A stretch of 64,000 bases of DNA from Haladaptatus caseinilyticus (GTDB lineage Archaea > Halobacteriota > Halobacteria > Halobacteriales > Haladaptataceae). Below the pieces are notes generated by a model. That model was not told where the DNA came from and made no database searches. It saw only the letters and a list, made by a program, of their open reading frames with translations. Position numbers and translations under genes: made by a program. The stretch lies in the NCBI RefSeq assembly GCF_026248685.1, contig NZ_CP111039.1, forward strand, positions 1-64,000. Reading direction: 5' to 3'. Each line of letters opens with the position of its first letter. Position 1 is the first letter of the stretch. Positions 1-64,000 of this stretch are shown here, in pieces.

Positions 1-49
1 ACTGATGTCTGACGTAGAACTAAGTTCCATGCAGAACACGGATAATATA

Positions 50-90
50 GGACACAGGTACCACCCGTATTACCCGTGTCACACGGACAA
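50..90 (-). repeat. Iteron-like 9-base repeats upstream of parA
   Basis: Read on the minus strand this stretch contains three consecutive 9-base units, ACACGGGTA, ATACGGGTG and GTACCTGTG. Nearly the same trio (ACACGGGTG, ACACGGGTA, GTACAGGTG) lies on the plus strand inside the gene after parA. The position just before parA and the match to the internal array suggest a partition (centromere) or autoregulation site. That function is inferred. Confidence 0.55.
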
Positions 91-95
91 TACAC

Positions 96-881
96 ATGAC
101 ACTTGCAATTTCAATTGCGATGCAAAAGGGCGGCGTCGGGAAGACAACAACCGCACTCAACCTCTCAGGAGCTCTCGCCGATCGAGGGAACGACGTGCTA
201 CTGGTTGATGCTGATCCTCAGGGCTACGCAACAAAATCCCTCGGTCTTGGAGATCAATACCTGGTTGACGACATCACGATGTATGATGTCTTCCTTGATG
301 CAAACAATTTCAGCGACGTCAATGAGTTGGTCGTTGAGTATGACGAGTTCGATGTCTTGCCCTCGCATCTTAGAATGTTCAAACTCGAAAAGGAGCTTCA
401 CTTCGAACGACGAGCCGAGAAACGGCTGTCGATGATGCTTGCTGAACTCGATACCGACTATGACTACATCATCATGGACTCACCGCCAAATCTTGGCCCG
501 CTCACGGACAATGCAATTATTGCTTCGGAGCACGTGTTGTTCCCGGCACAAGCTCACGAGGCTAGCAAAGACGCGCTCGAAATGCTCTTCGATGAGATAG
601 AATCGATCGAGAGCGAGTTTGGAATTGATATTGTGACGATGGGGGCAGTCGTCAACATGATCACCCGCGACAATATTAACAAAGAGATGATCGACTGGTT
701 CAATACTGCATTCGGTGAAGAACACGTCTTTGAAATCCCAGATCGAGCTGCCCTTCGACGAGCATGGCAGCAAGGGAATTCGATTTTTGGATATGAAGGG
801 AAACGACACGAAGAAAAAACGATTGAGGATCTGCAGGAACGGTACAATGAACTAGCTGACCACGTGGAGGGATACCAATGA
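96..881 (+). CDS. parA: ParA/Soj-family partition ATPase
   Basis: This 261-residue protein is a ParA-type deviant Walker ATPase, which segregates plasmid or chromosome copies using a DNA-binding partner and a centromere. Visible features are the deviant Walker A KGGVGKTT at residues 11-18, the LLVDADPQG motif near residues 35-43 and the YIIMDSPPN Walker B region near residue 127. Length is normal for the short ParA/Soj class, with no N-terminal regulatory domain. The stop codon overlaps the start of the next gene (ATGA), which indicates translational coupling to its partner. With orc1 close by it forms the maintenance module of the replicon. Confidence 0.93.
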   Translation: MTLAISIAMQKGGVGKTTTALNLSGALADRGNDVLLVDADPQGYATKSLGLGDQYLVDDITMYDVFLDANNFSDVNELVVEYDEFDVLPSHLRMFKLEKELHFERRAEKRLSMMLAELDTDYDYIIMDSPPNLGPLTDNAIIASEHVLFPAQAHEASKDALEMLFDEIESIESEFGIDIVTMGAVVNMITRDNINKEMIDWFNTAFGEEHVFEIPDRAALRRAWQQGNSIFGYEGKRHEEKTIEDLQERYNELADHVEGYQ

Positions 882-1357
882 CTGAGCAAGTCGACAAAAA
901 TGAGGAACTCAGCGATCGATTTAGCACGCGAAGCAAGCCGAAAAGTGACACAGAAGATGCGGAGGATACAGATGATGAGAAAAATACAGGTGACACAGGT
1001 AGTGTAGATAGCACGGGTCACACGGGTGATACAGATGGCAAAGACGATACGAGTGGTAAGGGAGACATAGATGACCCAAAAGACACGGGTGACACGGGTA
1101 GTACAGGTGAGATAAATGGCACGAGTCATTCGGGTCACACAGGTGATACAGATAGCACACGGAACCGAACGCAATACGTGATGTACTTGCCAGACGATCT
1201 TCAGCAAGAGCTCAACGACCTCTACGATCAGTACAACGGTCAAAGCTTAGTCAACGGAAACGGTGGTATCGAGAAACACAAGGACTTTCTTGAGGGATTA
1301 GTTCGAGCTGGACTCGACAACGAAAACCTAGACGAGTACATCGACGTGAAAGAGTAG
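878..1357 (+). CDS. ParA partner with low-complexity repeat region
   Basis: This 159-residue gene overlaps parA by four bases and probably encodes the DNA-binding partner of ParA. Residues about 35-95 are a low-complexity D/T/G/S tract, encoded by degenerate 9-base repeats around ACACGGGTG. The C-terminal part, from the YVMYLPDDLQQELNDLYDQY stretch onward, looks like a compact helical domain typical of small haloarchaeal ParB-like or ribbon-helix-helix partners. I do not recognise a canonical ParB HTH, so the assignment rests on operon position. The repeat tract may itself be a binding site, because similar units occur upstream of parA. Confidence 0.7.
   Translation: MTEQVDKNEELSDRFSTRSKPKSDTEDAEDTDDEKNTGDTGSVDSTGHTGDTDGKDDTSGKGDIDDPKDTGDTGSTGEINGTSHSGHTGDTDSTRNRTQYVMYLPDDLQQELNDLYDQYNGQSLVNGNGGIEKHKDFLEGLVRAGLDNENLDEYIDVKE
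985..1160 (+). repeat. 9-base iteron array inside the parA partner gene
   Basis: Degenerate copies of a 9-base unit close to ACACGGGTG run through this segment, for example three contiguous units at 1083-1109. The unit length is a multiple of three, so the reading frame is kept and the array translates as T-G-D-like repeats. The same units occur inverted upstream of parA at 50-90, which favours a DNA-level role such as a partition site. Confidence 0.6.
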
Positions 1358-1378
1358 CCGATAGAGACATCCAGACAG

Positions 1379-2794
1379 TTAGGCTTCAAAGAGATCGGAA
1401 ACACGAGCGTTACTTTGCTGCAAAGCATTTTCGACGATCTCCTGCCGAATATCAAGACTATACAGATAGTAACTACCGCCGTGGATACCGTCATTCCGCT
1501 CATCATGCTTGATGAATCCTTTCAGTCGAAGCTGACTGATACGATCATGAATCGTTCGGTCAGAGACGATATCCGTGTCAATAAGATTCGCAACGAGTTG
1601 GTACCGTTCGTAGATATCCGATCGTTTGCATGGCGTTTTGCCTTCTTCCTCGAGCTGGAGTAAGCTGAATAGCGTCAGTTGGCTTTGTGTCGGGAGGGAT
1701 TCGAGTTCGTCTTGCACTTTTCCCTTCTCGATGAGATCTCGCGCTTCGCGAACGTAGCTTTCGCCGACCTCTGAGTCGTCTCTTGTTCGCGCCAAATCTC
1801 CTGCTTTGTATAGTAACTTCAGTGCCTGTCGTGCACTCCCCGATTCTTGCGCCGAGAATGCTGAACACAACGGAATCGTGTCACCGTCCAAAACGTCATC
1901 CCGAAATGCCTTTTCGGCACGCTGTTTGAGGATATTCCGGAGTTGATTCGCATCATATGGTGGGAAGTGAATTTCTTCATCGCATAAACTGTCCTTCACG
2001 CGCGCACTCAGATTATCCCGGAACGTGAAGTCATTCGAGATCCCGATAACGCCGACTAGTGTATCGTCAACACTCTCATTATCGTTCGCTCGTGGCAGTT
2101 CATAGAGGATGTCATCGTCACTGCCAATCGAATCAATCTCGTCCAAAACGACTAGTAAGTGAGTTGCATCTAAGTCGTTGATATGATTCCACAACATTTG
2201 GTACACTTGACTGGCAGCATACCCTGTTGACGGGATTTTCTCGGATGTGTCTCGGAATTGGTTCACGAGATCGACTGAAACCTGATAACTGCTGGACGCA
2301 GATTTGCAGTTCAGATTGACTACCGTGATATTGAGATCGTCGTAGTTCTCTTGATCGGATAGTAGTCGGTTCAGTACCAGTCGTGTTGCGAGAGTTTTCC
2401 CAACACCGGTTTGTCCGTATAAGAAGATATTTTTCGGCGGAGCAGCGTTAATGACGGGACGTAGTGCTTCCTGATACTCGGATAATTCCTCGTCACGCTC
2501 GACCAGTTCTTCCGGACGGTAGTTATCACGGAGAACGGCTTCGTTGACGAAGATCGGGTCATCCCGAGTGAATTCCTTCAAACCCATTGGTTCTGGTCTG
2601 ATACCATGATAGAATGCCATATAAACCCACCGTTCACGAGCAACATGAGCTTCACGAGCTTCATGAGCTACTACTCTATTTAAACACAGTCCCTCTCCGG
2701 TTTTCACGAGAAAGACTTCAGAAACCACTGGGTCGTTGTTATGAGAACCAGATACTCTCGTTTCTTTGTTCGAGACAACTCGGTGGGTAGCCAT
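1379..2794 (-). CDS. orc1: Orc1/Cdc6-family replication initiator
   Basis: This is an archaeal Orc1/Cdc6 AAA+ initiator that binds origin repeats and recruits the replicative helicase. Walker A GQTGVGKT is at residues 127-134, the Walker B/DEID box is in LLVVLDEIDSIGSDDD, and a C-terminal winged helix covers roughly the last 90 residues. A TATA-like TTTAAATC at 2821-2828 lies about 28 bases before the 2794 start, fitting a leaderless transcript. However, family homology begins only near MGLKEFTRDDPIFVNE (start at 2587, or ATG at 2620). A second TATA-like TTTAAATAG at about 2676-2684 could serve the shorter form. The N-terminal extension overlaps origin-like repeats, so the true start may be 2620. 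Confidence 0.9.
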   Translation of the reverse strand: MATHRVVSNKETRVSGSHNNDPVVSEVFLVKTGEGLCLNRVVAHEAREAHVARERWVYMAFYHGIRPEPMGLKEFTRDDPIFVNEAVLRDNYRPEELVERDEELSEYQEALRPVINAAPPKNIFLYGQTGVGKTLATRLVLNRLLSDQENYDDLNITVVNLNCKSASSSYQVSVDLVNQFRDTSEKIPSTGYAASQVYQMLWNHINDLDATHLLVVLDEIDSIGSDDDILYELPRANDNESVDDTLVGVIGISNDFTFRDNLSARVKDSLCDEEIHFPPYDANQLRNILKQRAEKAFRDDVLDGDTIPLCSAFSAQESGSARQALKLLYKAGDLARTRDDSEVGESYVREARDLIEKGKVQDELESLPTQSQLTLFSLLQLEEEGKTPCKRSDIYERYQLVANLIDTDIVSDRTIHDRISQLRLKGFIKHDERNDGIHGGSYYLYSLDIRQEIVENALQQSNARVSDLFEA

Positions 2795-3001
2795 AGTAGA
2801 CGTATTTACAGAAGAAAAGATTTAAATCCCTGATTGTTATATTAATCCGTAGTAGGTCTAGACTAGAGGTGTGTGGATTAGCAAAACAAGCGTTTCTAAT
2901 GCGGTCGGACATTCTCAAGAGGGAGCTCGTGAAAAGTGGTGTGTGTGTGTCCGTTAAAATTGTGCTACTTATTAGCATAGACTCGTGAAATCCGGAGTGT
3001 C
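2623..3001. other. Putative replication origin with ORB-like repeats
   Basis: Related sequences built on CTCGTGAA followed by a G-rich tail occur on the plus strand at 2926-2945 (CTCGTGAAAAGTGGTGTGTG) and 2982-3001 (CTCGTGAAATCCGGAGTGTC). On the minus strand they occur at 2691-2710 (CTCGTGAAAACCGGAGAGGG) and, weaker, at 2623-2640. The inverted arrangement beside orc1, with AT-rich sequence between, is the organisation expected of haloarchaeal origin recognition boxes. The origin function is inferred from position and symmetry. Confidence 0.6.
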
Positions 3002-3051
3002 AGACGTACCGCCGTCTGCTCATTTTACAACAACCATCGATATAACCCAAC

Positions 3052-3070
3052 GTTAGTATGATATACTAAC
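3052..3070. promoter_or_regulatory. 19-base palindrome, first of three copies
   Basis: The sequence GTTAGTAT-N3-ATACTAAC is a perfect 8-base inverted repeat, 9 bases with the flanking C/G. The same operator-like site recurs at 39645-39663 and, with one change, at 40011-40029. The stretch from 3002 to 3253 otherwise contains no gene I can support. The regulator is unknown. Confidence 0.6.
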
Positions 3071-3253
3071 GCAAGTCTTCGATTTGAACTCGAAGCTACT
3101 TTTGAGATATCGCTACTGGGTTAACAATTTATGAGGTCTATTTTGCTGGAGAATTAGTTTCCGTGGAGCTTTTCTAAGTGATTCATCACTGTCGCTGTCA
3201 AATCATTCAATTCGTGCTGGAGCCACTCCGTGGTCTCTGCGAGTGGTTGTCAC

Positions 3254-3814
3254 TCAGTCTGAGTGATCGGGCCTGTGGCTCCACGAGGGCGCGGGACCGT
3301 ATAGTCGCTCGTCAGTATCGTCAGCGTATGGCATTCTCTCGGGTGCTTCGAGGAGTTCGAGATACAATCCCCACTCCACTCGACAAAATATGTAGGTCAA
3401 GCCCTCCGTTGGCCCGTCGTCATTTGTCTGTGGCCCGTCAAGCATCGTGACGTCGTCTCGTTCTCCCAATCCATCTATTGCTACGTCGATATCCTCTACC
3501 TGGAGGCCGAGATGCGTCGCTCCGATGTCGGAGTTGTTCGGTGGCGTATCGTCCTGGTCGGGAGCATCCCACTCGAACAGCTCAAGGTTCATGGTTGGAC
3601 CGCATCGCAACATTGCAAGCGAGGCTGTCGCATCAGGATGCACATCCAACCGACGCTCCATCGAATCACCATCGGAATCTCCGAACGGCCCTTTCTGATA
3701 GAGCAATTCACACCCGATGGCATCAACAAAGAAGTCAACTGCCTCATCGAGATCAGGAACGGTGATTCCAACGTGGTGGACGTTTTGTGCCGTCAACGGA
3801 TGGTCGTTTGTCAT
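3254..3814 (-). CDS. VOC-superfamily (glyoxalase-like) protein
   Basis: This is a 186-residue vicinal-oxygen-chelate protein related to glyoxalase I and bleomycin-resistance proteins, which use a divalent metal held by His/Glu residues in paired beta-alpha-beta-beta-beta modules. Metal-ligand candidates are His in HHVGITVPDLDEAVDFF near the start, His in ATHLGLQV in the middle and Glu in LYLELLE near the end. I chose the ATG at 3814 because a longer start would run back into the methyltransferase gene. The gap to that gene is 31 bases on the same strand, so they probably form an operon. Substrate is unknown. Confidence 0.82.
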   Translation of the reverse strand: MTNDHPLTAQNVHHVGITVPDLDEAVDFFVDAIGCELLYQKGPFGDSDGDSMERRLDVHPDATASLAMLRCGPTMNLELFEWDAPDQDDTPPNNSDIGATHLGLQVEDIDVAIDGLGERDDVTMLDGPQTNDDGPTEGLTYIFCRVEWGLYLELLEAPERMPYADDTDERLYGPAPSWSHRPDHSD

Positions 3815-3845
3815 AGTATTTATCTCAGATGGTGGTGTGCATAGG

Positions 3846-4628
3846 TTACTTTCGAAGGAGAACGATCCCGTCACCGACTGCATTCACTGGCTCTGCGAGG
3901 AGGACATCGAAGCCAACGCTTTGGGCATGGTCGACGAGCCATTTCATACTGATTAAGTATTCATCATCACGAGTGAGGACATTATCACCGGCTTCTAACT
4001 CATGCTTTCGGGAGAACTCGCCGACCTCCTGGGCGTGTTCGATGGCAGCCGGGTCGATACCGTCGAGTGCGGACCAAAACGTGGACGCAAACGCCTCGAC
4101 GCCCCGATTTGCCCACCGTATCTGAGTCTCACGGTCGGCCGCTGTATCACGAGCATCGTTCTTCAAGAACGTTTCAGCGATACAGACGTAGCCTCCCTCA
4201 GGTAAGGCCGTATAGCAATCTTCGAGAAAGTCGACTTTCTGGTCGAGTGGATCGGGGATGTGGTGGAAGGAATACAACAGCACCACCATTTCCGGGAGTG
4301 AGGTGACTGTTTTCACGTACTCGGTCATATCGGCTGTTTCGAACGATAGGTTTGACACCCCGATTTTTTTCGCGTTATTCCGTGAAACCTCGGTGACTGT
4401 CGCTCGATTATCGATTCCGAGTATCCCTGTTGTTGGCATTTCTTCAGCCAATCGGACAGAGGTTTGCCCTGTTCCAGATCCCATTTCGAGTATTCGGTCA
4501 GGAGCCGCATGAGAGACAAGTTCTACAACGTTCTTCTGTAATGCCTCGTAGTACGACGTTTGTCCGAGGTATTTCTCAAACGTCTCATCACTAGTGTAAA
4601 AGCTCGGCGTCCCATCGAAGTCACCCAT
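3846..4628 (-). CDS. Class I SAM-dependent methyltransferase
   Basis: This 260-residue protein shows the Rossmann-type SAM-binding glycine motif LEMGSGTGQ at about residues 48-56, the acidic residue after strand 2 in GIDNR, and a post-motif region with YSFHHIPDP as in many small-molecule methyltransferases. The C-terminal half probably binds the substrate and is not assignable. The gene lies upstream of the glyoxalase-like gene on the same strand and 77 bases downstream of the regulator ending at 4706, so all three may be co-transcribed. Confidence 0.85.
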   Translation of the reverse strand: MGDFDGTPSFYTSDETFEKYLGQTSYYEALQKNVVELVSHAAPDRILEMGSGTGQTSVRLAEEMPTTGILGIDNRATVTEVSRNNAKKIGVSNLSFETADMTEYVKTVTSLPEMVVLLYSFHHIPDPLDQKVDFLEDCYTALPEGGYVCIAETFLKNDARDTAADRETQIRWANRGVEAFASTFWSALDGIDPAAIEHAQEVGEFSRKHELEAGDNVLTRDDEYLISMKWLVDHAQSVGFDVLLAEPVNAVGDGIVLLRK

Positions 4629-4705
4629 TTGTGTGCCCTCCTGCGCGAGAATGGACCCGATTCAGGGGATGTGCATTTCTCATCGATCGCATTGTTGAAT
4701 GCAAT

Positions 4706-6136
4706 CTATTCCACTGGGGTATAACAGATTCGGTAGGCGGGATAATCGGGTGATGGAATGGTGTAGAGGTAGCCTTGGTATCCTTCACCATGAATCGGCT
4801 CCAACGCGGGACGCTCATCAGCCGCAAAGTAGTCTGGTGTGCTGGAGATCGATCCCCAGAGGTCGTCTTCTTCTCCGAGAAATTGCTGGCACTCAACCCC
4901 AACGTGGTTCGCTTTATCAACAATTCCAAACTGGAGTTCACCTACACCGTGATTGTAGCGTGTGAGCGAGATGCTTTGATTGTACGTCGCATAGTGTGCC
5001 AACTCGTTCGGCCAGGTGAGTCGATAGTAAAGCGTCAGGCTGTCACCCGGCGGAAGCGGCTGGGGAAAGAGGAACTCTAATTTCTGTTCAAATGCTGGCT
5101 GCTGTTCGGTGAGATCGTTGACTTCCAGTCGCTGGCCGTCACGGTCATCGACAAACACGAGTGGATCGATGTCCTCGAATGTGATCTTGTTCTCGCCGCT
5201 TTCTTTGTGGGTGATCGAATTCGTTGGCTCTGTTCCGGCGTTCTCGACAGTTATCCAGCGAAAACTGTTCCACTCGTCGGCTGGTCGGTCAAGAAAGTCG
5301 ATTCGCTTCACATGCCGATAGAAGTGGGAGTTATCAACTAATTGTGGGTCGTCATTCTCTAGGCTCCATGCCGTTGCGATACGGTCGCGTCGAAGCTGAA
5401 GCACGGCTTCGTCGATGCTGTCAGTCGAGGCATACTCCCCGCTCTGCTCAGTCACAACTTGATTTGCGACGACTTTCGCAACGTGATTTAGGAGATCTGC
5501 GTGCTGTTGGCCTTTCTCTGTGAGGATAAGACGATCGTCGTCACATGTGAGGGCATCATGTTCAACAAAGCGGTCGATAATCTGTCTGATTTGGTAGCTA
5601 GACGTGGTTTTCTCCATCTTGTGGAGGCGATTTTCGACATCACGATTGACCGTCTCGATCTTGGCAGACCGCAGATCACGCCGGCGGCCACCTGGTCCAC
5701 TTCTGGTAGAGACCGAATCCAAGACGAGAAATGGTTCAACGCTCCGCGACCCATAGAGCGGCGCGAGACAGGCCCCGATTTGTTCTTTATCCGATGTGGA
5801 TCCCCACTCAACGGCATCCAGTTTGATCTCGAGGTTTTGAAGGGTGGCGATGACACGATCAAGAATTTCGTTCCCAGTATCTGTGAGAACATAGCTACGA
5901 TTCTCCCTCTTGATCAGCGAGATATCAGCGGTTTCGAGTGCTAGCGATTGGAAATGGCTCGAGACAGTTGATTGATGTCGGTTGATCGTGTTCGCAATTT
6001 CTGTCTGGGTCGTTGCAGTATCGCTCTCAATGAGTACGAGCGCGGGGAGTGTTGTGGGGGTGATTGTGCGGAGAATTTCGCCAGCAGTCGTGAGTACTGG
6101 CGTGGGCCAGTTTTGGTGAAGGGAGCGGGAGGCCAT
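4706..6136 (-). CDS. Large winged-helix transcriptional regulator
   Basis: This 476-residue protein begins with a winged helix of MarR/ArsR character (ESDTATTQTEIANTINRHQSTVSSHF, residues about 37-62). A second winged-helix-like segment lies around residues 180-220 (MEKTTSSYQIRQIIDRF). The C-terminal 200 residues look like a beta-rich ligand or sensor domain of unknown family, with repeated Trp/Tyr-rich strands. Upstream are two 17-base direct repeats and a perfect palindrome, good candidates for autoregulation. It probably controls the methyltransferase/VOC genes downstream. That is inferred from gene order only. Confidence 0.72.
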   Translation of the reverse strand: MASRSLHQNWPTPVLTTAGEILRTITPTTLPALVLIESDTATTQTEIANTINRHQSTVSSHFQSLALETADISLIKRENRSYVLTDTGNEILDRVIATLQNLEIKLDAVEWGSTSDKEQIGACLAPLYGSRSVEPFLVLDSVSTRSGPGGRRRDLRSAKIETVNRDVENRLHKMEKTTSSYQIRQIIDRFVEHDALTCDDDRLILTEKGQQHADLLNHVAKVVANQVVTEQSGEYASTDSIDEAVLQLRRDRIATAWSLENDDPQLVDNSHFYRHVKRIDFLDRPADEWNSFRWITVENAGTEPTNSITHKESGENKITFEDIDPLVFVDDRDGQRLEVNDLTEQQPAFEQKLEFLFPQPLPPGDSLTLYYRLTWPNELAHYATYNQSISLTRYNHGVGELQFGIVDKANHVGVECQQFLGEEDDLWGSISSTPDYFAADERPALEPIHGEGYQGYLYTIPSPDYPAYRICYTPVE

Positions 6137-6149
6137 GAGTTAGTAGATA

Positions 6150-6223
6150 GTTATGGATGTAATATGCCCGGAAGTAAGCGTTATGGATGTAATATGACCT
6201 GGTATGGACATAGAATGTCCATA
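6150..6223. promoter_or_regulatory. Direct repeats and palindrome upstream of the regulator
   Basis: GTTATGGATGTAATATG occurs at 6150-6166 and again at 6180-6196, exactly 30 bases apart. Just beyond is the palindrome TATGGACAT-AGA-ATGTCCATA at 6203-6223 with perfect 9-base arms. The cluster lies directly before the regulator start at 6136 and is probably its operator. The regulator itself is a likely binder. Confidence 0.6.
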
Positions 6224-6266
6224 TGCGAAATACTTAATTGAGTGTTTGGGAGATAGAAGGAATGTG

Positions 6267-6461
6267 ATGGACCACCTCGAAGTGGCGGACGAACCTACTC
6301 AGAAGCTTTCGGGAGTCCGTAGTGGTCCTGACGGCCCAGTTGGCAATACGAACGATGAAAAACACCAGTTGCAACGATTCGTAATGAACCACTGGTGGTT
6401 GACAAATGAAGAATGGGTTAAAGATGCTCTACCATCGGTAAGAGACAGGCAGCTAAGCTAG
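6267..6461 (+). CDS. Possible small protein (64 residues)
   Basis: I do not recognise this reading frame. It starts at an ATG about 34 bases after an AT-rich TATA-like stretch (AAATACTTAATT, 6228-6239). It encodes a hydrophilic acidic peptide with a Trp-rich end (MNHWWLTNEEWVKDAL). The acidic composition fits the host, but nothing else supports translation. Confidence 0.25.
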   Translation: MDHLEVADEPTQKLSGVRSGPDGPVGNTNDEKHQLQRFVMNHWWLTNEEWVKDALPSVRDRQLS

Positions 6462-6491
6462 GCAAGAATCAACGCCAAGAAATGACAACTC

Positions 6492-6602
6492 CGTCGGAAG
6501 TTATTGGGTGCTCCAACACCCGTCACACCTTCCGACGAACGTACAAGTGTTATTTCTTGCTCAGTGGACAAAATTGTTCGGGTTATACCTGCAGGTATAA
6601 CC
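6492..6602. repeat. Interrupted hairpin plus 22-base perfect palindrome
   Basis: CGTCGGAAG at 6492-6500 pairs with CTTCCGACG at 6529-6537, enclosing an inner GGGTG/CACCC stem. At 6581-6602 lies a perfect 22-base palindrome centred on CTGCAG, with left arm GGTTATACCTG. No gene is supported between 6462 and 6970. See the second half of the cluster at 6824-6945. Confidence 0.75.
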
Positions 6603-6823
6603 TCTTGTTCGCCTGAGTGACTCTGAGACGGGTCAGCGTGCGACGTATGCACGATGACACACTACACACAATATCTACAATACGACGACATTGAGGCCAA
6701 AACTAACCAGCAGTGCATCACGCCGGACGATTTGAAAACGAACGGCGTTATTTTTCTCCGTCGTCATTCACGCGAAGGTGTCGGCAGCAGCGAGAAGGAC
6801 ATGCTGAACTGTGAAACCACACG

Positions 6824-6945
6824 AGGGCGTCGGAATTCCGACGCCCTAAGCCGGGTCCATGGACCCGGCTACCCTGCTACCACTAGTACTATACTCACAC
6901 TAGTGAGTGTGAGTGAGGGGGGGTACTCCCACTGGCCAGTGGGAG
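6824..6945. repeat. Cluster of perfect palindromes
   Basis: Three perfect, spacer-free palindromes lie here. One is 24 bases at 6824-6847 (left arm AGGGCGTCGGAA, centre GAATTC). One is 22 bases at 6849-6870 (left arm AGCCGGGTCCA, centre CCATGG). One is 20 bases at 6926-6945 (left arm CTCCCACTGG, centre TGGCCA). Between them is the stem ACTCACAC/GTGTGAGT (6893-6900 with 6907-6914). The arm sequences are unrelated, so a structure-based rather than sequence-based function is likely. The cluster ends 25 bases before the gene at 6971. Confidence 0.85.
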
Positions 6946-6970
6946 CAGTCCCCTTCGTGAGGTGGTTTCG

Positions 6971-8566
6971 ATGAGTGGCACGGGCCACATCGATTTGTTC
7001 GTATTCGAACGAGCAATCGAACGAGTCCACGAATACGTCCAAGACAGATACGACGTCGGAGCGTCTGAGTCAGACTATTACGTGCGTATCGTGGTTGAGA
7101 ATGCGATTGAAGAGTGGTGCGACAAAGATCCGAACGCGGAGATTGAAGACCTCATCCACAATGCCATGGACGCACTCGGTGGCGACGACAACGAAGAAAA
7201 AGATCCTTTGTTTTCGAATTTGTCGGTGGCGCCCGACGAGAAGACGCGCCTCGCTCGCGACGTGCGAGAATCAATTGAGGCTCTGTTTAACGAGGATTAT
7301 GCGAAACGTGCGCCTGAGACAGACACGAAAGGCGAGTATCTCTCGCGTATTCTTTTCGAGTTCGTTACCGATGGTCGGCATGACCGTCTGCGCCGGAAGG
7401 TGAAGCGGATCGATCTATTCGCGCGGTGCGAGAGTGGCAATGCGAGCTCGGTCGAGCAGAAGGTTGCTCGTATCCGTTCGGAGCTTTCGGATAAATTCGA
7501 TAACGGGTATCCGGTACAGCGTGACGATCTCGTTGCGGCCGTGAAGATGCAGCCACAGACGAAGACGCAAAAGACCCGCGAGAAGTTAATTCAGGAAGTC
7601 CTCGATCATGACACGGTTGAGTACGTGGAGAGTCCGACGACGAAGGACGTGTTCATGCCGCGTGAGCAGGCTATCCAGAGAATGGAAAACCTTGGGTTGC
7701 CCGGTATTTTGGACGGACCGAAGTACGACCGTCTTCAGGCAGGATACGAGTTCGCGGATCTCTCGAAGGATGACAAAATAGAAGGAATCAAAGTCGCACT
7801 CGTCCGACTCGCGATGCACGCCGATTTGGGAGGAACATACCGGCTGACTGCGGAACAGATACGCCGGCGTGTTTTCGGTATTGCCGAATCTGTGCGTGTC
7901 GATACGATTCGTCGATACATGAACGAAATAGCCGACGAAGACGGATTCACAGAAACTCAGACGGAGGAAAATAGCATGAAAGCCGTCCGCGTACACGTTC
8001 CGACGATCATCAAAACAGACGTTGATCTCCTCGAAAAGGCAAATCTCGCAAAGGAATACGATTACGAAGACGCGCCGGATACGGGATTGGTTGTGAACAT
8101 TACGTCTCTGTTTGATGCCGAAAGCGAGTCTACCTCTGATGAGCCCTATCTATCGGAGCAATCCGACGACAGACAGAGTACAGTGCGTGAGGTAGATGCA
8201 CGCTTTGATGAACTCGTGGAGGGGGTTAGCAGACTGGGGTTGAATAGAACCAGCAGAGGGTCGTCGACGGATCCCTCCACATCTTCTACACGTCTCTCAA
8301 AGCCGGTATCCTCGCTGACGACAGCCGACGAACTCGAGCGGCATCCATACCGTGACCCCGAGAAATTGCGCACTGTCTACGAGCAGGAGGGCACAATCAC
8401 TGGCACAGCTGCTCACTTCGACGTGTCAGAAACCACAGCTCGCCTGTGGTTGATTCATCACGGGATCTATGATCCCGAGAGGCAGGGACTATCATCTGTT
8501 GCGAATCGGCTGGAAGAGCTCTCACCCGAGGATCTTGGACTTGCACCATTGGGTGAGTACCCATGA
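6971..8566 (+). CDS. Unrecognised plasmid protein with C-terminal HTH
   Basis: I do not recognise this 531-residue protein. I prefer the ATG at 6971 to an in-frame GTG at 6962. The N-terminal 60 residues resemble a short helical DNA-binding or dimerisation unit (YYVRIVVENAIEEWC). The middle is alpha-helical and charged. Residues about 300-330 could form a winged helix (YRLTAEQIRRRVFGIAESV). The C-terminus carries a clear homeodomain-like helix-turn-helix (GTITGTAAHFDVSETTARLW, about residues 475-494), preceded by a Ser/Thr-rich linker. Its position directly after the palindrome cluster, close to the partition and origin module, suggests a replication, copy-control or DNA-structure-binding role. 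Confidence 0.6.
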   Translation: MSGTGHIDLFVFERAIERVHEYVQDRYDVGASESDYYVRIVVENAIEEWCDKDPNAEIEDLIHNAMDALGGDDNEEKDPLFSNLSVAPDEKTRLARDVRESIEALFNEDYAKRAPETDTKGEYLSRILFEFVTDGRHDRLRRKVKRIDLFARCESGNASSVEQKVARIRSELSDKFDNGYPVQRDDLVAAVKMQPQTKTQKTREKLIQEVLDHDTVEYVESPTTKDVFMPREQAIQRMENLGLPGILDGPKYDRLQAGYEFADLSKDDKIEGIKVALVRLAMHADLGGTYRLTAEQIRRRVFGIAESVRVDTIRRYMNEIADEDGFTETQTEENSMKAVRVHVPTIIKTDVDLLEKANLAKEYDYEDAPDTGLVVNITSLFDAESESTSDEPYLSEQSDDRQSTVREVDARFDELVEGVSRLGLNRTSRGSSTDPSTSSTRLSKPVSSLTTADELERHPYRDPEKLRTVYEQEGTITGTAAHFDVSETTARLWLIHHGIYDPERQGLSSVANRLEELSPEDLGLAPLGEYP

Positions 8567-9015
8567 TGATCCCGTCTTTCGGAAATGAGTACAGATCTCG
8601 ATCGGACTATCGCCCAACGAAGTTGATGAGAACGTCGTATTAGACGGCTACTGTGGGGTGTAATTACTCTCACTTTTCTCACCACGATTTTGAAGTAGAA
8701 AAAAGCGGGAGAACTGGTCTGGCGTGATTACGGTTCACTTTCGGGCGTTAATTACGACAATGTAATCTTCGTGTCGTTCGTCTTCCGTCTACACCATCGA
8801 TGTTTCGTCGTGTCGTCGATGGGGCCACTCCATGGTCTCTGTGGTTTGATTCCACCCCCGTTGTCTCTCTTCTACCGTTGTAGTGCTCGTACTCCGTCTC
8901 CTGCCGACGATACTAACCCAGGTACCTAGTACAGAACCTTGTGAATTCTCCACACGAAATGAGTCGCACGTGCGTCTGACTGAATTTCTTGTAGACGCCC
9001 TGTAATCGTCCGTGC
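8567..9015. other. Intergenic region without a supported gene
   Basis: No convincing reading frame was found on either strand. The only notable item is GCCACTCCATGGTCTCTG at 8824-8841. It matches 3222-3239 with one difference and may be a dispersed remnant. Confidence 0.5.
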
Positions 9016-9519
9016 ATGAAACAGATCACACTCCGCGTACAGGAGGAGGTGAAAGAATCACTTGAGGACGAGGCGGCCGAGGACGGGCAATCGCTCTCCG
9101 AGTACATGCGAACGCTCATCGAACACAGAGACGAGGACACTGAAGACGCGGTCGAGTATGAGCAATTACAACAAGAACACGAGCGTCTACAGAGCGAACA
9201 CAACCGTCTACAGCAGGATCACGACCGCTTACAAACCGATCATGATCGCCTCAAACAAGAGCACGAGAGTCTCACGCAGCAACATAGCACTCTTCAGGAC
9301 GAACACAAGTCGGCCACTGAGACGCTCACAGACAAGCGTGTGGAGGCCGCGCGATTACAGGAAGCAAACGAGCGAATACAATCCGATTTAGATCGTGTGC
9401 GCAGCGAACGTGACAGTGCACAGGCACGCTACCAAGAGGCGAATACCAAGCTCAAGCTCCATAACTCCGAGAAAGACGGGTTCTTCTCGCGACTCGGCCA
9501 AGTTTTCTCCCGTGGCTAA
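9016..9519 (+). CDS. Ribbon-helix-helix protein with long coiled coil
   Basis: The 167-residue product opens with a ribbon-helix-helix signature (MKQITLRVQEEVKESLEDEA, then QSLSEYMRTLIEH). The short beta strand would contact DNA and the following helices would dimerise. Residues about 50-150 are a strongly heptad-patterned coiled coil with repeats such as QEHERLQSEHNRLQQDHDRL. The last 15 residues contain GFFSRLGQVFSRG. RHH plus coiled coil is a design seen in plasmid partition and transcription-repressor proteins. Here it could bridge DNA or contact ParA. The function is inferred. Confidence 0.7.
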   Translation: MKQITLRVQEEVKESLEDEAAEDGQSLSEYMRTLIEHRDEDTEDAVEYEQLQQEHERLQSEHNRLQQDHDRLQTDHDRLKQEHESLTQQHSTLQDEHKSATETLTDKRVEAARLQEANERIQSDLDRVRSERDSAQARYQEANTKLKLHNSEKDGFFSRLGQVFSRG

Positions 9520-10023
9520 GCAAAAGGTGTAGCATTATACGGTTTATTGGATCTAAAACCACCGCCAAGACGTCTTTCGAGTGCTTTACCCGGGGATTTT
9601 CACTCGTCAGGTGGTGTGTAGTGTACTTCTTCTTAAATCCATAAGCGGAAGTAACCAACCCCCGGGATTCCCGAATCAATCTGTGCGCAACGCTTTCTCA
9701 CCCTGAATTGGTGGGCGATCTAAGAGAATTGTAACGAACGGCTCGCACGCTGTCAGCTCTCCCGTATTCACTCATCTGTTCGTTTTTCGGCGCTACTGGT
9801 GCTAATAGAAGCTGGTATAGTATAGCAACAGGGTTCTGCTGGAACCCACAGCGTGTGACAAAGGGGGTGGTTGAATATCGAGGAGATACGCCGCGACAAT
9901 CAACGTGTAGTCCAGGAATACCAGCTGTATCGCGGTACGCTCAACCTGTAAGTAGCACGAGTTGAACTCGTTGTCTGGTCGGCTGAACAGAAGTGATATG
10001 CCGGGTGGAAATCACGTATCAGT
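9520..10023. other. Intergenic region without a supported gene
   Basis: No gene is supported. It includes ATAAGCGGAAGTAACCAACC at 9641-9660, one of several dispersed related sequences (also near 17395, 18876 and 26892), and a small GGGTTC/GAACCC hairpin near 9830. Confidence 0.45.
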
Positions 10024-10491
10024 ATGAATCTGGTACTCACGAATATTTTCAGTTCACCCTTCTACCTGTCTCACATCATCTTCTCGGCGCTCATCGGGTA
10101 CTGGATCTATCTCGACGCTACCGAGCGCGGAAGTGATGCAAATCTCCTCTGGGCTCTCGGATGTACATTCATTCAACCGCTTATTCTCGGCTATCTGCTG
10201 TACCGGAGCGAAATTGGAGGGCGCACCGAACCTGCTGGAGTCACAGAGCGGGTGATTGGTACCGTTGTCATTGGCCAGCTCGTGACTGAACAGCTCTGGT
10301 TTGGTCTCCGGTTCACCGGTATCATTGCGTCTCGGGTCTACCCTCCAGCAGTTGAGTTACAGTATTATGTCGCTCTGTTCGCGGTCGGTGTGATTCCTGG
10401 ATATTGGCTTGTCTGGAAGCGAGGATGGGCACGTATCCGCAGGGAATTCGGCTGGGTTCAGGAGTCAGAACGTGCCACCGTTCAAAATTAG
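10024..10491 (+). CDS. Four-helix membrane protein of unknown function
   Basis: I do not recognise the family. The 155-residue product has four predicted membrane segments, starting around residues 15, 42, 80 and 115. A charged loop (YLDATERGSDANLL) follows the first and a basic tail (WKRGWARIRREFGW) would face the cytoplasm. It stands alone between non-coding stretches and opens a long run of small envelope proteins. Confidence 0.6.
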   Translation: MNLVLTNIFSSPFYLSHIIFSALIGYWIYLDATERGSDANLLWALGCTFIQPLILGYLLYRSEIGGRTEPAGVTERVIGTVVIGQLVTEQLWFGLRFTGIIASRVYPPAVELQYYVALFAVGVIPGYWLVWKRGWARIRREFGWVQESERATVQN

Positions 10492-10699
10492 TAACTTGCT
10501 CTGATTTTCACTGATACGCAGAGGTACAGTATAGACGTCACGTATCTGATCTATTATCGATTTCTGGAATTACAATCTTTGTCGTATGCTTGCTCTTTGC
10601 ATTCTACACAGGCCCGCAGTTCGGTCCCGAATAAATATCGCCGAAGACATCGCCATCCAAGCTCTTCTACAATCTGACTCACCATGTATGGTTCGAGTG

Positions 10700-11257
10700 T
10701 TACCATTGGTGTGGTGAAATGCCGTGCTCCTTGTGCAGCTCAGCAAAGTCGAACGTCCGAATATCGACCGAGTTCACCGTCGCAGCGTTCTTGTACACAT
10801 CGATAACATCAAAGTCGTCTCCTGAAACACGAACCTCAGCACGGTCACCCAGTTGAACACGATTAAAATCTTCTCGACTTGTCCATCTATTCGAACAGCC
10901 CCATGAGCCTTCCTTGGAGAAGTCTGTCCCACAAACACGAATAAGGTAGTCTACGTTGAACCGTGTTGCAAGTCGGTTACGGGTGGCTTTTGACACGACA
11001 ATGTTCGTCGGCGAATGGACACTATCCCCAACCATGTCTGGATCATAGCTTCCAACAATGTCTCCTTGGGCACGATCGAACATGATATTCAACGGTTCGT
11101 CTACGTACTGTTGTCCGTTGTACTTCCATTCCAGAGAGACAACTTTTGCTTGGATGTAACCGGTTTTTGCTACTCCAAGGTGAGAGAGACAACTTCCGAA
11201 ACCCCCTGCAGTAAGAGTTACTCCCATTGTCCCAAGCACTTGCCGTCGAGAAATCAT
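10700..11257 (-). CDS. Tat-exported lipoprotein-like protein
   Basis: The 185-residue product begins with a twin-arginine signal (MISRRQVLGTMGVT) followed by a hydrophobic stretch and a possible lipobox ending GGFGSC at residue 23. Folded export and lipid anchoring to the outer face of the membrane are therefore expected. The mature part is beta-rich with two further cysteines (RVCGTDF, GSWGCSNRW) that could form a disulfide. The family is unknown. It belongs to the group of lipoproteins between 10 and 19 kb. Confidence 0.65.
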   Translation of the reverse strand: MISRRQVLGTMGVTLTAGGFGSCLSHLGVAKTGYIQAKVVSLEWKYNGQQYVDEPLNIMFDRAQGDIVGSYDPDMVGDSVHSPTNIVVSKATRNRLATRFNVDYLIRVCGTDFSKEGSWGCSNRWTSREDFNRVQLGDRAEVRVSGDDFDVIDVYKNAATVNSVDIRTFDFAELHKEHGISPHQW

Positions 11258-11393
11258 GGTGATGACTGGTGGTACTCTTGAATAAGCTTTCTGTATATTG
11301 TGGTCGCCTAATTTTTCGCGATTTATTGGATACTGTTGTTCTTGACCGATTTACTCCTTGTTGGAGTCCACATTCTACTCATGCAATGCTTTG

Positions 11394-11846
11394 TCAGTGA
11401 CTCATAGTCGTTTCCACCTGACAGCGTGCACGTGCATTACTTGTGTGCCAGATCGAAAGCCGCAGTGGTGCCCCTTCTTCGGCATCAGTATCGCCAATGT
11501 GAATCGAGAGTCCGAGTATCTCACTATCGTATTCAGTGAGATTAATTGACTGCCACTTCGTTCGAGTATTGAGACGAGCACGAACAATATATTTCCCTTC
11601 TTTGCCATCCCAGACGCACGGCAGACTCGCTCCACCGAGACTCGCACTGGTTCGGGCCGTCGCTTCATGATCGGCCCAATAGACTGGATGGCCATCGCGT
11701 TCGATAAAGACATGGACGGTGTGCGGTTTGTAATCGAAATTAACGATGTCGACCTCGCCGAGGATTGGTGGGGCAGTTGATCCACGCGAAAAACAGCCGC
11801 TAATTGCAGCGGTTCCAAGAAGAGTAACGAGGTGACGACGGCGCAT
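11394..11846 (-). CDS. Small Tat lipoprotein
   Basis: The 150-residue protein starts MRRRHLVTLLGTAAISGCFS, a short twin-arginine-type signal with a lipobox whose Cys is residue 18. The mature domain looks like a single beta sandwich (VDIVNFDYKPHTVHVFIERD), similar in outline to haloarchaeal lipoproteins that carry Ig-like modules. No catalytic motif is visible. Function is unknown. Confidence 0.65.
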   Translation of the reverse strand: MRRRHLVTLLGTAAISGCFSRGSTAPPILGEVDIVNFDYKPHTVHVFIERDGHPVYWADHEATARTSASLGGASLPCVWDGKEGKYIVRARLNTRTKWQSINLTEYDSEILGLSIHIGDTDAEEGAPLRLSIWHTSNARARCQVETTMSH

Positions 11847-11972
11847 ACCTTCAGTCAGTGCTATCCATTAATAAGCCTTCTATGAATCCTAACAAAGCTG
11901 CTATCCCTAGCCGTAACGTTCTAAGCCACGATTGTCTTTTGACATCAAGTTATCCACTGACTATCAATCTCG

Positions 11973-12197
11973 CTACAAGAAACCCATTCGTAGTGGTTGT
12001 CCCCACGTAGAGAGTACCCAGAGGCCAACCAGAATTGAGAAGACACCGCCGACACGATAGAGAAAGACACCTGTTTCGTTCAAACTGGATTCAGGTGTGA
12101 CTGAGACAGGGTGGCGGAGGGTGAACAGCAATTGTGGGCGGATAATGCTCAGGATACCAAAACCGATGGCAAATAAGCCGACGAAGAGACTAAGCAT
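11973..12197 (-). CDS. Small membrane protein, DUF6199-like
   Basis: This 74-residue protein has two hydrophobic segments joined by a polar loop. The pattern G-hydrophobic-G-I-x-x-x-x-P-x-x-x-F in the first half and YRVGG in the second resembles the small DUF6199 family. Function is unknown. An AT-rich stretch with TATA-like sequence (12210-12230) lies before the start. Confidence 0.55.
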   Translation of the reverse strand: MLSLFVGLFAIGFGILSIIRPQLLFTLRHPVSVTPESSLNETGVFLYRVGGVFSILVGLWVLSTWGQPLRMGFL

Positions 12198-12394
12198 ACT
12201 TTGATAAAGAGATAAGCATATATAATGTTTTATGGTGGCTGTTGTAAGAGGGCTCGCGACTCGTCCTATCCGTTCTCTTCTTTACCCATTCTTCTAGATG
12301 GTCACTCAATTCGCCTGTTCCACTCGCTTCTCTAAATTAGATCCATTATACAGTAGGTATAATTATGTATTTTGCAAGCGTAGTAGTATTGATC

Positions 12395-12670
12395 ATGTCC
12401 GTCCGCACCACCGCTCGAAAACCAATCAGCAAAACATTCGCACGAGACGTCGTTATCATTTTTGTCGGTCTCCTCGCCTTGTCATGGGTCATTAGCGGTG
12501 GGACGACTCTCACCTATCTTGCGTTCCTCTTTGCGTCTGCACTGCGCAATATCTACTTCGGCTGGATTGGCAGTGGGCCGCTCTTCTATGTTGTTGTGGG
12601 TATTGGACTCCTCGTTGAGGCACTCATCCTCACAGTCCTTTATCGGCTTGCTCGCCGAATTCTAACGTAA
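12395..12670 (+). CDS. Small membrane protein
   Basis: The 91-residue product has a basic N-terminus (MSVRTTARKPISK) and two to three predicted membrane helices. I chose the ATG at 12395, not the in-frame ATG at 12365, because a TATA-like TATAATTA lies near 12358-12366. It has no recognisable family. Confidence 0.5.
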   Translation: MSVRTTARKPISKTFARDVVIIFVGLLALSWVISGGTTLTYLAFLFASALRNIYFGWIGSGPLFYVVVGIGLLVEALILTVLYRLARRILT

Positions 12671-12766
12671 AAATGACGTGATTCGGGATCGAATTCTAGT
12701 ACGAAATGGATTTTTGCGCTTTTTACTCAATCAATACAACTAGTATTCTGGAGAATATTATTAGAT

Positions 12767-13001
12767 ATGAAACAATATTCTCGACTCCTCCTTGTGCTTG
12801 TTCGTCTTCATTGCAATTGCTGGTAGTAATGCAGTTCTCCTTCCGCTAGATTCCTTCTCGACACTTCCAATCAGTATTCTTGTTCTCAGCATCTGGTGGC
12901 CGATTGCGTACTGGTTCGTGTACTATCGAAACCAAGGGACAATGTCAGAAGGGAGTCAGCCAACGATCGTCACATCGTCCGAGAGTCCCAATTCTCTTTA
13001 G
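12767..13001 (+). pseudogene. Small membrane gene with probable frameshift
   Basis: An ATG at 12767 reads MKQYSRLLLVLV and then goes out of frame. The neighbouring frame continues with FIAIAGSNAVLLPLD and a second membrane segment to the stop at 13001. The two parts together would make a normal two-helix membrane protein, so a one-base indel near 12790-12805 is likely. The only in-frame alternative start for the second part is a TTG at 12792. Confidence 0.45.
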
Positions 13002-13375
13002 GAACGAATTCTCCGCAGGGATGGGATAATTAAGCCAACAATCAAGCCTTCGACGGCAAACAGCGGAATAATCATGAGGCCAACGACGACCGAGACATAG
13101 GCACCAATCGCCCCTGCAACGTTGAGACTTCCCGTCGAGAGAACAACATTGATCGCTCCTACTCCAACGATAATAATGAGAGTCAGGATTCCGCCAAGAA
13201 GCCCAGCAAGGCCACCGTCATAGAGGCTATCAGCCGTTGTATTTGCTGACCATCCAGCGATCAGACCGCCAAGAATTCCCCATGGAGCGAGGGCACTGCT
13301 GCCACTCAGGATGCCGATTACGCCACCTGCAATTGCTGTGCCTACTGCCCCGTGGTAAACGTTCTTGTTGACCAT
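12998..13375 (-). CDS. DUF5518-like membrane protein
   Basis: The 125-residue protein is glycine-rich with four predicted helices (GTAIAGGVIGILSG, GILGGLIAGWS, GGILTLIIIVGVGAIN, IGAYVSVVVGLMIIPLF). This resembles the haloarchaeal DUF5518 type, whose function is unknown. It converges with the frameshifted gene ending at 13001, with a four-base overlap of the ends. Confidence 0.6.
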   Translation of the reverse strand: MVNKNVYHGAVGTAIAGGVIGILSGSSALAPWGILGGLIAGWSANTTADSLYDGGLAGLLGGILTLIIIVGVGAINVVLSTGSLNVAGAIGAYVSVVVGLMIIPLFAVEGLIVGLIIPSLRRIRS

Positions 13376-13542
13376 TATGGACTATTCATTGATATCGGGT
13401 ATAATATTTTCTACGAATATTCTGCCTTCAAATAGCACGCCCAGCTAGTATCCTGCTTGAATGTTCAGAGAGCACGGTTCAGTTGAATACACAATCAGGT
13501 AATCCACTAGAATCATATTACCGACCACTAACAGAGAAACGA

Positions 13543-14373
13543 ATGGCTCGCAACTATCTTGCCGCTGTCCTCGTCCTTTGCATGATTGCAGGCGGTGCTT
13601 TCGTCCTTGACGCCACACTCCTCGATACGCCCTCTCAATCAGAGAACAACGAACTTACAGGCACACTTGCTCCTGGGCTGACCGCGACGGGTCTCACAGA
13701 GCCGGGCAAACTCATGGACGCTCATGAGCGAGTTCTCGAAACAGATTCACATACTCTCTACGGCACGGTGCTCCAGCACTATTCAAACGGAACTACTCGG
13801 AGACACTTCGTATGGATGGGCCAACGGAGTCACTCCTCAACACGGTCTCTCTATCGGAGTCACTATTTAGTTACCCAGCCACATTATAACGATCGTCCAC
13901 TGACACAGCTGGCGTATTATCACCGCAACAATCAGACCTATGAAGCAGCCAGCTCCCCCACAACAACCACATACCAAGTGGTGAATGAATCCAGCGGTGA
14001 GATGGTTTCTAAAGCACTCACTCGCCACGGACGACTACCGTTGCTCTTTTCGGTGTTTAAACGCACAGATGGTGTCACAGTCTCGCAGCTGAATACGACC
14101 ACTTCACACCCTTACTATCGGGTTCAGCTGACCAAGCTATCTTCTCCGGAGAGCTTTGCAGTCGCTGAGCGAATGGAGACAATACGAAATGCATCACTGA
14201 CAGCCGTGGTCGACGCATGGGGAGTCATTCATCGATATCAACTACGCTCCATGGGGACAGAAGCCGGGCAGACGATTCATGTTCGAGAATCGATGCGAGT
14301 CACAGCGATTGGTCAGACATCGATTCAGCAACCAGCGTGGTATCAGCAAGCTCGAAACAACATGACGTCATGA
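13543..14373 (+). CDS. Membrane-anchored extracellular protein
   Basis: The 276-residue product has a single N-terminal membrane segment (NYLAAVLVLCMIAGGAFVL). An extracellular domain follows, containing PGLTATGLTEPGKLMDAHERVL and several N-glycosylation sequons (NGT, NQT, NES). Many haloarchaeal surface proteins share this layout: a PGL-x-x-x-GL-D-like opening and a lipoprotein-carrier-like beta fold. A TTG at 13483 would add 20 residues. I prefer the ATG at 13543. The stop overlaps the next start (ATGA). Confidence 0.6.
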   Translation: MARNYLAAVLVLCMIAGGAFVLDATLLDTPSQSENNELTGTLAPGLTATGLTEPGKLMDAHERVLETDSHTLYGTVLQHYSNGTTRRHFVWMGQRSHSSTRSLYRSHYLVTQPHYNDRPLTQLAYYHRNNQTYEAASSPTTTTYQVVNESSGEMVSKALTRHGRLPLLFSVFKRTDGVTVSQLNTTTSHPYYRVQLTKLSSPESFAVAERMETIRNASLTAVVDAWGVIHRYQLRSMGTEAGQTIHVRESMRVTAIGQTSIQQPAWYQQARNNMTS

Positions 14374-14573
14374 GGACTGATTATGACAAGGAGAAACGGC
14401 TACTGATCGGCATCATTGAGGGTGCAACAGCAGTTCTCACGTACAATCGGGTGATGAACTCGATCACGCGAACGCCGATTGAGACTGATAGATTGGATGT
14501 CAGCGGAAGTCGGCATATCGACCGGCAACGGACGGAAGGGCAAGTGCTTGAATCAGTCCAACAGCTCGGATAG
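14370..14573 (+). CDS. Small coupled protein (67 residues)
   Basis: The start at 14370 overlaps the stop of the preceding surface protein gene, so translation is probably coupled. The peptide begins MRTDYDKEKRLLIGIIEGAT and is soluble and mixed in charge. I do not recognise it. Confidence 0.5.
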   Translation: MRTDYDKEKRLLIGIIEGATAVLTYNRVMNSITRTPIETDRLDVSGSRHIDRQRTEGQVLESVQQLG

Positions 14574-14778
14574 GAGCAATTTGATTGGATTCACCCGCGT
14601 TATCGGTTGGTGTTTGAGGTCGATTATTGCGCTGAATGAAGGTACTGAGCATTGTTGAATTGCGTAATAACAGGCAATAATGCGTAGACGGTACGGAGTC
14701 TTGATGAGTATCTGGTTACCTCGCGACGGTCTATCTGACGCTACCGTAGGTTTATATGACTTCAAATCAACATAGTGT

Positions 14779-14886
14779 ATGGATATAATAACTGGCGTTA
14801 TCCTCCCGATTGCAGGCTTTGGATTAGTACTGTATCTTGTCTACACCCTCTATAACTACTATCGAGCAGCACGTGGCCAAGGATAA
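14779..14886 (+). CDS. 35-residue single-helix membrane protein
   Basis: The ATG at 14779 opens a 35-codon frame. It encodes one membrane helix (GVILPIAGFGLVLYLVYTLY) followed by a short basic tail. A TATA-like TTTATATG at about 14751-14758 lies some 25 bases before the start, as expected for a leaderless haloarchaeal transcript. Small single-helix proteins of this kind are common among envelope genes. Confidence 0.5.
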   Translation: MDIITGVILPIAGFGLVLYLVYTLYNYYRAARGQG

Positions 14887-15028
14887 AAATCGGAGGATCG
14901 TTTATAGAAATGAACATCGAAACATAACCCTCAGATAAGAACGTGAGCCTAGTAGTCGATCACTGCACAACGATCGCGTGAACTTCCTGAACGATTTTAC
15001 ACAAAATGGACACTTTCTACTTTCACGA

Positions 15029-15214
15029 TCAGGGTGAGTACGCCGAAAAGCCTCGTCCAGTGAAGTAGAATCCGAGTACTACCAATCCGGCGGCACCAAA
15101 CGTAATCAGGCTATCAGTGACAGCAATTCCAAACAAACCGAACATAGTGAAATGGATGCCATAGAGCATGTTCCGAACGGCCCCAAGCTGTGTGAGGTCG
15201 TCTTCGAGTACCAT
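15029..15214 (-). CDS. Small two-helix membrane protein
   Basis: The 61-residue product has an acidic start (MVLEDDLTQLGAVRN) and two hydrophobic helices (IHFTMFGLFGIAVTDSLI and AAGLVVLGFYFTG). No family is recognised. It lies among other small membrane genes. Confidence 0.5.
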   Translation of the reverse strand: MVLEDDLTQLGAVRNMLYGIHFTMFGLFGIAVTDSLITFGAAGLVVLGFYFTGRGFSAYSP

Positions 15215-15442
15215 ACGAACAACAAAGTTTCATTCGCTAAATAGACTCCCCCAAATTTTTCTATTGATTGTCGAGTTGTTGCTCCATCTCACCTGTATCT
15301 ACGTCCCACTGAGCAATCACAGTCGGAAACTCGGACTCTCGAATCGCCCGAAAAGATCGTCATCAGAGGTTTCCCTCTTCACTGTCTGCGAAAATCGCAC
15401 TCCCAACCTCAAAATCGTCCCAAGCACTACGTTTCTCCCCGT

Positions 15443-15637
15443 TCATTGTATCGTCACAAACGCCATGAAAAACCCAAGGATCACCAAGAGAGGCCCGCCG
15501 ACATAGCGGACCATGTCGATCGCTCCCTGTGTCGGAGTGGGATCTTTCGCACCGCTGAGCCGGTTTCGAGCAATCCGTTCCGGATACAGTATGAAGATCA
15601 CCCCAATCGCGAGAAACACAAGACCCAGTGGATTCAT
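15443..15637 (-). CDS. Small two-helix membrane protein
   Basis: The 64-residue product has a helix at each end (GLVFLAIGVIFILYP and GGPLLVILGFFMAFV). The basic, proline-containing middle (ERIARNRLSGAKDPTPTQGA) should be cytoplasmic. The arrangement recalls the 74-residue protein at 11973-12197, but similarity is weak. Function is unknown. Confidence 0.5.
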   Translation of the reverse strand: MNPLGLVFLAIGVIFILYPERIARNRLSGAKDPTPTQGAIDMVRYVGGPLLVILGFFMAFVTIQ

Positions 15638-15844
15638 ATTTCTCTATAGTTTGTCTCCTGCAATAATACTGCCTCTAAGAACAATACCAACTGACACAGG
15701 GTTCACCTCACCCAATCTAATCTGGTACGTCAATGGGAGGAACCGCGAGCTGCCTCAACGAAGCACTATCCGTCTCCTGTTAATACTAACTGAATGGGTA
15801 TAATTATGGCCTCGCAATGAATCTAAAAAAACACGAGGACTCCT

Positions 15845-17134
15845 ATGGCTCCCAATTCAATCAGCCGTCGTCACCTCTTACAGGCTAGCGGACTATCATT
15901 CTTTGCTGGATGTTCAGCGTGGTCAAAGCCAAAGAAGACGGTAGATCCACAGAACATCGAACTTGATCGTAGTAGCTGGACTCATACTCATCACGATACG
16001 GCAAACACCAATCACGCACCACAGAGCCATTCTCCGTCAACCGTTTCGCTAACACAACAGTGGCGAATACCGAATGTTGAAACATATGCAACGGTCTCTG
16101 ATGGTCAAAGCATCTATACTGTTCTTCGACACCAATCACAAGATGTTCTCTGGCGGGTGAATACAGCGACTGGAACTCCTGACTGGCGGTTTCGACCGAC
16201 GATTGAGGATGCTCGAAATATTCGTATTAACCTTCCAACACTGTCGCAGACGACGGTTTACGTGAATGTAGAATTTAGAACAGATGGCAAAGCAAAGAGT
16301 CGGATCTATGCACTCAATCGCCACGATGGTTCGCCACAATGGCAAACCGACGTTACTACACATGCGGCGGTTCGCCTTCACGAATCTGGCATCGCGATTG
16401 TCGCCCAACAGGATCCGGACATCTCGCTGGTCGAGGCACTCGACGCGACCACTGGTGAGAAGCTCTGGGAGTTCCCACAGAAAGAATCCTCATTTCCGTT
16501 TTTCGGGAAGAAGAAACAGACTGGGTATCAAGAGGACTGGATACCACCTTTGATACCGATTGTTGGGAATCGCCTCTACGTTGCGGTTGTCAAGGAGGAT
16601 TGGGCAGAGATGCATGTCCTCAACGTCAAAACTGGTGAGGTGCAAAAACAGTTTGATATCCCTAGCCGTGTGGAACATTCGTTGGTTGCCACAAATGGGT
16701 TGTTATACGGGACAACCCATACGAGTATTCCGGGAACAGACGTCGCAACTGGGGTGTATGCGTTTGATCCTCGTGAAGAACAGCTGTCGTGGGCGACTGT
16801 GACTACGGATGATGTTTATTGGATTGGGGTTTCGAATGAGATCGTCTATTTTCTTGATTATGGCGGTATGCGGAGCGTAGATGCACGAACTGGGAAGGAA
16901 TTATGGCAGAAAGACTCTGTGTTTGTGTATCCAGCGATTCTCGGAAATCATGTTGCAACATCGAAGCCGAAATCAAATCGGCTCACGTTCCATAATCAGC
17001 GCACGGGTCACTCTGTAGCTGAGATCTCACTCCAAAAATCCGATGAAATATCATATGTATTATCTGATAATACTGGCGTGTACATCACTACCAGAATATA
17101 CAATAAAGGATCCACATTATACAAATTTAGTTAG
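15845..17134 (+). CDS. PQQ-repeat beta-propeller lipoprotein
   Basis: The 429-residue protein begins with a Tat signal (SISRRHLLQASGLSFFAGC) whose lipobox Cys is at residue 23. Repeats of the PQQ/BamB type follow: a Trp-ending strand next to Y-A-L/V-x-x-x-G-x-x-x-W, seen in VNTATGTPDWRF, LNRHDGSPQWQ, LDATTGEKLWEF and VDARTGKELWQ. This predicts a beta-propeller outside the membrane. Haloarchaea have many such proteins, most uncharacterised. There is no evidence that it binds PQQ or has dehydrogenase activity. Confidence 0.8.
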   Translation: MAPNSISRRHLLQASGLSFFAGCSAWSKPKKTVDPQNIELDRSSWTHTHHDTANTNHAPQSHSPSTVSLTQQWRIPNVETYATVSDGQSIYTVLRHQSQDVLWRVNTATGTPDWRFRPTIEDARNIRINLPTLSQTTVYVNVEFRTDGKAKSRIYALNRHDGSPQWQTDVTTHAAVRLHESGIAIVAQQDPDISLVEALDATTGEKLWEFPQKESSFPFFGKKKQTGYQEDWIPPLIPIVGNRLYVAVVKEDWAEMHVLNVKTGEVQKQFDIPSRVEHSLVATNGLLYGTTHTSIPGTDVATGVYAFDPREEQLSWATVTTDDVYWIGVSNEIVYFLDYGGMRSVDARTGKELWQKDSVFVYPAILGNHVATSKPKSNRLTFHNQRTGHSVAEISLQKSDEISYVLSDNTGVYITTRIYNKGSTLYKFS

Positions 17135-17280
17135 TACCGGTGAGATGGTATTGAATCAGGATCACCAATAGAAGAAAGCTAGAAAAAGCCAAGATCTGGT
17201 ACTCTACGGACTACGATGCTGAGGAAAGCTACTCTTCCTGAACGAATTTCACCTATCGTCCTGTCAATAAACCTTAGAAA

Positions 17281-17361
17281 CGAAAGTATATAAGTTCGAT
17301 ACGCTTGCCAAACTCTCTTAGTTCTGCTTAGTGCAAATTGTGGGAGTCTGAGTCGCCGTAT
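17281..17361 (-). repeat. About 80-base dispersed repeat, copy 1
   Basis: This stretch matches 25243-25321 at roughly five of every six bases. On the minus strand both copies translate to a shared peptide (ALSRTKRVWQAYR here, ALSRTNKVWQAYR there). They may be remnants of one coding sequence, possibly from a transposable element. The interval 17135-17489 has no other supported gene. Confidence 0.6.
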
Positions 17362-17489
17362 CACTGTGAGCAACTTCGATTGAATATTTGGTGTATAAGC
17401 AGAAGTAGACCACCCCTGGGAATACCACTGTATGGACTGATCAATGTTGAATTTTTAACGCTTGCTAACAAAGAAATAACCGGTAACAA

Positions 17490-17711
17490 ATGACCAACGC
17501 CCTCAATGAATATCTTAAAGAAAGGCCAGCACTCGGCGGTCTTACCGTCCTTGGTATGCTCCTCATTGGAATGATGATTTGGGCAAAAATATACTATCCT
17601 CATCGTTCTATCGGAACTATTCTCTTTGACCCTGGTCTTTGGTTTGTCTTTGTTCTCATCGCCCCTGTCCTTTTTCTCAGTTATTACCTCAGTTCTAAAT
17701 ATTTAAACTGA
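17490..17711 (+). CDS. Small two-helix membrane protein
   Basis: The 73-residue product starts with a soluble segment (MTNALNEYLKERPALGG). Two membrane helices follow (LTVLGMLLIGMMIWAKIYY and GLWFVFVLIAPVLFLSYYL). The family is unknown. Confidence 0.55.
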   Translation: MTNALNEYLKERPALGGLTVLGMLLIGMMIWAKIYYPHRSIGTILFDPGLWFVFVLIAPVLFLSYYLSSKYLN

Positions 17712-17812
17712 CCAATAACAAATAGCGCCTAGTCAATAATCCGAAGATACTACAAATTGTAGCTACAGATCGTACAAAAGACACGTGATGCCCGTTTTCT
17801 GCTTTCTAACCG

Positions 17813-18067
17813 CTAATCGCCACGATGATTGGCGGATGACGAAGAGGTATTAATCCCCTTCGTAATCACATAGAGTAATCCAGTGAGGAGCGCGGTATTT
17901 TGGATGACTGTGATGAGAGTACTCCGTAGTCCATAGAGGAGTTCAATACCGAACGCTGCGATGAATTCGTCGAGAAAATGGGCGAGGAGAAAGCCGAGTA
18001 AGAGGATTGTTCCAACGCGGAGGCTTTCGGTGAGTAGCCACTGACTATTGATGCCGAGTTTATTCAT
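17813..18067 (-). CDS. Small membrane protein (84 residues)
   Basis: Two membrane helices are visible (VGTILLLGFLLAHFLDEFIA and LITVIQNTALLTGLLYVIT). The tail is Ser-rich and polar. No family is recognised. Confidence 0.5.
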   Translation of the reverse strand: MNKLGINSQWLLTESLRVGTILLLGFLLAHFLDEFIAAFGIELLYGLRSTLITVIQNTALLTGLLYVITKGINTSSSSANHRGD

Positions 18068-18199
18068 AGAACTAACTGGTTTTCTACTGCGATAAATCTA
18101 CGCTCTCTATTTAACACGAGGGAGAATCTACGCTGAAACAATCAATCTATTTTGGGAGGAAGTCGAGTAATCAACTGTCAATTCTCTCTTTTCCCATCA

Positions 18200-18811
18200 T
18201 CATTGAGTTTTCTCGGTACTTCCCTCATCGACTCGGAGCGTGAATCCCCACGTGAACGTCTCATCATACCCATTTTCGTCGCTGATGTTGTACGGGGTCT
18301 CAAATCTGTACTTCCCGGTTGGAATGCACCCTCCAACAGTGGGATCATCAACAACAATTAGTTCTTCACTCGATGATTCGCCCGGTTCGAGGGTTTCTGT
18401 CCCGGAGTACTCATTTGACCAACGTAGCTCCCCCTGTGATTTGCCGTCCGACCCAATGCAGTCAGGAGCATAATCAGCTGGTGGGCTATCTGGGGCACGG
18501 AGCGAATACAGGAGGATGCCCGAATCACCTGCCCGTGAGCTTGCACCTTTGTAGTAGGCTGGCTCGAACTCCCTCGTCGCTTCACCGGTGTTTTTCGCTG
18601 TCGCTTTCAGATGAGCAGTTTGTGTTTTGGTGAGTTCCGCCTGAACGACGTCGATAGTTAAGTCAACCGGACACCGTTCTGGAACCGAATCGGTCTGTCG
18701 GACGGAAACTCGTTTTGGGAATGGTGAGTTACCTGATGATGCGTTTCCGAGACAGCCAGCAGAGACTGCGAAGAGAGAGAAGAGGCTGAGTAGTGTAGTT
18801 CGGCGTTTCAT
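18200..18811 (-). CDS. Lipoprotein with single beta domain
   Basis: The 203-residue protein has a basic start and lipobox (MKRRTTLLSLFSLFAVSAGC, Cys at residue 20). The mature domain contains four further cysteines (RCPVDLT, DCIGSDG, GGCIPTG) and beta strands such as YRFETPYNI. This suggests an extracellular Ig-like or FxLYD-type fold (KNTGEATREFEPAYY). Function is unknown. Confidence 0.6.
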   Translation of the reverse strand: MKRRTTLLSLFSLFAVSAGCLGNASSGNSPFPKRVSVRQTDSVPERCPVDLTIDVVQAELTKTQTAHLKATAKNTGEATREFEPAYYKGASSRAGDSGILLYSLRAPDSPPADYAPDCIGSDGKSQGELRWSNEYSGTETLEPGESSSEELIVVDDPTVGGCIPTGKYRFETPYNISDENGYDETFTWGFTLRVDEGSTEKTQ

Positions 18812-19095
18812 GTTCGGAGGTGTTTCTATTAGACAATAAGCTTCGTGTACAGTGAAATATCTCTTTTACACTTCTATAAGCGGCAGTGGAACCACCCTGG
18901 CACCCCACTCAAAACCATGCGTGAATGCCATACCCTTCACTATAGTCTCGATAGGATCGTCAACGAGAGGATGGACGACTGTACTTTCTGAAATTACCAA
19001 TGTTGATTGCGTATTGCCAGTATTGAGAATACCGGGTATTGTACTTGGACTTGTGATGTGCTCATTTATTATGAATGATGTCGTTTTAATATCCG

Positions 19096-19413
19096 ATGAC
19101 ACAATCAATCCCAGCTCAAGTGTTCCTCCAGAAAACCGTTCCAAACACCGATTTTTTCAATTCTCTCATCAATATGACAATTTTTGCAGCACTAACAGTG
19201 ATTCTATTCTATATTACAAACATTTTAGTAAGACGAAGGATTAGCAAATATTATTATTTAATTAAGTTATTGTTGTTATTTGGCGCAGTTATGGTCTCGT
19301 CACTTCTCGTAGGATGGGTTTCAGTAAACATGATTTACTTGATAATCATCCTGGGAATTAGAATTCGTTGGCCCACTCCACGGAATTCCCGTACTCGTAA
19401 AGGACGCACTTGA
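19096..19413 (+). CDS. Possible membrane protein running into amidase remnant
   Basis: About 85 residues contain three hydrophobic segments (INMTIFAALTVILFYITNIL, LIKLLLLFGAVMVSSLLVGW, VNMIYLIIILGI). The last 17 residues are an out-of-frame reading of amidase sequence. The gene therefore seems to have lost its own 3' end at the junction near 19365. It is AT-rich compared with its neighbours. A shorter real gene or chance hydrophobic reading cannot be excluded. Confidence 0.35.
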   Translation: MTQSIPAQVFLQKTVPNTDFFNSLINMTIFAALTVILFYITNILVRRRISKYYYLIKLLLLFGAVMVSSLLVGWVSVNMIYLIIILGIRIRWPTPRNSRTRKGRT

Positions 19414-19423
19414 GACGACAGAT

Positions 19424-20650
19424 ATGCCAACATCGTTCGGTTCGGAAGCCTTTGCAGACTACATGGCTGAGCACGATGCGACCGTTATCCAGGACCTTCG
19501 GGAAGCGGGAGCAGTGATCCTTGCTAAAACAAATCTACCGGACTGGGCGACCTCTTGGTTTGGATTTTCGTCCATTACGGGCCGAACGAAGAATCCGTAT
19601 GCAACGGATCGGGATCCTGGTGGCTCAAGCAGTGGAACTGGCGCTGCAGTGGCCGCCAATCTCGGTGCCATTGGTATCGGCACCGATTGTGGAGGGTCAA
19701 TTCGTGTCCCCGCCTCGTTTGACAATTTGGTTGGATATCGTGTGACTCCCGGCCTAATCAGTCGGGCAGGTGTGAATCCTCTTGTCTCTCATCAGGATAC
19801 GGCTGGACCGATGACACGAACCGTCAGAGACACTGCTAAATTACTGGATATCTTGGTTGGCTACGATCTGGACGACCCACTCACTGCTGTGACCGAACTC
19901 GAATCCATTCATGGTTCATACGTCGATCAACTCAGGCCAGACGCCCTTCGGGACGCACATATCGGTGTTGTCCGTAATGCGTTCGGTGACAGTGAGAACC
20001 CCAACGCAGCACCTGTCAATGATGTCATTGAAGACGCGCTCGTGACCATGCGTAACTCTGGGGCAAACCTTATCGATCCGATCGAACTCCCGAACCTCGA
20101 CGATCATCTTGCACACACCATGTTGTACGTGCTGCAGTCGAAGCGAGACATCAACGGTTTCCTGGCACAACGAGACGTCCCAGTCGAGACCGTTGATGAA
20201 CTCTACGAGACGGATCAGTATCATGAACTGCTCGACCTTTTCATCGCGTTTGTTGAGGATGGGCCTGACGACTTAGAGAACGAGGTCGAATACTGGCGAA
20301 GCCGAACAGCACAATATACATTCCAGCAAGAGATCCTCAATGTTTTTGCCGAACATGATCTCGATGCACTGGTGTATCCGGATGTTCAAGTGATTCCGCC
20401 ACTGGAGAGTGAGATTCGGGAGGGCGAATACGAGACAATGACGTTCCCGACAAATACTCTCATCGCATCTCAGTCGTTATGCCCTGCAATGTCAGTGCCT
20501 GCGGGGTTCACGGATGACGATCTGCCGGTTGGTATCGAATTCCTTGGAAGGCCGTATGATGAACGAACAGTGCTCGGGTTTGGCTATTCGTTCGAGCAAA
20601 CGACCCACCATCGAGGGGCACCAGAGACCGCGCCGTCGCTTTCCAAATAG
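19424..20650 (+). CDS. Amidase-signature family protein, 5' truncated
   Basis: This is an amidase-signature hydrolase related to GatA and aliphatic amidases. The Ser-cis-Ser-Lys elements are present. The Lys lies in GIPVLVKDA just upstream of the first ATG, and the signature GGSSSGTGAAVAANLG with TDCGGSIRVPA is intact. The open frame runs back past 19424 to about 19365 (VGPLHGIPVLVKD), then meets unrelated DNA and a stop. The usual first 60 or more residues are therefore missing. Starting at 19424 also leaves out the catalytic Lys, so the product is probably inactive. An upstream deletion or insertion is the likely cause. Confidence 0.75.
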   Translation: MPTSFGSEAFADYMAEHDATVIQDLREAGAVILAKTNLPDWATSWFGFSSITGRTKNPYATDRDPGGSSSGTGAAVAANLGAIGIGTDCGGSIRVPASFDNLVGYRVTPGLISRAGVNPLVSHQDTAGPMTRTVRDTAKLLDILVGYDLDDPLTAVTELESIHGSYVDQLRPDALRDAHIGVVRNAFGDSENPNAAPVNDVIEDALVTMRNSGANLIDPIELPNLDDHLAHTMLYVLQSKRDINGFLAQRDVPVETVDELYETDQYHELLDLFIAFVEDGPDDLENEVEYWRSRTAQYTFQQEILNVFAEHDLDALVYPDVQVIPPLESEIREGEYETMTFPTNTLIASQSLCPAMSVPAGFTDDDLPVGIEFLGRPYDERTVLGFGYSFEQTTHHRGAPETAPSLSK

Positions 20651-20666
20651 GGGATGAAGCTCCGTC

Positions 20667-20956
20667 TCATTTCTCCCGCTTAATGCTGATTTCTGTCTTT
20701 GCCGCAAACCCCCGACTGTCTGGGTGGTAGCCAGGTACACATCGATCCAGCCCACTTCAATCCAGTAGGTGATTGACTCATCATCCCACAAGTCACAGTT
20801 ACGAAAACAGACATTGATGGGTTTGCCGATAGTTTCACGGATCGTACGTCTGTATTTGGCTGCGGACTCACTGTCGTTACCAACGAATATTGCGTTGGAT
20901 GTTATATCAGACAAATATGAAAAACGACCACCATTATTTTGAGATCGTATTTCCAA
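20667..20956 (-). pseudogene. Frameshifted small gene (about 96 residues)
   Basis: From the ATG at 20956 the frame reads MEIRSQNNGGRFSYLSDITS and on to WIDVYLATTQTVGG. It then runs antisense through the amidase 3' end, which is implausible. A one-base shift in the G5 run near 20705-20709 gives FAAKTEISIKREK and a stop at 20667, just outside the amidase gene. A homopolymer indel in a real small gene is the simplest reading. The family is unknown. Confidence 0.45.
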
Positions 20957-20989
20957 CTACTCTGTAGGATTCCATCTGCCACTTAGTGC

Positions 20990-21103
20990 ATGAACAAGAT
21001 CAAGAAGAAAATTGGACTGTTCGTCGTTCGATGTCTGATGCGAGTTGGATTGATTGAAGAGCCCGGTGACAAGTGGCGAGAGCAGGAAGAAGAAAAGGAA
21101 TGA
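20990..21103 (+). CDS. Possible 37-residue peptide
   Basis: The frame starts MNKIKKKIGLFVVRCLMRVG and ends with an acidic tail rich in Glu. An amphipathic basic start and acidic end are plausible for a small protein, but there is no supporting promoter. The remainder of 20957-21314 shows no gene. Confidence 0.25.
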   Translation: MNKIKKKIGLFVVRCLMRVGLIEEPGDKWREQEEEKE

Positions 21104-21314
21104 TTTTCTAAAACTCCTAAACATAACTGCTGCCGGCAATACGACTGACGATGGCACGCTCGATGTTTTTCGGAAGACGATGGGGATGCCAAATCGGCTG
21201 GCTACGATTGTAACGGCATAAACGATGTCCCTGCTGGGATGATTTTTATTTATTCAGATTACGTAGATATCTGCGTAGATTTTTATTGCTCCAGGGACGA
21301 GTATCTTACTGATC

Positions 21315-21608
21315 ATGAATACAGACCGTCTCTTGAAAGAACTCGAGATTGTTGGAGATTTCGACGAAAAACAAGATCGACATCCACCGGTTATCCGCCT
21401 CATGCAGGACGTGCTTGAACATGGGGAAGTGCATGCGGAGTTCGGCGATGACTCAGACCGCTATGTCGAGATTCGACAGGGAACGACAACCTTTGATTTC
21501 GATGGTGAGATCTTTGTCATTGACGATGGGATTACAGAACACTACTTTACGATGAACCAATTAGTGAACTGGGAACGGCCGAGGAACGTCTTCGAACCAA
21601 CTAAATAA
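21315..21608 (+). CDS. Small acidic soluble protein
   Basis: The 97-residue product is strongly acidic and soluble (LLKELEIVGDFDEKQDRHPP, FGDDSDRYVEIRQG). It has alternating beta strands near the middle and no motif I recognise. It has an ATG start 7 bases after TTACTGATC and stands alone. Confidence 0.6.
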   Translation: MNTDRLLKELEIVGDFDEKQDRHPPVIRLMQDVLEHGEVHAEFGDDSDRYVEIRQGTTTFDFDGEIFVIDDGITEHYFTMNQLVNWERPRNVFEPTK

Positions 21609-21753
21609 GTAGTACCTCGTGACCGTCGATCGACTCTGCCTCGATTTCTCAATGGTTCCTTCCCTGGCTTGAGGCAAAACGTTAGAGAAGAACCGTTTCT
21701 GAATAGGATTGAAAGCCAGACGACAAATTGCCACTTGAAAATTTTTTACCCTT

Positions 21754-22008
21754 CTATTCGTGGAACTCAGTGAACAGATGATATTTTGTCTCGCCACGAA
21801 GTTCCAAAAGAATCCGTTCGACTACTATTTCAGTTGGGGCATGTAGTCCTGTGACTCGCTCCTCAAGGTCAGAAAAATTCTCAAACGAGCGGCGTCGTCG
21901 TTTTTCTATAATGCGATCTCGGAGTGTTGGCCCGACACCTGGAAGTAAATCGAGTTGATGGCGTCGGACGGTAAATTGGTGACCAATAGGCGACACTGGC
22001 GTATAACG
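21754..22008 (-). pseudogene. DUF655 C-terminal fragment (helix-hairpin-helix)
   Basis: The frame contains HQLDLLPGVGPTLRDRIIEK followed by SFENFSDLEERV and VVERILLELRG. This is the end of the archaeal DUF655 family, whose C-terminal part is a helix-hairpin-helix nucleic-acid-binding motif. The N-terminal half is absent. In its place the DNA reads, in a different frame, as the end of the MFS transporter gene. It appears to be a remnant joined to that gene by a deletion. Confidence 0.65.
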
Positions 22009-23185
22009 CGCCAGCAGCAACCGGGCCGACCGCACGTGCAACACTCCCTGCACTCTGTGTCAGCCCAAACGCACCACCTTGCTGATCCTCGTCCGCATTT
22101 CTCGATACAAGGGTCGTCAGCGTCACATTCGCAATACCGTTCCCAGCCGCCAGAAACGATAAAATTGCTAATAGTGCGAGCAGCGATCCCGATACCATCG
22201 GAACCGGACTACTACTAAGTGCGTGGAGTAACTGCCCTAACTCAGGTGCGAATGGAATCGCGGCAAGTGTAACGAGTTGGGTGCTAATGCCTGCAATCGC
22301 CAGAGACCGATCGGTAAAGCGTTCGGTTAGTCGACCGATGAGGCCACCCTGCACAACAGCAATCACGACACCGACATACGCAAGCACATACCCGTTCACT
22401 GTCGGTCCGTATCCGTACAAATCCTTTGTCAGCAGTACAAACATGCTCTCCATTCCCGAAAATGCCAGTGAAAGGAGAAAGAACGCAATGATGAGTCCAT
22501 TCAATCTTGGGTCCGAAAGGGCGTCCAGAAGACGAGTGAGACGCCCCGTATCATCAACAGCGTTCGTTTGTTGTGTCCGGGTTTCAGGCAGTATTACTAC
22601 CGCCACAATGAGATTGAGTGCGCAGATCCCTGCGGCGAGAAAGCTCGGGAGCGTGAACACTGTCGTCGGAATAAATGCCGGAAGGAGCCGACCGGCAGTC
22701 ATCACGATCTTTGGGCTCGATGCGATCCCGCCCAATGCTGGGCCGAAGACAAACCCGAGCCCGAATGCTGCGCCAACGAGACCGAGACCTTTCGCTCGCT
22801 CGTCTGGCCGTGTGATATCAGCTATATATGCCTGTGCGGTTGCGATATTGCCACCCATTGCGCCAGCTAACAACCGAGCGGCAAACAGGACAATGAGGCC
22901 GTTGGCAAGGCCAAAGAGCGTCCACGCAATCACACTACCAAGAAGTGAAATAAGCAGTACTGGCCGGCGCCCATACTGGTCACTCAACCGACCGAGAATG
23001 GGTGCGAAGATGAATTGTGTTATCGAGTACGACGCGATCAATACACCGACAACAAATTCACTTGCCCCAAATTGCTGCGCATAGAGTGGGATAATCGGGA
23101 TGAGAATCCCAAACCCGAGGAGATCGACGAAGACAGTAGTGAAGGTGATAACGAGTGCTCGTCTGTGTCCAGGTTCTTGTGCCAT
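21881..23185 (-). CDS. MFS multidrug-efflux-type transporter, altered C-terminus
   Basis: The start at 23185 lies 2 bases after the CopD-like gene. The 434-residue product is a TetA-like major facilitator. It has MFS motif A (GRLSDQYGRRPVLL, about residues 65-78), a motif C-like glycine-rich helix (GAAFGLGFVFGPALGG) and eleven recognisable membrane segments. After VAYWSP near codon 390 the sequence switches to an out-of-frame translation of a DUF655 gene (IYRPTPSTRFTSRCR), so the last helix is lost. The pump is probably impaired. Confidence 0.8.
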   Translation of the reverse strand: MAQEPGHRRALVITFTTVFVDLLGFGILIPIIPLYAQQFGASEFVVGVLIASYSITQFIFAPILGRLSDQYGRRPVLLISLLGSVIAWTLFGLANGLIVLFAARLLAGAMGGNIATAQAYIADITRPDERAKGLGLVGAAFGLGFVFGPALGGIASSPKIVMTAGRLLPAFIPTTVFTLPSFLAAGICALNLIVAVVILPETRTQQTNAVDDTGRLTRLLDALSDPRLNGLIIAFFLLSLAFSGMESMFVLLTKDLYGYGPTVNGYVLAYVGVVIAVVQGGLIGRLTERFTDRSLAIAGISTQLVTLAAIPFAPELGQLLHALSSSPVPMVSGSLLALLAILSFLAAGNGIANVTLTTLVSRNADEDQQGGAFGLTQSAGSVARAVGPVAAGALYASVAYWSPIYRPTPSTRFTSRCRANTPRSHYRKTTTPLV

Positions 23186-23187
23186 TG

Positions 23188-23631
23188 TTAGAGGAGCCCA
23201 GCGATGACGAGTAATGCAGCTGCTGCCATCGCTGCGACGAGATACAGCCCCCACGAGTTCTCGACAGCAGTTTTCGTATCACCTGTTTCGAGCGCGCTGG
23301 TGAGTTGACTTGTTGCTGCATGTGAAACACCAGCAAGAACGAGCCACAACACAACCATCGACACGACAAGGTGCCCACGACCGGTCGACTGGAGGCTCCC
23401 GAACGTATAGAGTCGCCCGGCGAGATGTCCACCTGTGATGAATAGTAATGCGACGGCTGCCACTGAGAGGTAGCTGAATCGCTTTGCAATAGTGCTAAGC
23501 GCCCGAGCATCAAAGTGATTCGCGCGAGCAGCTGGTAAGACTGCACCAACGAACAGGAGGGTTCCTCCAGCCCATGCACCGGCAAACACGGTGTGAATAA
23601 CTCGAATAATTGTATCGATGAGTGCCATCAT
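23188..23631 (-). CDS. CopD-like membrane protein
   Basis: This 147-residue protein has four membrane helices. An early histidine lies in the first helix (IIRVIHTVFAGAWAGGTLLF) and another in GGHLAGRLYTFG, similar to CopD/YcnJ-type and related integral membrane domains. It probably shares an operon with the MFS gene (2-base gap). A halocyanin gene lies about 0.8 kb away in the opposite direction, which fits a copper theme but does not prove one. Confidence 0.68.
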   Translation of the reverse strand: MMALIDTIIRVIHTVFAGAWAGGTLLFVGAVLPAARANHFDARALSTIAKRFSYLSVAAVALLFITGGHLAGRLYTFGSLQSTGRGHLVVSMVVLWLVLAGVSHAATSQLTSALETGDTKTAVENSWGLYLVAAMAAAALLVIAGLL

Positions 23632-23679
23632 TCCATCCTCTGAACCGTATGTTTATACGTGTTCGGATAATATCCGACT

Positions 23680-24363
23680 GTGTATAATCCAAATACGATT
23701 ATGAACTTCGATAGCAATCGATCCAGAGGCGTGTTGACTCCGGCCGACCGAGCGTATCTGCTTGGGGAAGCAGAGATGAGCCATGAACAGTCCAAACGAA
23801 ACGCAGAGGCACGGATTCGACGGCGAGTGACAAATAGCGTTCTCGACTTCGATGTCCTGGTTCACCACTTCAAACAGAAGGATCGCCAGCAAGTGTTTGC
23901 ACAAGCGGCGGAAAACGACGACTTCATCGACGGCCTTCGAGCGATGCTGTCGTTCGTCTACATCGGGATGAAAGAGCAAGGAATTGATTTCGAGACGGTA
24001 CTCAAACCGGCCATCCAGAAGTCTGAAGAGGTGTACGCTGCAGACCGGCTCGCAACGACCGTTGACGTCGATGTCGCTTTCGACGTAGAAACAACCGTTG
24101 GGCCGACGGTCGATGATATCACTACTCGGCTCGATGCAGGCGATGCCGTGACACCACGTGAGCTGTTTTCCGTTATTATTGATGAACAAGGAGTCGTTGA
24201 TGGATTCGATGAGATTCAACTCCGGCTAACTGGCAACGACAGTGACGTCTCGGAAAGCGAGTTCGTGGACAGAATTGCACGGTTTCTCGATGTGTCCGTT
24301 GAGCAACAGAGTGAGTCGCTCGTCGTCCTTCGCCCGGTCGAGGATACCACAACTACTGACTGA
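23680..24363 (+). CDS. Haloarchaeal regulator-like protein
   Basis: The 227-residue protein contains GVLTPADRAYLLGEAEMSHE with a following basic helix (QSKRNAEARIRRRVTNSV). This block begins a family of haloarchaeal proteins of unknown function thought to act as regulators. The remainder is acidic and helical (LRAMLSFVYIGMKEQGIDFE). I prefer the ATG at 23701 or 23680 equally. It is divergent from the CopD/MFS operon and precedes halocyanin. Confidence 0.65.
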   Translation: MYNPNTIMNFDSNRSRGVLTPADRAYLLGEAEMSHEQSKRNAEARIRRRVTNSVLDFDVLVHHFKQKDRQQVFAQAAENDDFIDGLRAMLSFVYIGMKEQGIDFETVLKPAIQKSEEVYAADRLATTVDVDVAFDVETTVGPTVDDITTRLDAGDAVTPRELFSVIIDEQGVVDGFDEIQLRLTGNDSDVSESEFVDRIARFLDVSVEQQSESLVVLRPVEDTTTTD

Positions 24364-24383
24364 TAACTGTGGGCGGAATATAA

Positions 24384-24416
24384 TCTATTTCGGATTAACC
24401 AGTAACCCGAAATAGA
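24384..24416. promoter_or_regulatory. Inverted repeat upstream of halocyanin
   Basis: TCTATTTCGG at 24384-24393 and CCGAAATAGA at 24407-24416 form perfect 10-base arms around 13 bases. A TATA-like GGAATATAATC overlaps the left edge. It may be an operator or an mRNA stem for the halocyanin gene 34 bases downstream. Confidence 0.5.
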
Positions 24417-24450
24417 AAGCGTTATTCCCACGGTTCCCAGAGAGCCAACT

Positions 24451-24957
24451 ATGGCTCCAAAGCCATCCGAAAATCCGACGAACGACAAACAAACGACCGG
24501 CACGAGCCGTCGCCGTATTCTTACGCTCGGTGCATCTCTCGGAGTAACAACGCTCGCTGGATGCCTCGGCAGTGGAACCGACAGCTCGGACACAACAGAG
24601 AATACTGATGGGTCGGCTGTCGATTCGTGGATGAGCGACGCCCTCAACTATGATGGTGTCGTGGACAAGACGGGGTCAGATCGAGTCGTGGTTGCTGTCG
24701 GTGCGGGAGGTGACACTGGCCCGTACGCGTTTGATCCCGCCGCAATTCGTGTATCTCCTGGAACAACGGTGGTCTGGGAATGGACTGGTAAGGGTGGCGC
24801 ACACAATGTTGTTGAAGAAAATGGTGCATTTGCAAGCGACTTACTGAGTAACAAGAATGCGACATTTAAACACACTGTTGAAGAATCCAAAACGTATCAG
24901 TATGTCTGTGAACCACATCGCAGCATGGGTATGAAAGGAGCTCTCGTTGTCGAGTAG
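24451..24957 (+). CDS. Halocyanin (blue copper lipoprotein)
   Basis: This is a membrane-anchored type I copper protein that shuttles electrons on the outer face of the membrane. The N-terminus has a Tat signal (TSRRRILTLGASLG) and a lipobox LAGC with the Cys at residue 38. The plastocyanin-like domain shows copper ligands His118 (GGAHN), Cys153 and His156 (YVCEPH) and Met161 (GMKG). The length of 168 residues is normal. The redox partner is unknown. Confidence 0.92.
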   Translation: MAPKPSENPTNDKQTTGTSRRRILTLGASLGVTTLAGCLGSGTDSSDTTENTDGSAVDSWMSDALNYDGVVDKTGSDRVVVAVGAGGDTGPYAFDPAAIRVSPGTTVVWEWTGKGGAHNVVEENGAFASDLLSNKNATFKHTVEESKTYQYVCEPHRSMGMKGALVVE

Positions 24958-25242
24958 ATAGGGTGACCATTCATTTCCACAATATTTAATAGGAATTATA
25001 TATCATAGGGTTGCATATTTCTGGTTAGTGGGGTTCACACGGCATAAAAAGTAGGATGTTCAGAATAGTTTGTCTATTGATGTCGGTAGTAGTGGTCACC
25101 TCTCGGTATGGTTGCTCTTCTAGTAAAATATCATAGATATAATTGCACAAATGGTCGTGAATATGCTGTTTAGTCTAAACACGCCGTCGAACGGTGAACG
25201 TGATTTTGGTGTAATCTAAATCCACTACCGGGAGCCCATCAA

Positions 25243-25321
25243 CGGAAGTATACAAATCCGGTACGCTTGCCAGACTTTGTTAGTTCTGCTTAGTGCAAAA
25301 CGTGGGAGTATGAGTCGCCGT
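25243..25321 (-). repeat. About 80-base dispersed repeat, copy 2
   Basis: This pairs with 17281-17361. On the minus strand the peptide LPRFALSRTNKVWQAYRICI is partly shared. The reading frame is open for 78 codons on the minus strand (25225-25461) but has no clear start, so I treat it as a remnant. The region 24958-25641 has no other supported gene. Confidence 0.55.
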
Positions 25322-25641
25322 CTCAGGACAGCACGAAATTTGTTCCACCAGTAGGAGACTACTTCTCGATTCAACCTCCACGATCTTACAAGCGATTGAT
25401 GAGGATATTCATTCTCGCGTGAACCCCTTCGATAGAGTTGGCGGTTCGCGAGAACGTACAACGGCTGGATGCCTCGACAATAAAGGGGTGATTGAATTTA
25501 TCTATATACACTCCCAATGTCGCTACGTAACCGTCAGTATGGGCTCCAACCTTTCTGATGAGACAGCCGATAACTACCGTTCAATGTACTGTTTCACAAA
25601 GATTTACAACGGTATTCTGGGTACTCTGTTTGAGGATAAAA

Positions 25642-26529
25642 ATGGCAACTCTTGTAACCGGTGGCCTTGGTCGTTCGGGACGGTGGATAGTTACCACTCT
25701 CGCAGATGCAGGTTACGATGTCGTCTGTGTCGACTTCACCCATCCCGGGTGGGGCATTCAGGGTCGAGAAAACGTCGAGTTTCGGAGATGTGACCTTACC
25801 GAGTTCGGAAAAGTAGCGCATATCGTCGCCGAGATCGATCCGGATCACGTTGTTCACTGGGGTGCAATTCCAGCAATGGGACGAACCGCTGGGGTCGAAG
25901 TATTTGAGAACAATGTCATGGCAACGTACAACGTGTTGGTTACCGCGGGTAGAGCAGGCGCCGACATCGTCGCGGCCTCAAGTGAGAGCGCGTACGGAAC
26001 TGCATTCGCTGAAGAACCGTGGCTCCCCGATTATTTCCCGATCGATGAGACACATGAATTGCGACCTGAGGACTCCTACGGGACATCGAAGGTCGTCGGG
26101 GAGAATATTGCAGACATGGTCACACGGAAAAACGGCGTCAAGATCGCGTCGATCCGCCCATCGTGGATTCAATATCCAAATGAATATCGATGTCTCGATA
26201 CCCGTGACGACCTCTCTGCAGGTGTTGGAAACTTTTGGTCATACGTCGACGTGCGTGATATCGCATCGCTCGTTCAAGCAGGACTAGAAGCGGACTTCGA
26301 TGGTCACGAACCATTCTTAGGTGTAGCTGCGGAGAATTACATGGATCGACCATTACGAGAGTTGATCGCCGAGTACTTTAGAGAAGTTCCTGAAACGTTC
26401 GACGTGGATGGTGATGGATCGGCATTCACGACACGGAAGGCTCAAGAACTCCTTGAGTGGGTGCCAGCTCATTCGTGGGACACTGCTGCGACCGAGACAG
26501 TTCCCGATCCACAGCTCACTGTCGATTGA
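25642..26529 (+). CDS. NAD-dependent epimerase/dehydratase
   Basis: The ATG at 25642 begins MATLVTGGLGRSGRW, the GxxGxxG dinucleotide-binding motif of extended short-chain dehydrogenases. The catalytic Ser is in AASSESAYG, and the YxxxK pair is in SYGTSKVVGE near residue 150. The C-terminal part resembles nucleotide-sugar epimerases (GVAAENYMDRPLRELIAEYF). The 295-residue length is typical. A longer open frame upstream is not needed for homology. Substrate cannot be assigned. Confidence 0.87.
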   Translation: MATLVTGGLGRSGRWIVTTLADAGYDVVCVDFTHPGWGIQGRENVEFRRCDLTEFGKVAHIVAEIDPDHVVHWGAIPAMGRTAGVEVFENNVMATYNVLVTAGRAGADIVAASSESAYGTAFAEEPWLPDYFPIDETHELRPEDSYGTSKVVGENIADMVTRKNGVKIASIRPSWIQYPNEYRCLDTRDDLSAGVGNFWSYVDVRDIASLVQAGLEADFDGHEPFLGVAAENYMDRPLRELIAEYFREVPETFDVDGDGSAFTTRKAQELLEWVPAHSWDTAATETVPDPQLTVD

Positions 26530-26694
26530 TTCCAGGTGTAGATTTGACCGCGACGTATCGCGGCATAATTAGCATTCCTTTATCGATCATCGCGTGGTCG
26601 TAACGATGCAAAGCAGTTTCCTGTTCGCAATGCGTTTGTGTGTTGCCGCAGTAGCGACTTGGGTGGGTGCTAGTACGTGACAAACTGTAATTCG

Positions 26695-26826
26695 ATGTTG
26701 GGCACGTGCCCGTTCTGTCGGGCGACGATTCCAAGAAGTAGTCTCCACATCGAATACGAGACCGAGACTGGGAACACAGTCTATGCGGAATGTCCCGGTT
26801 GTCGTGAAATCGTTCGACCAGACTAA
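26695..26826 (+). CDS. Small zinc-ribbon protein (DUF7837-like)
   Basis: The 43-residue peptide has two CxxC knuckles, GTCPFCRA and AECPGCREIV, separated by an acidic beta hairpin (HIEYETETGNTVY). This layout matches small haloarchaeal zinc-ribbon proteins of the DUF7837 type. The ATG at 26695 is preferred, and an in-frame GTG lies 18 bases upstream. Function is unknown. Confidence 0.6.
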   Translation: MLGTCPFCRATIPRSSLHIEYETETGNTVYAECPGCREIVRPD

Positions 26827-27233
26827 TTGTTGTTCCGAAAATCGGTGATCAATGCTATGATGGTCTGAATCTCCTACGAGGATATAAATCGATAAGCGGC
26901 AGTGGGATAATAGCATTCTACAGAGACTGCATACGGCATCGAGGTGTAGACGTAGCCATGATACAGTGACCCACATGTACTGCGTGTTTTCGTATGTAAA
27001 TTGTATTGATGGGGTCTACAATGCCGATACGTGTGGACTATCAACGTTAGCCAAATGATTCTTTATTGAATTGTATCCCATACTTATTATTGCGGTACTG
27101 GGACATGTGTTGACGGTAATACACCTGTCCACCTTGTTACCTCGACCATCGGAGGTGTCCCTGCCGATAGCACTGTTAGCAGCACTCTTGCGTTCGTTGC
27201 AGGAGTCGCCAACAGCCCGACTATACACAGACT
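26827..27233. other. Intergenic region without a supported gene
   Basis: No initiated gene is supported. The 3' portion on the plus strand reads as a stop-bounded fragment (GNTPVHLVTSTIGGVPADS) without a start codon, perhaps a remnant. ATAAGCGGCAGTGG at 26892-26905 belongs to the dispersed motif family. Confidence 0.4.
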
Positions 27234-28763
27234 ATGACCGCAAACAACAATCCCCCCACGGACGATGGGACGCTCGAATCGATCACAGACCTTTGTGCAG
27301 ACGCAACAGACCAACTCAACTCGCGGCGCGCATTCATGAGCAACACAGTGAAGGCTGGCGTCGGCATTGGTGCTTTATCCTTTGCTGGGTCAGGGACCAC
27401 AGCAGCGGGCGACAAAGCACGAATCTACGGCTTCACGGTTGTTCCGCCCACCAAAGACACGCACAAGCGGACTTCCAAGTGTCAGTACCCCTCGAGCGAA
27501 CACGGACTTGCGCTGTACGCAAAGCACGGCAAAACCGCGCTCGTTCCGGTGAACCTCTCGTCGGGCACGTTCAACGTCAAGAAGGCTAGCCCAATTACGG
27601 GGCTAAAGAAAGATACCCTGCTTGTTGGATTGGATTATCGACCATCCAACGGCGTATTGTACGCGTTGGATGCTCACGGTCAACTCTACACGATCTCGAT
27701 GCCGAAAAAGCACGGCAAAGCCGTCTCGGCCCGGCCGGTCGGGTCACCAGCCGACTATAGTGGTGCCGACCTCAGCGATGGGATCGGGTTTGACTTCAAT
27801 CCAGTCGCGGATGCGATCCGCGTTGTGACGACAACCTCCGAGAGTTTCGTCACGAACGCCGATGATGGAACGATCATTCGACAGGATCCCGATACATTCT
27901 ACGCGACGGGTGACCCAAATGAAGGGACAGCGCCGCAACTCAGTGCCGCAGCATATACCAACAGCGTTCCGGACCCAACGACAACCACGCTGTACGATAT
28001 CGACAGCAATCTCGATGTTCTCGTCCGCCAGAACGCCGATCCGAACTCACCGAACACTAGTGAGCTCACAACGATCGGTGAGCTCGGCATTGATGTCGCC
28101 GCGATCAACGGCTTCGACATTTCGGGGACGACTGGGACGGCCTACGCAGTGTTGACTGTTGATGGGAAGACTGGACTGTACACGATTGATCTCATGTCGG
28201 GGACGGCAACGCAAGTTACGGGTGACGGAATGGACGACACCGTTACCGACATCGATGTGCTGAATTATGCGCTGACCCTCGAAAAGTTAGAGGCAGCCTT
28301 CTACACGCAGGGCCAGCAGATGTTCAGCGAGTGTGAAATCGAGAACTCTGCGGCGGCCAAGCGACTCGGAGAAGAACTGCAGATGTCAACCTATGACTAT
28401 TTCAACCTCATCCGTGATCACGAACAGACACACGTTGAGACGCTCACACAAGTGATCACGGATCTCGGTGGTGAGCCTGTTTCTGGCCTCGAGTTCGAAT
28501 TCCCATTCGACACTGTTGAGGAGTACTTCGCGCTCGCCCAAACGTTCGAAAACCTCGGTGTGTCCGCCTACGATGGTGCGATTGCACTCATCGAGAATCC
28601 GGATCTCCAGACCGCTGGGGCGACGATTGCAACCGTCGAAGCCCGGCACGCCTCCTATCTCAACATTCTCAATCAGGATGTGCCGTTCCCGATGGCGTTC
28701 GACGAGCCGAAGACGATGGAGGAGGTGCTCGCAGCGGCCAGCCAATTCATCGTCGATCAGTAA
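27234..28763 (+). CDS. DUF4394 and ferritin-like fusion, secreted
   Basis: The 509-residue protein has a Tat-type signal (NSRRAFMSNTVKAGVGIGAL). A DUF4394 beta-propeller-like region follows at about residues 60-340 (LVGLDYRPSNGVLYALDAHG, GIGFDFNPVADAIRVVT). A C-terminal ferritin-like four-helix domain starts at about residue 342 (LNYALTLEKLEAAFY). Metal-ligand candidates are Glu in EKLEAAFY, Glu and His in RDHEQTHVE, Glu in FENLGVSAYDGAI and Glu-His in VEARHASYLN. The same ferritin-like domain occurs alone in the protein at 29634-30368. The fusion suggests a metal or stress function at the cell surface. Confidence 0.8.
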   Translation: MTANNNPPTDDGTLESITDLCADATDQLNSRRAFMSNTVKAGVGIGALSFAGSGTTAAGDKARIYGFTVVPPTKDTHKRTSKCQYPSSEHGLALYAKHGKTALVPVNLSSGTFNVKKASPITGLKKDTLLVGLDYRPSNGVLYALDAHGQLYTISMPKKHGKAVSARPVGSPADYSGADLSDGIGFDFNPVADAIRVVTTTSESFVTNADDGTIIRQDPDTFYATGDPNEGTAPQLSAAAYTNSVPDPTTTTLYDIDSNLDVLVRQNADPNSPNTSELTTIGELGIDVAAINGFDISGTTGTAYAVLTVDGKTGLYTIDLMSGTATQVTGDGMDDTVTDIDVLNYALTLEKLEAAFYTQGQQMFSECEIENSAAAKRLGEELQMSTYDYFNLIRDHEQTHVETLTQVITDLGGEPVSGLEFEFPFDTVEEYFALAQTFENLGVSAYDGAIALIENPDLQTAGATIATVEARHASYLNILNQDVPFPMAFDEPKTMEEVLAAASQFIVDQ

Positions 28764-28893
28764 CACGACGACGATTGCGTTTCCCCTTTCTTAGGAACTG
28801 GAGTAATCTGCTCCCGTTATACTGACATCAAAGCTTCTGATCGTGTTTTTCGAATTTTAGACAAAGCCGCCCTCAGAGCATTGGGACAGGATA

Positions 28894-29532
28894 CTAGTCT
28901 GGCATCCCGATTGTCCGTGAGTCTTGGTGGCTCACGTGATGTCCCACCGTAATCAGTGTGAAAAGGAGGACAATGACAGTCAGTACCAGTTGATCAGACA
29001 CTTGTCCGACGATAGGGAAATTAACAATTGTCATCGTCAGAAGTCCACAGCTAACTATCACTCCACTACAATACCAGAAGGCCCACCCTCGAATCGGAGT
29101 CATACGCACGTCGGATTCATTCTCTTCCGATGTTTCCGATTTGTGTGGTTGGCTGGTCGAGAGATACGGATCGAGTTGCCTGGCGATGTCAGTTCGCGTC
29201 ACGAGTCCTCGTCCTTGATCATACTCAATCACGCCCTCTTTATCGAGTTTGGGAAGATGTGACTGATATAAGTTGACATAGGTCCGCTGACGTTCTTTCG
29301 ACACTAATCGTTCAATCGGTGTCTTATATTCCCATGCTGCAACTTGTTCAGCGAGATCACGCATTCGAACCGGATCCGTTGTTTCCTGGAGATAGCGGAG
29401 TGCATAGCGTCGGCGTTGGACCTGTAACAGATGGTAAATCGTATCTTTCGAAAGCTGGTGAGGGTGCTCACTCCCCTTGTCAGAAGTCGAACTACCATCA
29501 ATTGGTTCTGTTGTCTCAGAACTCGTACTCAT
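28894..29532 (-). CDS. DUF7344 regulator with membrane anchor
   Basis: The 212-residue protein has a helix-turn-helix-like domain of the DUF7344 type (YHLLQVQRRRYALRYLQETT, later LYQSHLPKLDKEGVIEYD). Two C-terminal membrane helices follow (WAFWYCSGVIVSCGLLTMTI and QLVLTVIVLLFTLITVGHHV). Membrane-bound regulators of this kind occur widely in haloarchaea. It lies between the two ferritin-like genes and may regulate them. Confidence 0.7.
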   Translation of the reverse strand: MSTSSETTEPIDGSSTSDKGSEHPHQLSKDTIYHLLQVQRRRYALRYLQETTDPVRMRDLAEQVAAWEYKTPIERLVSKERQRTYVNLYQSHLPKLDKEGVIEYDQGRGLVTRTDIARQLDPYLSTSQPHKSETSEENESDVRMTPIRGWAFWYCSGVIVSCGLLTMTIVNFPIVGQVSDQLVLTVIVLLFTLITVGHHVSHQDSRTIGMPD

Positions 29533-29633
29533 GAAAGTCTCTTATTTCTAATCTCTTTTAGGCCGTAAAAATCGAGGAAAGTTTGGTATCTTGTCTTTAC
29601 AGGAATCCTACAACAGGATTCTAGTAATACGTC

Positions 29634-30368
29634 TTATTCCGAGACGATGAACTGGCCAGCGATTTCTAGAACCTCGTCCATCGATTTAGCCTCGTCAAAA
29701 GCATCTGGATACGGCGACTCCATGTTCACACCGTTGAACACCGCTGCGTGACGGGCTTCGACACTGTGAATTGAAAGCGCTGCCGAAAGCAAGTCACTGT
29801 TCTGGATCGACGGTGCGGCACCCGCGTAGGCAGCCACACCCGTGTTTTCGAGTGCCATCGCCACACCCAAGAACTCAGCAGGTGTCTCGTACCCGAAGTT
29901 ATACTCAGCGGCTTCGACGGGTGTGCCACCGAGGTCCGTAATCACCTTCGTGAGCTGGTCGACGTGGACTGCTTCGTGCTCACCAACGACTTTGACCTGG
30001 TCTGGGATCTGCTCTCGAACCTCATCACAGACGTCGCAACCAAGATCGGCGTTCATGAAGTCGTCAGCAGAGAATTCGTCGAGCCCTTCCTGGTAGAAGG
30101 TTGCTTCGAGGTGTTCAAGGGTCAGTGCGTAATTCAGAATGTCAATGTCGTTCATGCTATTATCTCCGGAACCGCTGTCGTTATCATCGCCATCCGATCC
30201 ATGCTCATCTGCTCCGGCCGTCCCCATGCCGAGTCCTGTCATGCCCGCTGCCCCCACAGCTGCGGCGCCGGCAAGGAACGTGCGCCGGGAACTGAGTTGC
30301 TCGCGCATGCTGGTATTCGTTTGTTCGATGCCTTTGGTGTCTGGTTTGGTAGGTGGATCCTGGGTCAT
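29634..30368 (-). CDS. Secreted ferritin-like domain protein
   Basis: The 244-residue protein carries a Tat signal (LSSRRTFLAGAAAVGAAGMT), an acidic Asp/Ser linker and a ferritin-like four-helix bundle. Ligand candidates lie in LEHLEATFYQ, GEHEAVHVDQL, ALENTGVAAYAG and VEARHAAVFN. Two extra cysteines (GCDVCDE) could form a disulfide. The family includes desiccation-related proteins of plants and bacteria. It is homologous to the C-terminal half of the 27234-28763 protein, which suggests duplication. Confidence 0.8.
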   Translation of the reverse strand: MTQDPPTKPDTKGIEQTNTSMREQLSSRRTFLAGAAAVGAAGMTGLGMGTAGADEHGSDGDDNDSGSGDNSMNDIDILNYALTLEHLEATFYQEGLDEFSADDFMNADLGCDVCDEVREQIPDQVKVVGEHEAVHVDQLTKVITDLGGTPVEAAEYNFGYETPAEFLGVAMALENTGVAAYAGAAPSIQNSDLLSAALSIHSVEARHAAVFNGVNMESPYPDAFDEAKSMDEVLEIAGQFIVSE

Positions 30369-30552
30369 GATCGATCACTGTACCCAGCTGGTACACCGTT
30401 AGATACGGCCATGGACTACAAGAACGATTTCCGAACTCTCACCCAAATCCAACCCAAGTAAAAATAGCGACCTCAGTCCCAGGTAATCCAGGTCAAAAAG
30501 ACGAGTGCAATCGTCTCAAAAATTCGAATGAGCATGATGGCTCGCTGGGCAA

Positions 30553-31311
30553 TCATCGGCATCTCCGCCGAAAACCACACGTGCAGTACGTGTAGAGGGT
30601 ACGAAGTCGTCGAGCCGACCAGCGCGTCGCCAGCGTGTTCTTCCCGACAGCAGCGTCCGCTGTTCGGTCTGGCCACGTGGTGTCTAACAGATTCACGAAC
30701 ACGATTGCTGTGAATGGAACGAGAGCAAGTACGACCTCTATTGTGAGACTGCTAGTTTGGACAACATAGCCGTAGAGCGGAAGAAGCATCCCACCAAGAA
30801 TTGCGTTATCCAGTTCACCGAACCCTCGCCATGCCAACCGAAGTGGGCCGACAGAATACTGCCAGCCGAGCGCGATCCCAATCGCAAGCACGACGAACGC
30901 AATGGATGGGAGTGCCTGCCAATACAGAATCACAAGCAAGGCTGTCGCTGTAAGTGATACAGTTCCAGCAGCCAGTGCTACATTTGGTGAGAGTCCAGTT
31001 TCAGGGAGTGCACCACTTCCACCCGAAAAGGGTGTCCGAGTCGTGAGTTCGTCTGTCTCGGCGTCGGCATATTCATTTGCGTGGTGGACACTAGCAGATC
31101 CCACAAGCACGACTACGAGACCGATAACGAACCGCTGTGAGTGGAAGGATTCCCCGTGTGTAGCGGCGATGGCGGCACCAAGCCAGTAGACGATCATAAT
31201 AAGCACTAATTGTGGCGGTCGTGCCATCCGAACAATCGCCCGTATGATAGTCCACTTCTCATGCCGTCCTGGATCCTCTCCGGTCTGTGAATCTTCCATT
31301 GTTGAGCGCAT
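30553..31311 (-). CDS. UbiA-type prenyltransferase, damaged C-terminus
   Basis: The 252-residue product is a polytopic UbiA-superfamily prenyltransferase. Its two aspartate-rich sites, NEYADAETDE and DTTWPDRTAD, bind prenyl diphosphate through magnesium. After ATRWSARRLRTLY near residue 240 the frame ends quickly, while a shifted frame continues for about 45 codons with a hydrophobic segment to 30473. A frameshift near 30590 has therefore probably removed the last helices. The start lies 11 bases after the DUF547 stop, indicating an operon. Confidence 0.75.
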   Translation of the reverse strand: MRSTMEDSQTGEDPGRHEKWTIIRAIVRMARPPQLVLIMIVYWLGAAIAATHGESFHSQRFVIGLVVVLVGSASVHHANEYADAETDELTTRTPFSGGSGALPETGLSPNVALAAGTVSLTATALLVILYWQALPSIAFVVLAIGIALGWQYSVGPLRLAWRGFGELDNAILGGMLLPLYGYVVQTSSLTIEVVLALVPFTAIVFVNLLDTTWPDRTADAAVGKNTLATRWSARRLRTLYTYCTCGFRRRCR

Positions 31312-31322
31312 ACAGTGCTAGT

Positions 31323-31991
31323 TTACTCGGGAATATCCCGATACATTCCTTTGTGGAGCGCCCAATCATATGGTTTGTACTTGATACGAGGGTGTTCGGA
31401 TCGCTGAAGCACATCGTACTGACGAAGACAGTCGTAGATGCCGCTCCGTCCACCGAAATCTCCGCGATAATACAGAAACAGGCGAGAGACATGAATAACA
31501 TCTGCGGTGGTGTCATACGTTGTTGATTGAGAGAGAAACGACCGCGCACTCACGTCGAGTTCAGCGTCGATATTCGCGAGACTATATGCCACGATCGGTG
31601 GACAGCTCTCAGCTCCGCAATTCAGCGCAAAATGGATACGTGGGTCAAGGTACTGGAGCCGATGTCGTCGCTCGAACTGACTCGGGAACAACGATGGAAT
31701 GTATCCAAGTCCATATTTCCATTTTGAATGGCGGAGAAGGCCATGTTCAATAGCATCGAGACTCAGTGCAGTTCCAGCTACATCGATACGAGGTTTTCTG
31801 AAAAACCGGCGTTTGGTATCGAAGAGGCCTGGGTCGCTCTCGAGATGATATTGGACGGTGGCGTTGTATAGATTAAGCCAGAACGTCAGTGCCGCGTGGT
31901 GGCTGTCCTGCAGAATTGACAACTGGTTGTCGTTCAGTCTCGCAAGGTGGCGCACGTATTCGTGTGGATTCTCGCCATGTCGAACAGCCAT
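31323..31991 (-). CDS. DUF547 protein
   Basis: The 222-residue protein matches the DUF547 family, whose fold is related to papain-like transglutaminases. Typical segments are LTFWLNLYNATVQYHL, IHFALNCGAESCPPI and VSRLFLYYRGDFGG. The Cys in NCGAESCPP is the likely conserved position. It appears co-transcribed with the UbiA gene. In other archaea DUF547 proteins often lie near membrane or isoprenoid genes, but no reaction is known. Confidence 0.8.
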   Translation of the reverse strand: MAVRHGENPHEYVRHLARLNDNQLSILQDSHHAALTFWLNLYNATVQYHLESDPGLFDTKRRFFRKPRIDVAGTALSLDAIEHGLLRHSKWKYGLGYIPSLFPSQFERRHRLQYLDPRIHFALNCGAESCPPIVAYSLANIDAELDVSARSFLSQSTTYDTTADVIHVSRLFLYYRGDFGGRSGIYDCLRQYDVLQRSEHPRIKYKPYDWALHKGMYRDIPE

Positions 31992-32185
31992 GAGAAACTG
32001 ACGTGCTATCTTGGTGAGATTCCGAGTATCATGTATAAGCGGACGTTAGGGATGGCACTTAGTATGCTACTCGTGGTAATGAGTGTTTGTTTGGTAGCAC
32101 TGACTGCTGACTTTGAGGTTGATCTGGACAGTGGAATATCTTCGACCAAGTTATTCTCTCGATTAGGAAGGGTGAGAGAAGTCAC

Positions 32186-33148
32186 TCAATTGCTACCGCC
32201 ACCGCCTGGCGTTTCGGTCTCCATTCCCGACTGGTTCCCCATCCCCGTCTCATTTCCCTGTCCATCCTGATTCATTGCCACCTGCGGAACGACAGTCACA
32301 TTGATGACTTGGCTCACGGCTGGATACTGATAGCCATCGTTTGCCGCACTCACTAGTCGGACTGGCTGGGTTTCCTCTGGTCCCGTGTTGGGCGATGATT
32401 GTCGTTCGACTTGATCAGGCCCGACACCTGGCGCCTGGTTTTGCTCCGTTCCTGCATCCCACAACAGAACCTGCGGTGTGACATTTCCTTGAATCGGATG
32501 GCCTGTGCCATCAAAGAGAGCAATTCCCGATTCGTCGGGACTGAAAAAGAGATCATTCGATGGCACAAACATCGTTGCGAACGTGAGGCGTTCACCAGGC
32601 ATTGCCTGGGTCATAAACTGGTACGACTGCCCCGGGCCAATTGGACTGGGTTCATTTCCATCAACGGGAGTATCGAAGACACCGCTAGTTGTCACACCGT
32701 CTTGGTTCGGCAGTGACTCGCCGAGTTGGGTTGGATCACCATCCTCTGCGATTCCCTCTACTCCCTGGCCCCGATCCTGCTTACCAGGTGTGAAAATCGG
32801 GTTTGACCTCATGAACACTGCATATGCACCGGGTGAAAGTGGAACTGGCTGGGGTTGCCCTTCTGCTGGCTGTAAGGTCATCTCCGAGGAAACGTTCTCA
32901 ATGCGGACGCGAAATGCTGTTCCCGCTTGCGAGCGTTCTCCGCCCGTTCCGGTTTCAGTTTGTGCGCTTACCACAGGAGCACCAGTCAGAAGTGAACTCC
33001 CTACAACACTTCCTGCACTCAGTTGTGCTGTTCTTCGTAGTATCTGGCGGCGTGATACTTGTGAGTGAGTTCGAATGGTTCTCCTTGCTGTTGACTCTGC
33101 GTGTCTGCAGGTGTCAGAACTCCATTCCTTGCTGTCGGTCTGTCTCAT
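32186..33148 (-). CDS. Spondin-domain extracellular protein
   Basis: The 320-residue protein has a Tat signal (QVSRRQILRRTAQLSAG) and a spondin-type domain from about residue 80 (FRVRIENVSSEMTL, LSPGAYAVF, FMTQAMPGERLTFATMFVPS NDLFFSP region, GNVTPQVLLWDAGTE). The C-terminus is rich in Gly, Asn and Met (GMGNQSGMETETPGG). Haloarchaeal spondin proteins are secreted. Function is unknown. It stands alone. Confidence 0.8.
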   Translation of the reverse strand: MRQTDSKEWSSDTCRHAESTARRTIRTHSQVSRRQILRRTAQLSAGSVVGSSLLTGAPVVSAQTETGTGGERSQAGTAFRVRIENVSSEMTLQPAEGQPQPVPLSPGAYAVFMRSNPIFTPGKQDRGQGVEGIAEDGDPTQLGESLPNQDGVTTSGVFDTPVDGNEPSPIGPGQSYQFMTQAMPGERLTFATMFVPSNDLFFSPDESGIALFDGTGHPIQGNVTPQVLLWDAGTEQNQAPGVGPDQVERQSSPNTGPEETQPVRLVSAANDGYQYPAVSQVINVTVVPQVAMNQDGQGNETGMGNQSGMETETPGGGGSN

Positions 33149-33748
33149 TCTGGATCCCCCCTGGAAAGATGAGCAACAAGAGATGATAAAACGGGAACTC
33201 CGTCCATCAAGTGTCTCGCTAGTCTGTCCTGGTCAACCCACCAATACACCATCTCGAAAGCAAGGTAATAGACGAAGAGGGAGTAGTAATGTATAATGGT
33301 CGGACAGACGAACATTATTTTTCACCGCCGATGACATCAGGGAGAATCCTTCTCCTGTTCCTTGTCAAACCAGGCACTCAGACCGTGATGATCAAAGAGA
33401 GACAATCAAGAGTAAACTGACTGTAGAGCCGGTCAGTTGGTCACTGGGTATCTTCACCCGAATAGAAGCTCCGGTCCAGCGTTAGCAGGACGTTACTCGC
33501 AGAGGATTTCGGTAGAGAACGGAAGTGGAACTGGCCACCACAGCGTCTTCAGGGAACCATAAAAATCCGCCACGACAGCGAGTGGGAGGTTTTTCGTCGA
33601 AAACTCGTTCTGGAGCAAGGATACCATCATCTCAAAGGGTTGTACACGCGTATGGAATACCTAATTACGGACTGCATGAGTGCGCGTAAAGGCAGGATCC
33701 GTACTAGTGACATCGATCTTGGTTTGGCGCGTCGTGGTTCAGCCATGA
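33149..33748. other. 600-base region with only a weak small frame
   Basis: No firm gene was found. On the minus strand 33493-33630 reads as a 45-residue peptide (MMVSLLQNEFSTKNLPLAVV, then FYGSLKTLWWPVPLPF), which is protein-like but lacks other support. Confidence 0.35.
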
Positions 33749-33768
33749 CAGTTACGTAAACGTAACTG
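33749..33768. promoter_or_regulatory. Palindromic operator upstream of DM13 gene
   Basis: CAGTTACGT-AA-ACGTAACTG has perfect 9-base arms and lies 50 bases before the DM13 start. It is a good operator candidate. The regulator is unknown. Confidence 0.55.
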
Positions 33769-33818
33769 ACTATCCGCTTTCGTCATATCTAATCGTGCCG
33801 TACAGAGTGTGAGAACCA

Positions 33819-34319
33819 ATGCAAGTGAGTGTCACCAAACTCGTCGTGGTTGGAATCGTCACCGTCGTTCTCGTGGTCGTCGGCGGTCCGCTGGTCGCCG
33901 ACGTTTTCCTTCCCGAACAATCTACGACTGTGAGCGAAGCAGCCGTTCCGGCTGATGCGACCGCGATAAAGACGGGAACGTTCAACGGTGCTGATAGTGC
34001 CCACGACGTGTCGGGAACTGTGACTCTCTATCGCGACAGTGATGGGCATTTCCTTCGCTTCGAAGCGTATGAGCAGACACAAGGACCTGATGTATTCGTG
34101 TATCTGACACCCGCGGCAAACCCCGAAACAGAGGCAGATATTGAGGCTGGAACGAAAGTGCGCATTGACGGCGGGGCGGACGGTGGCGAGAGTACGAAAG
34201 AGGGGACGTTCACCCAACGACTTCCCGCCGATTTCGAACCTCAAGAGTACAACGGTGTGAGTATTTGGTGCGATGATTTCAGTGTTCCGTTCGGGTCAGC
34301 AACGCTCTCGGATGTCTGA
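33819..34319 (+). CDS. DM13-domain membrane-anchored protein
   Basis: The 166-residue product has one N-terminal membrane segment (LVVVGIVTVVLVVVGGPLVA) and a DM13 domain. The domain is shown by GTFNGADSAHDVSGTVTLYR, FLRFEAYEQTQGPDVFVYL and a C-terminal YNGVSIWCDDFSVPFGSATL with its conserved Cys. DM13 domains have been proposed to take part in electron transfer. The domain should face outward. The palindrome at 33749-33768 may control it. Confidence 0.85.
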   Translation: MQVSVTKLVVVGIVTVVLVVVGGPLVADVFLPEQSTTVSEAAVPADATAIKTGTFNGADSAHDVSGTVTLYRDSDGHFLRFEAYEQTQGPDVFVYLTPAANPETEADIEAGTKVRIDGGADGGESTKEGTFTQRLPADFEPQEYNGVSIWCDDFSVPFGSATLSDV

Positions 34320-34412
34320 GCGAAGTGCGTTGTCCGTAGCCCAGTCATCACGCTGACTATTTTTCAAGATAATGGACAGTAATAAAATAACTAGCGAATT
34401 CTCGGTGATGAG

Positions 34413-34901
34413 TTAGATGGTTCGAACGTACGGATACACTGCACCCAGAACAACGCCATACGCGAGGTGCCAAACAAGGCTTGGCAACGCGAACGTTGGC
34501 ACTGCTGGTGCAGCTGGAACGCCGACAACCTGCAGCCACAGCGGGAGAATGATTGAACCGGTCAGGACCCATAACACCACCCCATAGATCGCCCCAAGGC
34601 CGATGCTTGCCCGCTCACTCTCAGCGTATTTGTGTAATGAGGTCAGTGAGATCATGGCGGCGAAGATAACACCGAAAATCGCGCTGTTCGAGAGATGGAT
34701 GAACCAGCCAGCAATGCCGCCGCTCAGTCCATACAGAGCAGGGATTACAATTGTAAGGGCGTCTGGGCTCAGAATGAGTAGAAGGATGCCCATTGCGACA
34801 CCACCCGCGAGCCCGGCGATAACCGCCCCTAACCACGGGCCATATCTTGGAGAAGTTTGTTCCGCGGTAACTTCATCAGTCGTTGCTGTTTCTGTTCCCA
34901 T
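34413..34901 (-). CDS. Membrane protein (DUF6789-like)
   Basis: The 162-residue protein begins MGTETATTDEVTAEQTSPRY and has four to five membrane helices (WLGAVIAGLAGGVAMGILLL, AIFGVIFAAMISLTSL, GLGAIYGVVLWVLTGSII, LVWHLAYGVVLGAVYPYV). The HLAYGxxLG motif occurs in haloarchaeal DUF6789-type and histidine-kinase-associated membrane proteins. The start at 34901 avoids an unlikely 25-residue extension. Confidence 0.65.
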   Translation of the reverse strand: MGTETATTDEVTAEQTSPRYGPWLGAVIAGLAGGVAMGILLLILSPDALTIVIPALYGLSGGIAGWFIHLSNSAIFGVIFAAMISLTSLHKYAESERASIGLGAIYGVVLWVLTGSIILPLWLQVVGVPAAPAVPTFALPSLVWHLAYGVVLGAVYPYVRTI

Positions 34902-35277
34902 ATGGTAACATATGGCATGATCAAGTAAACAGTCGTCGAATTCTTCGAAATACACCGCGTTCTTCAAAATTGACAATGTACACTAAAATCCCTTCAGCCT
35001 TCAACAGCGGCTGATTCAATCCGTGCCTCCGAGACGATTCTCATGCGCGCTACTCACGGGTATGCGGTGTAGACAGAGAGGACGATCGGTACATTGCCAT
35101 AGACACGACTTGTGGCCTCATTCGTTGCGACAACCTACGTTATGCTCGTGTCTGATTACTACAATTGAATTATGTATGGGCTGATTATAATGATATTAAT
35201 ATAGTTCTCATTCATGTCACTAGAGAATTAGACAGAGACGTTAACCACGCTGGAACCGCATATACGATAGCTACCCA

Positions 35278-36237
35278 ATGAGACGCCTTACCCGTCGGAT
35301 GACAGACGACGAGACGGAGCACACTACCAAGGAACATAAAGGCGTCCAGAACTGTCCTGAATGCGACTCACAAACACTGCTCACGAGCGCAGACGGGAGT
35401 GAACTCGTCTGTGAGGACTGTGGCTTAATTATTGAAGAGCGGACCGTCGACCGGGGACCAGAGTGGCGAGCGTTCAACCATCAAGAGCGCGAACGCAAGT
35501 CCCGGGTCGGCGCGCCGATCACCAAGACCATGCACGACAAAGGTCTCACTACGAATATCGACTGGAAAGACCGAGATGCATCCGGTCACGCGCTGTCCGC
35601 CGAAAAACGCAACCAGATGCACCGACTGCGAAAATGGCAAGGACGAATCCGGACGAAAGATGCTGGTGAGCGCAACCTCAAGTTCGCGCTCTCCGAGATC
35701 GACCGGATGGCGAGCGCACTCGGTATCCCGCGCTCGATTCGCGAAGTTGCCTGTGTACTGTACCGGCGTGCATTGGATGAGGACCTGATTCGAGGCCGCT
35801 CGATCGAAGGGATTGCGACCAGTTGTCTCTATGCAGCGTGTCGTACGGAGAATATTCCGCGGAGTTTCGAGGAGATGGAAGAAGTATCGCGTGTGAGACG
35901 CAAAGAAATCACCCGCTCATATATGTATCTTGGACGGGAACTCGGACTCGAAATCCACCCGGCGAACCCGAAACAGTACGTCCCTCGGTTTTGTTCAGCA
36001 CTTGGATGCAGTGATGCCGTTGAAGCGAAAACGAACGAACTGCTCGACATCGCGACAACAGAGGGCCTGCTCTCGGGAAAATCACCCACTAGTTGCGCCG
36101 CGGCCGCGATTTACGCCGCGTCACTCCTGTGTGATGAACAACAGACACAGCAGGCCGTCGCTGATGTTGCACAGGTCACCGAAGTCACCATTCGCAACCG
36201 GTATCAAGAACAAATCGACGCACTCGATCTCAACTAA
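35278..36237 (+). CDS. tfb: Transcription initiation factor IIB (TFB)
   Basis: The 319-residue protein is archaeal TFB, which bridges TBP-bound promoters and RNA polymerase. The N-terminal zinc ribbon has Cys26, Cys29, Cys45 and Cys48. The B-finger/reader region follows (RGPEWRAFNHQERERKSRVG). Two cyclin-fold repeats come next (ALSEIDRMASALGIPRSIRE, and CSALGCSDAVEAKTNELL onward). Haloarchaea have several TFBs. A plasmid-borne one may redirect transcription. The 34902-35277 stretch before it has no supported gene, only AT-rich sequence. Confidence 0.92.
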   Translation: MRRLTRRMTDDETEHTTKEHKGVQNCPECDSQTLLTSADGSELVCEDCGLIIEERTVDRGPEWRAFNHQERERKSRVGAPITKTMHDKGLTTNIDWKDRDASGHALSAEKRNQMHRLRKWQGRIRTKDAGERNLKFALSEIDRMASALGIPRSIREVACVLYRRALDEDLIRGRSIEGIATSCLYAACRTENIPRSFEEMEEVSRVRRKEITRSYMYLGRELGLEIHPANPKQYVPRFCSALGCSDAVEAKTNELLDIATTEGLLSGKSPTSCAAAAIYAASLLCDEQQTQQAVADVAQVTEVTIRNRYQEQIDALDLN

Positions 36238-36595
36238 TCACAGCCGGAACAACCAACGCAAATCGTGAGTGTCCACGCTAACAAGTGGCGACCATCTCGA
36301 TAGACTGTCTCCAAACCGATGCCTCGTCAGCCTCTGGTGAGTTCAACTGCTGCAGATGGTTCACACTAGCGGAGAGGGTCATAGGTGTGGCGCCTCTTTA
36401 TTTCAAATCCTATATCAATTTGTTTTCACTCTGTCATCCGAATAAAATCAGCCCATTTCACAATCACTTGATCATGGGTATGTCCACTAGTGCTTAGTGC
36501 AACATGAGGCAGTGGACGGTTCTTGGGGGGCTCAATCCCCTCTCACCGTATGTTTTAATATTCTGGAAGTCATACTATCTACTCAGTAAAGAACT

Positions 36596-36925
36596 ATGAG
36601 TAGTAAGAGTGAAAATGGCGACCACGTCGTTCGTATCAGCCGCAAAGGCCAGGCGACGATCCCCAAGTCGCTCCGGGAGAAGTACGGCATCGAAATCCCA
36701 GGCCGTGTGCGCTTCCGCGAAGAAGACGGCGAACTCGTCGTCGAGCCAGTCCCGAAACCAAGTGAACGCTTCGGGTCACTGGGGGAAGACTACGAGCGTG
36801 GCGAGGTCATTACGCACCATCGAGAGGAGCAGGCAGCTGAGCGCCAGGCAGAGGACACCGCTGACCAGCGTGACTATCAGCGCTACGTCGCTACCGACGA
36901 CACAGACGAGACCACCGACGAATGA
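36596..36925 (+). CDS. AbrB-type antitoxin
   Basis: The 109-residue protein contains a swapped-hairpin AbrB domain (VVRISRKGQATIPKSLREKY and VRFREEDGELVVEPVP) near residues 10-50. A charged acidic tail follows and would bind the toxin. Its stop overlaps the vapC start (ATGA), the usual antitoxin-toxin order. Such complexes usually repress their own promoter. The 36238-36595 stretch before it has no supported gene. Confidence 0.88.
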   Translation: MSSKSENGDHVVRISRKGQATIPKSLREKYGIEIPGRVRFREEDGELVVEPVPKPSERFGSLGEDYERGEVITHHREEQAAERQAEDTADQRDYQRYVATDDTDETTDE

Positions 36926-37371
36926 GCTATCGCTACGTTCTTGATACGGAACCTCTCCTTGCGTACTACTACGGTGAACCCGGTGGGGAGACTGTCCGCG
37001 ACCTCCTGACGGATGTCTACATGGGTGAAGAGGCCGTAGCGGTCAGTGAAATCACGGCGACCGAACTGATGTACAAAATCGCCCGCTTTGAAACTGGCTC
37101 CCCACCGGGAACGCCAACAGAAGAGACACTGGCGACCGGCCGACAGGCCGTGCGTGACTTGGTGGACGGCGGTGTCACACTGTGTGCTCCCTCCGAGTCG
37201 TGGCCACTGGCAGCTGAAGTGAAAGGAGCGGGAGGGATCGCGCTCGGCGATGCATATGCTGTGGCGCTTGCGGTTGCCGAAGATGCAACGCTTCTGGTCG
37301 GTGCTGACGACGATTTCACGGAGCTCGTCGTAGATGTATCGGTCGAACGGATCCGGACAGAGCCAGCGTGA
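36922..37371 (+). CDS. vapC: VapC-type PIN toxin
   Basis: The 149-residue product is a PIN-domain endoribonuclease. Acidic active-site candidates are Asp8 (YVLDTEPLLAYYY), Glu in EITATELMYKI, Asp in ALGDAYAVALA and Asp in VGADDDFTEL. Length and the preceding AbrB antitoxin fit a VapBC-like stabilisation module. Confidence 0.88.
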   Translation: MSYRYVLDTEPLLAYYYGEPGGETVRDLLTDVYMGEEAVAVSEITATELMYKIARFETGSPPGTPTEETLATGRQAVRDLVDGGVTLCAPSESWPLAAEVKGAGGIALGDAYAVALAVAEDATLLVGADDDFTELVVDVSVERIRTEPA

Positions 37372-37428
37372 CACGTGGGAGACGAACAGACGGAAAGCGG
37401 TTTGCGTATCTCCGTACTACATTGAGGT

Positions 37429-38139
37429 ATGGCGGCTGCGTGGGCACAGTGGGACCACATTGCGAAGGTTGACCCGGATAAAGCACTCCACGATGAGGAT
37501 ACTTACGCTAGCATTGCTGACACGGGGACCGACGCAATCATCATCGGTGGCACCACGAACGTCACCGAAGCCCGTGTTCAACCGATTCTTGATGCGCTTT
37601 CTGCTACCGAAATTCCCATCTTCGTCGAGCCAACCTACCGTCCGTCGTCATCTCATACCGAGGGACTCTCTGGGTACCTGCTTCCGATCGTTCTGAACGC
37701 CGATGACCCACTGTGGATCACAGGAGCACACCACGAATGGGTTCGCTCATCTGATCCTGAGTGGGACTACGTCCAGCCAGAAGCCTATATCGTCCTGAAT
37801 CCGGCGTCATCAGTTGCGACGCTCACCCAAGCAGACTGTGGTCTTGATACGGATGACGTCGTTGCGTATGCTGAACTCGCTGAGCAGGTCCTCAGCCAAG
37901 AAATCGTCTATCTCGAGTATTCTGGCATGCTTGGTGATCCAGCTGTTGTCGCTGCCACACGAGATGCGCTCTCATCAGCGCAGCTCTTCTATGGTGGGGG
38001 GATTCACGACTATAATTCGGCCTACGAAATGGCAAGTGTCGCAGACACGGTCATCGTCGGTGATGTGCTCCATGAGGCCGGTATCGAGGTGGTCGAGGCA
38101 ACTGTTCGTGGAACAAGGGATGCAAAGCACGACTCGTAA
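37429..38139 (+). CDS. Geranylgeranylglyceryl phosphate synthase-like enzyme
   Basis: The 236-residue TIM-barrel protein resembles PcrB/GGGP synthase, which joins geranylgeranyl diphosphate to sn-glycerol-1-phosphate in the first committed step of archaeal membrane lipid synthesis. Visible elements are HIAKVDPDKAL near the start, IIGGTTNVTEARV, FVEPTYRP, YLEYSGMLGD, FYGGGIHDYNSA and VIVGDVLHE, covering the phosphate and prenyl sites. It lies outside any lipid operon here, so it is probably a second copy of a chromosomal gene. Confidence 0.85.
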   Translation: MAAAWAQWDHIAKVDPDKALHDEDTYASIADTGTDAIIIGGTTNVTEARVQPILDALSATEIPIFVEPTYRPSSSHTEGLSGYLLPIVLNADDPLWITGAHHEWVRSSDPEWDYVQPEAYIVLNPASSVATLTQADCGLDTDDVVAYAELAEQVLSQEIVYLEYSGMLGDPAVVAATRDALSSAQLFYGGGIHDYNSAYEMASVADTVIVGDVLHEAGIEVVEATVRGTRDAKHDS

Positions 38140-38430
38140 TCCTGTGCTCTCTCCCATTGTAGTGGTGAGGAACAGAGAGAAAGAGCCGGTAATCAGTCGT
38201 CCATAGGCTAGTTTGAGCTACTAACCAATGCTGTCTCGGCCCATCTAAATTTAGTTGCGATTTGACTCCAGAGTGGGTCGGGCATAGTACACTTGGTTGT
38301 CGGAACTCAAGCAATCAACACAGTAATCCACTGCTTTGGTCTTAAAGAAATATTGATGATGTCTCTGTTATCAGTCATCAAATAATAAAGTGGAGGTATT
38401 TACCGAGATTCATCATTACTAGTGATACGG

Positions 38431-38994
38431 ATGCCCGGCCCAGCATATCTCCGCAGCGATTCACTTACCCTGTGTACAGTCGAAGAGGAAGATCTCGCAT
38501 TTATACAAGAAGGATTCAATGATCCACGAATCCGCAAAAACATTGGACGATATACTCCCTCAAATCACGCGCAACAACAGACGCATCTCGAAGAGCGAAT
38601 TACCGAGGGCGAAAACAGCATCTACTTTCTCATCTGTGTCGATGAGACGCCAATCGGGCTCATCTGGCTGTTCTCACTTGACTATCAGCGAGGGAAGGGG
38701 GAAATCGGCCTCTGGATTACACCAGACGAATGGGGCAACGGCTACGGAACAGACGCGGTGGCACTCATTGTCGACTATGGATTCAAGCAGCTGCGTCTCC
38801 ACAAACTCATCGCACGGGTCCAAGAATCGAATGCTGCCTCCAAACAGATCTGGGACTCACTTGGCTTTACAGAGGAAGGGTTTCAGCGCGACGAATTCTA
38901 TTCCGATGGTGAGTATGTGAGCTACTATTACTTTGGAATCCTCGCCGATGAATGGGATAGAGACTCTGTGAATGCTAACGTGGATTTCACATGA
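38431..38994 (+). CDS. GNAT N-acetyltransferase (RimJ/RimL type)
   Basis: The 187-residue protein is a GNAT acetyltransferase of the RimJ/RimL-like group. The acetyl-CoA site is in the region of IGLWITPDEWGNGYGTDAVA and the helix after it. The YGFKQLRLHKLIARVQESNA and GFTEEGFQRDEFYSDGEY segments are typical of the family. An in-frame GTG lies 9 bases upstream of the ATG chosen. The acceptor is unknown. The 38140-38430 stretch upstream shows no gene. Confidence 0.83.
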   Translation: MPGPAYLRSDSLTLCTVEEEDLAFIQEGFNDPRIRKNIGRYTPSNHAQQQTHLEERITEGENSIYFLICVDETPIGLIWLFSLDYQRGKGEIGLWITPDEWGNGYGTDAVALIVDYGFKQLRLHKLIARVQESNAASKQIWDSLGFTEEGFQRDEFYSDGEYVSYYYFGILADEWDRDSVNANVDFT

Positions 38995-39108
38995 TTTAGG
39001 GATACTAGACGTGTTTTATTATCTCATCCAAAAGTGAACATTCGCACATCTCTAAAAGGGAGATCAATACCGACTACCGTTCACTTTTTCCTGTTCCTAT
39101 CTATATGA

Positions 39109-39567
39109 ATGCGTATGGATATTCGTGTGTTAGAAGCGGAGAGTGAACGTCGAGAGGCAGCCCTACTTCTCCAACAGCTCTGGACTGATCGTGACCGTGA
39201 CGAAATTGTTGCGTGGACAGGTGAGGAAGAGTACCGCTTATTCGGTGGTTTTGTTGACGACGAACTTATCGGGGTCGCGGGCGTCGTAATTCGAGAATTG
39301 CTCCATCATAGTCGCCATGCCTGGCTCTACGATCTTGTTGTCGACGAATCCCGAAGAGAAGAAGGATACGGAACGGAACTCATCCGATTCGTTGAACAGT
39401 GGGCGACCGAGAATGAGTGTGAATACGTTGCGTTGGCGTCGCCACTCGCGAAAGAGGAGATCCACCAGTACTACGAAAGCCGAGAGTACAACAGGTGGTT
39501 ATCGAGAAGGAGCTCTAACGTGAATCAGACGATCGTTCTGCGACTAGCTGTTTATCTGTTTCTTTGA
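39109..39567 (+). CDS. GNAT acetyltransferase with shifted C-terminus
   Basis: The protein shows a GNAT core (HAWLYDLVVDESRREEGYGT, with the acetyl-CoA loop R-x-x-G-x-G/A variant REEGYGTEL). After ESREYNRW the frame continues into an unrelated 22-residue tail. The alternative frame reads VIEKEL and stops, which is the usual ending of this group. A small indel near 39495 is therefore likely. Upstream, AAAAGTGAAC (39030-39039) and GTTCACTTTT (39079-39088) form an inverted repeat. Confidence 0.72.
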   Translation: MRMDIRVLEAESERREAALLLQQLWTDRDRDEIVAWTGEEEYRLFGGFVDDELIGVAGVVIRELLHHSRHAWLYDLVVDESRREEGYGTELIRFVEQWATENECEYVALASPLAKEEIHQYYESREYNRWLSRRSSNVNQTIVLRLAVYLFL

Positions 39568-39644
39568 GCTCATGTCGTGCTATCTACAATCGAAAGGGTA
39601 AGGGTGTTGATCGGGAGTGTGCGCCTCCAACTAGTCGCTCGTAG

Positions 39645-39663
39645 GTTAGTATTTTATACTAAC
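39645..39663. promoter_or_regulatory. 19-base palindrome, second copy
   Basis: GTTAGTAT-TTT-ATACTAAC is identical in its arms to the site at 3052-3070. It lies 46 bases before the start of the 78-residue gene at 39710 and overlaps the probable TATA region, so it fits a repressor site. Confidence 0.65.
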
Positions 39664-39709
39664 TAATATCGCCCACCGATTTAACGACGTTCAGACACTA
39701 CTATCCGAC

Positions 39710-39946
39710 ATGAGCGAGAATGCCGCAATCATTGCTCGGATAATCGAGCATAACACGGGTGGGCAAAACCGTGCGACAATTGATCGTGATCACATCGGTG
39801 TGATTGCAACCCAGCATGGTCGCTTTGACGGCGATATTGATGATTCGATAGCCGAGACCCTTGCTGAAGGATACATCGAAGAGCAGGACGGTGAATACGT
39901 TGCGACTGAGAACGTTTGGGATCTCATTCCCGGTATTACTCGCTAG
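39710..39946 (+). CDS. Small acidic protein between two operator palindromes
   Basis: The 78-residue soluble product (MSENAAIIARIIEHNTGGQN, then DDSIAETLAEGYIEEQDGEY) could form a small winged-helix-like fold. I do not recognise a family. It is bracketed by the related palindromes at 39645 and 40011. Confidence 0.55.
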   Translation: MSENAAIIARIIEHNTGGQNRATIDRDHIGVIATQHGRFDGDIDDSIAETLAEGYIEEQDGEYVATENVWDLIPGITR

Positions 39947-40010
39947 CTCGTCGCTCGGTCTGCTTGCGTTTTGATCTCTTTCCGCCTCTCACTCTTTCTT
40001 CAACGCTCTT

Positions 40011-40029
40011 GTTAGTATACAATGCTAAC
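40011..40029. promoter_or_regulatory. 19-base palindrome, third (imperfect) copy
   Basis: GTTAGTAT-ACA-ATGCTAAC differs from the other two sites by one base in the right arm. It lies 125 bases before the beta-helix lipoprotein gene at 40154. Confidence 0.55.
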
Positions 40030-40153
40030 AAAGGCGTCTGAAATTCTAAAAACCCGCTTCAATTCACTTAGTAACGTACGTAAAACTTATCTAATGGTGG
40101 GTAATAACGTATTCTAGAAACAACGCCTGCACTGAAACGCGAGTGATTCCCCT

Positions 40154-41509
40154 ATGACACCACCACCAACCGCTGACACAGATGGCCACGAATCGCACAG
40201 TCGACGGGCGTTTCTCGCAACAACCGCCAGTCTCGGCCTTGCATCACTGTCCGGGTGTGTGTATGGCAGTGGAATTGGTGCGGTAGATACTGGATCGAAC
40301 AGCACCAATAGCACGAATTCAACTGGCGGTATGCCGTCAGGATTCGATCCGACAAAGTATACTGACCAGTTCAAGCACCGAGTCAACATCGCGAAGAAAG
40401 GCGCAGACAACACGGGGAAGCAAGAGGTCGATGATGTTCTCGACCGTGTGATCGACGACGATACACTCGTCTACTTCCCACCTGGTCGGTATAAACTGAA
40501 TACGAACCATCGCCACGTTGGACTCCGTAACCTCGGAATTATCGGACAAAATGCCGTCCTCACGCACGGACGTGTAGACGCGATCGAGGGGTTCGATGTC
40601 ACCGAGGGGGAGTATCACGGCCCTGCTCAGCATTTCAAAATCGGAGTGCCTGATACACCGCACAAGGGACGCTTTGTGTTTGGTGGATTCTCAGTTGATT
40701 GGCGCGGGAAGAACGAAGGGATGCAGATTCTGAACCATCATACCGCCGGGAAATCGATGATTCAGAACATTCGGCAAGTCGGCATGCACTCGCTCGGCTG
40801 TCAGGGACCATTCCGACTGAACCCCGCGACTGAGAATGCGTTCATTCGGGCCCGGAATATCGACATCCGGCATGGTGGTCTTACCTACCAAAAGACAATC
40901 AATACGCGAGATACCTACGACGGGGGGCCGTATGCTGGTCGTTCGTGGGCGACATCGGGGATTACGATGCATCCACGCACGCAGGGGAAGCTCCGCTTAG
41001 AACGGGTTATCTGTGGCGGGTGGCCTGACAACGGGATCTACGTAATCGGTGGACATCCGGGTACAGGAGACGGCACTGTCGAAGTGATAAACTGCATTTC
41101 AGGCAATTCACAGGCGTCAAACATCCGCATTGGGGGCAAGAACTCGAAGATCATTGGATGCAAGGTCATCATCGATCAGTCGTTCGGGAACGAGTTCTAC
41201 GACGAGCAGCGTCCTATCCGATTAGACGACGGCTCATGCACAATCAAGAATACACAGATCGTCCAGAAGAAGCCCACTGGATGGAGTATCACCGTCCAAC
41301 ATGCGGTTCAAAAAGCGATGATCGAGAACGTCTCGATAACGATCTATGATATGCCGATGAAAGCACTCGTCGTTGATGATGCAGCAAGCAACGTCACGGT
41401 TCGGAATTTGCAGGTTCAAACGCCCGGCTGGCAGGCGACGGAGAACATGCTCCTTCGTGGGTCGGGTGACGTGATGGAGGATATCACAGTTGATGGAAAG
41501 CCGGTTTGA
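40154..41509 (+). CDS. Right-handed beta-helix Tat lipoprotein
   Basis: The 451-residue protein has a Tat signal (HSRRAFLATTASLGLASLSG, Cys at residue 36) and an Asn/Ser/Thr-rich linker. A parallel beta-helix follows with repeated short strands (LVYFPPGRYKLNTNHRHVG, GKLRLERVICGGWPDNGIYV, VEVINCISGNSQASNIRIGG). This pectate-lyase-like fold is common in extracellular polysaccharide-active proteins, but I see no clear catalytic set. It is probably anchored on the outer surface. Confidence 0.78.
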   Translation: MTPPPTADTDGHESHSRRAFLATTASLGLASLSGCVYGSGIGAVDTGSNSTNSTNSTGGMPSGFDPTKYTDQFKHRVNIAKKGADNTGKQEVDDVLDRVIDDDTLVYFPPGRYKLNTNHRHVGLRNLGIIGQNAVLTHGRVDAIEGFDVTEGEYHGPAQHFKIGVPDTPHKGRFVFGGFSVDWRGKNEGMQILNHHTAGKSMIQNIRQVGMHSLGCQGPFRLNPATENAFIRARNIDIRHGGLTYQKTINTRDTYDGGPYAGRSWATSGITMHPRTQGKLRLERVICGGWPDNGIYVIGGHPGTGDGTVEVINCISGNSQASNIRIGGKNSKIIGCKVIIDQSFGNEFYDEQRPIRLDDGSCTIKNTQIVQKKPTGWSITVQHAVQKAMIENVSITIYDMPMKALVVDDAASNVTVRNLQVQTPGWQATENMLLRGSGDVMEDITVDGKPV

Positions 41510-41517
41510 TCTGACGA

Positions 41518-41712
41518 TTATACGGTTCTGAGTTTTCGGAGGACGAGCAAAACACAGATGAGCGATACAAGGAAAGCTACTCGCTTTGCCCACACACCCG
41601 GTAGGTACATCGAAAGATGATACCAGAACCCAATGAAGGAGAGACCAAAAACGAGGAATGGAGCTCCAAATGCAAATAAAATCGCGGATGCACCTCTTCC
41701 GATAGCTCCCAT
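41518..41712 (-). CDS. Small membrane protein next to the secretion module
   Basis: The 64-residue product (MGAIGRGASAILFAFGAPFL) has two membrane helices and a basic end (LVLRKLRTV). Its start lies 2 bases after the stop of the 56-residue gene upstream. With the winged-helix gene these form a three-gene operon. An in-frame upstream ATG at 41727 is less likely because it would overlap. Confidence 0.6.
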   Translation of the reverse strand: MGAIGRGASAILFAFGAPFLVFGLSFIGFWYHLSMYLPGVWAKRVAFLVSLICVLLVLRKLRTV

Positions 41713-41714
41713 CG

Positions 41715-41885
41715 TCACGCCCTCCATTTCGCAATGAGGAAGGTACCAAGGATAATCACGATAGCACCTGATCCCTCGATCCCGAACACGTAGGTAACGA
41801 TAACAGCGGCAAGAATCGCGCCCCAGAAGCGCACTCTCCGACTGTGCTTGATCGCATCGATGAGCGTGGTTTTGAGTGCAGTCAT
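41715..41885 (-). CDS. 56-residue membrane protein
   Basis: The short frame starts MTALKTTLIDAIKHSRRVRF and has one or two membrane helices (FWGAILAAVIVTYVFGI and AIVIILGTFLIAKW). The start overlaps the stop of the winged-helix gene (ATGA) and the stop is 2 bases before the next gene, which strongly supports translation. Confidence 0.6.
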   Translation of the reverse strand: MTALKTTLIDAIKHSRRVRFWGAILAAVIVTYVFGIEGSGAIVIILGTFLIAKWRA

Positions 41886-42139
41886 GAGTTTGAGTCTTGG
41901 TCGTCTTCGGTGTTTTCGCGTGGGTCAGTGAGGAGGTGGTACAGTGCGGATTTGGCGTGGATGTTTTCGATGTAGCCCGCTGCTTCCAGCACTTCTAATC
42001 GCTGATGGATGTATTGCCGGGTGTAGCCTGTTTCGTCGACCAGATATGATTGCGTTCGATCGCCCTCGTGAAACAGGTCGAGTATTTGCTTGTCAACATC
42101 CTTTAGTCGAACCATCGGCTGCAATTCGTAGCGTATCAT
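41882..42139 (-). CDS. Winged-helix regulator of the secretion module
   Basis: The 85-residue protein has a winged helix (VDKQILDLFHEGDRTQSYLV, recognition helix YTRQYIHQRLEVLEAAGYI) similar to PhiH1-repressor-like haloarchaeal regulators. It is divergent from the conjugation-like operon, and the 16-base inverted repeat at 42170-42217 lies between them. It probably represses both. The start may be 42139 or the Met at 42115. Confidence 0.72.
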   Translation of the reverse strand: MIRYELQPMVRLKDVDKQILDLFHEGDRTQSYLVDETGYTRQYIHQRLEVLEAAGYIENIHAKSALYHLLTDPRENTEDDQDSNS

Positions 42140-42169
42140 ACGTAAGTGTTGTCTGTCATTGACCTATTG

Positions 42170-42217
42170 TAGTTTACGGACAGTAAAATACGAAAAGACA
42201 CTACTGTCCGTAAACTA
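42170..42217. promoter_or_regulatory. Operator between divergent regulator and secretion operon
   Basis: TAGTTTACGGACAGTA (42170-42185) and TACTGTCCGTAAACTA (42202-42217) are perfect inverted 16-base arms 16 bases apart, a typical repressor operator. The AT-rich CTATTTATTTC immediately after the right arm could be the TATA element of the 42251 operon. Confidence 0.8.
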
Positions 42218-42250
42218 TTTATTTCTCTTTCTAGTTGAGTAGGATGGAAT

Positions 42251-42781
42251 ATGGTTCCCCCAGGAAATCACGAGCAGAGCGACAGAAACGGGTCAGAAAC
42301 AGCGTCTAGTGACTCTATTTCACAGACAATTGCAGGGATGGTTGATGCTGGTATAGTGCTGGTCGACACAGTGGCCGTGCGTGCTGGTCAAGCAGTCGGA
42401 GTCACAGATGAGACGGTTGCAAAAGCGATTCCGAAGGCATACAGTGTCGCGCTTACGTCAGGCCTCGTTATTGGTCGTGCCGCCGCCCAATCGAGTGGGA
42501 GCGTGAATGTCTGTGATCAATCCAAATTCATCGGACAGGCACTCCCGTTCTTTCTCACCGCTGGCGGGACGTTCCTCGTCGGTGCCTACGCGCTGAGCCA
42601 ACTCATCGGTGGTGGCGGCCAGGCACTCTCGATGTCGAGTGGCAAGCAAGGGACGTTCAAAAGCATGCAGATGGATGGGCACAAGGGCTTTATTAGCGCC
42701 CTTGTCGGTCTCTCACTGCTTGGCATCATGATGGGCTGGATGGCTTTCCCGGTTGATACCAGCTGTCTGCCCGGTGTCTAA
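42251..42781 (+). CDS. Membrane protein, first gene of secretion-like operon
   Basis: The 176-residue product has an Asn/Ser-rich N-terminus, a small amphipathic region and two or three membrane segments (ALPFFLTAGGTFLVGAYALS and FISALVGLSLLGIMMGWMAF). Two cysteines may be conserved (VNVCDQSK, DTSCLPGV). A pilin-like VirB2 role is possible from its position and size, but I see no direct match. It is separated by 10 bases from the next gene, where a strong Shine-Dalgarno sequence follows. Confidence 0.6.
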   Translation: MVPPGNHEQSDRNGSETASSDSISQTIAGMVDAGIVLVDTVAVRAGQAVGVTDETVAKAIPKAYSVALTSGLVIGRAAAQSSGSVNVCDQSKFIGQALPFFLTAGGTFLVGAYALSQLIGGGGQALSMSSGKQGTFKSMQMDGHKGFISALVGLSLLGIMMGWMAFPVDTSCLPGV

Positions 42782-42791
42782 GGAGGAATGC

Positions 42792-44195
42792 ATGCACGCC
42801 AACACCCGACGAGTGTTGGTTGTCAGTCTTGCTGTGCTCCTCCTCGCACCGATGCTGATTACCCCAGTAGTCGCCGTTGACTCGCACTCGTCACACTCGA
42901 TGTTTCAAGCCACCTCGCCCAACGGATCTGCAGCCAATAATTCGACGACAACGACGCCAGCCAACGGCTCGCATGCGCCGGGCAGTGGTTCGTCCGGGAG
43001 TGGTGGCTTCGGTGGGTTCATGCCTGATATCCCGGGGCCAAAAGAGACCGCGAAAATTGCGGTCAATTATCTGGCTGGGACGTGGCTTGCCAACCAGCTC
43101 ACTCAGGCGTTCAAGGACTTCATCAACGCCTTCACCGGCTTCATCGTTGGGACGCCATACCCGACGAACGACGGTTATCTCGGCATCCTTGGCTACCCCG
43201 TGGAGAATCAGAATCCCAATTGGAACGCCGTCTTCTGGCAGCTCTATGTTCCATACGTCGGCTCAACGTCGATGATACTCCTGGTGTTGAACCACTGGTT
43301 TTCTGCGATCAAGGTCACGACACCCGGCATCGGACAGCATCTTGATGGGAGTGATTTGCTTGTCAAGACGACGGCTGGTGGGATGTTCATCGGCCTCTGG
43401 TGGCAGATCGGGACAGCAATCGCCCGGCTGAACAATGCACTTGCGACCACGCTCGCTCCAAGTGGGGCGGAAATGGTCACGACACTGAATGGGCTCGTGA
43501 AAGTGGCCTCCGGTGCGATTCTCACTGTCGTCTTGACACATGGTGCGGGCGTCTCGGAAGTTGCTGCTCTAGCACTCATGTATGGCACGCGGCACGCACT
43601 GCTCATCCTCTACCAGGTGTGCATGCCCCTCCTGGTGATCATGGCACTCACGGCACCGGCCGAGTGGATGCGCGGCTTCTTCGCGCGGTTAGCGTGGCAC
43701 TACATCACGCTGCTCATCCTCGTCTTCCCAGCGGCCTTCCTCCTCCGGCTTGGACTGATCATCGACTTCGATTTCGGATTTGGTCCACTTGGGGACGTGC
43801 TCGCCGGAATGGGTTTCCTCGGTGGTGCAATCCTGTCGGTCGCGATCCTCGGCTGGACGTCGATCGCAACGCGACGCTATGCGGGAAAGATGAGCAAAGC
43901 GGCCGGGAACAGTCGTCCTACGAAGGATGGTATGGAGAAATCCTACGAGCGTGCCAAAGAGCGCAAAGAATCAGCGACCACGTGGATCCAGTCCCGTGAG
44001 CACCAGCTACGTAACATTCGTCAACGCGCAGGTGAGCGCACAGAATCCGCTAAGCAGTGGGTTCAGAGTAAGCGAGACAAATCTCGAGCCGTTCGGACCG
44101 ATGGTGGAAAGGAGAGTATGCGGAAGCGACGTGTGAACAGCCGGGATTGGGAGTACACAGCAGAATCGAACAGAGCGAGCCCAGACGATGACTGA
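42792..44195 (+). CDS. Polytopic membrane protein, VirB6/TrbL-like
   Basis: The 467-residue protein begins with a signal-like helix (VLVVSLAVLLLAPMLITPVV) and a Ser/Thr/Asn-rich segment. About seven membrane helices follow, with a basic cytoplasmic tail (KSYERAKERKESATTWIQSR). Size and topology resemble VirB6/TrbL channel components of type IV secretion systems. AGGAGG at 42781-42786 is a near-ideal ribosome binding site for the ATG at 42792, unusual among leaderless neighbours. This start is preferred to one at 42753. Confidence 0.68.
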   Translation: MHANTRRVLVVSLAVLLLAPMLITPVVAVDSHSSHSMFQATSPNGSAANNSTTTTPANGSHAPGSGSSGSGGFGGFMPDIPGPKETAKIAVNYLAGTWLANQLTQAFKDFINAFTGFIVGTPYPTNDGYLGILGYPVENQNPNWNAVFWQLYVPYVGSTSMILLVLNHWFSAIKVTTPGIGQHLDGSDLLVKTTAGGMFIGLWWQIGTAIARLNNALATTLAPSGAEMVTTLNGLVKVASGAILTVVLTHGAGVSEVAALALMYGTRHALLILYQVCMPLLVIMALTAPAEWMRGFFARLAWHYITLLILVFPAAFLLRLGLIIDFDFGFGPLGDVLAGMGFLGGAILSVAILGWTSIATRRYAGKMSKAAGNSRPTKDGMEKSYERAKERKESATTWIQSREHQLRNIRQRAGERTESAKQWVQSKRDKSRAVRTDGGKESMRKRRVNSRDWEYTAESNRASPDDD

Positions 44196-44310
44196 CAGCC
44201 AGTATCGACTTGCACCCACGGAGGACGGGTTTTGTCCTCCCACTCGCAGTCGAGCAGTGTCGTCTTTAGGCGGCACTGTGCTGCGGTGATCCACTACACC
44301 CAGATCACAC

Positions 44311-44619
44311 ATGTCAGATTCACCTGGAGCAGAAGTTCTCGATCAAATGGCTAGCGGACGGGACGTCTTCGGCCGGTGGGACATGAACGAACTCGTTCGT
44401 GCCATCTACCCGGCACTCGGGATCTTGGTCCTCACGCCATTCCTCCCGAAGCGACTCCAAATCGCGGGCATCCTCCTAACACTCGCCGCGCTGGCGGGTG
44501 CAGGAGTTGTGCTCGCTGTTGAACCGGAATACCTCACGGCAGGTGAGTTCGTCGCTCAACGGACAAAATGGCTCACCCGACAATCCGTGAAGCTCCATTC
44601 CCGTCAGAACCGCCGCTAA
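44311..44619 (+). CDS. Small membrane protein, VirB3-like
   Basis: The 102-residue protein has two adjacent membrane helices (AIYPALGILVLTPFL and QIAGILLTLAALAGAGVVLA) and a polar tail. VirB3/TrbD proteins have a similar size and topology and usually stand directly before VirB4, as here. The assignment is by context. Confidence 0.6.
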   Translation: MSDSPGAEVLDQMASGRDVFGRWDMNELVRAIYPALGILVLTPFLPKRLQIAGILLTLAALAGAGVVLAVEPEYLTAGEFVAQRTKWLTRQSVKLHSRQNRR

Positions 44620-44662
44620 CCCACAGTATCGCCCGCAAACCAACACTCCGACATTCAAACCA

Positions 44663-47575
44663 ATGAGTCAGAACGCCCAACCCCCAAACGAGCATCCGAC
44701 CGCACAGAAACTCTTCCAAACAGTCCCCCTCATCCGTCGATTCGTGACGAGTACCAGTGGCCAATCCACCCAAGAGTGGGTTCCCGTGAATCGACCACTT
44801 CCAGCACACAACGCCGTGGAATTGGCAGATCGTTCGGTCGTCGCCGCGATCCGCGTCGACCCAGCGAACATGAGTACGAAAACGGCGTCCCAATGGGAGG
44901 ATCGCATCAAGCAGCTGGATGAAGCCCTCTCAACAACCGTCGATTTCGAGATTGAGCAATACAGTACGCTTCGCTCGCTCGATAAGCAGAGCTATCGTGA
45001 GGATTATCACGAGATGGCGGCTGAACGGCCCGACGAAAAAGATCTAACGGGAATGAACCGCCTGCAACGTCGCCTGCTCGATGAACGAGTGGAAATCATC
45101 GACGACGACCACGAGAGCGTTCTCGTCCGTGAGCACTACATCCTCGTGAAGGTCATGCCGGTCGAACTCTCTGAATCGTGGGACGATGCTGCCGGACTGT
45201 TTGGGAGTGCGACCAATCTCCCGCTCATCGGCGATCAGATCAAGGCTCGTCGGATGAACAACTACGGCAATGACCTCGAGCAGCTTCGCACTGACCTGAC
45301 TGCCCGCCTGAACAAGCGGGTCGAAAGCGTCGTTCAAGCACTCGGAAGTGTTGATGGCATCACCGGGACGCCGATCTCGCTGGTCGAATTTACGCGGTTG
45401 CTCCGCTCCTACTACCGAGCGGACAATGCAGCCACGATACCCGATGAGACGATTCGGGCACTAATCCATGATTCGCCGGTTGTAGGTGCGAACGCAGATG
45501 TCGATGTAGACTACGAGGTCAACGTGCATGCGAAGGACTGCGACCCACTTGCCGAGAACTATCGGTCATTTCTGGCCCCTGAATCAGTTCGGTATGATGA
45601 TCAGCGCTATCTCGTTCTGGACGAGGAGACCTACGTCCTCGGGATGTGGGTTGAGAATTGGCCGGAAAACCCTGACATCGGCATGTTTCGCGATGTGCTG
45701 AACACGCCCGGCGTGCATATTACGCTCTCAACGCATGCGCTTGGGGTCTCCAAATCCGACGCCCGGCAACAGTCCCAGAAGAACAAGATCAAACACAAGA
45801 GCGACTACGAGAAGAAAGAGCAGGAAGGGCATTGGGGAGCTGAATCAGCCTATCGCAAGTGGCAAGCAGCTTCTGACATCGAGGACTCTCTGACCGAATC
45901 AGGGTCGGGACTGTTCATGACGAGTACCTACGTAAGTCTTCGTGCCAACTCCAAAGAGCAGCTGCTCGACGCGGCGAGGACGATGAAACAACGATTCAAA
46001 GAGCAACCTGCTCGGTGCGAAGTTGTCCCTGCCCACTTCCAACAGGAAGAGATGGCCCACTCGGCCGCCCCACTGGTCTACGATTCGATGAACAAGGCCA
46101 CACCGATGCTTGGGCGAGCGTTGGCAAAGCAGATGCCCTACACGTCGAACAACATCTACGAGCCATCGGGGATCGAGGTTGGCATCCACCACGACCGTGA
46201 TGAGCCGACGATTGTCGATCCGTACCTTCGGGGTATGGGCTACAATATGATGGTCTTCGGCAAAATCGGGAGCGGCAAGTCCACTACGTCGAAGAAGATC
46301 CTCACCCAACTCAAAGAACGCAACCCCGAGATGAACGTCGTCCTCATCGACCCTCTCGAGGGGCTCGCTGGCCCGTCGAAGCTCTTCGATGCTGAGCAGA
46401 TCGTCGTAGGCGGAGAGACGGGTCTCAATCCGTTGGAAATCAAAGAAACGCCCGAGGAGAAGCTATCCGTTGTTGGTCGGACGACGCCGTTCAGCGAGGC
46501 GATGGAGCGCTTCATAAGTTTCGTCGAGACGTTCTACGACCTCGAAGGCCGAGAACTCGAAGCAGAGAAAAAGAACGTCTGGGAGAAAGCCGGACGCCGT
46601 GCCTACAATGAAAAAGGAATCACCAAGGACCCGAGCACACACGGCAACGAATCGCCGACGCTTCGCGACGTAATTCAGGAGATTGCACACATTGCTGGAG
46701 TCGGCGATAACCCCGAAATTCACCAGATGGGCGACCTGCTCGACGCTGATCTGAGCGAGACGGACGTCCCGCTTCGAACCCGCGAAGCGGCCGAACGGGT
46801 CCTCTCAGAGGATATTGAAGCGTTCCGCACACGCTACCGCCACTTCACGAAGGAAACTGGCTTCGACTTGAACGCCGATGGCGGGAGTTTCTATCTTGAT
46901 CTGCAGCTCAAGGAAGGGAAAGGTGAGACAGGGCTGATGCTTGGATTGCTTCTGACGTCGGTCTACGAGATGGCCAAAGAGAGCGACGATCCGACGATGA
47001 TCTTGATTGACGAAGCGCAGTATCTCACCAAGCACGCGGACAACCTGACGTTCTTGGAGCAAGTCGTCCGTCACTCTCGGCACTATAACCTCTCGCTGCT
47101 GTTCTCTACACAGTCGATCAGCGAATTCTACGCGAAGGACGACGAGGGGACGAGTGCGCTCAAATCGCAAGCAGAGGTCATCTTCAACAACTCCTCGATG
47201 ATGTGTTTCCACCATTTGGACGATATGACGCCCGAGTTCGGGAGTGAAATCGGGCTCAACACCGAGGAAGCAACCTTCGTCAACAGTGCTCTGCCGGGCG
47301 ACAAAGACCGTGGCTATTCGGAAATGCTGCTCGCCGTCGACGAGGATGGAACACGGGAGTGCTACCCACAGCGGGTTGAGATGAGCATGGATGTGAATCC
47401 GGTCGAGTTCTCGATCGTCGATTACGAACCGAGTGACCACGGGAATTGGCACGACTACCTAGAGCGCCAGCTTGGCGACCGCTTCGATGATGGGCAGCCA
47501 TCCAGTGGCGAATCGGAGAGTAAGACGGCCGAGAAACGTTCGATAGTGGCAACTGACGGGGGTGAGCAGGAATGA
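44663..47575 (+). CDS. VirB4/TraC-like secretion ATPase
   Basis: The 970-residue protein is the motor ATPase of the module. Its N-terminal half resembles the CagE/TrbE/VirB4 region. The C-terminal P-loop domain has Walker A GKIGSGKSTT at about residues 533-542 and Walker B MILIDEAQYL at about residues 778-787, followed by FSTQSISEFY (arginine/sensor region). VirB4 proteins energise assembly of conjugative type IV systems. The stop overlaps the next start. Confidence 0.88.
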   Translation: MSQNAQPPNEHPTAQKLFQTVPLIRRFVTSTSGQSTQEWVPVNRPLPAHNAVELADRSVVAAIRVDPANMSTKTASQWEDRIKQLDEALSTTVDFEIEQYSTLRSLDKQSYREDYHEMAAERPDEKDLTGMNRLQRRLLDERVEIIDDDHESVLVREHYILVKVMPVELSESWDDAAGLFGSATNLPLIGDQIKARRMNNYGNDLEQLRTDLTARLNKRVESVVQALGSVDGITGTPISLVEFTRLLRSYYRADNAATIPDETIRALIHDSPVVGANADVDVDYEVNVHAKDCDPLAENYRSFLAPESVRYDDQRYLVLDEETYVLGMWVENWPENPDIGMFRDVLNTPGVHITLSTHALGVSKSDARQQSQKNKIKHKSDYEKKEQEGHWGAESAYRKWQAASDIEDSLTESGSGLFMTSTYVSLRANSKEQLLDAARTMKQRFKEQPARCEVVPAHFQQEEMAHSAAPLVYDSMNKATPMLGRALAKQMPYTSNNIYEPSGIEVGIHHDRDEPTIVDPYLRGMGYNMMVFGKIGSGKSTTSKKILTQLKERNPEMNVVLIDPLEGLAGPSKLFDAEQIVVGGETGLNPLEIKETPEEKLSVVGRTTPFSEAMERFISFVETFYDLEGRELEAEKKNVWEKAGRRAYNEKGITKDPSTHGNESPTLRDVIQEIAHIAGVGDNPEIHQMGDLLDADLSETDVPLRTREAAERVLSEDIEAFRTRYRHFTKETGFDLNADGGSFYLDLQLKEGKGETGLMLGLLLTSVYEMAKESDDPTMILIDEAQYLTKHADNLTFLEQVVRHSRHYNLSLLFSTQSISEFYAKDDEGTSALKSQAEVIFNNSSMMCFHHLDDMTPEFGSEIGLNTEEATFVNSALPGDKDRGYSEMLLAVDEDGTRECYPQRVEMSMDVNPVEFSIVDYEPSDHGNWHDYLERQLGDRFDDGQPSSGESESKTAEKRSIVATDGGEQE

Positions 47576-47832
47576 GCCTCCTGTTCCAGGCTGTCGATAT
47601 CGTCGTGGCCGCGTTTCACACACTCGCAAATGTTCCACCTATCCAGCAGTTCTCAACATTCCTCGCCGAGCGGATGTTTGCGGTCTTCTTCACGAATAGT
47701 CTCGTACCAGCGTTCCTGGGTTACTCGGCACCGGAACTCAACGCACTGCTTGGTGACATCGTTGCGTCGTATATGGCGATTATCGGTGTACTGATTGGAG
47801 GCTCGAAATTCATTCCGGGGGCAGGCCGATGA
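47572..47832 (+). CDS. Small membrane protein of the module
   Basis: The 86-residue product has two hydrophobic helices (FFTNSLVPAFLGY region and IVASYMAIIGVLIGG). Four-base ATGA overlaps join it to the VirB4-like gene and the following gene, so it is part of the same coupled operon. The family is unknown. Confidence 0.65.
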   Translation: MSLLFQAVDIVVAAFHTLANVPPIQQFSTFLAERMFAVFFTNSLVPAFLGYSAPELNALLGDIVASYMAIIGVLIGGSKFIPGAGR

Positions 47833-48893
47833 GTCGCTTCAGTCGGTCAGCCGAGTACCGTGCTGCACAACTCGGTGCAACGTCCAACGACCAAGCTAGT
47901 GATGAACTCATTCGCGTTCGGCCATTCAAAGACGATGGCGGGATTGACACCGCAATCGAGTGGTTCGAATCCGTCCATCCCTCTCACTCGGACCTGAGTG
48001 GCAAACGAAGCGTGCCCCGTGCAGCAGAGATCGTCTATGACGGTGAACAGATCAGCTTCCGGTACCTCCCGTGTAGCGACGATTTCCACTGGTTCCTGAC
48101 TCGACTCCGGCACAAGTATCCTGATTCGGACGTTCGGCGGGAAGACGCCGACCTCATACACATCGATGAGGGGGATTACGTGGCAGGCGGTGAGTGGACG
48201 CTCCGCAAACATCGATGGTGGCCGATTCGTCGTCGTGACCTCGAAGGCTTCCGCGAAGACGACCCATACGAAACCGTCCTCGGCGATATCGTAGATGATG
48301 CGGTGAAAGCCGGTGGGGCAACTGGTCGAGAGCCGGTACGGAGCGTCATCCAAGTCATGTTTCGCCCAACAACGCGGAACTGGCAGACTGGACGGCTTCT
48401 CACGACGAATATCACTGAACTCTACTATCATTTGAACGGTGTCTACACGATTCACGACCTCGCCGAGACCAAGCGCGAGAAAGAGACAGCCGATGCAACG
48501 GAGATCGGGAACGTCCTCGATCGACGCGCGAAAGAGAAAGCATTTGATGTGATGATTCGCCACCTCTCGGTTGGTGACGACAAGGAAGCTGTCAAGCACC
48601 ATGCTGAGGCGGTCGGTGCCTCCTTCGCGAGCTATTACAACTCAAAGACCGAGCAAGCGTTTATTGTCGAGCCGAGTAGTTCGCCGAACGCATTGGCGGA
48701 GACGATGGCCCGCCGGGAGTGGTTGGGTGAGAAGATGTTGCTCACCTCACTCGAGATCGCCCCGATTGTGCATCTACCACCGGCAGATATCTCGATCGCG
48801 CAACTCGACCGCCGCCAGACCAAACGCGGCGAAGAGGTGCCGGTTGGGTCTCACGAGCACAGCGGATACATCACGGGGGAGAAAGATGCTTAA
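47829..48893 (+). CDS. Soluble protein of the secretion module
   Basis: I do not recognise this 354-residue cytoplasmic protein. It is acidic with Trp/Arg-rich segments (WTLRKHRWWPIRRRDLEGF) and a C-terminal region like a mating-partner or coupling-associated protein (LPPADISIAQLDRR). It overlaps its neighbours by 4 and 8 bases and is therefore translated with the ATPases. A relaxosome or coupling-accessory role is possible. Confidence 0.6.
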   Translation: MSRFSRSAEYRAAQLGATSNDQASDELIRVRPFKDDGGIDTAIEWFESVHPSHSDLSGKRSVPRAAEIVYDGEQISFRYLPCSDDFHWFLTRLRHKYPDSDVRREDADLIHIDEGDYVAGGEWTLRKHRWWPIRRRDLEGFREDDPYETVLGDIVDDAVKAGGATGREPVRSVIQVMFRPTTRNWQTGRLLTTNITELYYHLNGVYTIHDLAETKREKETADATEIGNVLDRRAKEKAFDVMIRHLSVGDDKEAVKHHAEAVGASFASYYNSKTEQAFIVEPSSSPNALAETMARREWLGEKMLLTSLEIAPIVHLPPADISIAQLDRRQTKRGEEVPVGSHEHSGYITGEKDA

Positions 48894-51633
48894 TCGACTC
48901 TTCGGGAGTGGTGAAGACGATTCGGCGGATGAATCACCGGAGATTGAAGCCGAGGAGGATGCTGCCGTTCCAACAACGATCACGAACGAACCGTATGGGT
49001 TCACCCAAACGGGTGCAGAGTACGCGGCGGATGGCATGACTGAAACGATCACTGAAACCGAAGAGCAGGGACCGGTGGCAGGCCCAGAGATCCGCGAACT
49101 GCTCGAACGTGCTCGTGATCATCCAGACATGCCACTATGGTTGGGCTACAACGACAGCGCCCAGCAGGGCTTCGATCCGGCCCCTGTCGAGTTCAACCAG
49201 CTTTTCCAGCATCTCTGGGTTGTCGGAACCACAGGTGCCGGGAAAACCACCGAGATGCTAAATTGGATGGTGCAGCTCGCCTGGGCAGGCTATGGGTTCA
49301 TCTACTTCGACCCCAAGGCCGAGGATAGCAAAGAACTCCTCCAGAAAATTCCCGAGTATCGGCATGACGACGTGATCTGGATTGAGCCAGGTGACGACGA
49401 CCACGATCGGAGCATCGGGATCAACTTCCTCGAAGTCCCGGACTGTGAGAGCGAGATGGAGCTTGAACAGCACGTCACCGATCGTATTCAGGTGCTCAAA
49501 GCTGTTCTGTCGGGTGACGACTACTGGGGCCCACGGATGAACGCCATCGTGGAGTCGATGGCACGAGCGATGATGCAGGCGAATCACGAGATCGAGGACC
49601 CAGACGAGCAGTACTGTGTGCTCGATATGTACTTCGTCCTCCTAAACGCCCAACGGCGAGAAGATTTCGCCGAGGAAATCGATGATCCGTGGGTCGGTGA
49701 GTTCGTCTCCGAAATCGCCGAGATGGATGATGACGCTGTGCGACCCGTGATTACGCGGCTGAAGCCGTGGGTCGAGAGTCCTGTCACTCGTCGCATTGCG
49801 GGCTGTCGGGAGAGTACGATCGACTTTCGGGATATCCTCGATGACGAGAAGATTGTAATCGTTCGCACAGCGGTTTCCGACGATGATATCAAGCAACTCG
49901 TGACACTCGGCACGCTTCGTCCACTGTGGAATGCGATTCAAAACCGTTCGATCGAAGGCGCGGAGAAAACGCCGTTCTTTGCGATTCTCGACGAGGCAGA
50001 CCGCGTCCTTCACAAGAATCTCGACGTCGACGACATGCTAGCACGTGCTCGCTCGATGCGCCTCTCGGTGACGCTAGCCTGCCAGTATCCGACGCAACTC
50101 AAAGAGTCGGGTGTCCTCAAGCCAGTCAAGAACAACTGCAACACAGGCGTGTTCTTCCGCGTACTGGACGACGAGGACGCCCGCCCACTCACCCGGCGGT
50201 TGAGTGACTGTGATATCGAGGATTTCACCGAACTCGAAAACCATCGGATCTGGTCCCGAATTCCGCTAGACGGCGGTACCCGGTTCTCTGGTGCGCTCAA
50301 GCTCAAGACATTTGCGCCGTATCCAAACATTCGCGACGAAGACGAAGCGGAGGCAATTATCACTGAAAGTCTGGAGCGGTTTGCTGCCCCGCCACTCACG
50401 GACGACGAGATGATGCGCCAGCTCAAGTTTGGTGGGATGAACGAAGCCGTCACACCAGAGAAGGCGAGCGCCAAGACACTCGATACGGCTAACGACGAAC
50501 GATCGCGTGACGCGGCACTGAAAGCCATCTACGACGAGAGCATCCGACAGGGACAACCGGGTGAGTTCATCCCGATTGAGGCGTGTCTCGATCGACTCAG
50601 TGGGTATCTCCCCGCGAGGGGCGGGGTTGAGACCGCCGAACGTGCATGGCGGCATGTGCTCAAGGATATTCCTGAAGCCTACCTTGACTATCGCGAGGAG
50701 AACGAGCAGGGGCAAGTCAAAGTACGCTCTCGGAGTTTCATGAACATCGGCGATCGCGAGAATGACGGCGGCGCAGAACACTGGGCACCAATGGCTGATG
50801 CCTACGTCCCACTGACGCAACTCGGGTTTGTCGTTGATATCCTCGCACAGGACGGCGGCGACATGCCAGACGCACTCGCCAGCGTGGAGGACGCATTAGA
50901 CATCCCAGACGACGCGGACAATGAGGAAATTGCTGACGCCGTCGCACACTACCGAGAGCATCATCCCGTGATGAATCGGTTGGCTGGTGCTCGCGAGGTC
51001 TACATCGAAAGCGAACACACGACCGGGAATAGCCAACCCTCACAGACTGTTCGGAACGTCATGCAGGCGGTCAACGAAGGGAAACGATGTCTGCTCGTCT
51101 CGCGGGAACAGACAGCTAGACGAGTCCATACGACGCTCCTTAAGGAACCGAAGGGCTGTCACAAGAACCATTCCGTCGATGGCGAACAACGCTTCTACAC
51201 GCTCACGGGTGACGTAGCGATCGACGGCGAGGTCATAACTCGTCCTGGGAGCAGCGACAACGTCTGGGTGTATGAGGAGGGCAGTGGGGAGTATGTCCTC
51301 CGCGACGACAACGGAACAGAGCACGCTCGTTTCGAAAACCCTGAGGCGATCTTCGAGGACGCCACTGCCTACCCGATGGGCGGCGACCGGTCGGTAAAAG
51401 CGCCGATCGTCCCCGACTATGACACGGATATGCTGGATATCATCGTCGTCAAAGAAGACGCGAAGACGCCAGCAGACTTGTTCCTCTACCGGCCAGATGG
51501 CAACCATGTCCCACTGGATATGCTTGCTACCGACGACGGGGAAGCTACCCAGACGGTCGCTGACGACGATCACAACCACGAGGAAACCGAGTCAGAAGAT
51601 GACGGCGGAGATATCGTTGACGCCCTCCGCTAA
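48886..51633 (+). CDS. VirD4/HerA-like coupling ATPase
   Basis: The 915-residue protein contains an FtsK/HerA/TraD-type motor. Walker A is GTTGAGKTT at residues 114-122, with FIYFDPKAED following. The Walker B region is FFAILDEADRV and the sensor region LACQYPTQLKES. Such coupling proteins deliver DNA-protein substrates to the VirB4 machine. The C-terminal 300 residues contain extra domains (DLFLYRPDGNHVPLDML). The ATG at 48886 sits inside the end of the previous gene. Confidence 0.85.
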   Translation: MLNRLFGSGEDDSADESPEIEAEEDAAVPTTITNEPYGFTQTGAEYAADGMTETITETEEQGPVAGPEIRELLERARDHPDMPLWLGYNDSAQQGFDPAPVEFNQLFQHLWVVGTTGAGKTTEMLNWMVQLAWAGYGFIYFDPKAEDSKELLQKIPEYRHDDVIWIEPGDDDHDRSIGINFLEVPDCESEMELEQHVTDRIQVLKAVLSGDDYWGPRMNAIVESMARAMMQANHEIEDPDEQYCVLDMYFVLLNAQRREDFAEEIDDPWVGEFVSEIAEMDDDAVRPVITRLKPWVESPVTRRIAGCRESTIDFRDILDDEKIVIVRTAVSDDDIKQLVTLGTLRPLWNAIQNRSIEGAEKTPFFAILDEADRVLHKNLDVDDMLARARSMRLSVTLACQYPTQLKESGVLKPVKNNCNTGVFFRVLDDEDARPLTRRLSDCDIEDFTELENHRIWSRIPLDGGTRFSGALKLKTFAPYPNIRDEDEAEAIITESLERFAAPPLTDDEMMRQLKFGGMNEAVTPEKASAKTLDTANDERSRDAALKAIYDESIRQGQPGEFIPIEACLDRLSGYLPARGGVETAERAWRHVLKDIPEAYLDYREENEQGQVKVRSRSFMNIGDRENDGGAEHWAPMADAYVPLTQLGFVVDILAQDGGDMPDALASVEDALDIPDDADNEEIADAVAHYREHHPVMNRLAGAREVYIESEHTTGNSQPSQTVRNVMQAVNEGKRCLLVSREQTARRVHTTLLKEPKGCHKNHSVDGEQRFYTLTGDVAIDGEVITRPGSSDNVWVYEEGSGEYVLRDDNGTEHARFENPEAIFEDATAYPMGGDRSVKAPIVPDYDTDMLDIIVVKEDAKTPADLFLYRPDGNHVPLDMLATDDGEATQTVADDDHNHEETESEDDGGDIVDALR

Positions 51634-52148
51634 TCGACGTCGAGCAGGTTCCGCATCTCTGCGACGTTCTCGTCACTCACTGCATCGCTTTTCGACGCCA
51701 GCAAGACGAGCGCTTTCTTGATTTTCTCCTGGTCGTCCAGCTGATTCTCGACTGTTTCAAGCCGATTCTCCATAGCTGAAACGCGCGCTGCTGTCTCTGC
51801 AGTTGGCGGTGGACTGAGTGCCGTGTCAGTCGTCTCGATGAACTCTTCGGCGAACTCGGTGAGTCGCCAGATCCGCGCTGGACGTCCACCGCCAGCGGGA
51901 TACTCGCGCTCACCAGTGTCCTTGATCAGTCCCCACTCTTCCATCGTCACCAAGTGGTGATTAGCACTCCCAGTCGGCACGTCGGCACGCTCGCGAAGAA
52001 TGGATGTGTTCAACTCGCTTTCATCTGCATTGGCGAACGCAGCAAGGATGCTCCGACGGTGCTGGCTCCCCTGGTTGAGCTTCCGCTCGATGGTGTCCAT
52101 CTGTGCGCCCCAGTCCTCATCGTCATAGTTAGATGTATCAGCTGGCAT
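51630..52148 (-). CDS. Winged-helix regulator with coiled coil
   Basis: The 172-residue protein has an ArsR-like winged helix (LNTSILRERADVPTGSANHH, VTMEEWGLIKDTG, wing GGGRPARIWRLTEF). A coiled coil follows (VSAMENRLETVENQLDDQEK). It converges with the coupling ATPase gene, overlapping it by four bases, and may regulate the module or the repeat region downstream. Confidence 0.72.
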   Translation of the reverse strand: MPADTSNYDDEDWGAQMDTIERKLNQGSQHRRSILAAFANADESELNTSILRERADVPTGSANHHLVTMEEWGLIKDTGEREYPAGGGRPARIWRLTEFAEEFIETTDTALSPPPTAETAARVSAMENRLETVENQLDDQEKIKKALVLLASKSDAVSDENVAEMRNLLDVD

Positions 52149-52405
52149 GAGTAGTCACAAGCAAGGATAACGGAGTGAGACAACTATAATATTACGATTG
52201 TACCAAGTTGGTTTACCCAAGCCGAAGGAAGAGCCATGGGAACCAACCAATGGGCAAAAAATAGCGAAGCCGGGCTATCAGAGAGAAACATCAGAAACTG
52301 GAAACAAGTGTGTGCGACACAACGCGGGGGGCTGGCGCCCCCCGACGACAGAGGAGAATGAACCACCAAGAAACACAGACGAATCCAGGACTGTAAGAGC
52401 CAGTG

Positions 52406-53093
52406 GGCACCCCCAATCTGTCACGAAACAGATGATGAACAGTACACGCGAAAAGGGGCACCCCAACAGGCAGTCAACAGAGGTATTTGAAGCAATGCGA
52501 CAGAGCAGCCAGCCGGGGGGCAACAGCACCCGGACAGTCTACCAGAGCGAAGCGTCGACGACAACGAGGACACGAAGAAGAGGACAGTCCACTCTGCAGA
52601 ACAACCCGGGAAGAACCACAAGAGAGGGAGGACAGTCAGGCCCTGCCGGACTCAGAGAGAAACAACGGAGTGACGGAAGGGGACAGTCCAACAGTGCGAC
52701 GAGCAGAACCACGAGAAGGAGCGTACTGGCAGCAGGGGCAGCTAAACAGCACTGGCGGCAAGCCGCCATGAGGGGCACCGGGCAGTGTACCGCACAGCGG
52801 AGAGGCTGCAACAGTACAGCGACACCGACTGCAGCAGCAGACCTGGAATGATGGCCAGCACAGGCGAGTGGGGGCCGTGATATCCTTGAGCCAGGGATAG
52901 ACGAAAAGAGTGGACAGTCTGCCCTGCCAGGACATCATGAGAAACCCGCGAAGCGACTATGTGGGGTGCCAGTATCTGCACTGGAGTGGGGTGCCAATGA
53001 GCGACACGCAGTCAACCAGTCTTGGTACACTAACTGGGGTGCCAGCAGCACGTACTCACGGAATGCCCGTGTGACGGCAAAGGTGGGGTGCCA
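52406..53093. repeat. Array of GGACAGTCC and TGGGGTGCCA motifs, left half
   Basis: GGACAGTC(C) occurs at 52532, 52582, 52630, 52681 and 52912. Spacings of the first four are 50, 48 and 51 bases. TGGGGTGCCA occurs at 52962, 52987, 53035 and 53084 (25, 48 and 49 apart). Its reverse, GGCACCCC, occurs at 52406 and 52457. The distances are not multiples of three, so the pattern is not explained by coding. 52149-53132 otherwise has no supported gene. Confidence 0.85.
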
Positions 53094-53132
53094 CATGGGC
53101 GTTAGAAAAGTATAGCGACGAGAAAACGAGAG

Positions 53133-53474
53133 TTAGCGTTGATAGTAGAATTCAACGACTTTGAAGACAGCCCAGACAGTGATGAAGATGGAGCTAATGA
53201 AGACCACATTTATCCAGAGCAGCGGCAGTGGCTGGGTGATCCCAAAGAGGTCAAGCCCAAAGCTGATGAGCTTACCGAGGGCTGCATAGATGAGTGGCCC
53301 AATGAAGATCAGTGCGAGGAGCGACGCACCAATGACTTCGAGAACGTTCCGAGTGTAGGGCTTTTTGAGTGACTGAACAACTGAGCTCATAGTCAATATT
53401 ACAACGGCAGTGATAATATAGATTTCTAAAATATTAGCTGTGTACCTAAGTACAGCTGTAGAGAGTTTCACCAC
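53133..53474 (-). CDS. Membrane protein between the repeat arrays
   Basis: The 113-residue product has three membrane helices (ILEIYIITAVVILTMSSVV, VIGASLLALIFIGPLIYAA, LPLLWINVVFISSIFITVWA). No family is recognised. It lies between the two motif arrays. Confidence 0.6.
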   Translation of the reverse strand: MVKLSTAVLRYTANILEIYIITAVVILTMSSVVQSLKKPYTRNVLEVIGASLLALIFIGPLIYAALGKLISFGLDLFGITQPLPLLWINVVFISSIFITVWAVFKVVEFYYQR

Positions 53475-53520
53475 TAGTTATCTACAGCGAGTCAACGATA
53501 GAACACGGATCACAGCACTA

Positions 53521-53928
53521 TTGGGTTCCACATGGGCGCCATACTGAGATGCCACCAGGAGAGCAACCGTCTTCCACAAAACGCACGAGGAGGCGGCAGT
53601 GAATAGCGCTGCCAGACTGTCCACAGAAAGTCAGGGGGCTGCCGTGAGACGGCATAGGGCAGCACGTTGGACTGTCCACGACTAAGCAGCACAGTAGAGA
53701 TGAGCTGGCTAGAGTCCGGTGGACTGTCCTCTACGTACCAGCAGGAGAGTGGTAGGTTTAGTAACGGTGGGACTGTCGAGTGAGCGCTGTTTACAGCGGA
53801 ACTCTGGTGTGTTACCAGGAAGACTGTCAGGAGCTGGAGCTGGCTGTCTGGCCGGTGGAAAAGCAGATGAAAACCGCTGTGTTGCAGCTGGGTGGGCACC
53901 TCGTCTGGTTTCTGCCGGCTGACTGTCC
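53521..53928. repeat. Array of GGACTGTCC motifs, right half (inverted)
   Basis: GACTGTC(C) occurs at 53615, 53670, 53722, 53771, 53822 and 53921, with spacings of 55, 52, 49, 51 and 99 bases. Every copy has a T at the centre, the reverse of the left array. TTGGGTTCCACATGGGCG at 53521-53538 matches 16 of 18 bases of the left motif copy at 53084-53101. Two long frames here on opposite strands are unlikely genes. Confidence 0.85.
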
Positions 53929-54553
53929 AGTGGTCACGAGGAGCGGTAGCCTTTCGGCTTGGGCTGTTCGTTCGGTGCATTCGTGTGTCAGCAAATACTC
54001 TTCACATTCACTCCTATGGATGAAGAGCGTGTCACGTACAGGAAACTTTTCCATACTTCCCAATCATTTATTCCTCTACTAGTAGAAGTAAGCATAGCGT
54101 TCATTGAGAATCGTTTCTCGTAGTATCTAAGCTGATTGTTGCCTCTCCGATTACATCGTACATTAGCAATTGCGATGGCGCTCAATGAGGCGTCTTAGCC
54201 GCCCTGTGAACAGTTTGGATTCGTCCACGGAGGGACAGCCCTGAAGACGTGCTCAGCAGATGAGTTTGAACTACAAACTGAAGAAATAGATACGCATCAT
54301 ACACTGAATAGTCCAATAATTTGACTCTTTATCCATATTAAAGTGTTGATAAGAAGCAACGGGAGCTTTCCGAACCTAGCCTGCTAGCGAGAATAATGAA
54401 TGACGATCATTCTTAAGGGTTTTCTGAGAATAACTATGTAAAGTCGCGTAGATCGGACTGTTGGTGAGACAGACAATAGCATCATAATTGGGTGTGAAAT
54501 TGTTAGATATTAGCTAATGATTGAGTGAATAAACAAATTGGGAGGGTGAAATC
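53929..54553. other. Intergenic region without a supported gene
   Basis: This AT-rich stretch leads into the island beyond. A few GGGACAGCC-like residues near 54232 recall the array motif, but no gene or clear operator was found. Confidence 0.45.
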
Positions 54554-55030
54554 ATGGAAGATACAAAAAGAGACTCAGAAAGACAGAACGGCTCAAACGA
54601 TTATTTCTACATCTATATTGATATGATGGAGTTTTCCGCCCAAGAACTCATGTTCGACCGATTCACTGGTGCACTCTCTACATTACAGGAGGTATTCGAA
54701 AGAATGAGACATAATTTAGAGGAATCGGGAAATTTGTCCCATAAGGATATCAATATGGCGATTAATAGGCTATCTATAGTGGAGGGCATTTGGAACCAAA
54801 ATCCCAATTCATTCTCGTCCTCTGAAGAATACAATCACTATCACCGAGAAGTGATTGGAGAAGCCATAATGGTCGCTTCTACTCTATTGGATAACGCGAA
54901 ATCATCAATTGAAAATAATAGCTTTAATAATTTAGTTAAAGAAGAAATTCGACAGCAACTCGATGAAGCAATTGAGACCATATATAATGCTGAAACTCAT
55001 TTCAGATCCATGACAAAATTTCGCCCGTAG
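54554..55030 (+). CDS. Unrecognised soluble protein (158 residues)
   Basis: The protein is helical and acidic (LSTLQEVFERMRHNLEESGN, EEIRQQLDEAIETIYNAETH). I recognise no family. It is AT-richer than the secretion module and converges with the membrane gene at 55059, so the two may form an accessory pair. Confidence 0.55.
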   Translation: MEDTKRDSERQNGSNDYFYIYIDMMEFSAQELMFDRFTGALSTLQEVFERMRHNLEESGNLSHKDINMAINRLSIVEGIWNQNPNSFSSSEEYNHYHREVIGEAIMVASTLLDNAKSSIENNSFNNLVKEEIRQQLDEAIETIYNAETHFRSMTKFRP

Positions 55031-55058
55031 CAACTTTCCCCTGTCTTAAAAACATTTA

Positions 55059-55817
55059 TTAGTTATTTTCCGAGGATTTGCCGTCTGACTCACCGGTATT
55101 TACATTCCCTCTAGAGTTTTCATTGTTCACCTGAGCAAAGAAGTCTGATATTAGATATTCCCCCATATAATTTTGAAACTTTATTGCCTCCTTATGGAAT
55201 ATAACTGAGCCAGAGATTGTTATCAATATCAATAATAATAAAAAGCCTTCACTAAAACTGGAGATGATTAATTCGGAATCAGTATAAGAAAACCAGCCTA
55301 TTTCTTTGATTGGGATAATATCGATTATAAATACTGCTGAATATAGCACAGAGATGAGAAAAAGCGAAGTGGACATTCCTTCACAGAATGCATTCTCTGC
55401 TTGCATATTTCGTGACCTTCCTTGTTCGTTTGAATGGATATAACTCTGTACTATGACATACCTGTACTTACTACGTGCATTACATATTCTAATTCCATTA
55501 AACTTGTCCTCAAATGTGTGTATAAACTGAGTTTTCAAGCCGCTCTTGTCCAATTCTTGCTCAAAATTCTCCCTATGGCTTGGAAATATTTCACCTCTGA
55601 CTAGCCTAGATCTATTAATTGCATGTGATATTTGGCCCAACATAAAGCTGCCAATTATTACGAGAACTAAAAAAACTGCAGCAAGAGCGAGATCCGAGCC
55701 TGTTGAGGGATTTTTTGGAAGGAATGGAATCAGTGAAGCTATAATGGCACTACCAGGAAGAAATATACCGAAGAACTCATATAGACTAAAGAATCGAGTG
55801 TATGCGTCTTCAGCCAT
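55059..55817 (-). CDS. Membrane protein of possible defence type
   Basis: The 252-residue product (from MAEDAYTRFF) has four membrane segments in two pairs (YEFFGIFLPGSAIIASLIPF, LAAVFLVLVIIGSFMLGQIS, LFLISVLYSAVFIIDIIPIK, GFLLLLILITISGSVIF). A cytoplasmic basic loop lies between the pairs. Two-pair membrane proteins of this type often act as effectors in bacterial defence systems. No direct family assignment is possible. Confidence 0.55.
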   Translation of the reverse strand: MAEDAYTRFFSLYEFFGIFLPGSAIIASLIPFLPKNPSTGSDLALAAVFLVLVIIGSFMLGQISHAINRSRLVRGEIFPSHRENFEQELDKSGLKTQFIHTFEDKFNGIRICNARSKYRYVIVQSYIHSNEQGRSRNMQAENAFCEGMSTSLFLISVLYSAVFIIDIIPIKEIGWFSYTDSELIISSFSEGFLLLLILITISGSVIFHKEAIKFQNYMGEYLISDFFAQVNNENSRGNVNTGESDGKSSENN

Positions 55818-56113
55818 TTGCACCAATATTATTATGCATAGTTAGTTATCGTTTTATAAACTGTGTCCAATGCTATGGTGTTCATTTCGACAGAATTTCT
55901 ATTTCTATGCGTATAAATGTGACGGCACTACTGAACCGAAAGTTCCGTTGTTCCGCTGCTTCTGTGGAGGTAGAGGGTACTTTCTCTAATGGATCCTCAA
56001 TACGAAACCATAACCTATTAAAATATATTAAGATACGTGATAGTCATATTATTGTCTATATAATAAAGATAAATGAATGAGAGAATGGACAATGGCCGAA
56101 ACGTCAGGGAGAG

Positions 56114-56308
56114 TCAGTTGTCGTCAGCAGCGGCAAGAAACTCTGTGATCCACCCGCCGGGCGAAAGCGGATCGAAATTCGGAGCGTCAGTCACCTCCGC
56201 CGTGTGGCTGATCTCGTGCCCGCATGGAGAGATCGTAATCGCCAACGGATCACAAACCTCCGTCGCCAGCACCGTTTGGCCGCACGTCGGACAGCGTTCG
56301 TGCGACAT
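56114..56308 (-). CDS. Small zinc-finger protein
   Basis: The 64-residue peptide has MSHERCPTCGQTVLATEVC with a CxxC pair and a later SPCGHEISH, enough ligands for one zinc site. It follows the decayed SprT-like gene on the same strand. Function is unknown. Confidence 0.55.
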   Translation of the reverse strand: MSHERCPTCGQTVLATEVCDPLAITISPCGHEISHTAEVTDAPNFDPLSPGGWITEFLAAADDN

Positions 56309-56320
56309 TCGGTGACCTCC

Positions 56321-56790
56321 TCAGCCCGCAGCAATCATCGCAATCGCCGCAACTGTACTTCTCAGTCTGTTTGACAACCTTCGAGCGTTGATAGCGCGGG
56401 AGTCGTCCGTCCACCGGGCGAACGTTCGCCCGTGATCTGCGTCACCGAACTCGTGATACTGCCATGCGTGAATTAGTTCGTGGTGTACCGGTCGAACTGA
56501 ACTGCTCCCAGCCCTGTTGCTAGAAAGTGTCCCAGGCGACCGAGATCGTTATCTCGCCGTTCGCAGGGTCGAATTTCGGCACCTGTCGATCTCTGTCGTC
56601 GGTGGAACACCTCCCATTCAATCGCTTCAACAGGCAAATTGGGGAAATGCGCAGCCGCGACATCCGCCGCATGTGCTTGCGCTCGATCGAACAGGCCCCG
56701 CTCAGTCGTCGGTGCATCGTCGGTCACAGCGTTCGCGCTTTCGCTGAGCGTTCGCTGGGTAACATCGGACAGCGTTGTTTGGCGTGACAT
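56321..56790 (-). pseudogene. Decayed SprT-like metalloprotease gene
   Basis: Three frames carry one protein. The first gives MSRQTTLSDVTQRTLSESAN to FHRRQRS. The second gives VPKFDPANGEITISVAWDTF. The third gives HHELIHAWQYHEFGDADHGR, containing the HExxH zinc-binding motif. Frameshifts lie near 56600 and 56490 and a stop follows the WDTF segment. The family (SprT/Spartan-like) trims proteins crosslinked to DNA. This copy cannot make an intact enzyme. Confidence 0.75.
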
Positions 56791-56810
56791 AAATGAAAAA
56801 GGAGATGGGA

Positions 56811-57188
56811 TTAGCAGCAGTCGGTGAGTGCGCCCTTCCGAGTGGCTTCCGCGCCACAATCCTCACACGTCCAGTAGGTGTGATCGACGTTGCCGTACTT
56901 GTCGTAGCCAGTGTACGGGCCACTGATACGCTCGTCTTTGTCGTCCTCGGAGGGGAACGCCGTGAGCGTCCCGTCGTCGGTTGCGTTTTCGACGGCGGCC
57001 ATGTGCTTGCAGACGGCATTGCGGTGAACGTGATGCGGACACGTACAGGCCATCAGTTCGTCGGTCACGTCGTCGATGGAGACAACGTAGTGGTGTTCAG
57101 TGGGGTTCTCGTGGCTTTCGTTGATGACCTCGGTGAGTCGAAAAACGACGTATCTGTGGTTTTCATAGCGCCGATTCAGCAGGCACAA
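56811..57188 (-). CDS. SWIM zinc-finger protein, second copy
   Basis: The 125-residue product contains a SWIM motif (ACTCPHHVHRNAVCKHMAAV, CxC and CxH ligands). A second CxxC-like end (WTCEDCGAEATRKG) follows. It is homologous to the 58396-58779 protein but lacks the matching N-terminus, beginning instead with MCLLNRRYENHRYVV. It may be truncated. The SWIM motif usually supports DNA or protein binding. Confidence 0.68.
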   Translation of the reverse strand: MCLLNRRYENHRYVVFRLTEVINESHENPTEHHYVVSIDDVTDELMACTCPHHVHRNAVCKHMAAVENATDDGTLTAFPSEDDKDERISGPYTGYDKYGNVDHTYWTCEDCGAEATRKGALTDCC

Positions 57189-57275
57189 TAGTTTCCAAGA
57201 TATTCATTCAGTCGATCATCTTCACCCCAGAAATCATAGGAAACATTTCTTATGGTTGCCTGTTATTCAATGGTC

Positions 57276-57818
57276 ATGTACGAGTCAATTCTGATTCCGA
57301 CCGACGGAAGCCAGGAAATGGAATCAGTCGTTGATCAGGGACTCGAGCTCGCAAAACAAAGTAATGCGACTGTTCATACACTGTATGTAGTCGACGAACG
57401 AGCCTATCTGACGATTCCGGATAAAGAACGTGATCGTGTTCGAAAAACACTCGAGGAGGATGGTCAGGCCACAACGAAAGCCGTTGAGGAACGGACCCTT
57501 GACGCTGGTCTCGATGCCGTTCAAGAGATCCGATGGGGCGATCCCAGTGCGGAGATCCTTACATATGCTGTCCAAAATGAAATCGATCTCATCGTGATGG
57601 GAACCCATGGCCGGACGGGATATGAACGATATTTGCTCGGTAGCGTGGCCGAGAGAGTAGTACGAACCGCCCCAATTCCTGTTTTAACGGTCGCGGTTGG
57701 CAATATCGATAAAGCGATAGCAAATATCAAGGATCGGTTACGGGGTGAACCGGCAGTTGAAGCGACAGAGACGGTATCAGAGACACATGATCAGGTTGAC
57801 GAACTCCCAGACTCATGA
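57276..57818 (+). CDS. UspA-type universal stress protein
   Basis: The 180-residue protein starts MYESILIPTDGSQEMESVVD. It has the Usp nucleotide-binding signature GTHGRTGYERYLLGSVAERV with the GxxGxxxxxxxxxGS spacing and TAPIPVLTV. It may bind ATP and respond to stress. An in-frame start 24 bases upstream is less likely. Confidence 0.88.
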   Translation: MYESILIPTDGSQEMESVVDQGLELAKQSNATVHTLYVVDERAYLTIPDKERDRVRKTLEEDGQATTKAVEERTLDAGLDAVQEIRWGDPSAEILTYAVQNEIDLIVMGTHGRTGYERYLLGSVAERVVRTAPIPVLTVAVGNIDKAIANIKDRLRGEPAVEATETVSETHDQVDELPDS

Positions 57819-58081
57819 CGAGAATAGTTTAAATGCACAATCTTCGTGACGCCTGCCTGTCGTTGCGCTCGGTGTGAAATCTTCCAGTCGATGGTTTCGA
57901 CCGGCAGGTCAGGGAAGTGTTCGGCGGCGACGTTCGTTGCGTGCTGCTGTGCTCGGTCGAGCAGGGCTGTCGGTGTCACCGGTGTATCATCGGTCGCAGC
58001 GTTCGCGCTTTCCGTGAGCGTTTGCTGGTCGGTGATATCCGAGACCGTCACTAGATTATTTGTATCAACTAATTCAAACAA
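57791..58081 (-). pseudogene. SprT-like N-terminal fragment
   Basis: The sequence TLTESANAATDDTPVTPTAL and later FPDLPVETIDWKISHRAQRQ match the N-terminus of the decayed gene at 56321-56790. The frame then runs into unrelated sequence and stops inside the UspA gene end. It is a truncated second copy whose catalytic part is lost. Confidence 0.68.
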
Positions 58082-58114
58082 GCCATTTATCTTTTCATTA
58101 TGCTTATAGACACT

Positions 58115-58378
58115 ATGGCGTTCCCAGATTCATTCTTCGTTGTCCTCGGAATCGCATGGCTCATAGCACTCATAGTTAGCTATGGTGGATACCGTACTGG
58201 ACGAATGACATCCAAACGTGCAAAACAGGGGATGGGAATGTCTCTTATCTGGATTTTATTTGTAGTTCTTCGGTTAATCGGGAACCTCCTCGTTGTTTCT
58301 CTAACAATCGTGCTCACAGTGGCAGGACTGTACTTGTTATATTTTCACGACTGGAACGAGTCAGCAGAAATCAGTTGA
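58115..58378 (+). CDS. Small membrane protein
   Basis: The 87-residue product has three hydrophobic segments (SFFVVLGIAWLIALIVSYGG, MSLIWILFVVLRLIGNLLVV, IVLTVAGLYLLYF). A TATA-like CCATTTATC lies about 28 bases before the ATG at 58115. No family is recognised. Confidence 0.55.
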   Translation: MAFPDSFFVVLGIAWLIALIVSYGGYRTGRMTSKRAKQGMGMSLIWILFVVLRLIGNLLVVSLTIVLTVAGLYLLYFHDWNESAEIS

Positions 58379-58395
58379 TTCCCACTGTGGTTTAA

Positions 58396-58779
58396 TTAGT
58401 TCGGCAGTTCTTTGCGACCCACACGAACGCATGGCCAGCACGGGAAGTCACCGAGGCCCTCACAGTCGCAGTCTTCGGGTTCGGTATCGTCCTCAGACGA
58501 GAATGCGTCGAGTGTCCCGTCGTCAGTTCCGTTTTCGACGGCGGCCATGTGTTTGCAGAACGCATCACGGTGGACGTGATGCGGGCACGTGCAGGCCATC
58601 AGTTCACCAGTCACGTCGTCGATGGAGACTGTGTACTGGTGGGCTGCGGGCGTCTCATGGCTCTCGTTGGTCACTTCGACCATTCCGGGGACATCGACGT
58701 CGAAGGAGAATTGTTCGGCCTGTGCGCGTTTCTGTGCCGTCTCGTCAGTTTCAAGTTCACTAGGCGTTTTCGTACTCAT
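58396..58779 (-). CDS. SWIM zinc-finger protein, first copy
   Basis: The 127-residue product carries a SWIM motif (ACTCPHHVHRDAFCKHMAAV) after MVEVTNESHETP, with an additional Cys-rich tail (DCDCEGLGDFPCWPCVRVG). It is nearly the same as the 56811-57188 protein over the motif. It is divergent from the winged-helix gene at 58956, separated by the inverted repeat at 58870-58926. Confidence 0.72.
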   Translation of the reverse strand: MSTKTPSELETDETAQKRAQAEQFSFDVDVPGMVEVTNESHETPAAHQYTVSIDDVTGELMACTCPHHVHRDAFCKHMAAVENGTDDGTLDAFSSEDDTEPEDCDCEGLGDFPCWPCVRVGRKELPN

Positions 58780-58869
58780 GGTCTTTCCACGTTGGTTTTG
58801 GAAGACCGGTGCCGGGTGTTAGAGCACCCGGCGCGTTTCTACACACGCCCGAGGGCACCGTTCTTCCTA

Positions 58870-58926
58870 CTTATTCCTTGTACGGCATAGGTAATAAAAC
58901 CACCGTATTCCTTACAAGGAATAAGC
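58870..58926. promoter_or_regulatory. Inverted repeat between SWIM and winged-helix genes
   Basis: CTTATTCCTTGTACGG (58870-58885) and the reverse of 58911-58926 (CTTATTCCTTGTAAGG) are identical at 15 of 16 positions. The right half also contains TATTCCTT-AC-AAGGAATA as a perfect short palindrome. This is probably a shared operator for the divergent genes. Confidence 0.7.
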
Positions 58927-58955
58927 TTATGTCATGTGGAAATGAAAGAGTAGGT

Positions 58956-59195
58956 ATGACAGAGAAGAATGAGAGACCGCGCAATGAGAGCGGAGAATAT
59001 GTCCAAGAACACACTGAAGAGGCCGTCTTAGAGGTAATGAAGCCGCTCGAACCCTACATGACGAGTGAGATCGCGGACGAACTTGGGTGGTCACGACGGT
59101 CGGCGTATGACGTTCTCACTCGACTCCATGAAAACGATGAGATTCGGAAAAAGAAGCCCGAGGCGCGTCGTGTTATCTGGATTCGACCGGAGTAG
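58956..59195 (+). CDS. Winged-helix regulator
   Basis: The 79-residue protein starts MTEKNERPRNESGEYVQEHT and contains a winged helix (YMTSEIADELGWSRRSAYDV, wing EIRKKKPEARRVIWI). It probably binds the inverted repeat just upstream. Longer in-frame starts exist but pass through the operator. Confidence 0.75.
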   Translation: MTEKNERPRNESGEYVQEHTEEAVLEVMKPLEPYMTSEIADELGWSRRSAYDVLTRLHENDEIRKKKPEARRVIWIRPE

Positions 59196-59325
59196 CCAGT
59201 GAATTCTGTCGAAATTTACTAGATATGTGTAAGTTCTTTGGTAGCTTTGGACACAGTAAGGGTACTTCTGAAACCATCCTCAAAAATGTCACATTGTTGT
59301 AGAAAACAATCGGAGTAATCATTGT

Positions 59326-60027
59326 CTATTGTTCTTCGATAGTCTTCTTAATTTGGGAAACAAGCTGTGCATTCGCAAACCCCATGCGATTATAAAACTC
59401 AATTACGAGATCACCACACGCTTCAAGACACCAATCTGCAGTCTCGTGTGAGAGATACGACTCTGGTTCTCGGTTATCTACTTCCCAGAAAGGATTCTTT
59501 TTGAGATCCATTGGCAAATTCACAGGGGTTTGGAGAGGTTCCTCGCTATCATACCAATCTGGATCAAAATGGACGAGTTTATTCCGTATCGCCCTCACTG
59601 TCGCTGCGCCTTGAAAGGGGTTATTTCCTTTCGCAAATCGTTCTCTCCCGTGATACATTAACATCAATTGGTATTTTCGAAGTGTTGGTTTCGTTTGAAA
59701 TTCACGTGGTTCAATATCCCGAAGGCCAGAGAATATCTGGTAAACAATTTCCTCAGATGGAGCAAATTCCCGAGCTTCTTCTTCCCACGAATTAACAGAG
59801 ACCATGAGTTTGTCATAGAATTCGTTGATGACGGATTCCAAGAACGCCATTGAACTGATGATGGAATTGGAAACGTATCCGTCATGCGCAACTCTAGCGG
59901 CTGAGTCGCTCTCAAATCGATCGCCCAAACTATCGCTCTCGTATTGATTTTCAAGTTCTTTGGCATCCTTAGACAGAATTTTTGCGGAGTCTAGGTGAAC
60001 ATGGGCGAAGCTGTTTTTCATCCTCAT
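59326..60027 (-). CDS. HEPN-motif protein
   Basis: The 233-residue protein has the HEPN RNxxxH motif (VRAIRNKLVHFDPDW, Arg148 to His153) in a helical context. HEPN proteins are often RNases in defence or toxin systems. The N-terminal two thirds is helical (SSMAFLESVINEFYDKLMVS). No partner gene adjoins it. Confidence 0.65.
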   Translation of the reverse strand: MRMKNSFAHVHLDSAKILSKDAKELENQYESDSLGDRFESDSAARVAHDGYVSNSIISSMAFLESVINEFYDKLMVSVNSWEEEAREFAPSEEIVYQIFSGLRDIEPREFQTKPTLRKYQLMLMYHGRERFAKGNNPFQGAATVRAIRNKLVHFDPDWYDSEEPLQTPVNLPMDLKKNPFWEVDNREPESYLSHETADWCLEACGDLVIEFYNRMGFANAQLVSQIKKTIEEQ

Positions 60028-60231
60028 ACGTTAATCATTGTCCCCAGTTGCGTCGTCGTTTTGATCATTTTCTGATCCATTGTCATGGTTACAGATATCA
60101 TTTTGATAAGAACATAGCTCACAAGCATTATAAGGATAGTTATTATCCAAATGGACTTTCATTTCGGTTAGATTCTTGTATCAGCGCTGGCTGGTTGAGC
60201 CAGTTTGAGAAGAGAGCAGTCCAGTGGTTTT

Positions 60232-60650
60232 GATGTCTATACTCAATCAAGAACAGCTCAGTGAAACATTAGAGACGGTGAATCTTGAATGTTGGAAGAA
60301 CGAGCGGACGATTATTCATTCAGGTAGACACAAGAATTCTCCAACTTTTCGGCGTACAACGCTCATATCAGACGATTTTTCAGAGGGTACATCGGCTGGC
60401 TGACAGCGTCCCTGATCCGCCGTCGGCGCAGCCGCACGGGTCGCGGTTGACGAAACTGCTGTCAAACCCAATGGTATGGTCGGAATGTACGCCGCAATAG
60501 ACACCGAAACAAAACTACTTCTCGATATTGCCGTGTTTGATCACCACGGTACCGAGGTGGTGGCTAGGTTTCTCACTGTAGCGGACGACAACCGTCTCGC
60601 AGGTGTTATCTGACTAGGGTCTTTGCCCTGTAGCGGACGATGGGTGTAAA
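60232..60650 (+). mobile_element. Remnant of IS6-type transposase
   Basis: Pieces of a haloarchaeal IS6-family transposase are spread over frames: LETVNLECWKNERT, then ILQLFGVQRSYQTIFQRVHR LADSVPDP, then YAAIDTETKLLLDIAVFDHH. Each is broken by frameshifts and stops, and most of the catalytic domain is missing. No terminal repeats were seen. 60028-60231 and 60651-60730 show no gene. Confidence 0.72.
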
Positions 60651-60730
60651 TATTGAACCATAATTAAAGAAAGCAACTTGGATGAGAACATAGCAGGATT
60701 TTAATATATTGACGCTATTCAGATTAGCAG

Positions 60731-63610
60731 ATGGAGTATTCTCGTCAAATCGCCGGAGAAAAGAAAGGGATTACCGGACTGTGCTACTTGGATTCTGATG
60801 TCGGCCTGAACTCGACTACGCGCTTTACTGGGCAACTGGAGTTAGACACCGAATCTGCTCCTGATGATGCCACTATTCGATTGGTTGCAAAACATGGAAT
60901 TGAGGTTTCTCCATCTATAATCGAGGCATCTAGTGATACAGTAGAAGAAGATCTTGATTTCTATATCCCCAAAGATGTTACTGAGATTGTTTTATTGGTT
61001 GACTGGCTTGATACTGAACTTGAGAGTATCAAAGTGAACTTTGGTAATCGGACATTGCTTTCGCTAGGGCTTAGACTTCTTGAGACAGAGATCGCGGATT
61101 CATACACTACAAAAGAGCTAATTATGGAGTATATGGATGATAACAGAGAAGATTGGGCTCTGCTCAATTTCACTAGTAATCTAAGCCAATATATTGAGTT
61201 TGATGATTACTTATTTGTCCTTGAGAATATTAGTAAATATTATGATTCGGTCAACTCCAGTCTTAGTCTCAAACTTGAAACGATTCTAAAACGGTTGATC
61301 CTCGGAAAAAATGGTGGTCCCAGACATAAGATAGAAACTTATACTGATTTCGAAGAAGCACTAGAGGCAATTAATGGAATACACGAAAGGGCGGATATCG
61401 ATCCAGAACGTGTGCTGAGATTTGCAGTTGAAGATCTTCATGAAAATGAGAACGTTGCAGGTCTAGTGGAATTGGTCGACAAAACAGAAATTGTAGAATC
61501 ATATCCTGATACATTATCTGGAAATGCAAGAGATATATTAATCGCTGAGCAAATCGAACGTAAAAGTGCATCAGGCGTCCGAGAAATTGTTCGTCGGAGT
61601 AGCGATAATCTCGTAGATGAATTTGATCAAAGTCACTATGACGATATCATAGATGAGGCATTCAGTAAACCACGCGAGAACCAGGCATCCTATTGGTTTG
61701 ATGCGATTGAGTATGCTGTAAAGGATATCAAAGATACCGGATTTAAATTTGTTGTTGCGAATTACCTTTATAGTGCTGCTGAAAAGCGGAAAAAAGACGA
61801 AGAATGCTACTATTTTGTTCCAAAACTATACAAATCGGCTGCACTCTGGTATCAAGACATCGACAATAGTGCGACCCAAAGAGCTCAGTTCAATTATTAT
61901 CAACGATTAGGATATTACCAATATGCAAATCAGAAAATTGAGGCCGCTAGTGAAACGTTCCGAAACGCTATCGAAACAGGGCTCAACACAACAGGAGAGT
62001 ATAGTGAATCGCATTTAGAGTGGATTGCCCGCTCTGTCATATACAAGTCATTGGCCGATGCGCGTACGTTGACTCGAGATGGCGGGCGTGAGGAAGCAGT
62101 AGAGATGCTCGAAAGTCGACGAGAGCTATTTCTTAGCCTCGAAGACATGCTTCCTGATAACCAAGCTCAGATCAAATCTGCCCTAGGAGGAGAGATCTAT
62201 CGGATTCAAAGCGACATCTTACTCATTGAAAATGAATACCAACGTGCTTCTGATAAGCTTGGGTATGCGATCGGTCTTTTCAGAGAGGGTGGTCTCACCC
62301 GAGCAGGAAATTCGTCGCTTAAGAAAAAGCTGCGCGTTGATTCTGTATTGAGAGAAATTGAGGGACAATTCGATTCAGCGGCAGAGCAACACGAGGATAT
62401 CAGCACTGATGCTCGATTCAGTCAGAGAAGACAACAACAGCATAGAGAGCAAGCTCACATCTGTAAAGCAAAATCGTATGCGATAGGTGGACGATATGTG
62501 GACGCTTTGGATGAACTAGCTGAGACCTATAAACAATCTGGCGTGATCCAGCCCGATGCGGGAAGTTTAGCTACTCTAATTTCACTTGTCCGCGACTATG
62601 AGTCAGGAGATGTGACTAATGCTGCAGCGGTACTCAGTCAATTAAAAAAACGGACTAATGACGGCTCAAATAGAGATTTCCTGATGGCTGATTATGATTA
62701 TATCGAGTCTGCTGTTGTCATTCTCTCTGCCCAGCGGCTCTTGAAAACAGACATTCATGCAGATTTCCTTGATGCTATGGTGAATATTGCTCTGAATCGA
62801 GGTGTGACTCCTTATACAACTACGAAAGTTACTCAAGAAACTGAGTTAAGTCAACTATCTATGGATCATCTATGGCGTAGTTTACTTCCACGTCCAGTAG
62901 CAATCCGTGTCGAGGAAATTCTTCTCGATGAGGAGATAGCTACCGGGAATTACAAAGGAAACGCTATGCTCTTAGCGGAATTGCTTGAGGTATATTTAGC
63001 AATTTTTGTCGAATATCACGCCTCAACATTTTGGGGGGATAATTGGAGACAAGAGTTAGACCCCGATGAGGAAGGTATGAATAACGAAGATGAAGATTCA
63101 AATAAACTTGCTCTCGGTACTCTGGCTTCATACTTTAACTCTAAAGGAGCGGACAATCTCAGGTCTGCTGAAGAAGTGGCAGATCTATTAGGATCTCCTG
63201 TGGGAGGGTTCAATAACCCTATAGAAGCCAGAAACAAGCTTGATCATGGCTATGAAGGATCCATTTCAGAACACACGTATAATGATATAAAGGAACGAGT
63301 TCTTTCTATTCTTCGCGTTACTGCTCAAGAAGTGCCGATAATGACTACAGTCCAGTCAAGCAATTCATTTAATATTTTCACTATGAGAGTGCATTGGTTC
63401 CAAGGGATACAATACCTGCTGCTACAAACTGAGAGGAATCTTACTGAAGGAGAATTGTATTACCTACCGCAGTCTTTGGCCCATGAAGATAGGATTGCTG
63501 TAAGCACTGATGAAGACTTAATCGTGGAGCCCACCGATCCAAGGATAAGCGATCAAACTCGGGAAGATGATCCAGCAGAAGTAAATTGGGATTTAAGAGA
63601 TGGACAATAA
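60731..63610 (+). CDS. Large repeat protein with C-terminal HEPN-like motif
   Basis: The 959-residue soluble protein is not recognised. The N-terminal 120 residues are beta-rich. The middle (about 140-740) looks like an alpha-helical solenoid of the TPR type (FNYYQRLGYYQYANQKIEAA, SYAIGGRYVDALDELAETYK). Residues about 834-839 (EARNKLDHGY region) give an RNxxxH motif like HEPN nucleases. It is AT-rich, long and stands alone at the island edge, as many defence sensor-effector genes do. Confidence 0.65.
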   Translation: MEYSRQIAGEKKGITGLCYLDSDVGLNSTTRFTGQLELDTESAPDDATIRLVAKHGIEVSPSIIEASSDTVEEDLDFYIPKDVTEIVLLVDWLDTELESIKVNFGNRTLLSLGLRLLETEIADSYTTKELIMEYMDDNREDWALLNFTSNLSQYIEFDDYLFVLENISKYYDSVNSSLSLKLETILKRLILGKNGGPRHKIETYTDFEEALEAINGIHERADIDPERVLRFAVEDLHENENVAGLVELVDKTEIVESYPDTLSGNARDILIAEQIERKSASGVREIVRRSSDNLVDEFDQSHYDDIIDEAFSKPRENQASYWFDAIEYAVKDIKDTGFKFVVANYLYSAAEKRKKDEECYYFVPKLYKSAALWYQDIDNSATQRAQFNYYQRLGYYQYANQKIEAASETFRNAIETGLNTTGEYSESHLEWIARSVIYKSLADARTLTRDGGREEAVEMLESRRELFLSLEDMLPDNQAQIKSALGGEIYRIQSDILLIENEYQRASDKLGYAIGLFREGGLTRAGNSSLKKKLRVDSVLREIEGQFDSAAEQHEDISTDARFSQRRQQQHREQAHICKAKSYAIGGRYVDALDELAETYKQSGVIQPDAGSLATLISLVRDYESGDVTNAAAVLSQLKKRTNDGSNRDFLMADYDYIESAVVILSAQRLLKTDIHADFLDAMVNIALNRGVTPYTTTKVTQETELSQLSMDHLWRSLLPRPVAIRVEEILLDEEIATGNYKGNAMLLAELLEVYLAIFVEYHASTFWGDNWRQELDPDEEGMNNEDEDSNKLALGTLASYFNSKGADNLRSAEEVADLLGSPVGGFNNPIEARNKLDHGYEGSISEHTYNDIKERVLSILRVTAQEVPIMTTVQSSNSFNIFTMRVHWFQGIQYLLLQTERNLTEGELYYLPQSLAHEDRIAVSTDEDLIVEPTDPRISDQTREDDPAEVNWDLRDGQ

Positions 63611-63829
63611 ATCTATTTGCTACTTCGACCAATCCATACTCCTACTCTCAGAGATCCACATACTGTAACCAATATGAAAGGGTTTCGTCGTCCACAACTG
63701 TACTCCCTTTTGGAGAAGCGTGGTAGAATGTACATAGAGGCCGTCGACTACAACTCGATATGTGCTCTGCGCTCGCTGCCGGCGGTTGCCTTTGGCGTAG
63801 ATAACTCTCGAACGAGGACAGAACCAATG

Positions 63830-64000
63830 TACGATTCGATAGCAGAGATAGGTAGCAGAGTGAGAATCCTTGGCAAAAGCTCCACAACAATCTCTCAAAG
63901 GATAAAGTGACTTGCTGAGATGGGGCTGCTCGAAAAATCCGCCTCAAAACGCGGATATTACCAAATCACGGAAAACGGGGATTCGCTATCTCCACGGTGA
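63830..64000 (+). pseudogene. Winged-helix gene fragment with in-frame stop
   Basis: The frame reads SSTTISQRIK, a TGA stop, then LAEMGLLEKSASKRGYYQIT. Read through the stop it is a typical winged helix with recognition helix and wing. CGA to TGA would explain the stop. The upstream part of the frame (63617 on) does not look like this family. The gene ends at the window edge. Confidence 0.5.

Follow-up and report, generated by a model that had tools for sequence, protein, structure and literature searches.

Palindromes before a plasmid-borne gene

What purpose might a crowd of perfect palindromes serve in front of a single gene on a haloarchaeal plasmid? The stretch analysed here (the window) covers the initial 64,000 nt of an 80,215-bp (~80-kb) Haladaptatus plasmid; genes for ParA and Orc1/Cdc6 lie at its start. 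Four palindromes of 22, 24, 22 and 20 nt and two further stems precede the gene at 6971-8566, and all six were confirmed at the positions given in a preliminary description (Table 1). Second-order Markov simulation of the window gives an expectation of ~0.1 palindromes with arms of at least 10 nt per 64 kb; the four observed all fall inside 365 bp (6581-6945), in agreement with the earlier view that they are extremely unlikely by chance. We propose that the region is probably the cis-control region of this gene, and a replication origin or part of one.

Table 1. Features of the palindrome region and neighbouring genes (window coordinates)
Feature	Position	Strand	Description
Orc1/Cdc6 gene	1379-2794		separate from the gene at 6971-8566
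Upstream block	6443-6638	+	candidate promoter/5' region; 75% identical in H. halobius plasmid
Stem-loop	6492-6537 (6492-6500/6529-6537)	+	CGTCGGAAG...CTTCCGACG; 9 bp, 28-nt loop
Insertion	6574-6604	.	31 bp, relative to H. pallidirubidus; holds the 6581-6602 palindrome; TTGTTCG at both ends
Palindrome	6581-6602		GGTTATACCTGCAGGTATAACC; exact, 22 nt, no spacer
Open leader frame	6654-6974	+	106 aa; stop overlaps start codon of the gene (ATGA)
T-rich tract	6748-6757	+	~-223 from gene start
IR-A1	6824-6847	.	AGGGCGTCGG aatt CCGACGCCCT; exact, 24 nt, no spacer
IR-A2	6849-6870	.	AGCCGGGTC catg GACCCGGCT; exact, 22 nt, no spacer
IR-B	6893-6914 (6893-6901/6906-6914)	.	ACTCACACT agtg AGTGTGAGT; 9-bp stem, 4-nt loop
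IR-C	6926-6945	.	CTCCCACT ggcc AGTGGGAG; exact, 20 nt, no spacer
Shine-Dalgarno-like sequence	6959-6966	+	GAGGTGGT; GGTGGT/GAGGTG type in most relatives
Gene, phrog_29021 family	6971-8566	+	531-aa protein
RHH + coiled-coil gene	9016-9519	+	related genes on both small G003 plasmids, NZ_CP100460 and H. jeotgali plasmid 3

The closest comparison is with H. pallidirubidus plasmid NZ_CP085302.1, whose homologue is 90-91% identical over residues 1-420. The DNA upstream of that homologue retains IR-A1, IR-A2, IR-B and IR-C. Between 6820 and 6970 none of the 72 stem positions had changed, vs 11 of the 79 positions outside stems (Fisher P = 0.00075); the loop of IR-A1 is changed from AATT to CTTT with the stem intact. 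IR-C has an imperfect extension (6915-6956), the counterpart of which in H. pallidirubidus is a perfect 38-nt palindrome.

The two elements farthest upstream have a different standing. The 6581-6602 palindrome is confined to the 31-bp insertion; a search across the genome returned no second copy of the inserted element, its arms have no second copy within the window, and an origin of this palindrome as a transposon remnant was rejected on these grounds. The block with the 6492-6537 stem directly precedes the start of an unrelated gene in H. halobius, so the stem is assigned to another module. On this comparison, neither 6492-6537 nor 6581-6602 is part of the upstream module of the gene family. 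The leader frame starts just after the H. halobius-type block, consistent with a candidate promoter or 5' region at 6443-6638.

Protein family

The phrog_29021 profile (annotated in PHROG as function unknown) matches 25 of 26 members of the family, with a best E-value of 4.9e-257, while Pfam and NCBIfam scans of the protein assigned no family name. A profile built from eight members revealed full or partial relatives in 77 of the 392 genomes of the order. The family belongs to haloarchaeal plasmids and viruses. Many members are plasmid-borne, with carriers such as Haloarcula marismortui pNG100, Halalkalicoccus jeotgali plasmids 1 and 3, Halobacterium salinarum plasmids and a 16.7-kb Halomarina phage-plasmid; certain copies reside in chromosome-sized contigs, and scans of viral contigs yielded just two relatives.

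Proteins of the family are ~340-530 aa long. The product of 6971-8566 is not Cdc6. The Pfam and NCBIfam scans, which can miss distant folds, detected neither a Rep_3-type or other Rep match nor a nicking endonuclease domain (rolling-circle HUH Rep or Rep-Arvir). Matches to RHH_1/RHH_10 were weak and limited to a few members (best E-value 0.0007). Two AlphaFold models were poor, with mean pLDDT of 37.5 and 50.7; the latter, for member L098, has a winged-helix-like order of elements in residues 199-265 and 281-356, at that low confidence. Foldseek searches with predicted structure gave no match at E ≤ 0.001, and PDB profile searches gave weak or implausible matches at best.

Residues 441-531 (8291-8563) form an HTH-like extension missing from the H. 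pallidirubidus homologue. The C-terminal 90 residues are 58-83% identical to separate loci on other replicons of the same genome (C7 and C6), suggesting that they were joined by fusion.

Downstream of the gene, the block at 8645-8769 is 84-88% identical across four Haladaptatus replicons (the window, L002, L031 and L032) and holds several copies of GTAATTAC/CGTAATTA-like motifs; orc1/cdc6 genes are located a few kb from such a block on at least three of the four. It is a candidate iteron or centromere cluster.

Conserved upstream layout

Homologous genes without such palindromes had been named beforehand as the outcome that would speak against a role for them; at least one perfect hairpin was found upstream in 21 of 30 distinct homologues. 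With hairpins defined by a stem of at least 7 bp and a loop of 3-5 nt, the 200-bp regions upstream of the 30 distinct genes contain 45, vs 1.9 expected (maximum of 6 in 200 shuffles). Palindrome centres have maxima at -80 to -70 and -40 to -30, corresponding to two palindromes at ~-76 and ~-34. The full order in relatives is a T-tract at ~-232, one or more GC-rich hairpins at ~-103 to -135, and then the two palindromes. The T-tract is present in most members, some of which carry an A-rich AAGAAGAAA tract instead; several of the GC-rich hairpins have the core GGGTC n4 GACCC, which is also that of IR-A2. In members added later, visual inspection of the closer relatives shows this layout again; automatic comparison of the arms was weaker for this set (10.9 vs 9.9), partly as other palindromes were picked as IR-C.

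Two side observations concern the same region. In L099 (G217:C8) IR-B, IR-C and the start region are tandemly duplicated within 1-300 bp upstream of the gene. A GAAACCGC(C/A)(G/A)GAC...GCGG stretch, ~-165 from the gene start and recurring in L033, L084, L086, L097 and L101, may form another small leader hairpin.

Paired arms and helical spacing

The arms had been described as unrelated; this is not true of the two start-proximal palindromes. The arms of IR-B (CTCACACT..AGTGTGAG) and IR-C (CTCCCACT..AGTGGGAG) agree at 7 of 8 positions, CTCACACT/CTCCCACT being the example from the window, and the pairing recurs in relatives. On average 13.9 of 18 positions agree between IR-B and IR-C arms of the same plasmid, vs 10.3 when IR-B is compared with IR-C of other plasmids. 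In L068 and L073 the sequence CTCACAGCA nnn TGCTGTGAG is present twice, 43 bp apart. Genomes with two members have different arms at each (G003; H. jeotgali plasmids 1 and 3). Outside the inverted repeats the half-sites are absent, or about as frequent as chance would give, on most plasmids examined, and no direct-repeat iterons with the half-site were found on the plasmids checked.

The spacings between IR-B and IR-C cluster at 31-32, 41-44 and 53 bp, and on average lie 0.83 bp from the nearest multiple of 10.5, vs 2.6 bp if spacings were uniform; the values were collected by hand from related members and are supportive rather than a formal test. Because the arms are common within a plasmid, differ between plasmids and are spaced by nearly whole turns, the pair looks like putative sequence-specific sites in duplex DNA. 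Recognition of structure alone, as initially proposed for all the palindromes, was thus discarded for IR-B and IR-C, given their common arms on each plasmid; it may still apply to the GC-rich hairpins at 6824-6870, where the IR-A1 stem stays intact while its loop varies.

Leader frame

The palindromes sit within a leader frame that reaches the gene start in most members. Of 44 members, 42 have it open from beyond -205 to approximately the start codon, its usual end being ATGA or TGATG; it is broken in H. pallidirubidus. Among distinct members an open forward frame was observed in 37 of 38, vs 11.1 expected (shuffle maximum 18). Since the frame ends on the start codon, translation of the gene is likely to be coupled to that of the leader.

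The leader does not look like a genuine conserved protein: in comparisons of related pairs its three codon positions have changed about equally often (312/305/310, a count in which alignment gaps could blur codon positions), vs 378/297/911 in the gene, where the third position is strongly favoured. We infer that the leader is translated while its peptide sequence is free to change.

Small circular carriers

Overlapping contig ends indicate that four carriers are circular: two in a single Haladaptatus genome (G003), of 4861 and 5883 bp, and one each in G214 (11,083 bp) and G383 (14,583 bp). On the circular elements of 4.9, 5.9, 11, 14.6 and 16.7 kb the family gene was the sole initiator candidate found. 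tBLASTn searches with three Cdc6 proteins and SNJ1 RepA, upon which the absence of Cdc6 from the small carriers rests, produced zero matches on the four circles, on the Halomarina plasmid and on H. jeotgali plasmid 3; SNJ1 RepA was accordingly dropped as a relative. No replication protein emerged from Pfam scans of a sample of the remaining genes on both G003 plasmids and on two more small elements. H. jeotgali plasmid 3, which bears the family gene, is listed as having neither orc/cdc6 nor rep (PMC3528665).

The two G003 plasmids each carry a family gene (36% identical), with differing site arms; they also have in common an RHH/coiled-coil gene and a few small genes. The backbone shared by these plasmids (L033 and L086) consists of a few mostly unnamed proteins. 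GC skew was weak, with a minimum beside the gene only in H. jeotgali plasmid 3, and was set aside as origin evidence.

Orc1/Cdc6 is encoded by pNG100 and several other carriers as well as by the window plasmid, which also has ParA; on such plasmids the gene therefore need not be the initiator.

Possible explanations

We consider it about an even call that 6971-8566 encodes a plasmid initiator or copy-control protein under its own regulation, with putative binding sites, and perhaps an origin, before the gene. The encoded DNA-binding protein would bind IR-B and IR-C as duplex DNA on one helix face and, once bound, limit its own synthesis; on plasmids where the gene is the sole candidate, it would mark the origin as well. 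The transcript would be read through the open leader frame that ends on the start codon of the gene. Replication or copy control, as suggested at the outset, fits the plasmid-borne family, the conserved layout and the small circles, while recombination, named alongside, found no support. A bolder version is tentative and, in our estimate, improbable as it stands: a class of haloarchaeal plasmid initiator not described so far, with an origin (T-tract, GC-rich hairpins and phased paired palindromes) that would lie inside an open leader with a non-conserved peptide, with sites, hairpins and ribosome traffic jointly setting copy number.

The protein might instead be purely an autorepressor, or a regulator of the plasmid or a provirus, with IR-B and IR-C as its operators and the origin elsewhere. 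We rate this as possible, though clearly less probable than an initiator or copy-control gene. Palindromic sites before the protein's own gene and the weak RHH matches would suit a CopG/Arc-like type, and several carriers have an Orc1/Cdc6 of their own; yet the 4.9- and 5.9-kb plasmids offer no other initiator candidate, a conserved module of ~240 bp with a T-tract at fixed distance exceeds what operators need, and TATA-like sequences far upstream of the palindromic sites in some members leave the sites without obvious promoter overlap. Unlikely, in our judgement, is that the hairpins act in RNA, as stem-loops which together with a translated leader would set downstream translation in an IncFII/IncB-like manner, possibly with an antisense RNA. 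The frame open to the start codon, the lack of codon-position bias (as if readability alone mattered) and the IR-A1 stem kept with a changeable loop all agree with such control; the matching arms of IR-B and IR-C at nearly whole helical turns point to duplex DNA instead, and loops of 3-5 nt are rather small for kissing antisense RNA. These three readings (initiator or copy control, autorepressor, RNA leader) are not fully exclusive and are partly compatible. To the idea that the palindromes are remnants of a mobile element or of recombination, with no role for the gene, we give very little credence: the 6581-6602 palindrome does lie in an insertion with TTGTTCG at both ends, but it has no second genomic copy, and conservation across the family, with similarly arranged hairpins preceding 21 of 30 homologues and with conserved stems, disfavours this reading.

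For haloarchaeal plasmids, some of which have no recognised initiator, the initiator or copy-control reading offers a concrete candidate gene and a control region of ~240 bp, with candidate sites on plasmids down to 4.9 kb. The locus is also an unusual case of a long leader free of stop codons whose peptide bears no sign of selection.

Comparison with known systems

The general kind, a plasmid replication gene under self-regulation with palindromic sites, is already known; the family of proteins, the upstream arrangement and the leader free of stops appear to be undescribed in the openly licensed papers searched. Iteron-type theta initiators (RepE of F, pPS10 RepA and pSC101 RepA) likewise have paired palindromic sites directly before the gene of a DNA-binding protein, and their specificity differs among coexisting plasmids; the inverted-repeat operator before rep would have its putative counterpart in the IR-B/IR-C pairs. 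Unlike them, the present family has no Rep_3-type match, no direct-repeat iterons of the half-site, and a haloarchaeal host.

The Rep-Arvir/SNJ2 replicon (PMC13107129) is similar in serving haloarchaeal virus and plasmid replication with an inverted repeat and a hairpin; there, however, the origin hairpin follows the gene of a nicking endonuclease, whereas the present sites precede the gene of a protein without a recognised nuclease domain. Rep-Arvir was rejected as a relative; PMC13107129 names neither Haladaptatus nor pNG100.

CopG/Arc-type ribbon-helix-helix autorepressors share palindromic sites before their own start, and weak RHH matches occur in some members of our family. The proteins here differ in their length of ~340-530 aa and further winged-helix-like regions (a low-confidence prediction), and the two sites lie 3-5 turns apart. 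With IncFII and IncB plasmids (tap/repA and repY/repZ) the locus shares a leader frame that overlaps the downstream start or stops beside it, with stem-loops between; it differs in its protein and in the putative paired DNA-type sites embedded in the leader.

Follow-up and report, generated by a model that had tools for sequence, protein, structure and literature searches.

What might be the role of short motifs, repeated at regular intervals and in opposed orientations, next to a putative secretion operon of a haloarchaeon? The question arises from the first 64,000 nucleotides of contig NZ_CP111039.1 of Haladaptatus caseinilyticus, a stretch which, at its full length, we shall call the window. 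A sequence-only reading of positions 52406 to 53928 had noticed five copies of a motif centred on A and six copies of its counterpart centred on T, about 50 bases apart (mostly 48-55), on either side of a small membrane gene, and it had thought of a nucleoprotein or transfer (oriT-like) site, or else of a centromere. The features that we recognize in this region are the following (locus numbers, here and below, are our own):

52406..53928, no strand: the phased array in its entirety, with blocks in the order Y' X Y X', where Y is GGGGTGCC and X is GGACAGTCC
52406..52464, minus strand: block Y', GGCACCCC at 52406 and 52457, 51 bp apart
52530..52962, plus strand: T-depleted left arm, with about 9% T and 31% A once the motifs are removed
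52532..52920, plus strand: block X, GACAGTC cores at 52533, 52583, 52631, 52682 and 52913
52963..53092, plus strand: block Y, TGGGGTGCCA at 52962, 52987, 53035 and 53084, in steps of 25, 48 and 49 bp
53086-53101 and 53523-53538: 16-bp imperfect direct repeat flanking the insert, GGGTGCCACATGGGCG and GGGTTCCACATGGGCG
53102..53522, no strand: lineage-specific insert, about 420 bp long, separating block Y from block X'
53133-53390, minus strand: small membrane gene in the insert
53614..53928, minus strand: block X', GACTGTC cores at 53615, 53670, 53722, 53771, 53822 and 53921

All eleven copies are indeed there, at the places where they had been seen, but the motif had been drawn too long: the complete GGACNGTCC is found in only four of the eleven GAC(A/T)GTC sites (1.23 perfect copies being expected), and what stays constant in X and X' is the 7-mer GACNGTC. 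The spacing was well judged, as we measure 50, 48 and 51 bp in block X, followed by a gap of 231, and 55, 52, 49 and 51 bp in block X', followed by a gap of 99. The opposite orientation is correct as well, while making only one part of a richer pattern, because a second motif with six copies follows the same ruler (GGCACCCC at 52406 and 52457, GGGGTGCC at 52963, 52988, 53036 and 53085). The sites thus succeed one another as Y'Y' - XXXX - 231 bp - X - YYYY - insert - X'X'X'X'X'X', that is, some 17 short sites over 1.5 kb, in opposed blocks on a 25-base ruler. When the region was shuffled with a Markov model (500 shuffles), each motif appeared 0.1-0.2 times on average and at most two or three times, far below the five A-centred and six T-centred copies, the two of GGCACCCC and the four of GGGGTGCC that are observed. 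A coding origin was considered and rejected, as had been anticipated, since the spacings vary by non-multiples of three; the region has no family match and holds no conserved protein. A tRNA search returned none.

The membrane gene is real, yet its position between the two arrays is incidental: it is absent from most homologous arrays, and the site of the insert is empty in five copies (L009, L010, L017, L023 and L048). The insert or its gene is met again at L018, L049, L013 and L019, at two different array positions, a relative of the gene lying at the other place in L013 and L019. The 85-aa membrane protein has so far been seen only inside these arrays, in two plasmids, both from Haladaptatus, and the insert is possibly a tiny mobile element or an exclusion gene linked to the array.

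A combination of coupling-protein and motif searches gathered about 45 related loci, of which 30 elements, found in Haladaptatus and in two other genomes of haloarchaea, were retained for statistics of lattice and orientation. Taken over all of their 443 adjacent spacings, the best-fitting period is 24.9 bp (R = 0.70, against a null maximum of 0.20 in 2000 trials); GACAGTC lies to the left of the Y block in 145 of 147 cores (145:2) and GACTGTC to its right in 179 of 180 (179:1), figures that are not independent, as the elements share descent, with coupling proteins as distant as 33-38% identity nevertheless among them. Individual sites are retained well beyond their surroundings: when the window copy, its insert left out, is compared with five closer copies (77-82% DNA identity), 72 of 85 sites are intact (85%), against 25% of background 7-mers. 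Complete elements are 1.1-1.5 kb long and share the block order Y' X Y X' (Y'), the leading Y' block having one to four copies in homologues; in nearly every copy the left arm, from the first X to Y, is poor in T on the array strand (mostly 7-14%, motifs removed). We may state that the array is real, conserved and, in the literature searched, undescribed.

In a sample of 392 genomes of the class, triple GACAGTC arrays were found only in the genus of the window and in g64, besides three chance matches in repetitive sequence. Within these genomes several arrays with the same motif may share a genome, even a replicon, and copies occur on main chromosomes too, many copies, some chromosomal ones included, being partial; the genome of the window itself, whose array is on the 80-kb contig C4, carries a second array, on contig C7. 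At L060 and L061, 552 kb apart on one main-chromosome contig (G394:C1), seemingly identical arrays have matching surroundings, which is seemingly a large duplication or an assembly artefact. At L126 (NZ_CP085302.1, near 49.8 kb and 73.0 kb), small SWIM zinc-finger genes stand beside half arrays that consist of the X' block only.

In the window, the neighbourhood of the array reads:

42753..44195, plus strand: conserved gene of the type IV secretion system (T4SS) operon, 480 aa, without family match, syntenic in L009-L011 and L019-L021
44663..47575, plus strand: VirB4-like conjugation ATPase (NCBIfam VirB4_plasma, 2.4e-41; conju_CD1110, 8.4e-30)
47829..48893, plus strand: conserved gene of the T4SS operon, 354 aa, without family match
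48886..51633, plus strand: VirD4/TrwB-like coupling protein, T4CP (Pfam TrwB_AAD_bind, 1.6e-6; TraG-D_C, 3e-5), convergent with the winged-helix gene
51630..52148, minus strand: gene of a winged-helix and coiled-coil protein, 172 aa (AlphaFold pLDDT 73), divergent from the array

The array thus adjoins, as had been said of it, the secretion operon, with VirB4 and VirD4 upstream. Most T4SS proteins of the window share 80-98% identity with their counterparts on the nearest named Haladaptatus plasmids. Among nine Haladaptatus/g64 genomes, an array of paired GACAGTC sites lies within 10 kb of the T4CP in 22 of 26 T4CP loci; of the other four, two belong to what we term type 3 and have their own array, with a different motif, one has a disrupted T4CP, and in the last the T4CP stops 1.6 kb short of a contig edge. 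The unit made of winged-helix gene and array closes the operon at its 3' end in type 1 and stands at its 5' end in type 2 (L127-L129), so that it appears linked to the T4SS rather than to a single gene. Arrays also occur at a distance from any T4CP, complete ones at L066 and L071, and genome G123 has an array and no T4CP match; where the T4SS is missing, truncated coupling-protein genes often persist, which makes these copies look like decayed modules.

The winged-helix gene is another companion of the arrays. Homologues, down to about 20-30% identity, occupy the Y' end of those complete arrays whose flanks are intact, and point away from them. The model of the 172-aa protein shows a winged helix followed by a coiled coil of 37 residues, with MarR family structures as its best Foldseek matches, and we propose it as the candidate protein that would bind the array. 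At the X' end of many Haladaptatus arrays we noticed a protein that resembles a lipoprotein and contains an SNase domain (PF00565, 8.5e-6; L131:3037-3798, and also L010, L011, L013, L015, L017, L020, L021, L022, L048, L060, L064 and L067), its gene often 90-800 bp from the last site; none was found at the window copy. A secreted nuclease adjoining a transfer locus may matter for mating.

The sequence-only reading had also suggested aligning what lies downstream of homologous VirB4/VirD4 modules. Relatives of the coupling protein were found in 106 of 382 halobacterial genomes sampled, and the flanks of about 60 were read. A plain lattice scan is noisy outside Haladaptatus; a stricter, motif-blind test, which demands a 7-mer with at least two forward and then at least two reverse copies, each at multiples of 25 bp, gave a clear answer. 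It was positive behind 23 coupling-protein genes, against one of about 75 coding controls, with the proviso that among the 23 L159 is not above its null and that L106/L167 and L120/L140 each cover the same place twice. Nearly all of the 23 are convergent with an abutting antisense winged-helix gene, while the test detected no lattice behind some ten T4CPs that also abut an antisense gene. The lattice and the opposed blocks hence recur beside coupling proteins with motifs that differ:

L130/L132, third system of a Haladaptatus genome (type 3): GGGATTC with GGGGTTC, spacings 25, 26, 50 and 52
L157, L158 and L160: GGGAGTC with GGGGTCC
L140: GGGTGTC
L167: GACAGTC with GGGTGCC

In the two-motif arrays of these other systems the order is X Y X' Y', or has an extra Y' leading, and the T-poor left arm is seen again in the type 3 arrays, under other motifs. 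The classes of winged-helix protein parallel those of the motifs, a VPxGSMxHHL-like recognition helix going with GACAGTC and YRL/YLEP with GGGNNTC; that one tracks the other is only suggestive, as it is confounded by descent. The element is not needed by all haloarchaeal systems, since a VirD4 class with a primase-like neighbour (L111-L117) has neither the winged-helix gene nor a detectable array, and perhaps has a different way of starting transfer. Downstream of the T4CP in L111, L112, L114, L116 and L117 there is a conserved protein, about 420 aa long and with LREREQWVCWKEE in its sequence, which may be primase-polymerase-like.

How are we to understand such a construct? Lattice, orientation, conservation and an adjacent predicted DNA-binding protein give strong support to a nucleoprotein array, the first part of what had been proposed. 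As for its purpose, regulation comes to mind, with a giant operator through which the winged-helix protein would control its own gene and, elsewhere, the T4SS operon or the SNase gene, by way of some 17-20 sites over 1.3 kb. The array begins on the 5' side of the winged-helix gene, the fold of whose product is nearest to MarR-type regulators; in type 2 systems it lies upstream of both this gene and the operon, and in a number of Haladaptatus copies it sits between divergent winged-helix and SNase-like lipoprotein genes, a place that suits a regulatory region too. Type 1 operons, that of the window included, nevertheless stop at the winged-helix gene, and the array cannot drive them, while two motifs in blocks of fixed and opposed orientation, spread over 1.3 kb, go far beyond the needs of an operator, and at L071/L131 a complete array persists with the winged-helix gene and the T4SS absent nearby. 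We consider an operator unlikely, and a centromere, the other half of the earlier proposal, more doubtful still. It would see the winged-helix protein as an adaptor that coats the array so that a ParA motor may segregate the plasmid, with a precedent in AspA of the archaeal plasmid pNOB8, a dimeric winged-helix protein whose binding site lies upstream of the gene that encodes it, and which spreads along the DNA (PMC5120986). The window does have a ParA gene (96-881), but 51 kb away from the array; in the Haladaptatus loci read, the winged-helix gene is followed by T4SS genes and not by parB-parA; chromosomal copies exist; and arrays with the same motif share a genome, even a replicon, which would make replicons incompatible. 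A rule of one array per replicon, which would have favoured a centromere, was rejected on account of the several copies per replicon and of those on main chromosomes. Taken together, the type 1 layout, the presence of several arrays on one replicon and the lack of parBA make both operator and centromere less probable. At a single locus (L122:3571-5547, T4CP on the plus strand) a ParA-like gene and a small hydrophilic gene come after the winged-helix gene that lies behind the T4CP; we saw no other such neighbour, and the locus is a lead for the centromere.

Two further explanations have less in their favour. Iteron-like repeats, a strong strand asymmetry and a plasmid location might evoke the replication origin (oriV) of a plasmid or an integrated element, which we find quite improbable, for no replication gene (Rep, Orc1/Cdc6) was recognized adjoining the array among the neighbours read, several copies share a replicon, and the sites, of two kinds and opposed, are associated with VirD4 and not with Rep. 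A long structured non-coding RNA whose left and right copies would pair is hardly credible: the opposed sites would be complementary if transcribed, but there is no Rfam match, neither strand gives consistently low folding z-scores, X, Y, X' and Y' interleave so that pairing would not nest, and a 25-bp ruler is meaningless for pairing.

We lean, then, on the evidence of sequence, towards a cis-acting locus for DNA transfer, akin to oriT or clt, which the winged-helix protein would coat and the coupling protein would read. What leads to this view is the linkage to VirB4/VirD4 across several families, which favours transfer over a centromere, together with system-specific motifs, position and a fixed polarity that is otherwise unexplained. 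Several observations weigh against it: some complete arrays are remote from any T4CP, many copies are partial, main-chromosome ones among them, the L111-L117 class does without the element, about ten T4CPs next to an antisense gene show no lattice, and a place between divergent genes would suit regulation as well. The winged-helix protein, perhaps with the coupling protein, would bind the sites at 25-bp steps and assemble with them into an ordered complex that has a polarity; the inverted blocks X>Y><X<Y would let like sites of both halves come together, the T-poor arm would be the stretch that is opened or processed, and the VirD4-like motor would dock at the array and export the plasmid. A search for relaxases that covered the PF03432 and PF08751 families only gave, in nine genomes, no match above the cut-off for the former (MOBP) and none for the latter (TrwC), and no nic site can be recognized in the array; the 354-aa T4SS protein was considered as a possible relaxase, with an AlphaFold model (pLDDT 40.6) too poor to use. 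Either an enzyme of another kind would nick the DNA, or the motor would load directly, as in the TraB/clt system of Streptomyces. It is tempting to go further, and tentatively to see here the founding member of a new, relaxase-independent class of archaeal transfer origin, where X and Y sites particular to each system, set in 25-bp steps and covered by the winged-helix protein, would load a VirD4-like motor directionally and fix both the exit point and the direction of plasmid DNA.

Archaeal conjugative plasmids have been reported without recognizable relaxases (PMC9905601, PMC3158045), and in the literature searched we found no described haloarchaeal oriT; in the array we see a good candidate for the site, long missing, at which DNA transfer begins in archaea. 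A conserved cis-element and a candidate binding protein beside haloarchaeal VirB4/VirD4 operons make the question of where transfer starts directly testable, and the array could yield a mobilisation tool for halophiles. Its lattice, with two motifs in opposed blocks at 25 bp, is in any case an unusual architecture for protein and DNA.

It remains to place this construct among known systems. With AspA-ParBA of pNOB8 it shares an archaeal plasmid, a winged-helix protein and, as far as position and fold tell, a site upstream of the gene of a DNA-binding protein; AspA, however, has one 23-bp palindrome, and parB-parA genes that overlap (PMC5120986), whereas the array is multi-site and flanked by T4SS genes, with neither parBA nor segA in the cluster. 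A MOB-type oriT, with its TraM or PcfF sites, likewise offers several putative sites for accessory proteins beside transfer genes, with the coupling protein next door; the array differs in being far longer and regularly phased, in lacking a cognate MOBP/TrwC relaxase match in the nine genomes, and in its neighbour, a winged-helix protein where PcfF is a ribbon-helix-helix protein (PMC6514445). In the clt of Streptomyces, repeats of 7-9 bp next to the motor gene are bound by the translocase and serve as transfer locus with no need of a relaxase (PMC3583192). That system relies on a single FtsK-like Tra motor without T4SS and on some 50-175 bp, whereas the archaeal arrays extend over 1.1-1.5 kb, on a 25-bp lattice and with two motifs in opposed blocks, and are accompanied by a separate winged-helix gene and a VirB4/VirD4 system. 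Yet both are non-coding, both adjoin the gene of a motor, both are made of short repeated motifs that vary between plasmids or systems, and clt requires no MOB relaxase, just as the haloarchaeal genomes searched gave no MOBP/TrwC match.
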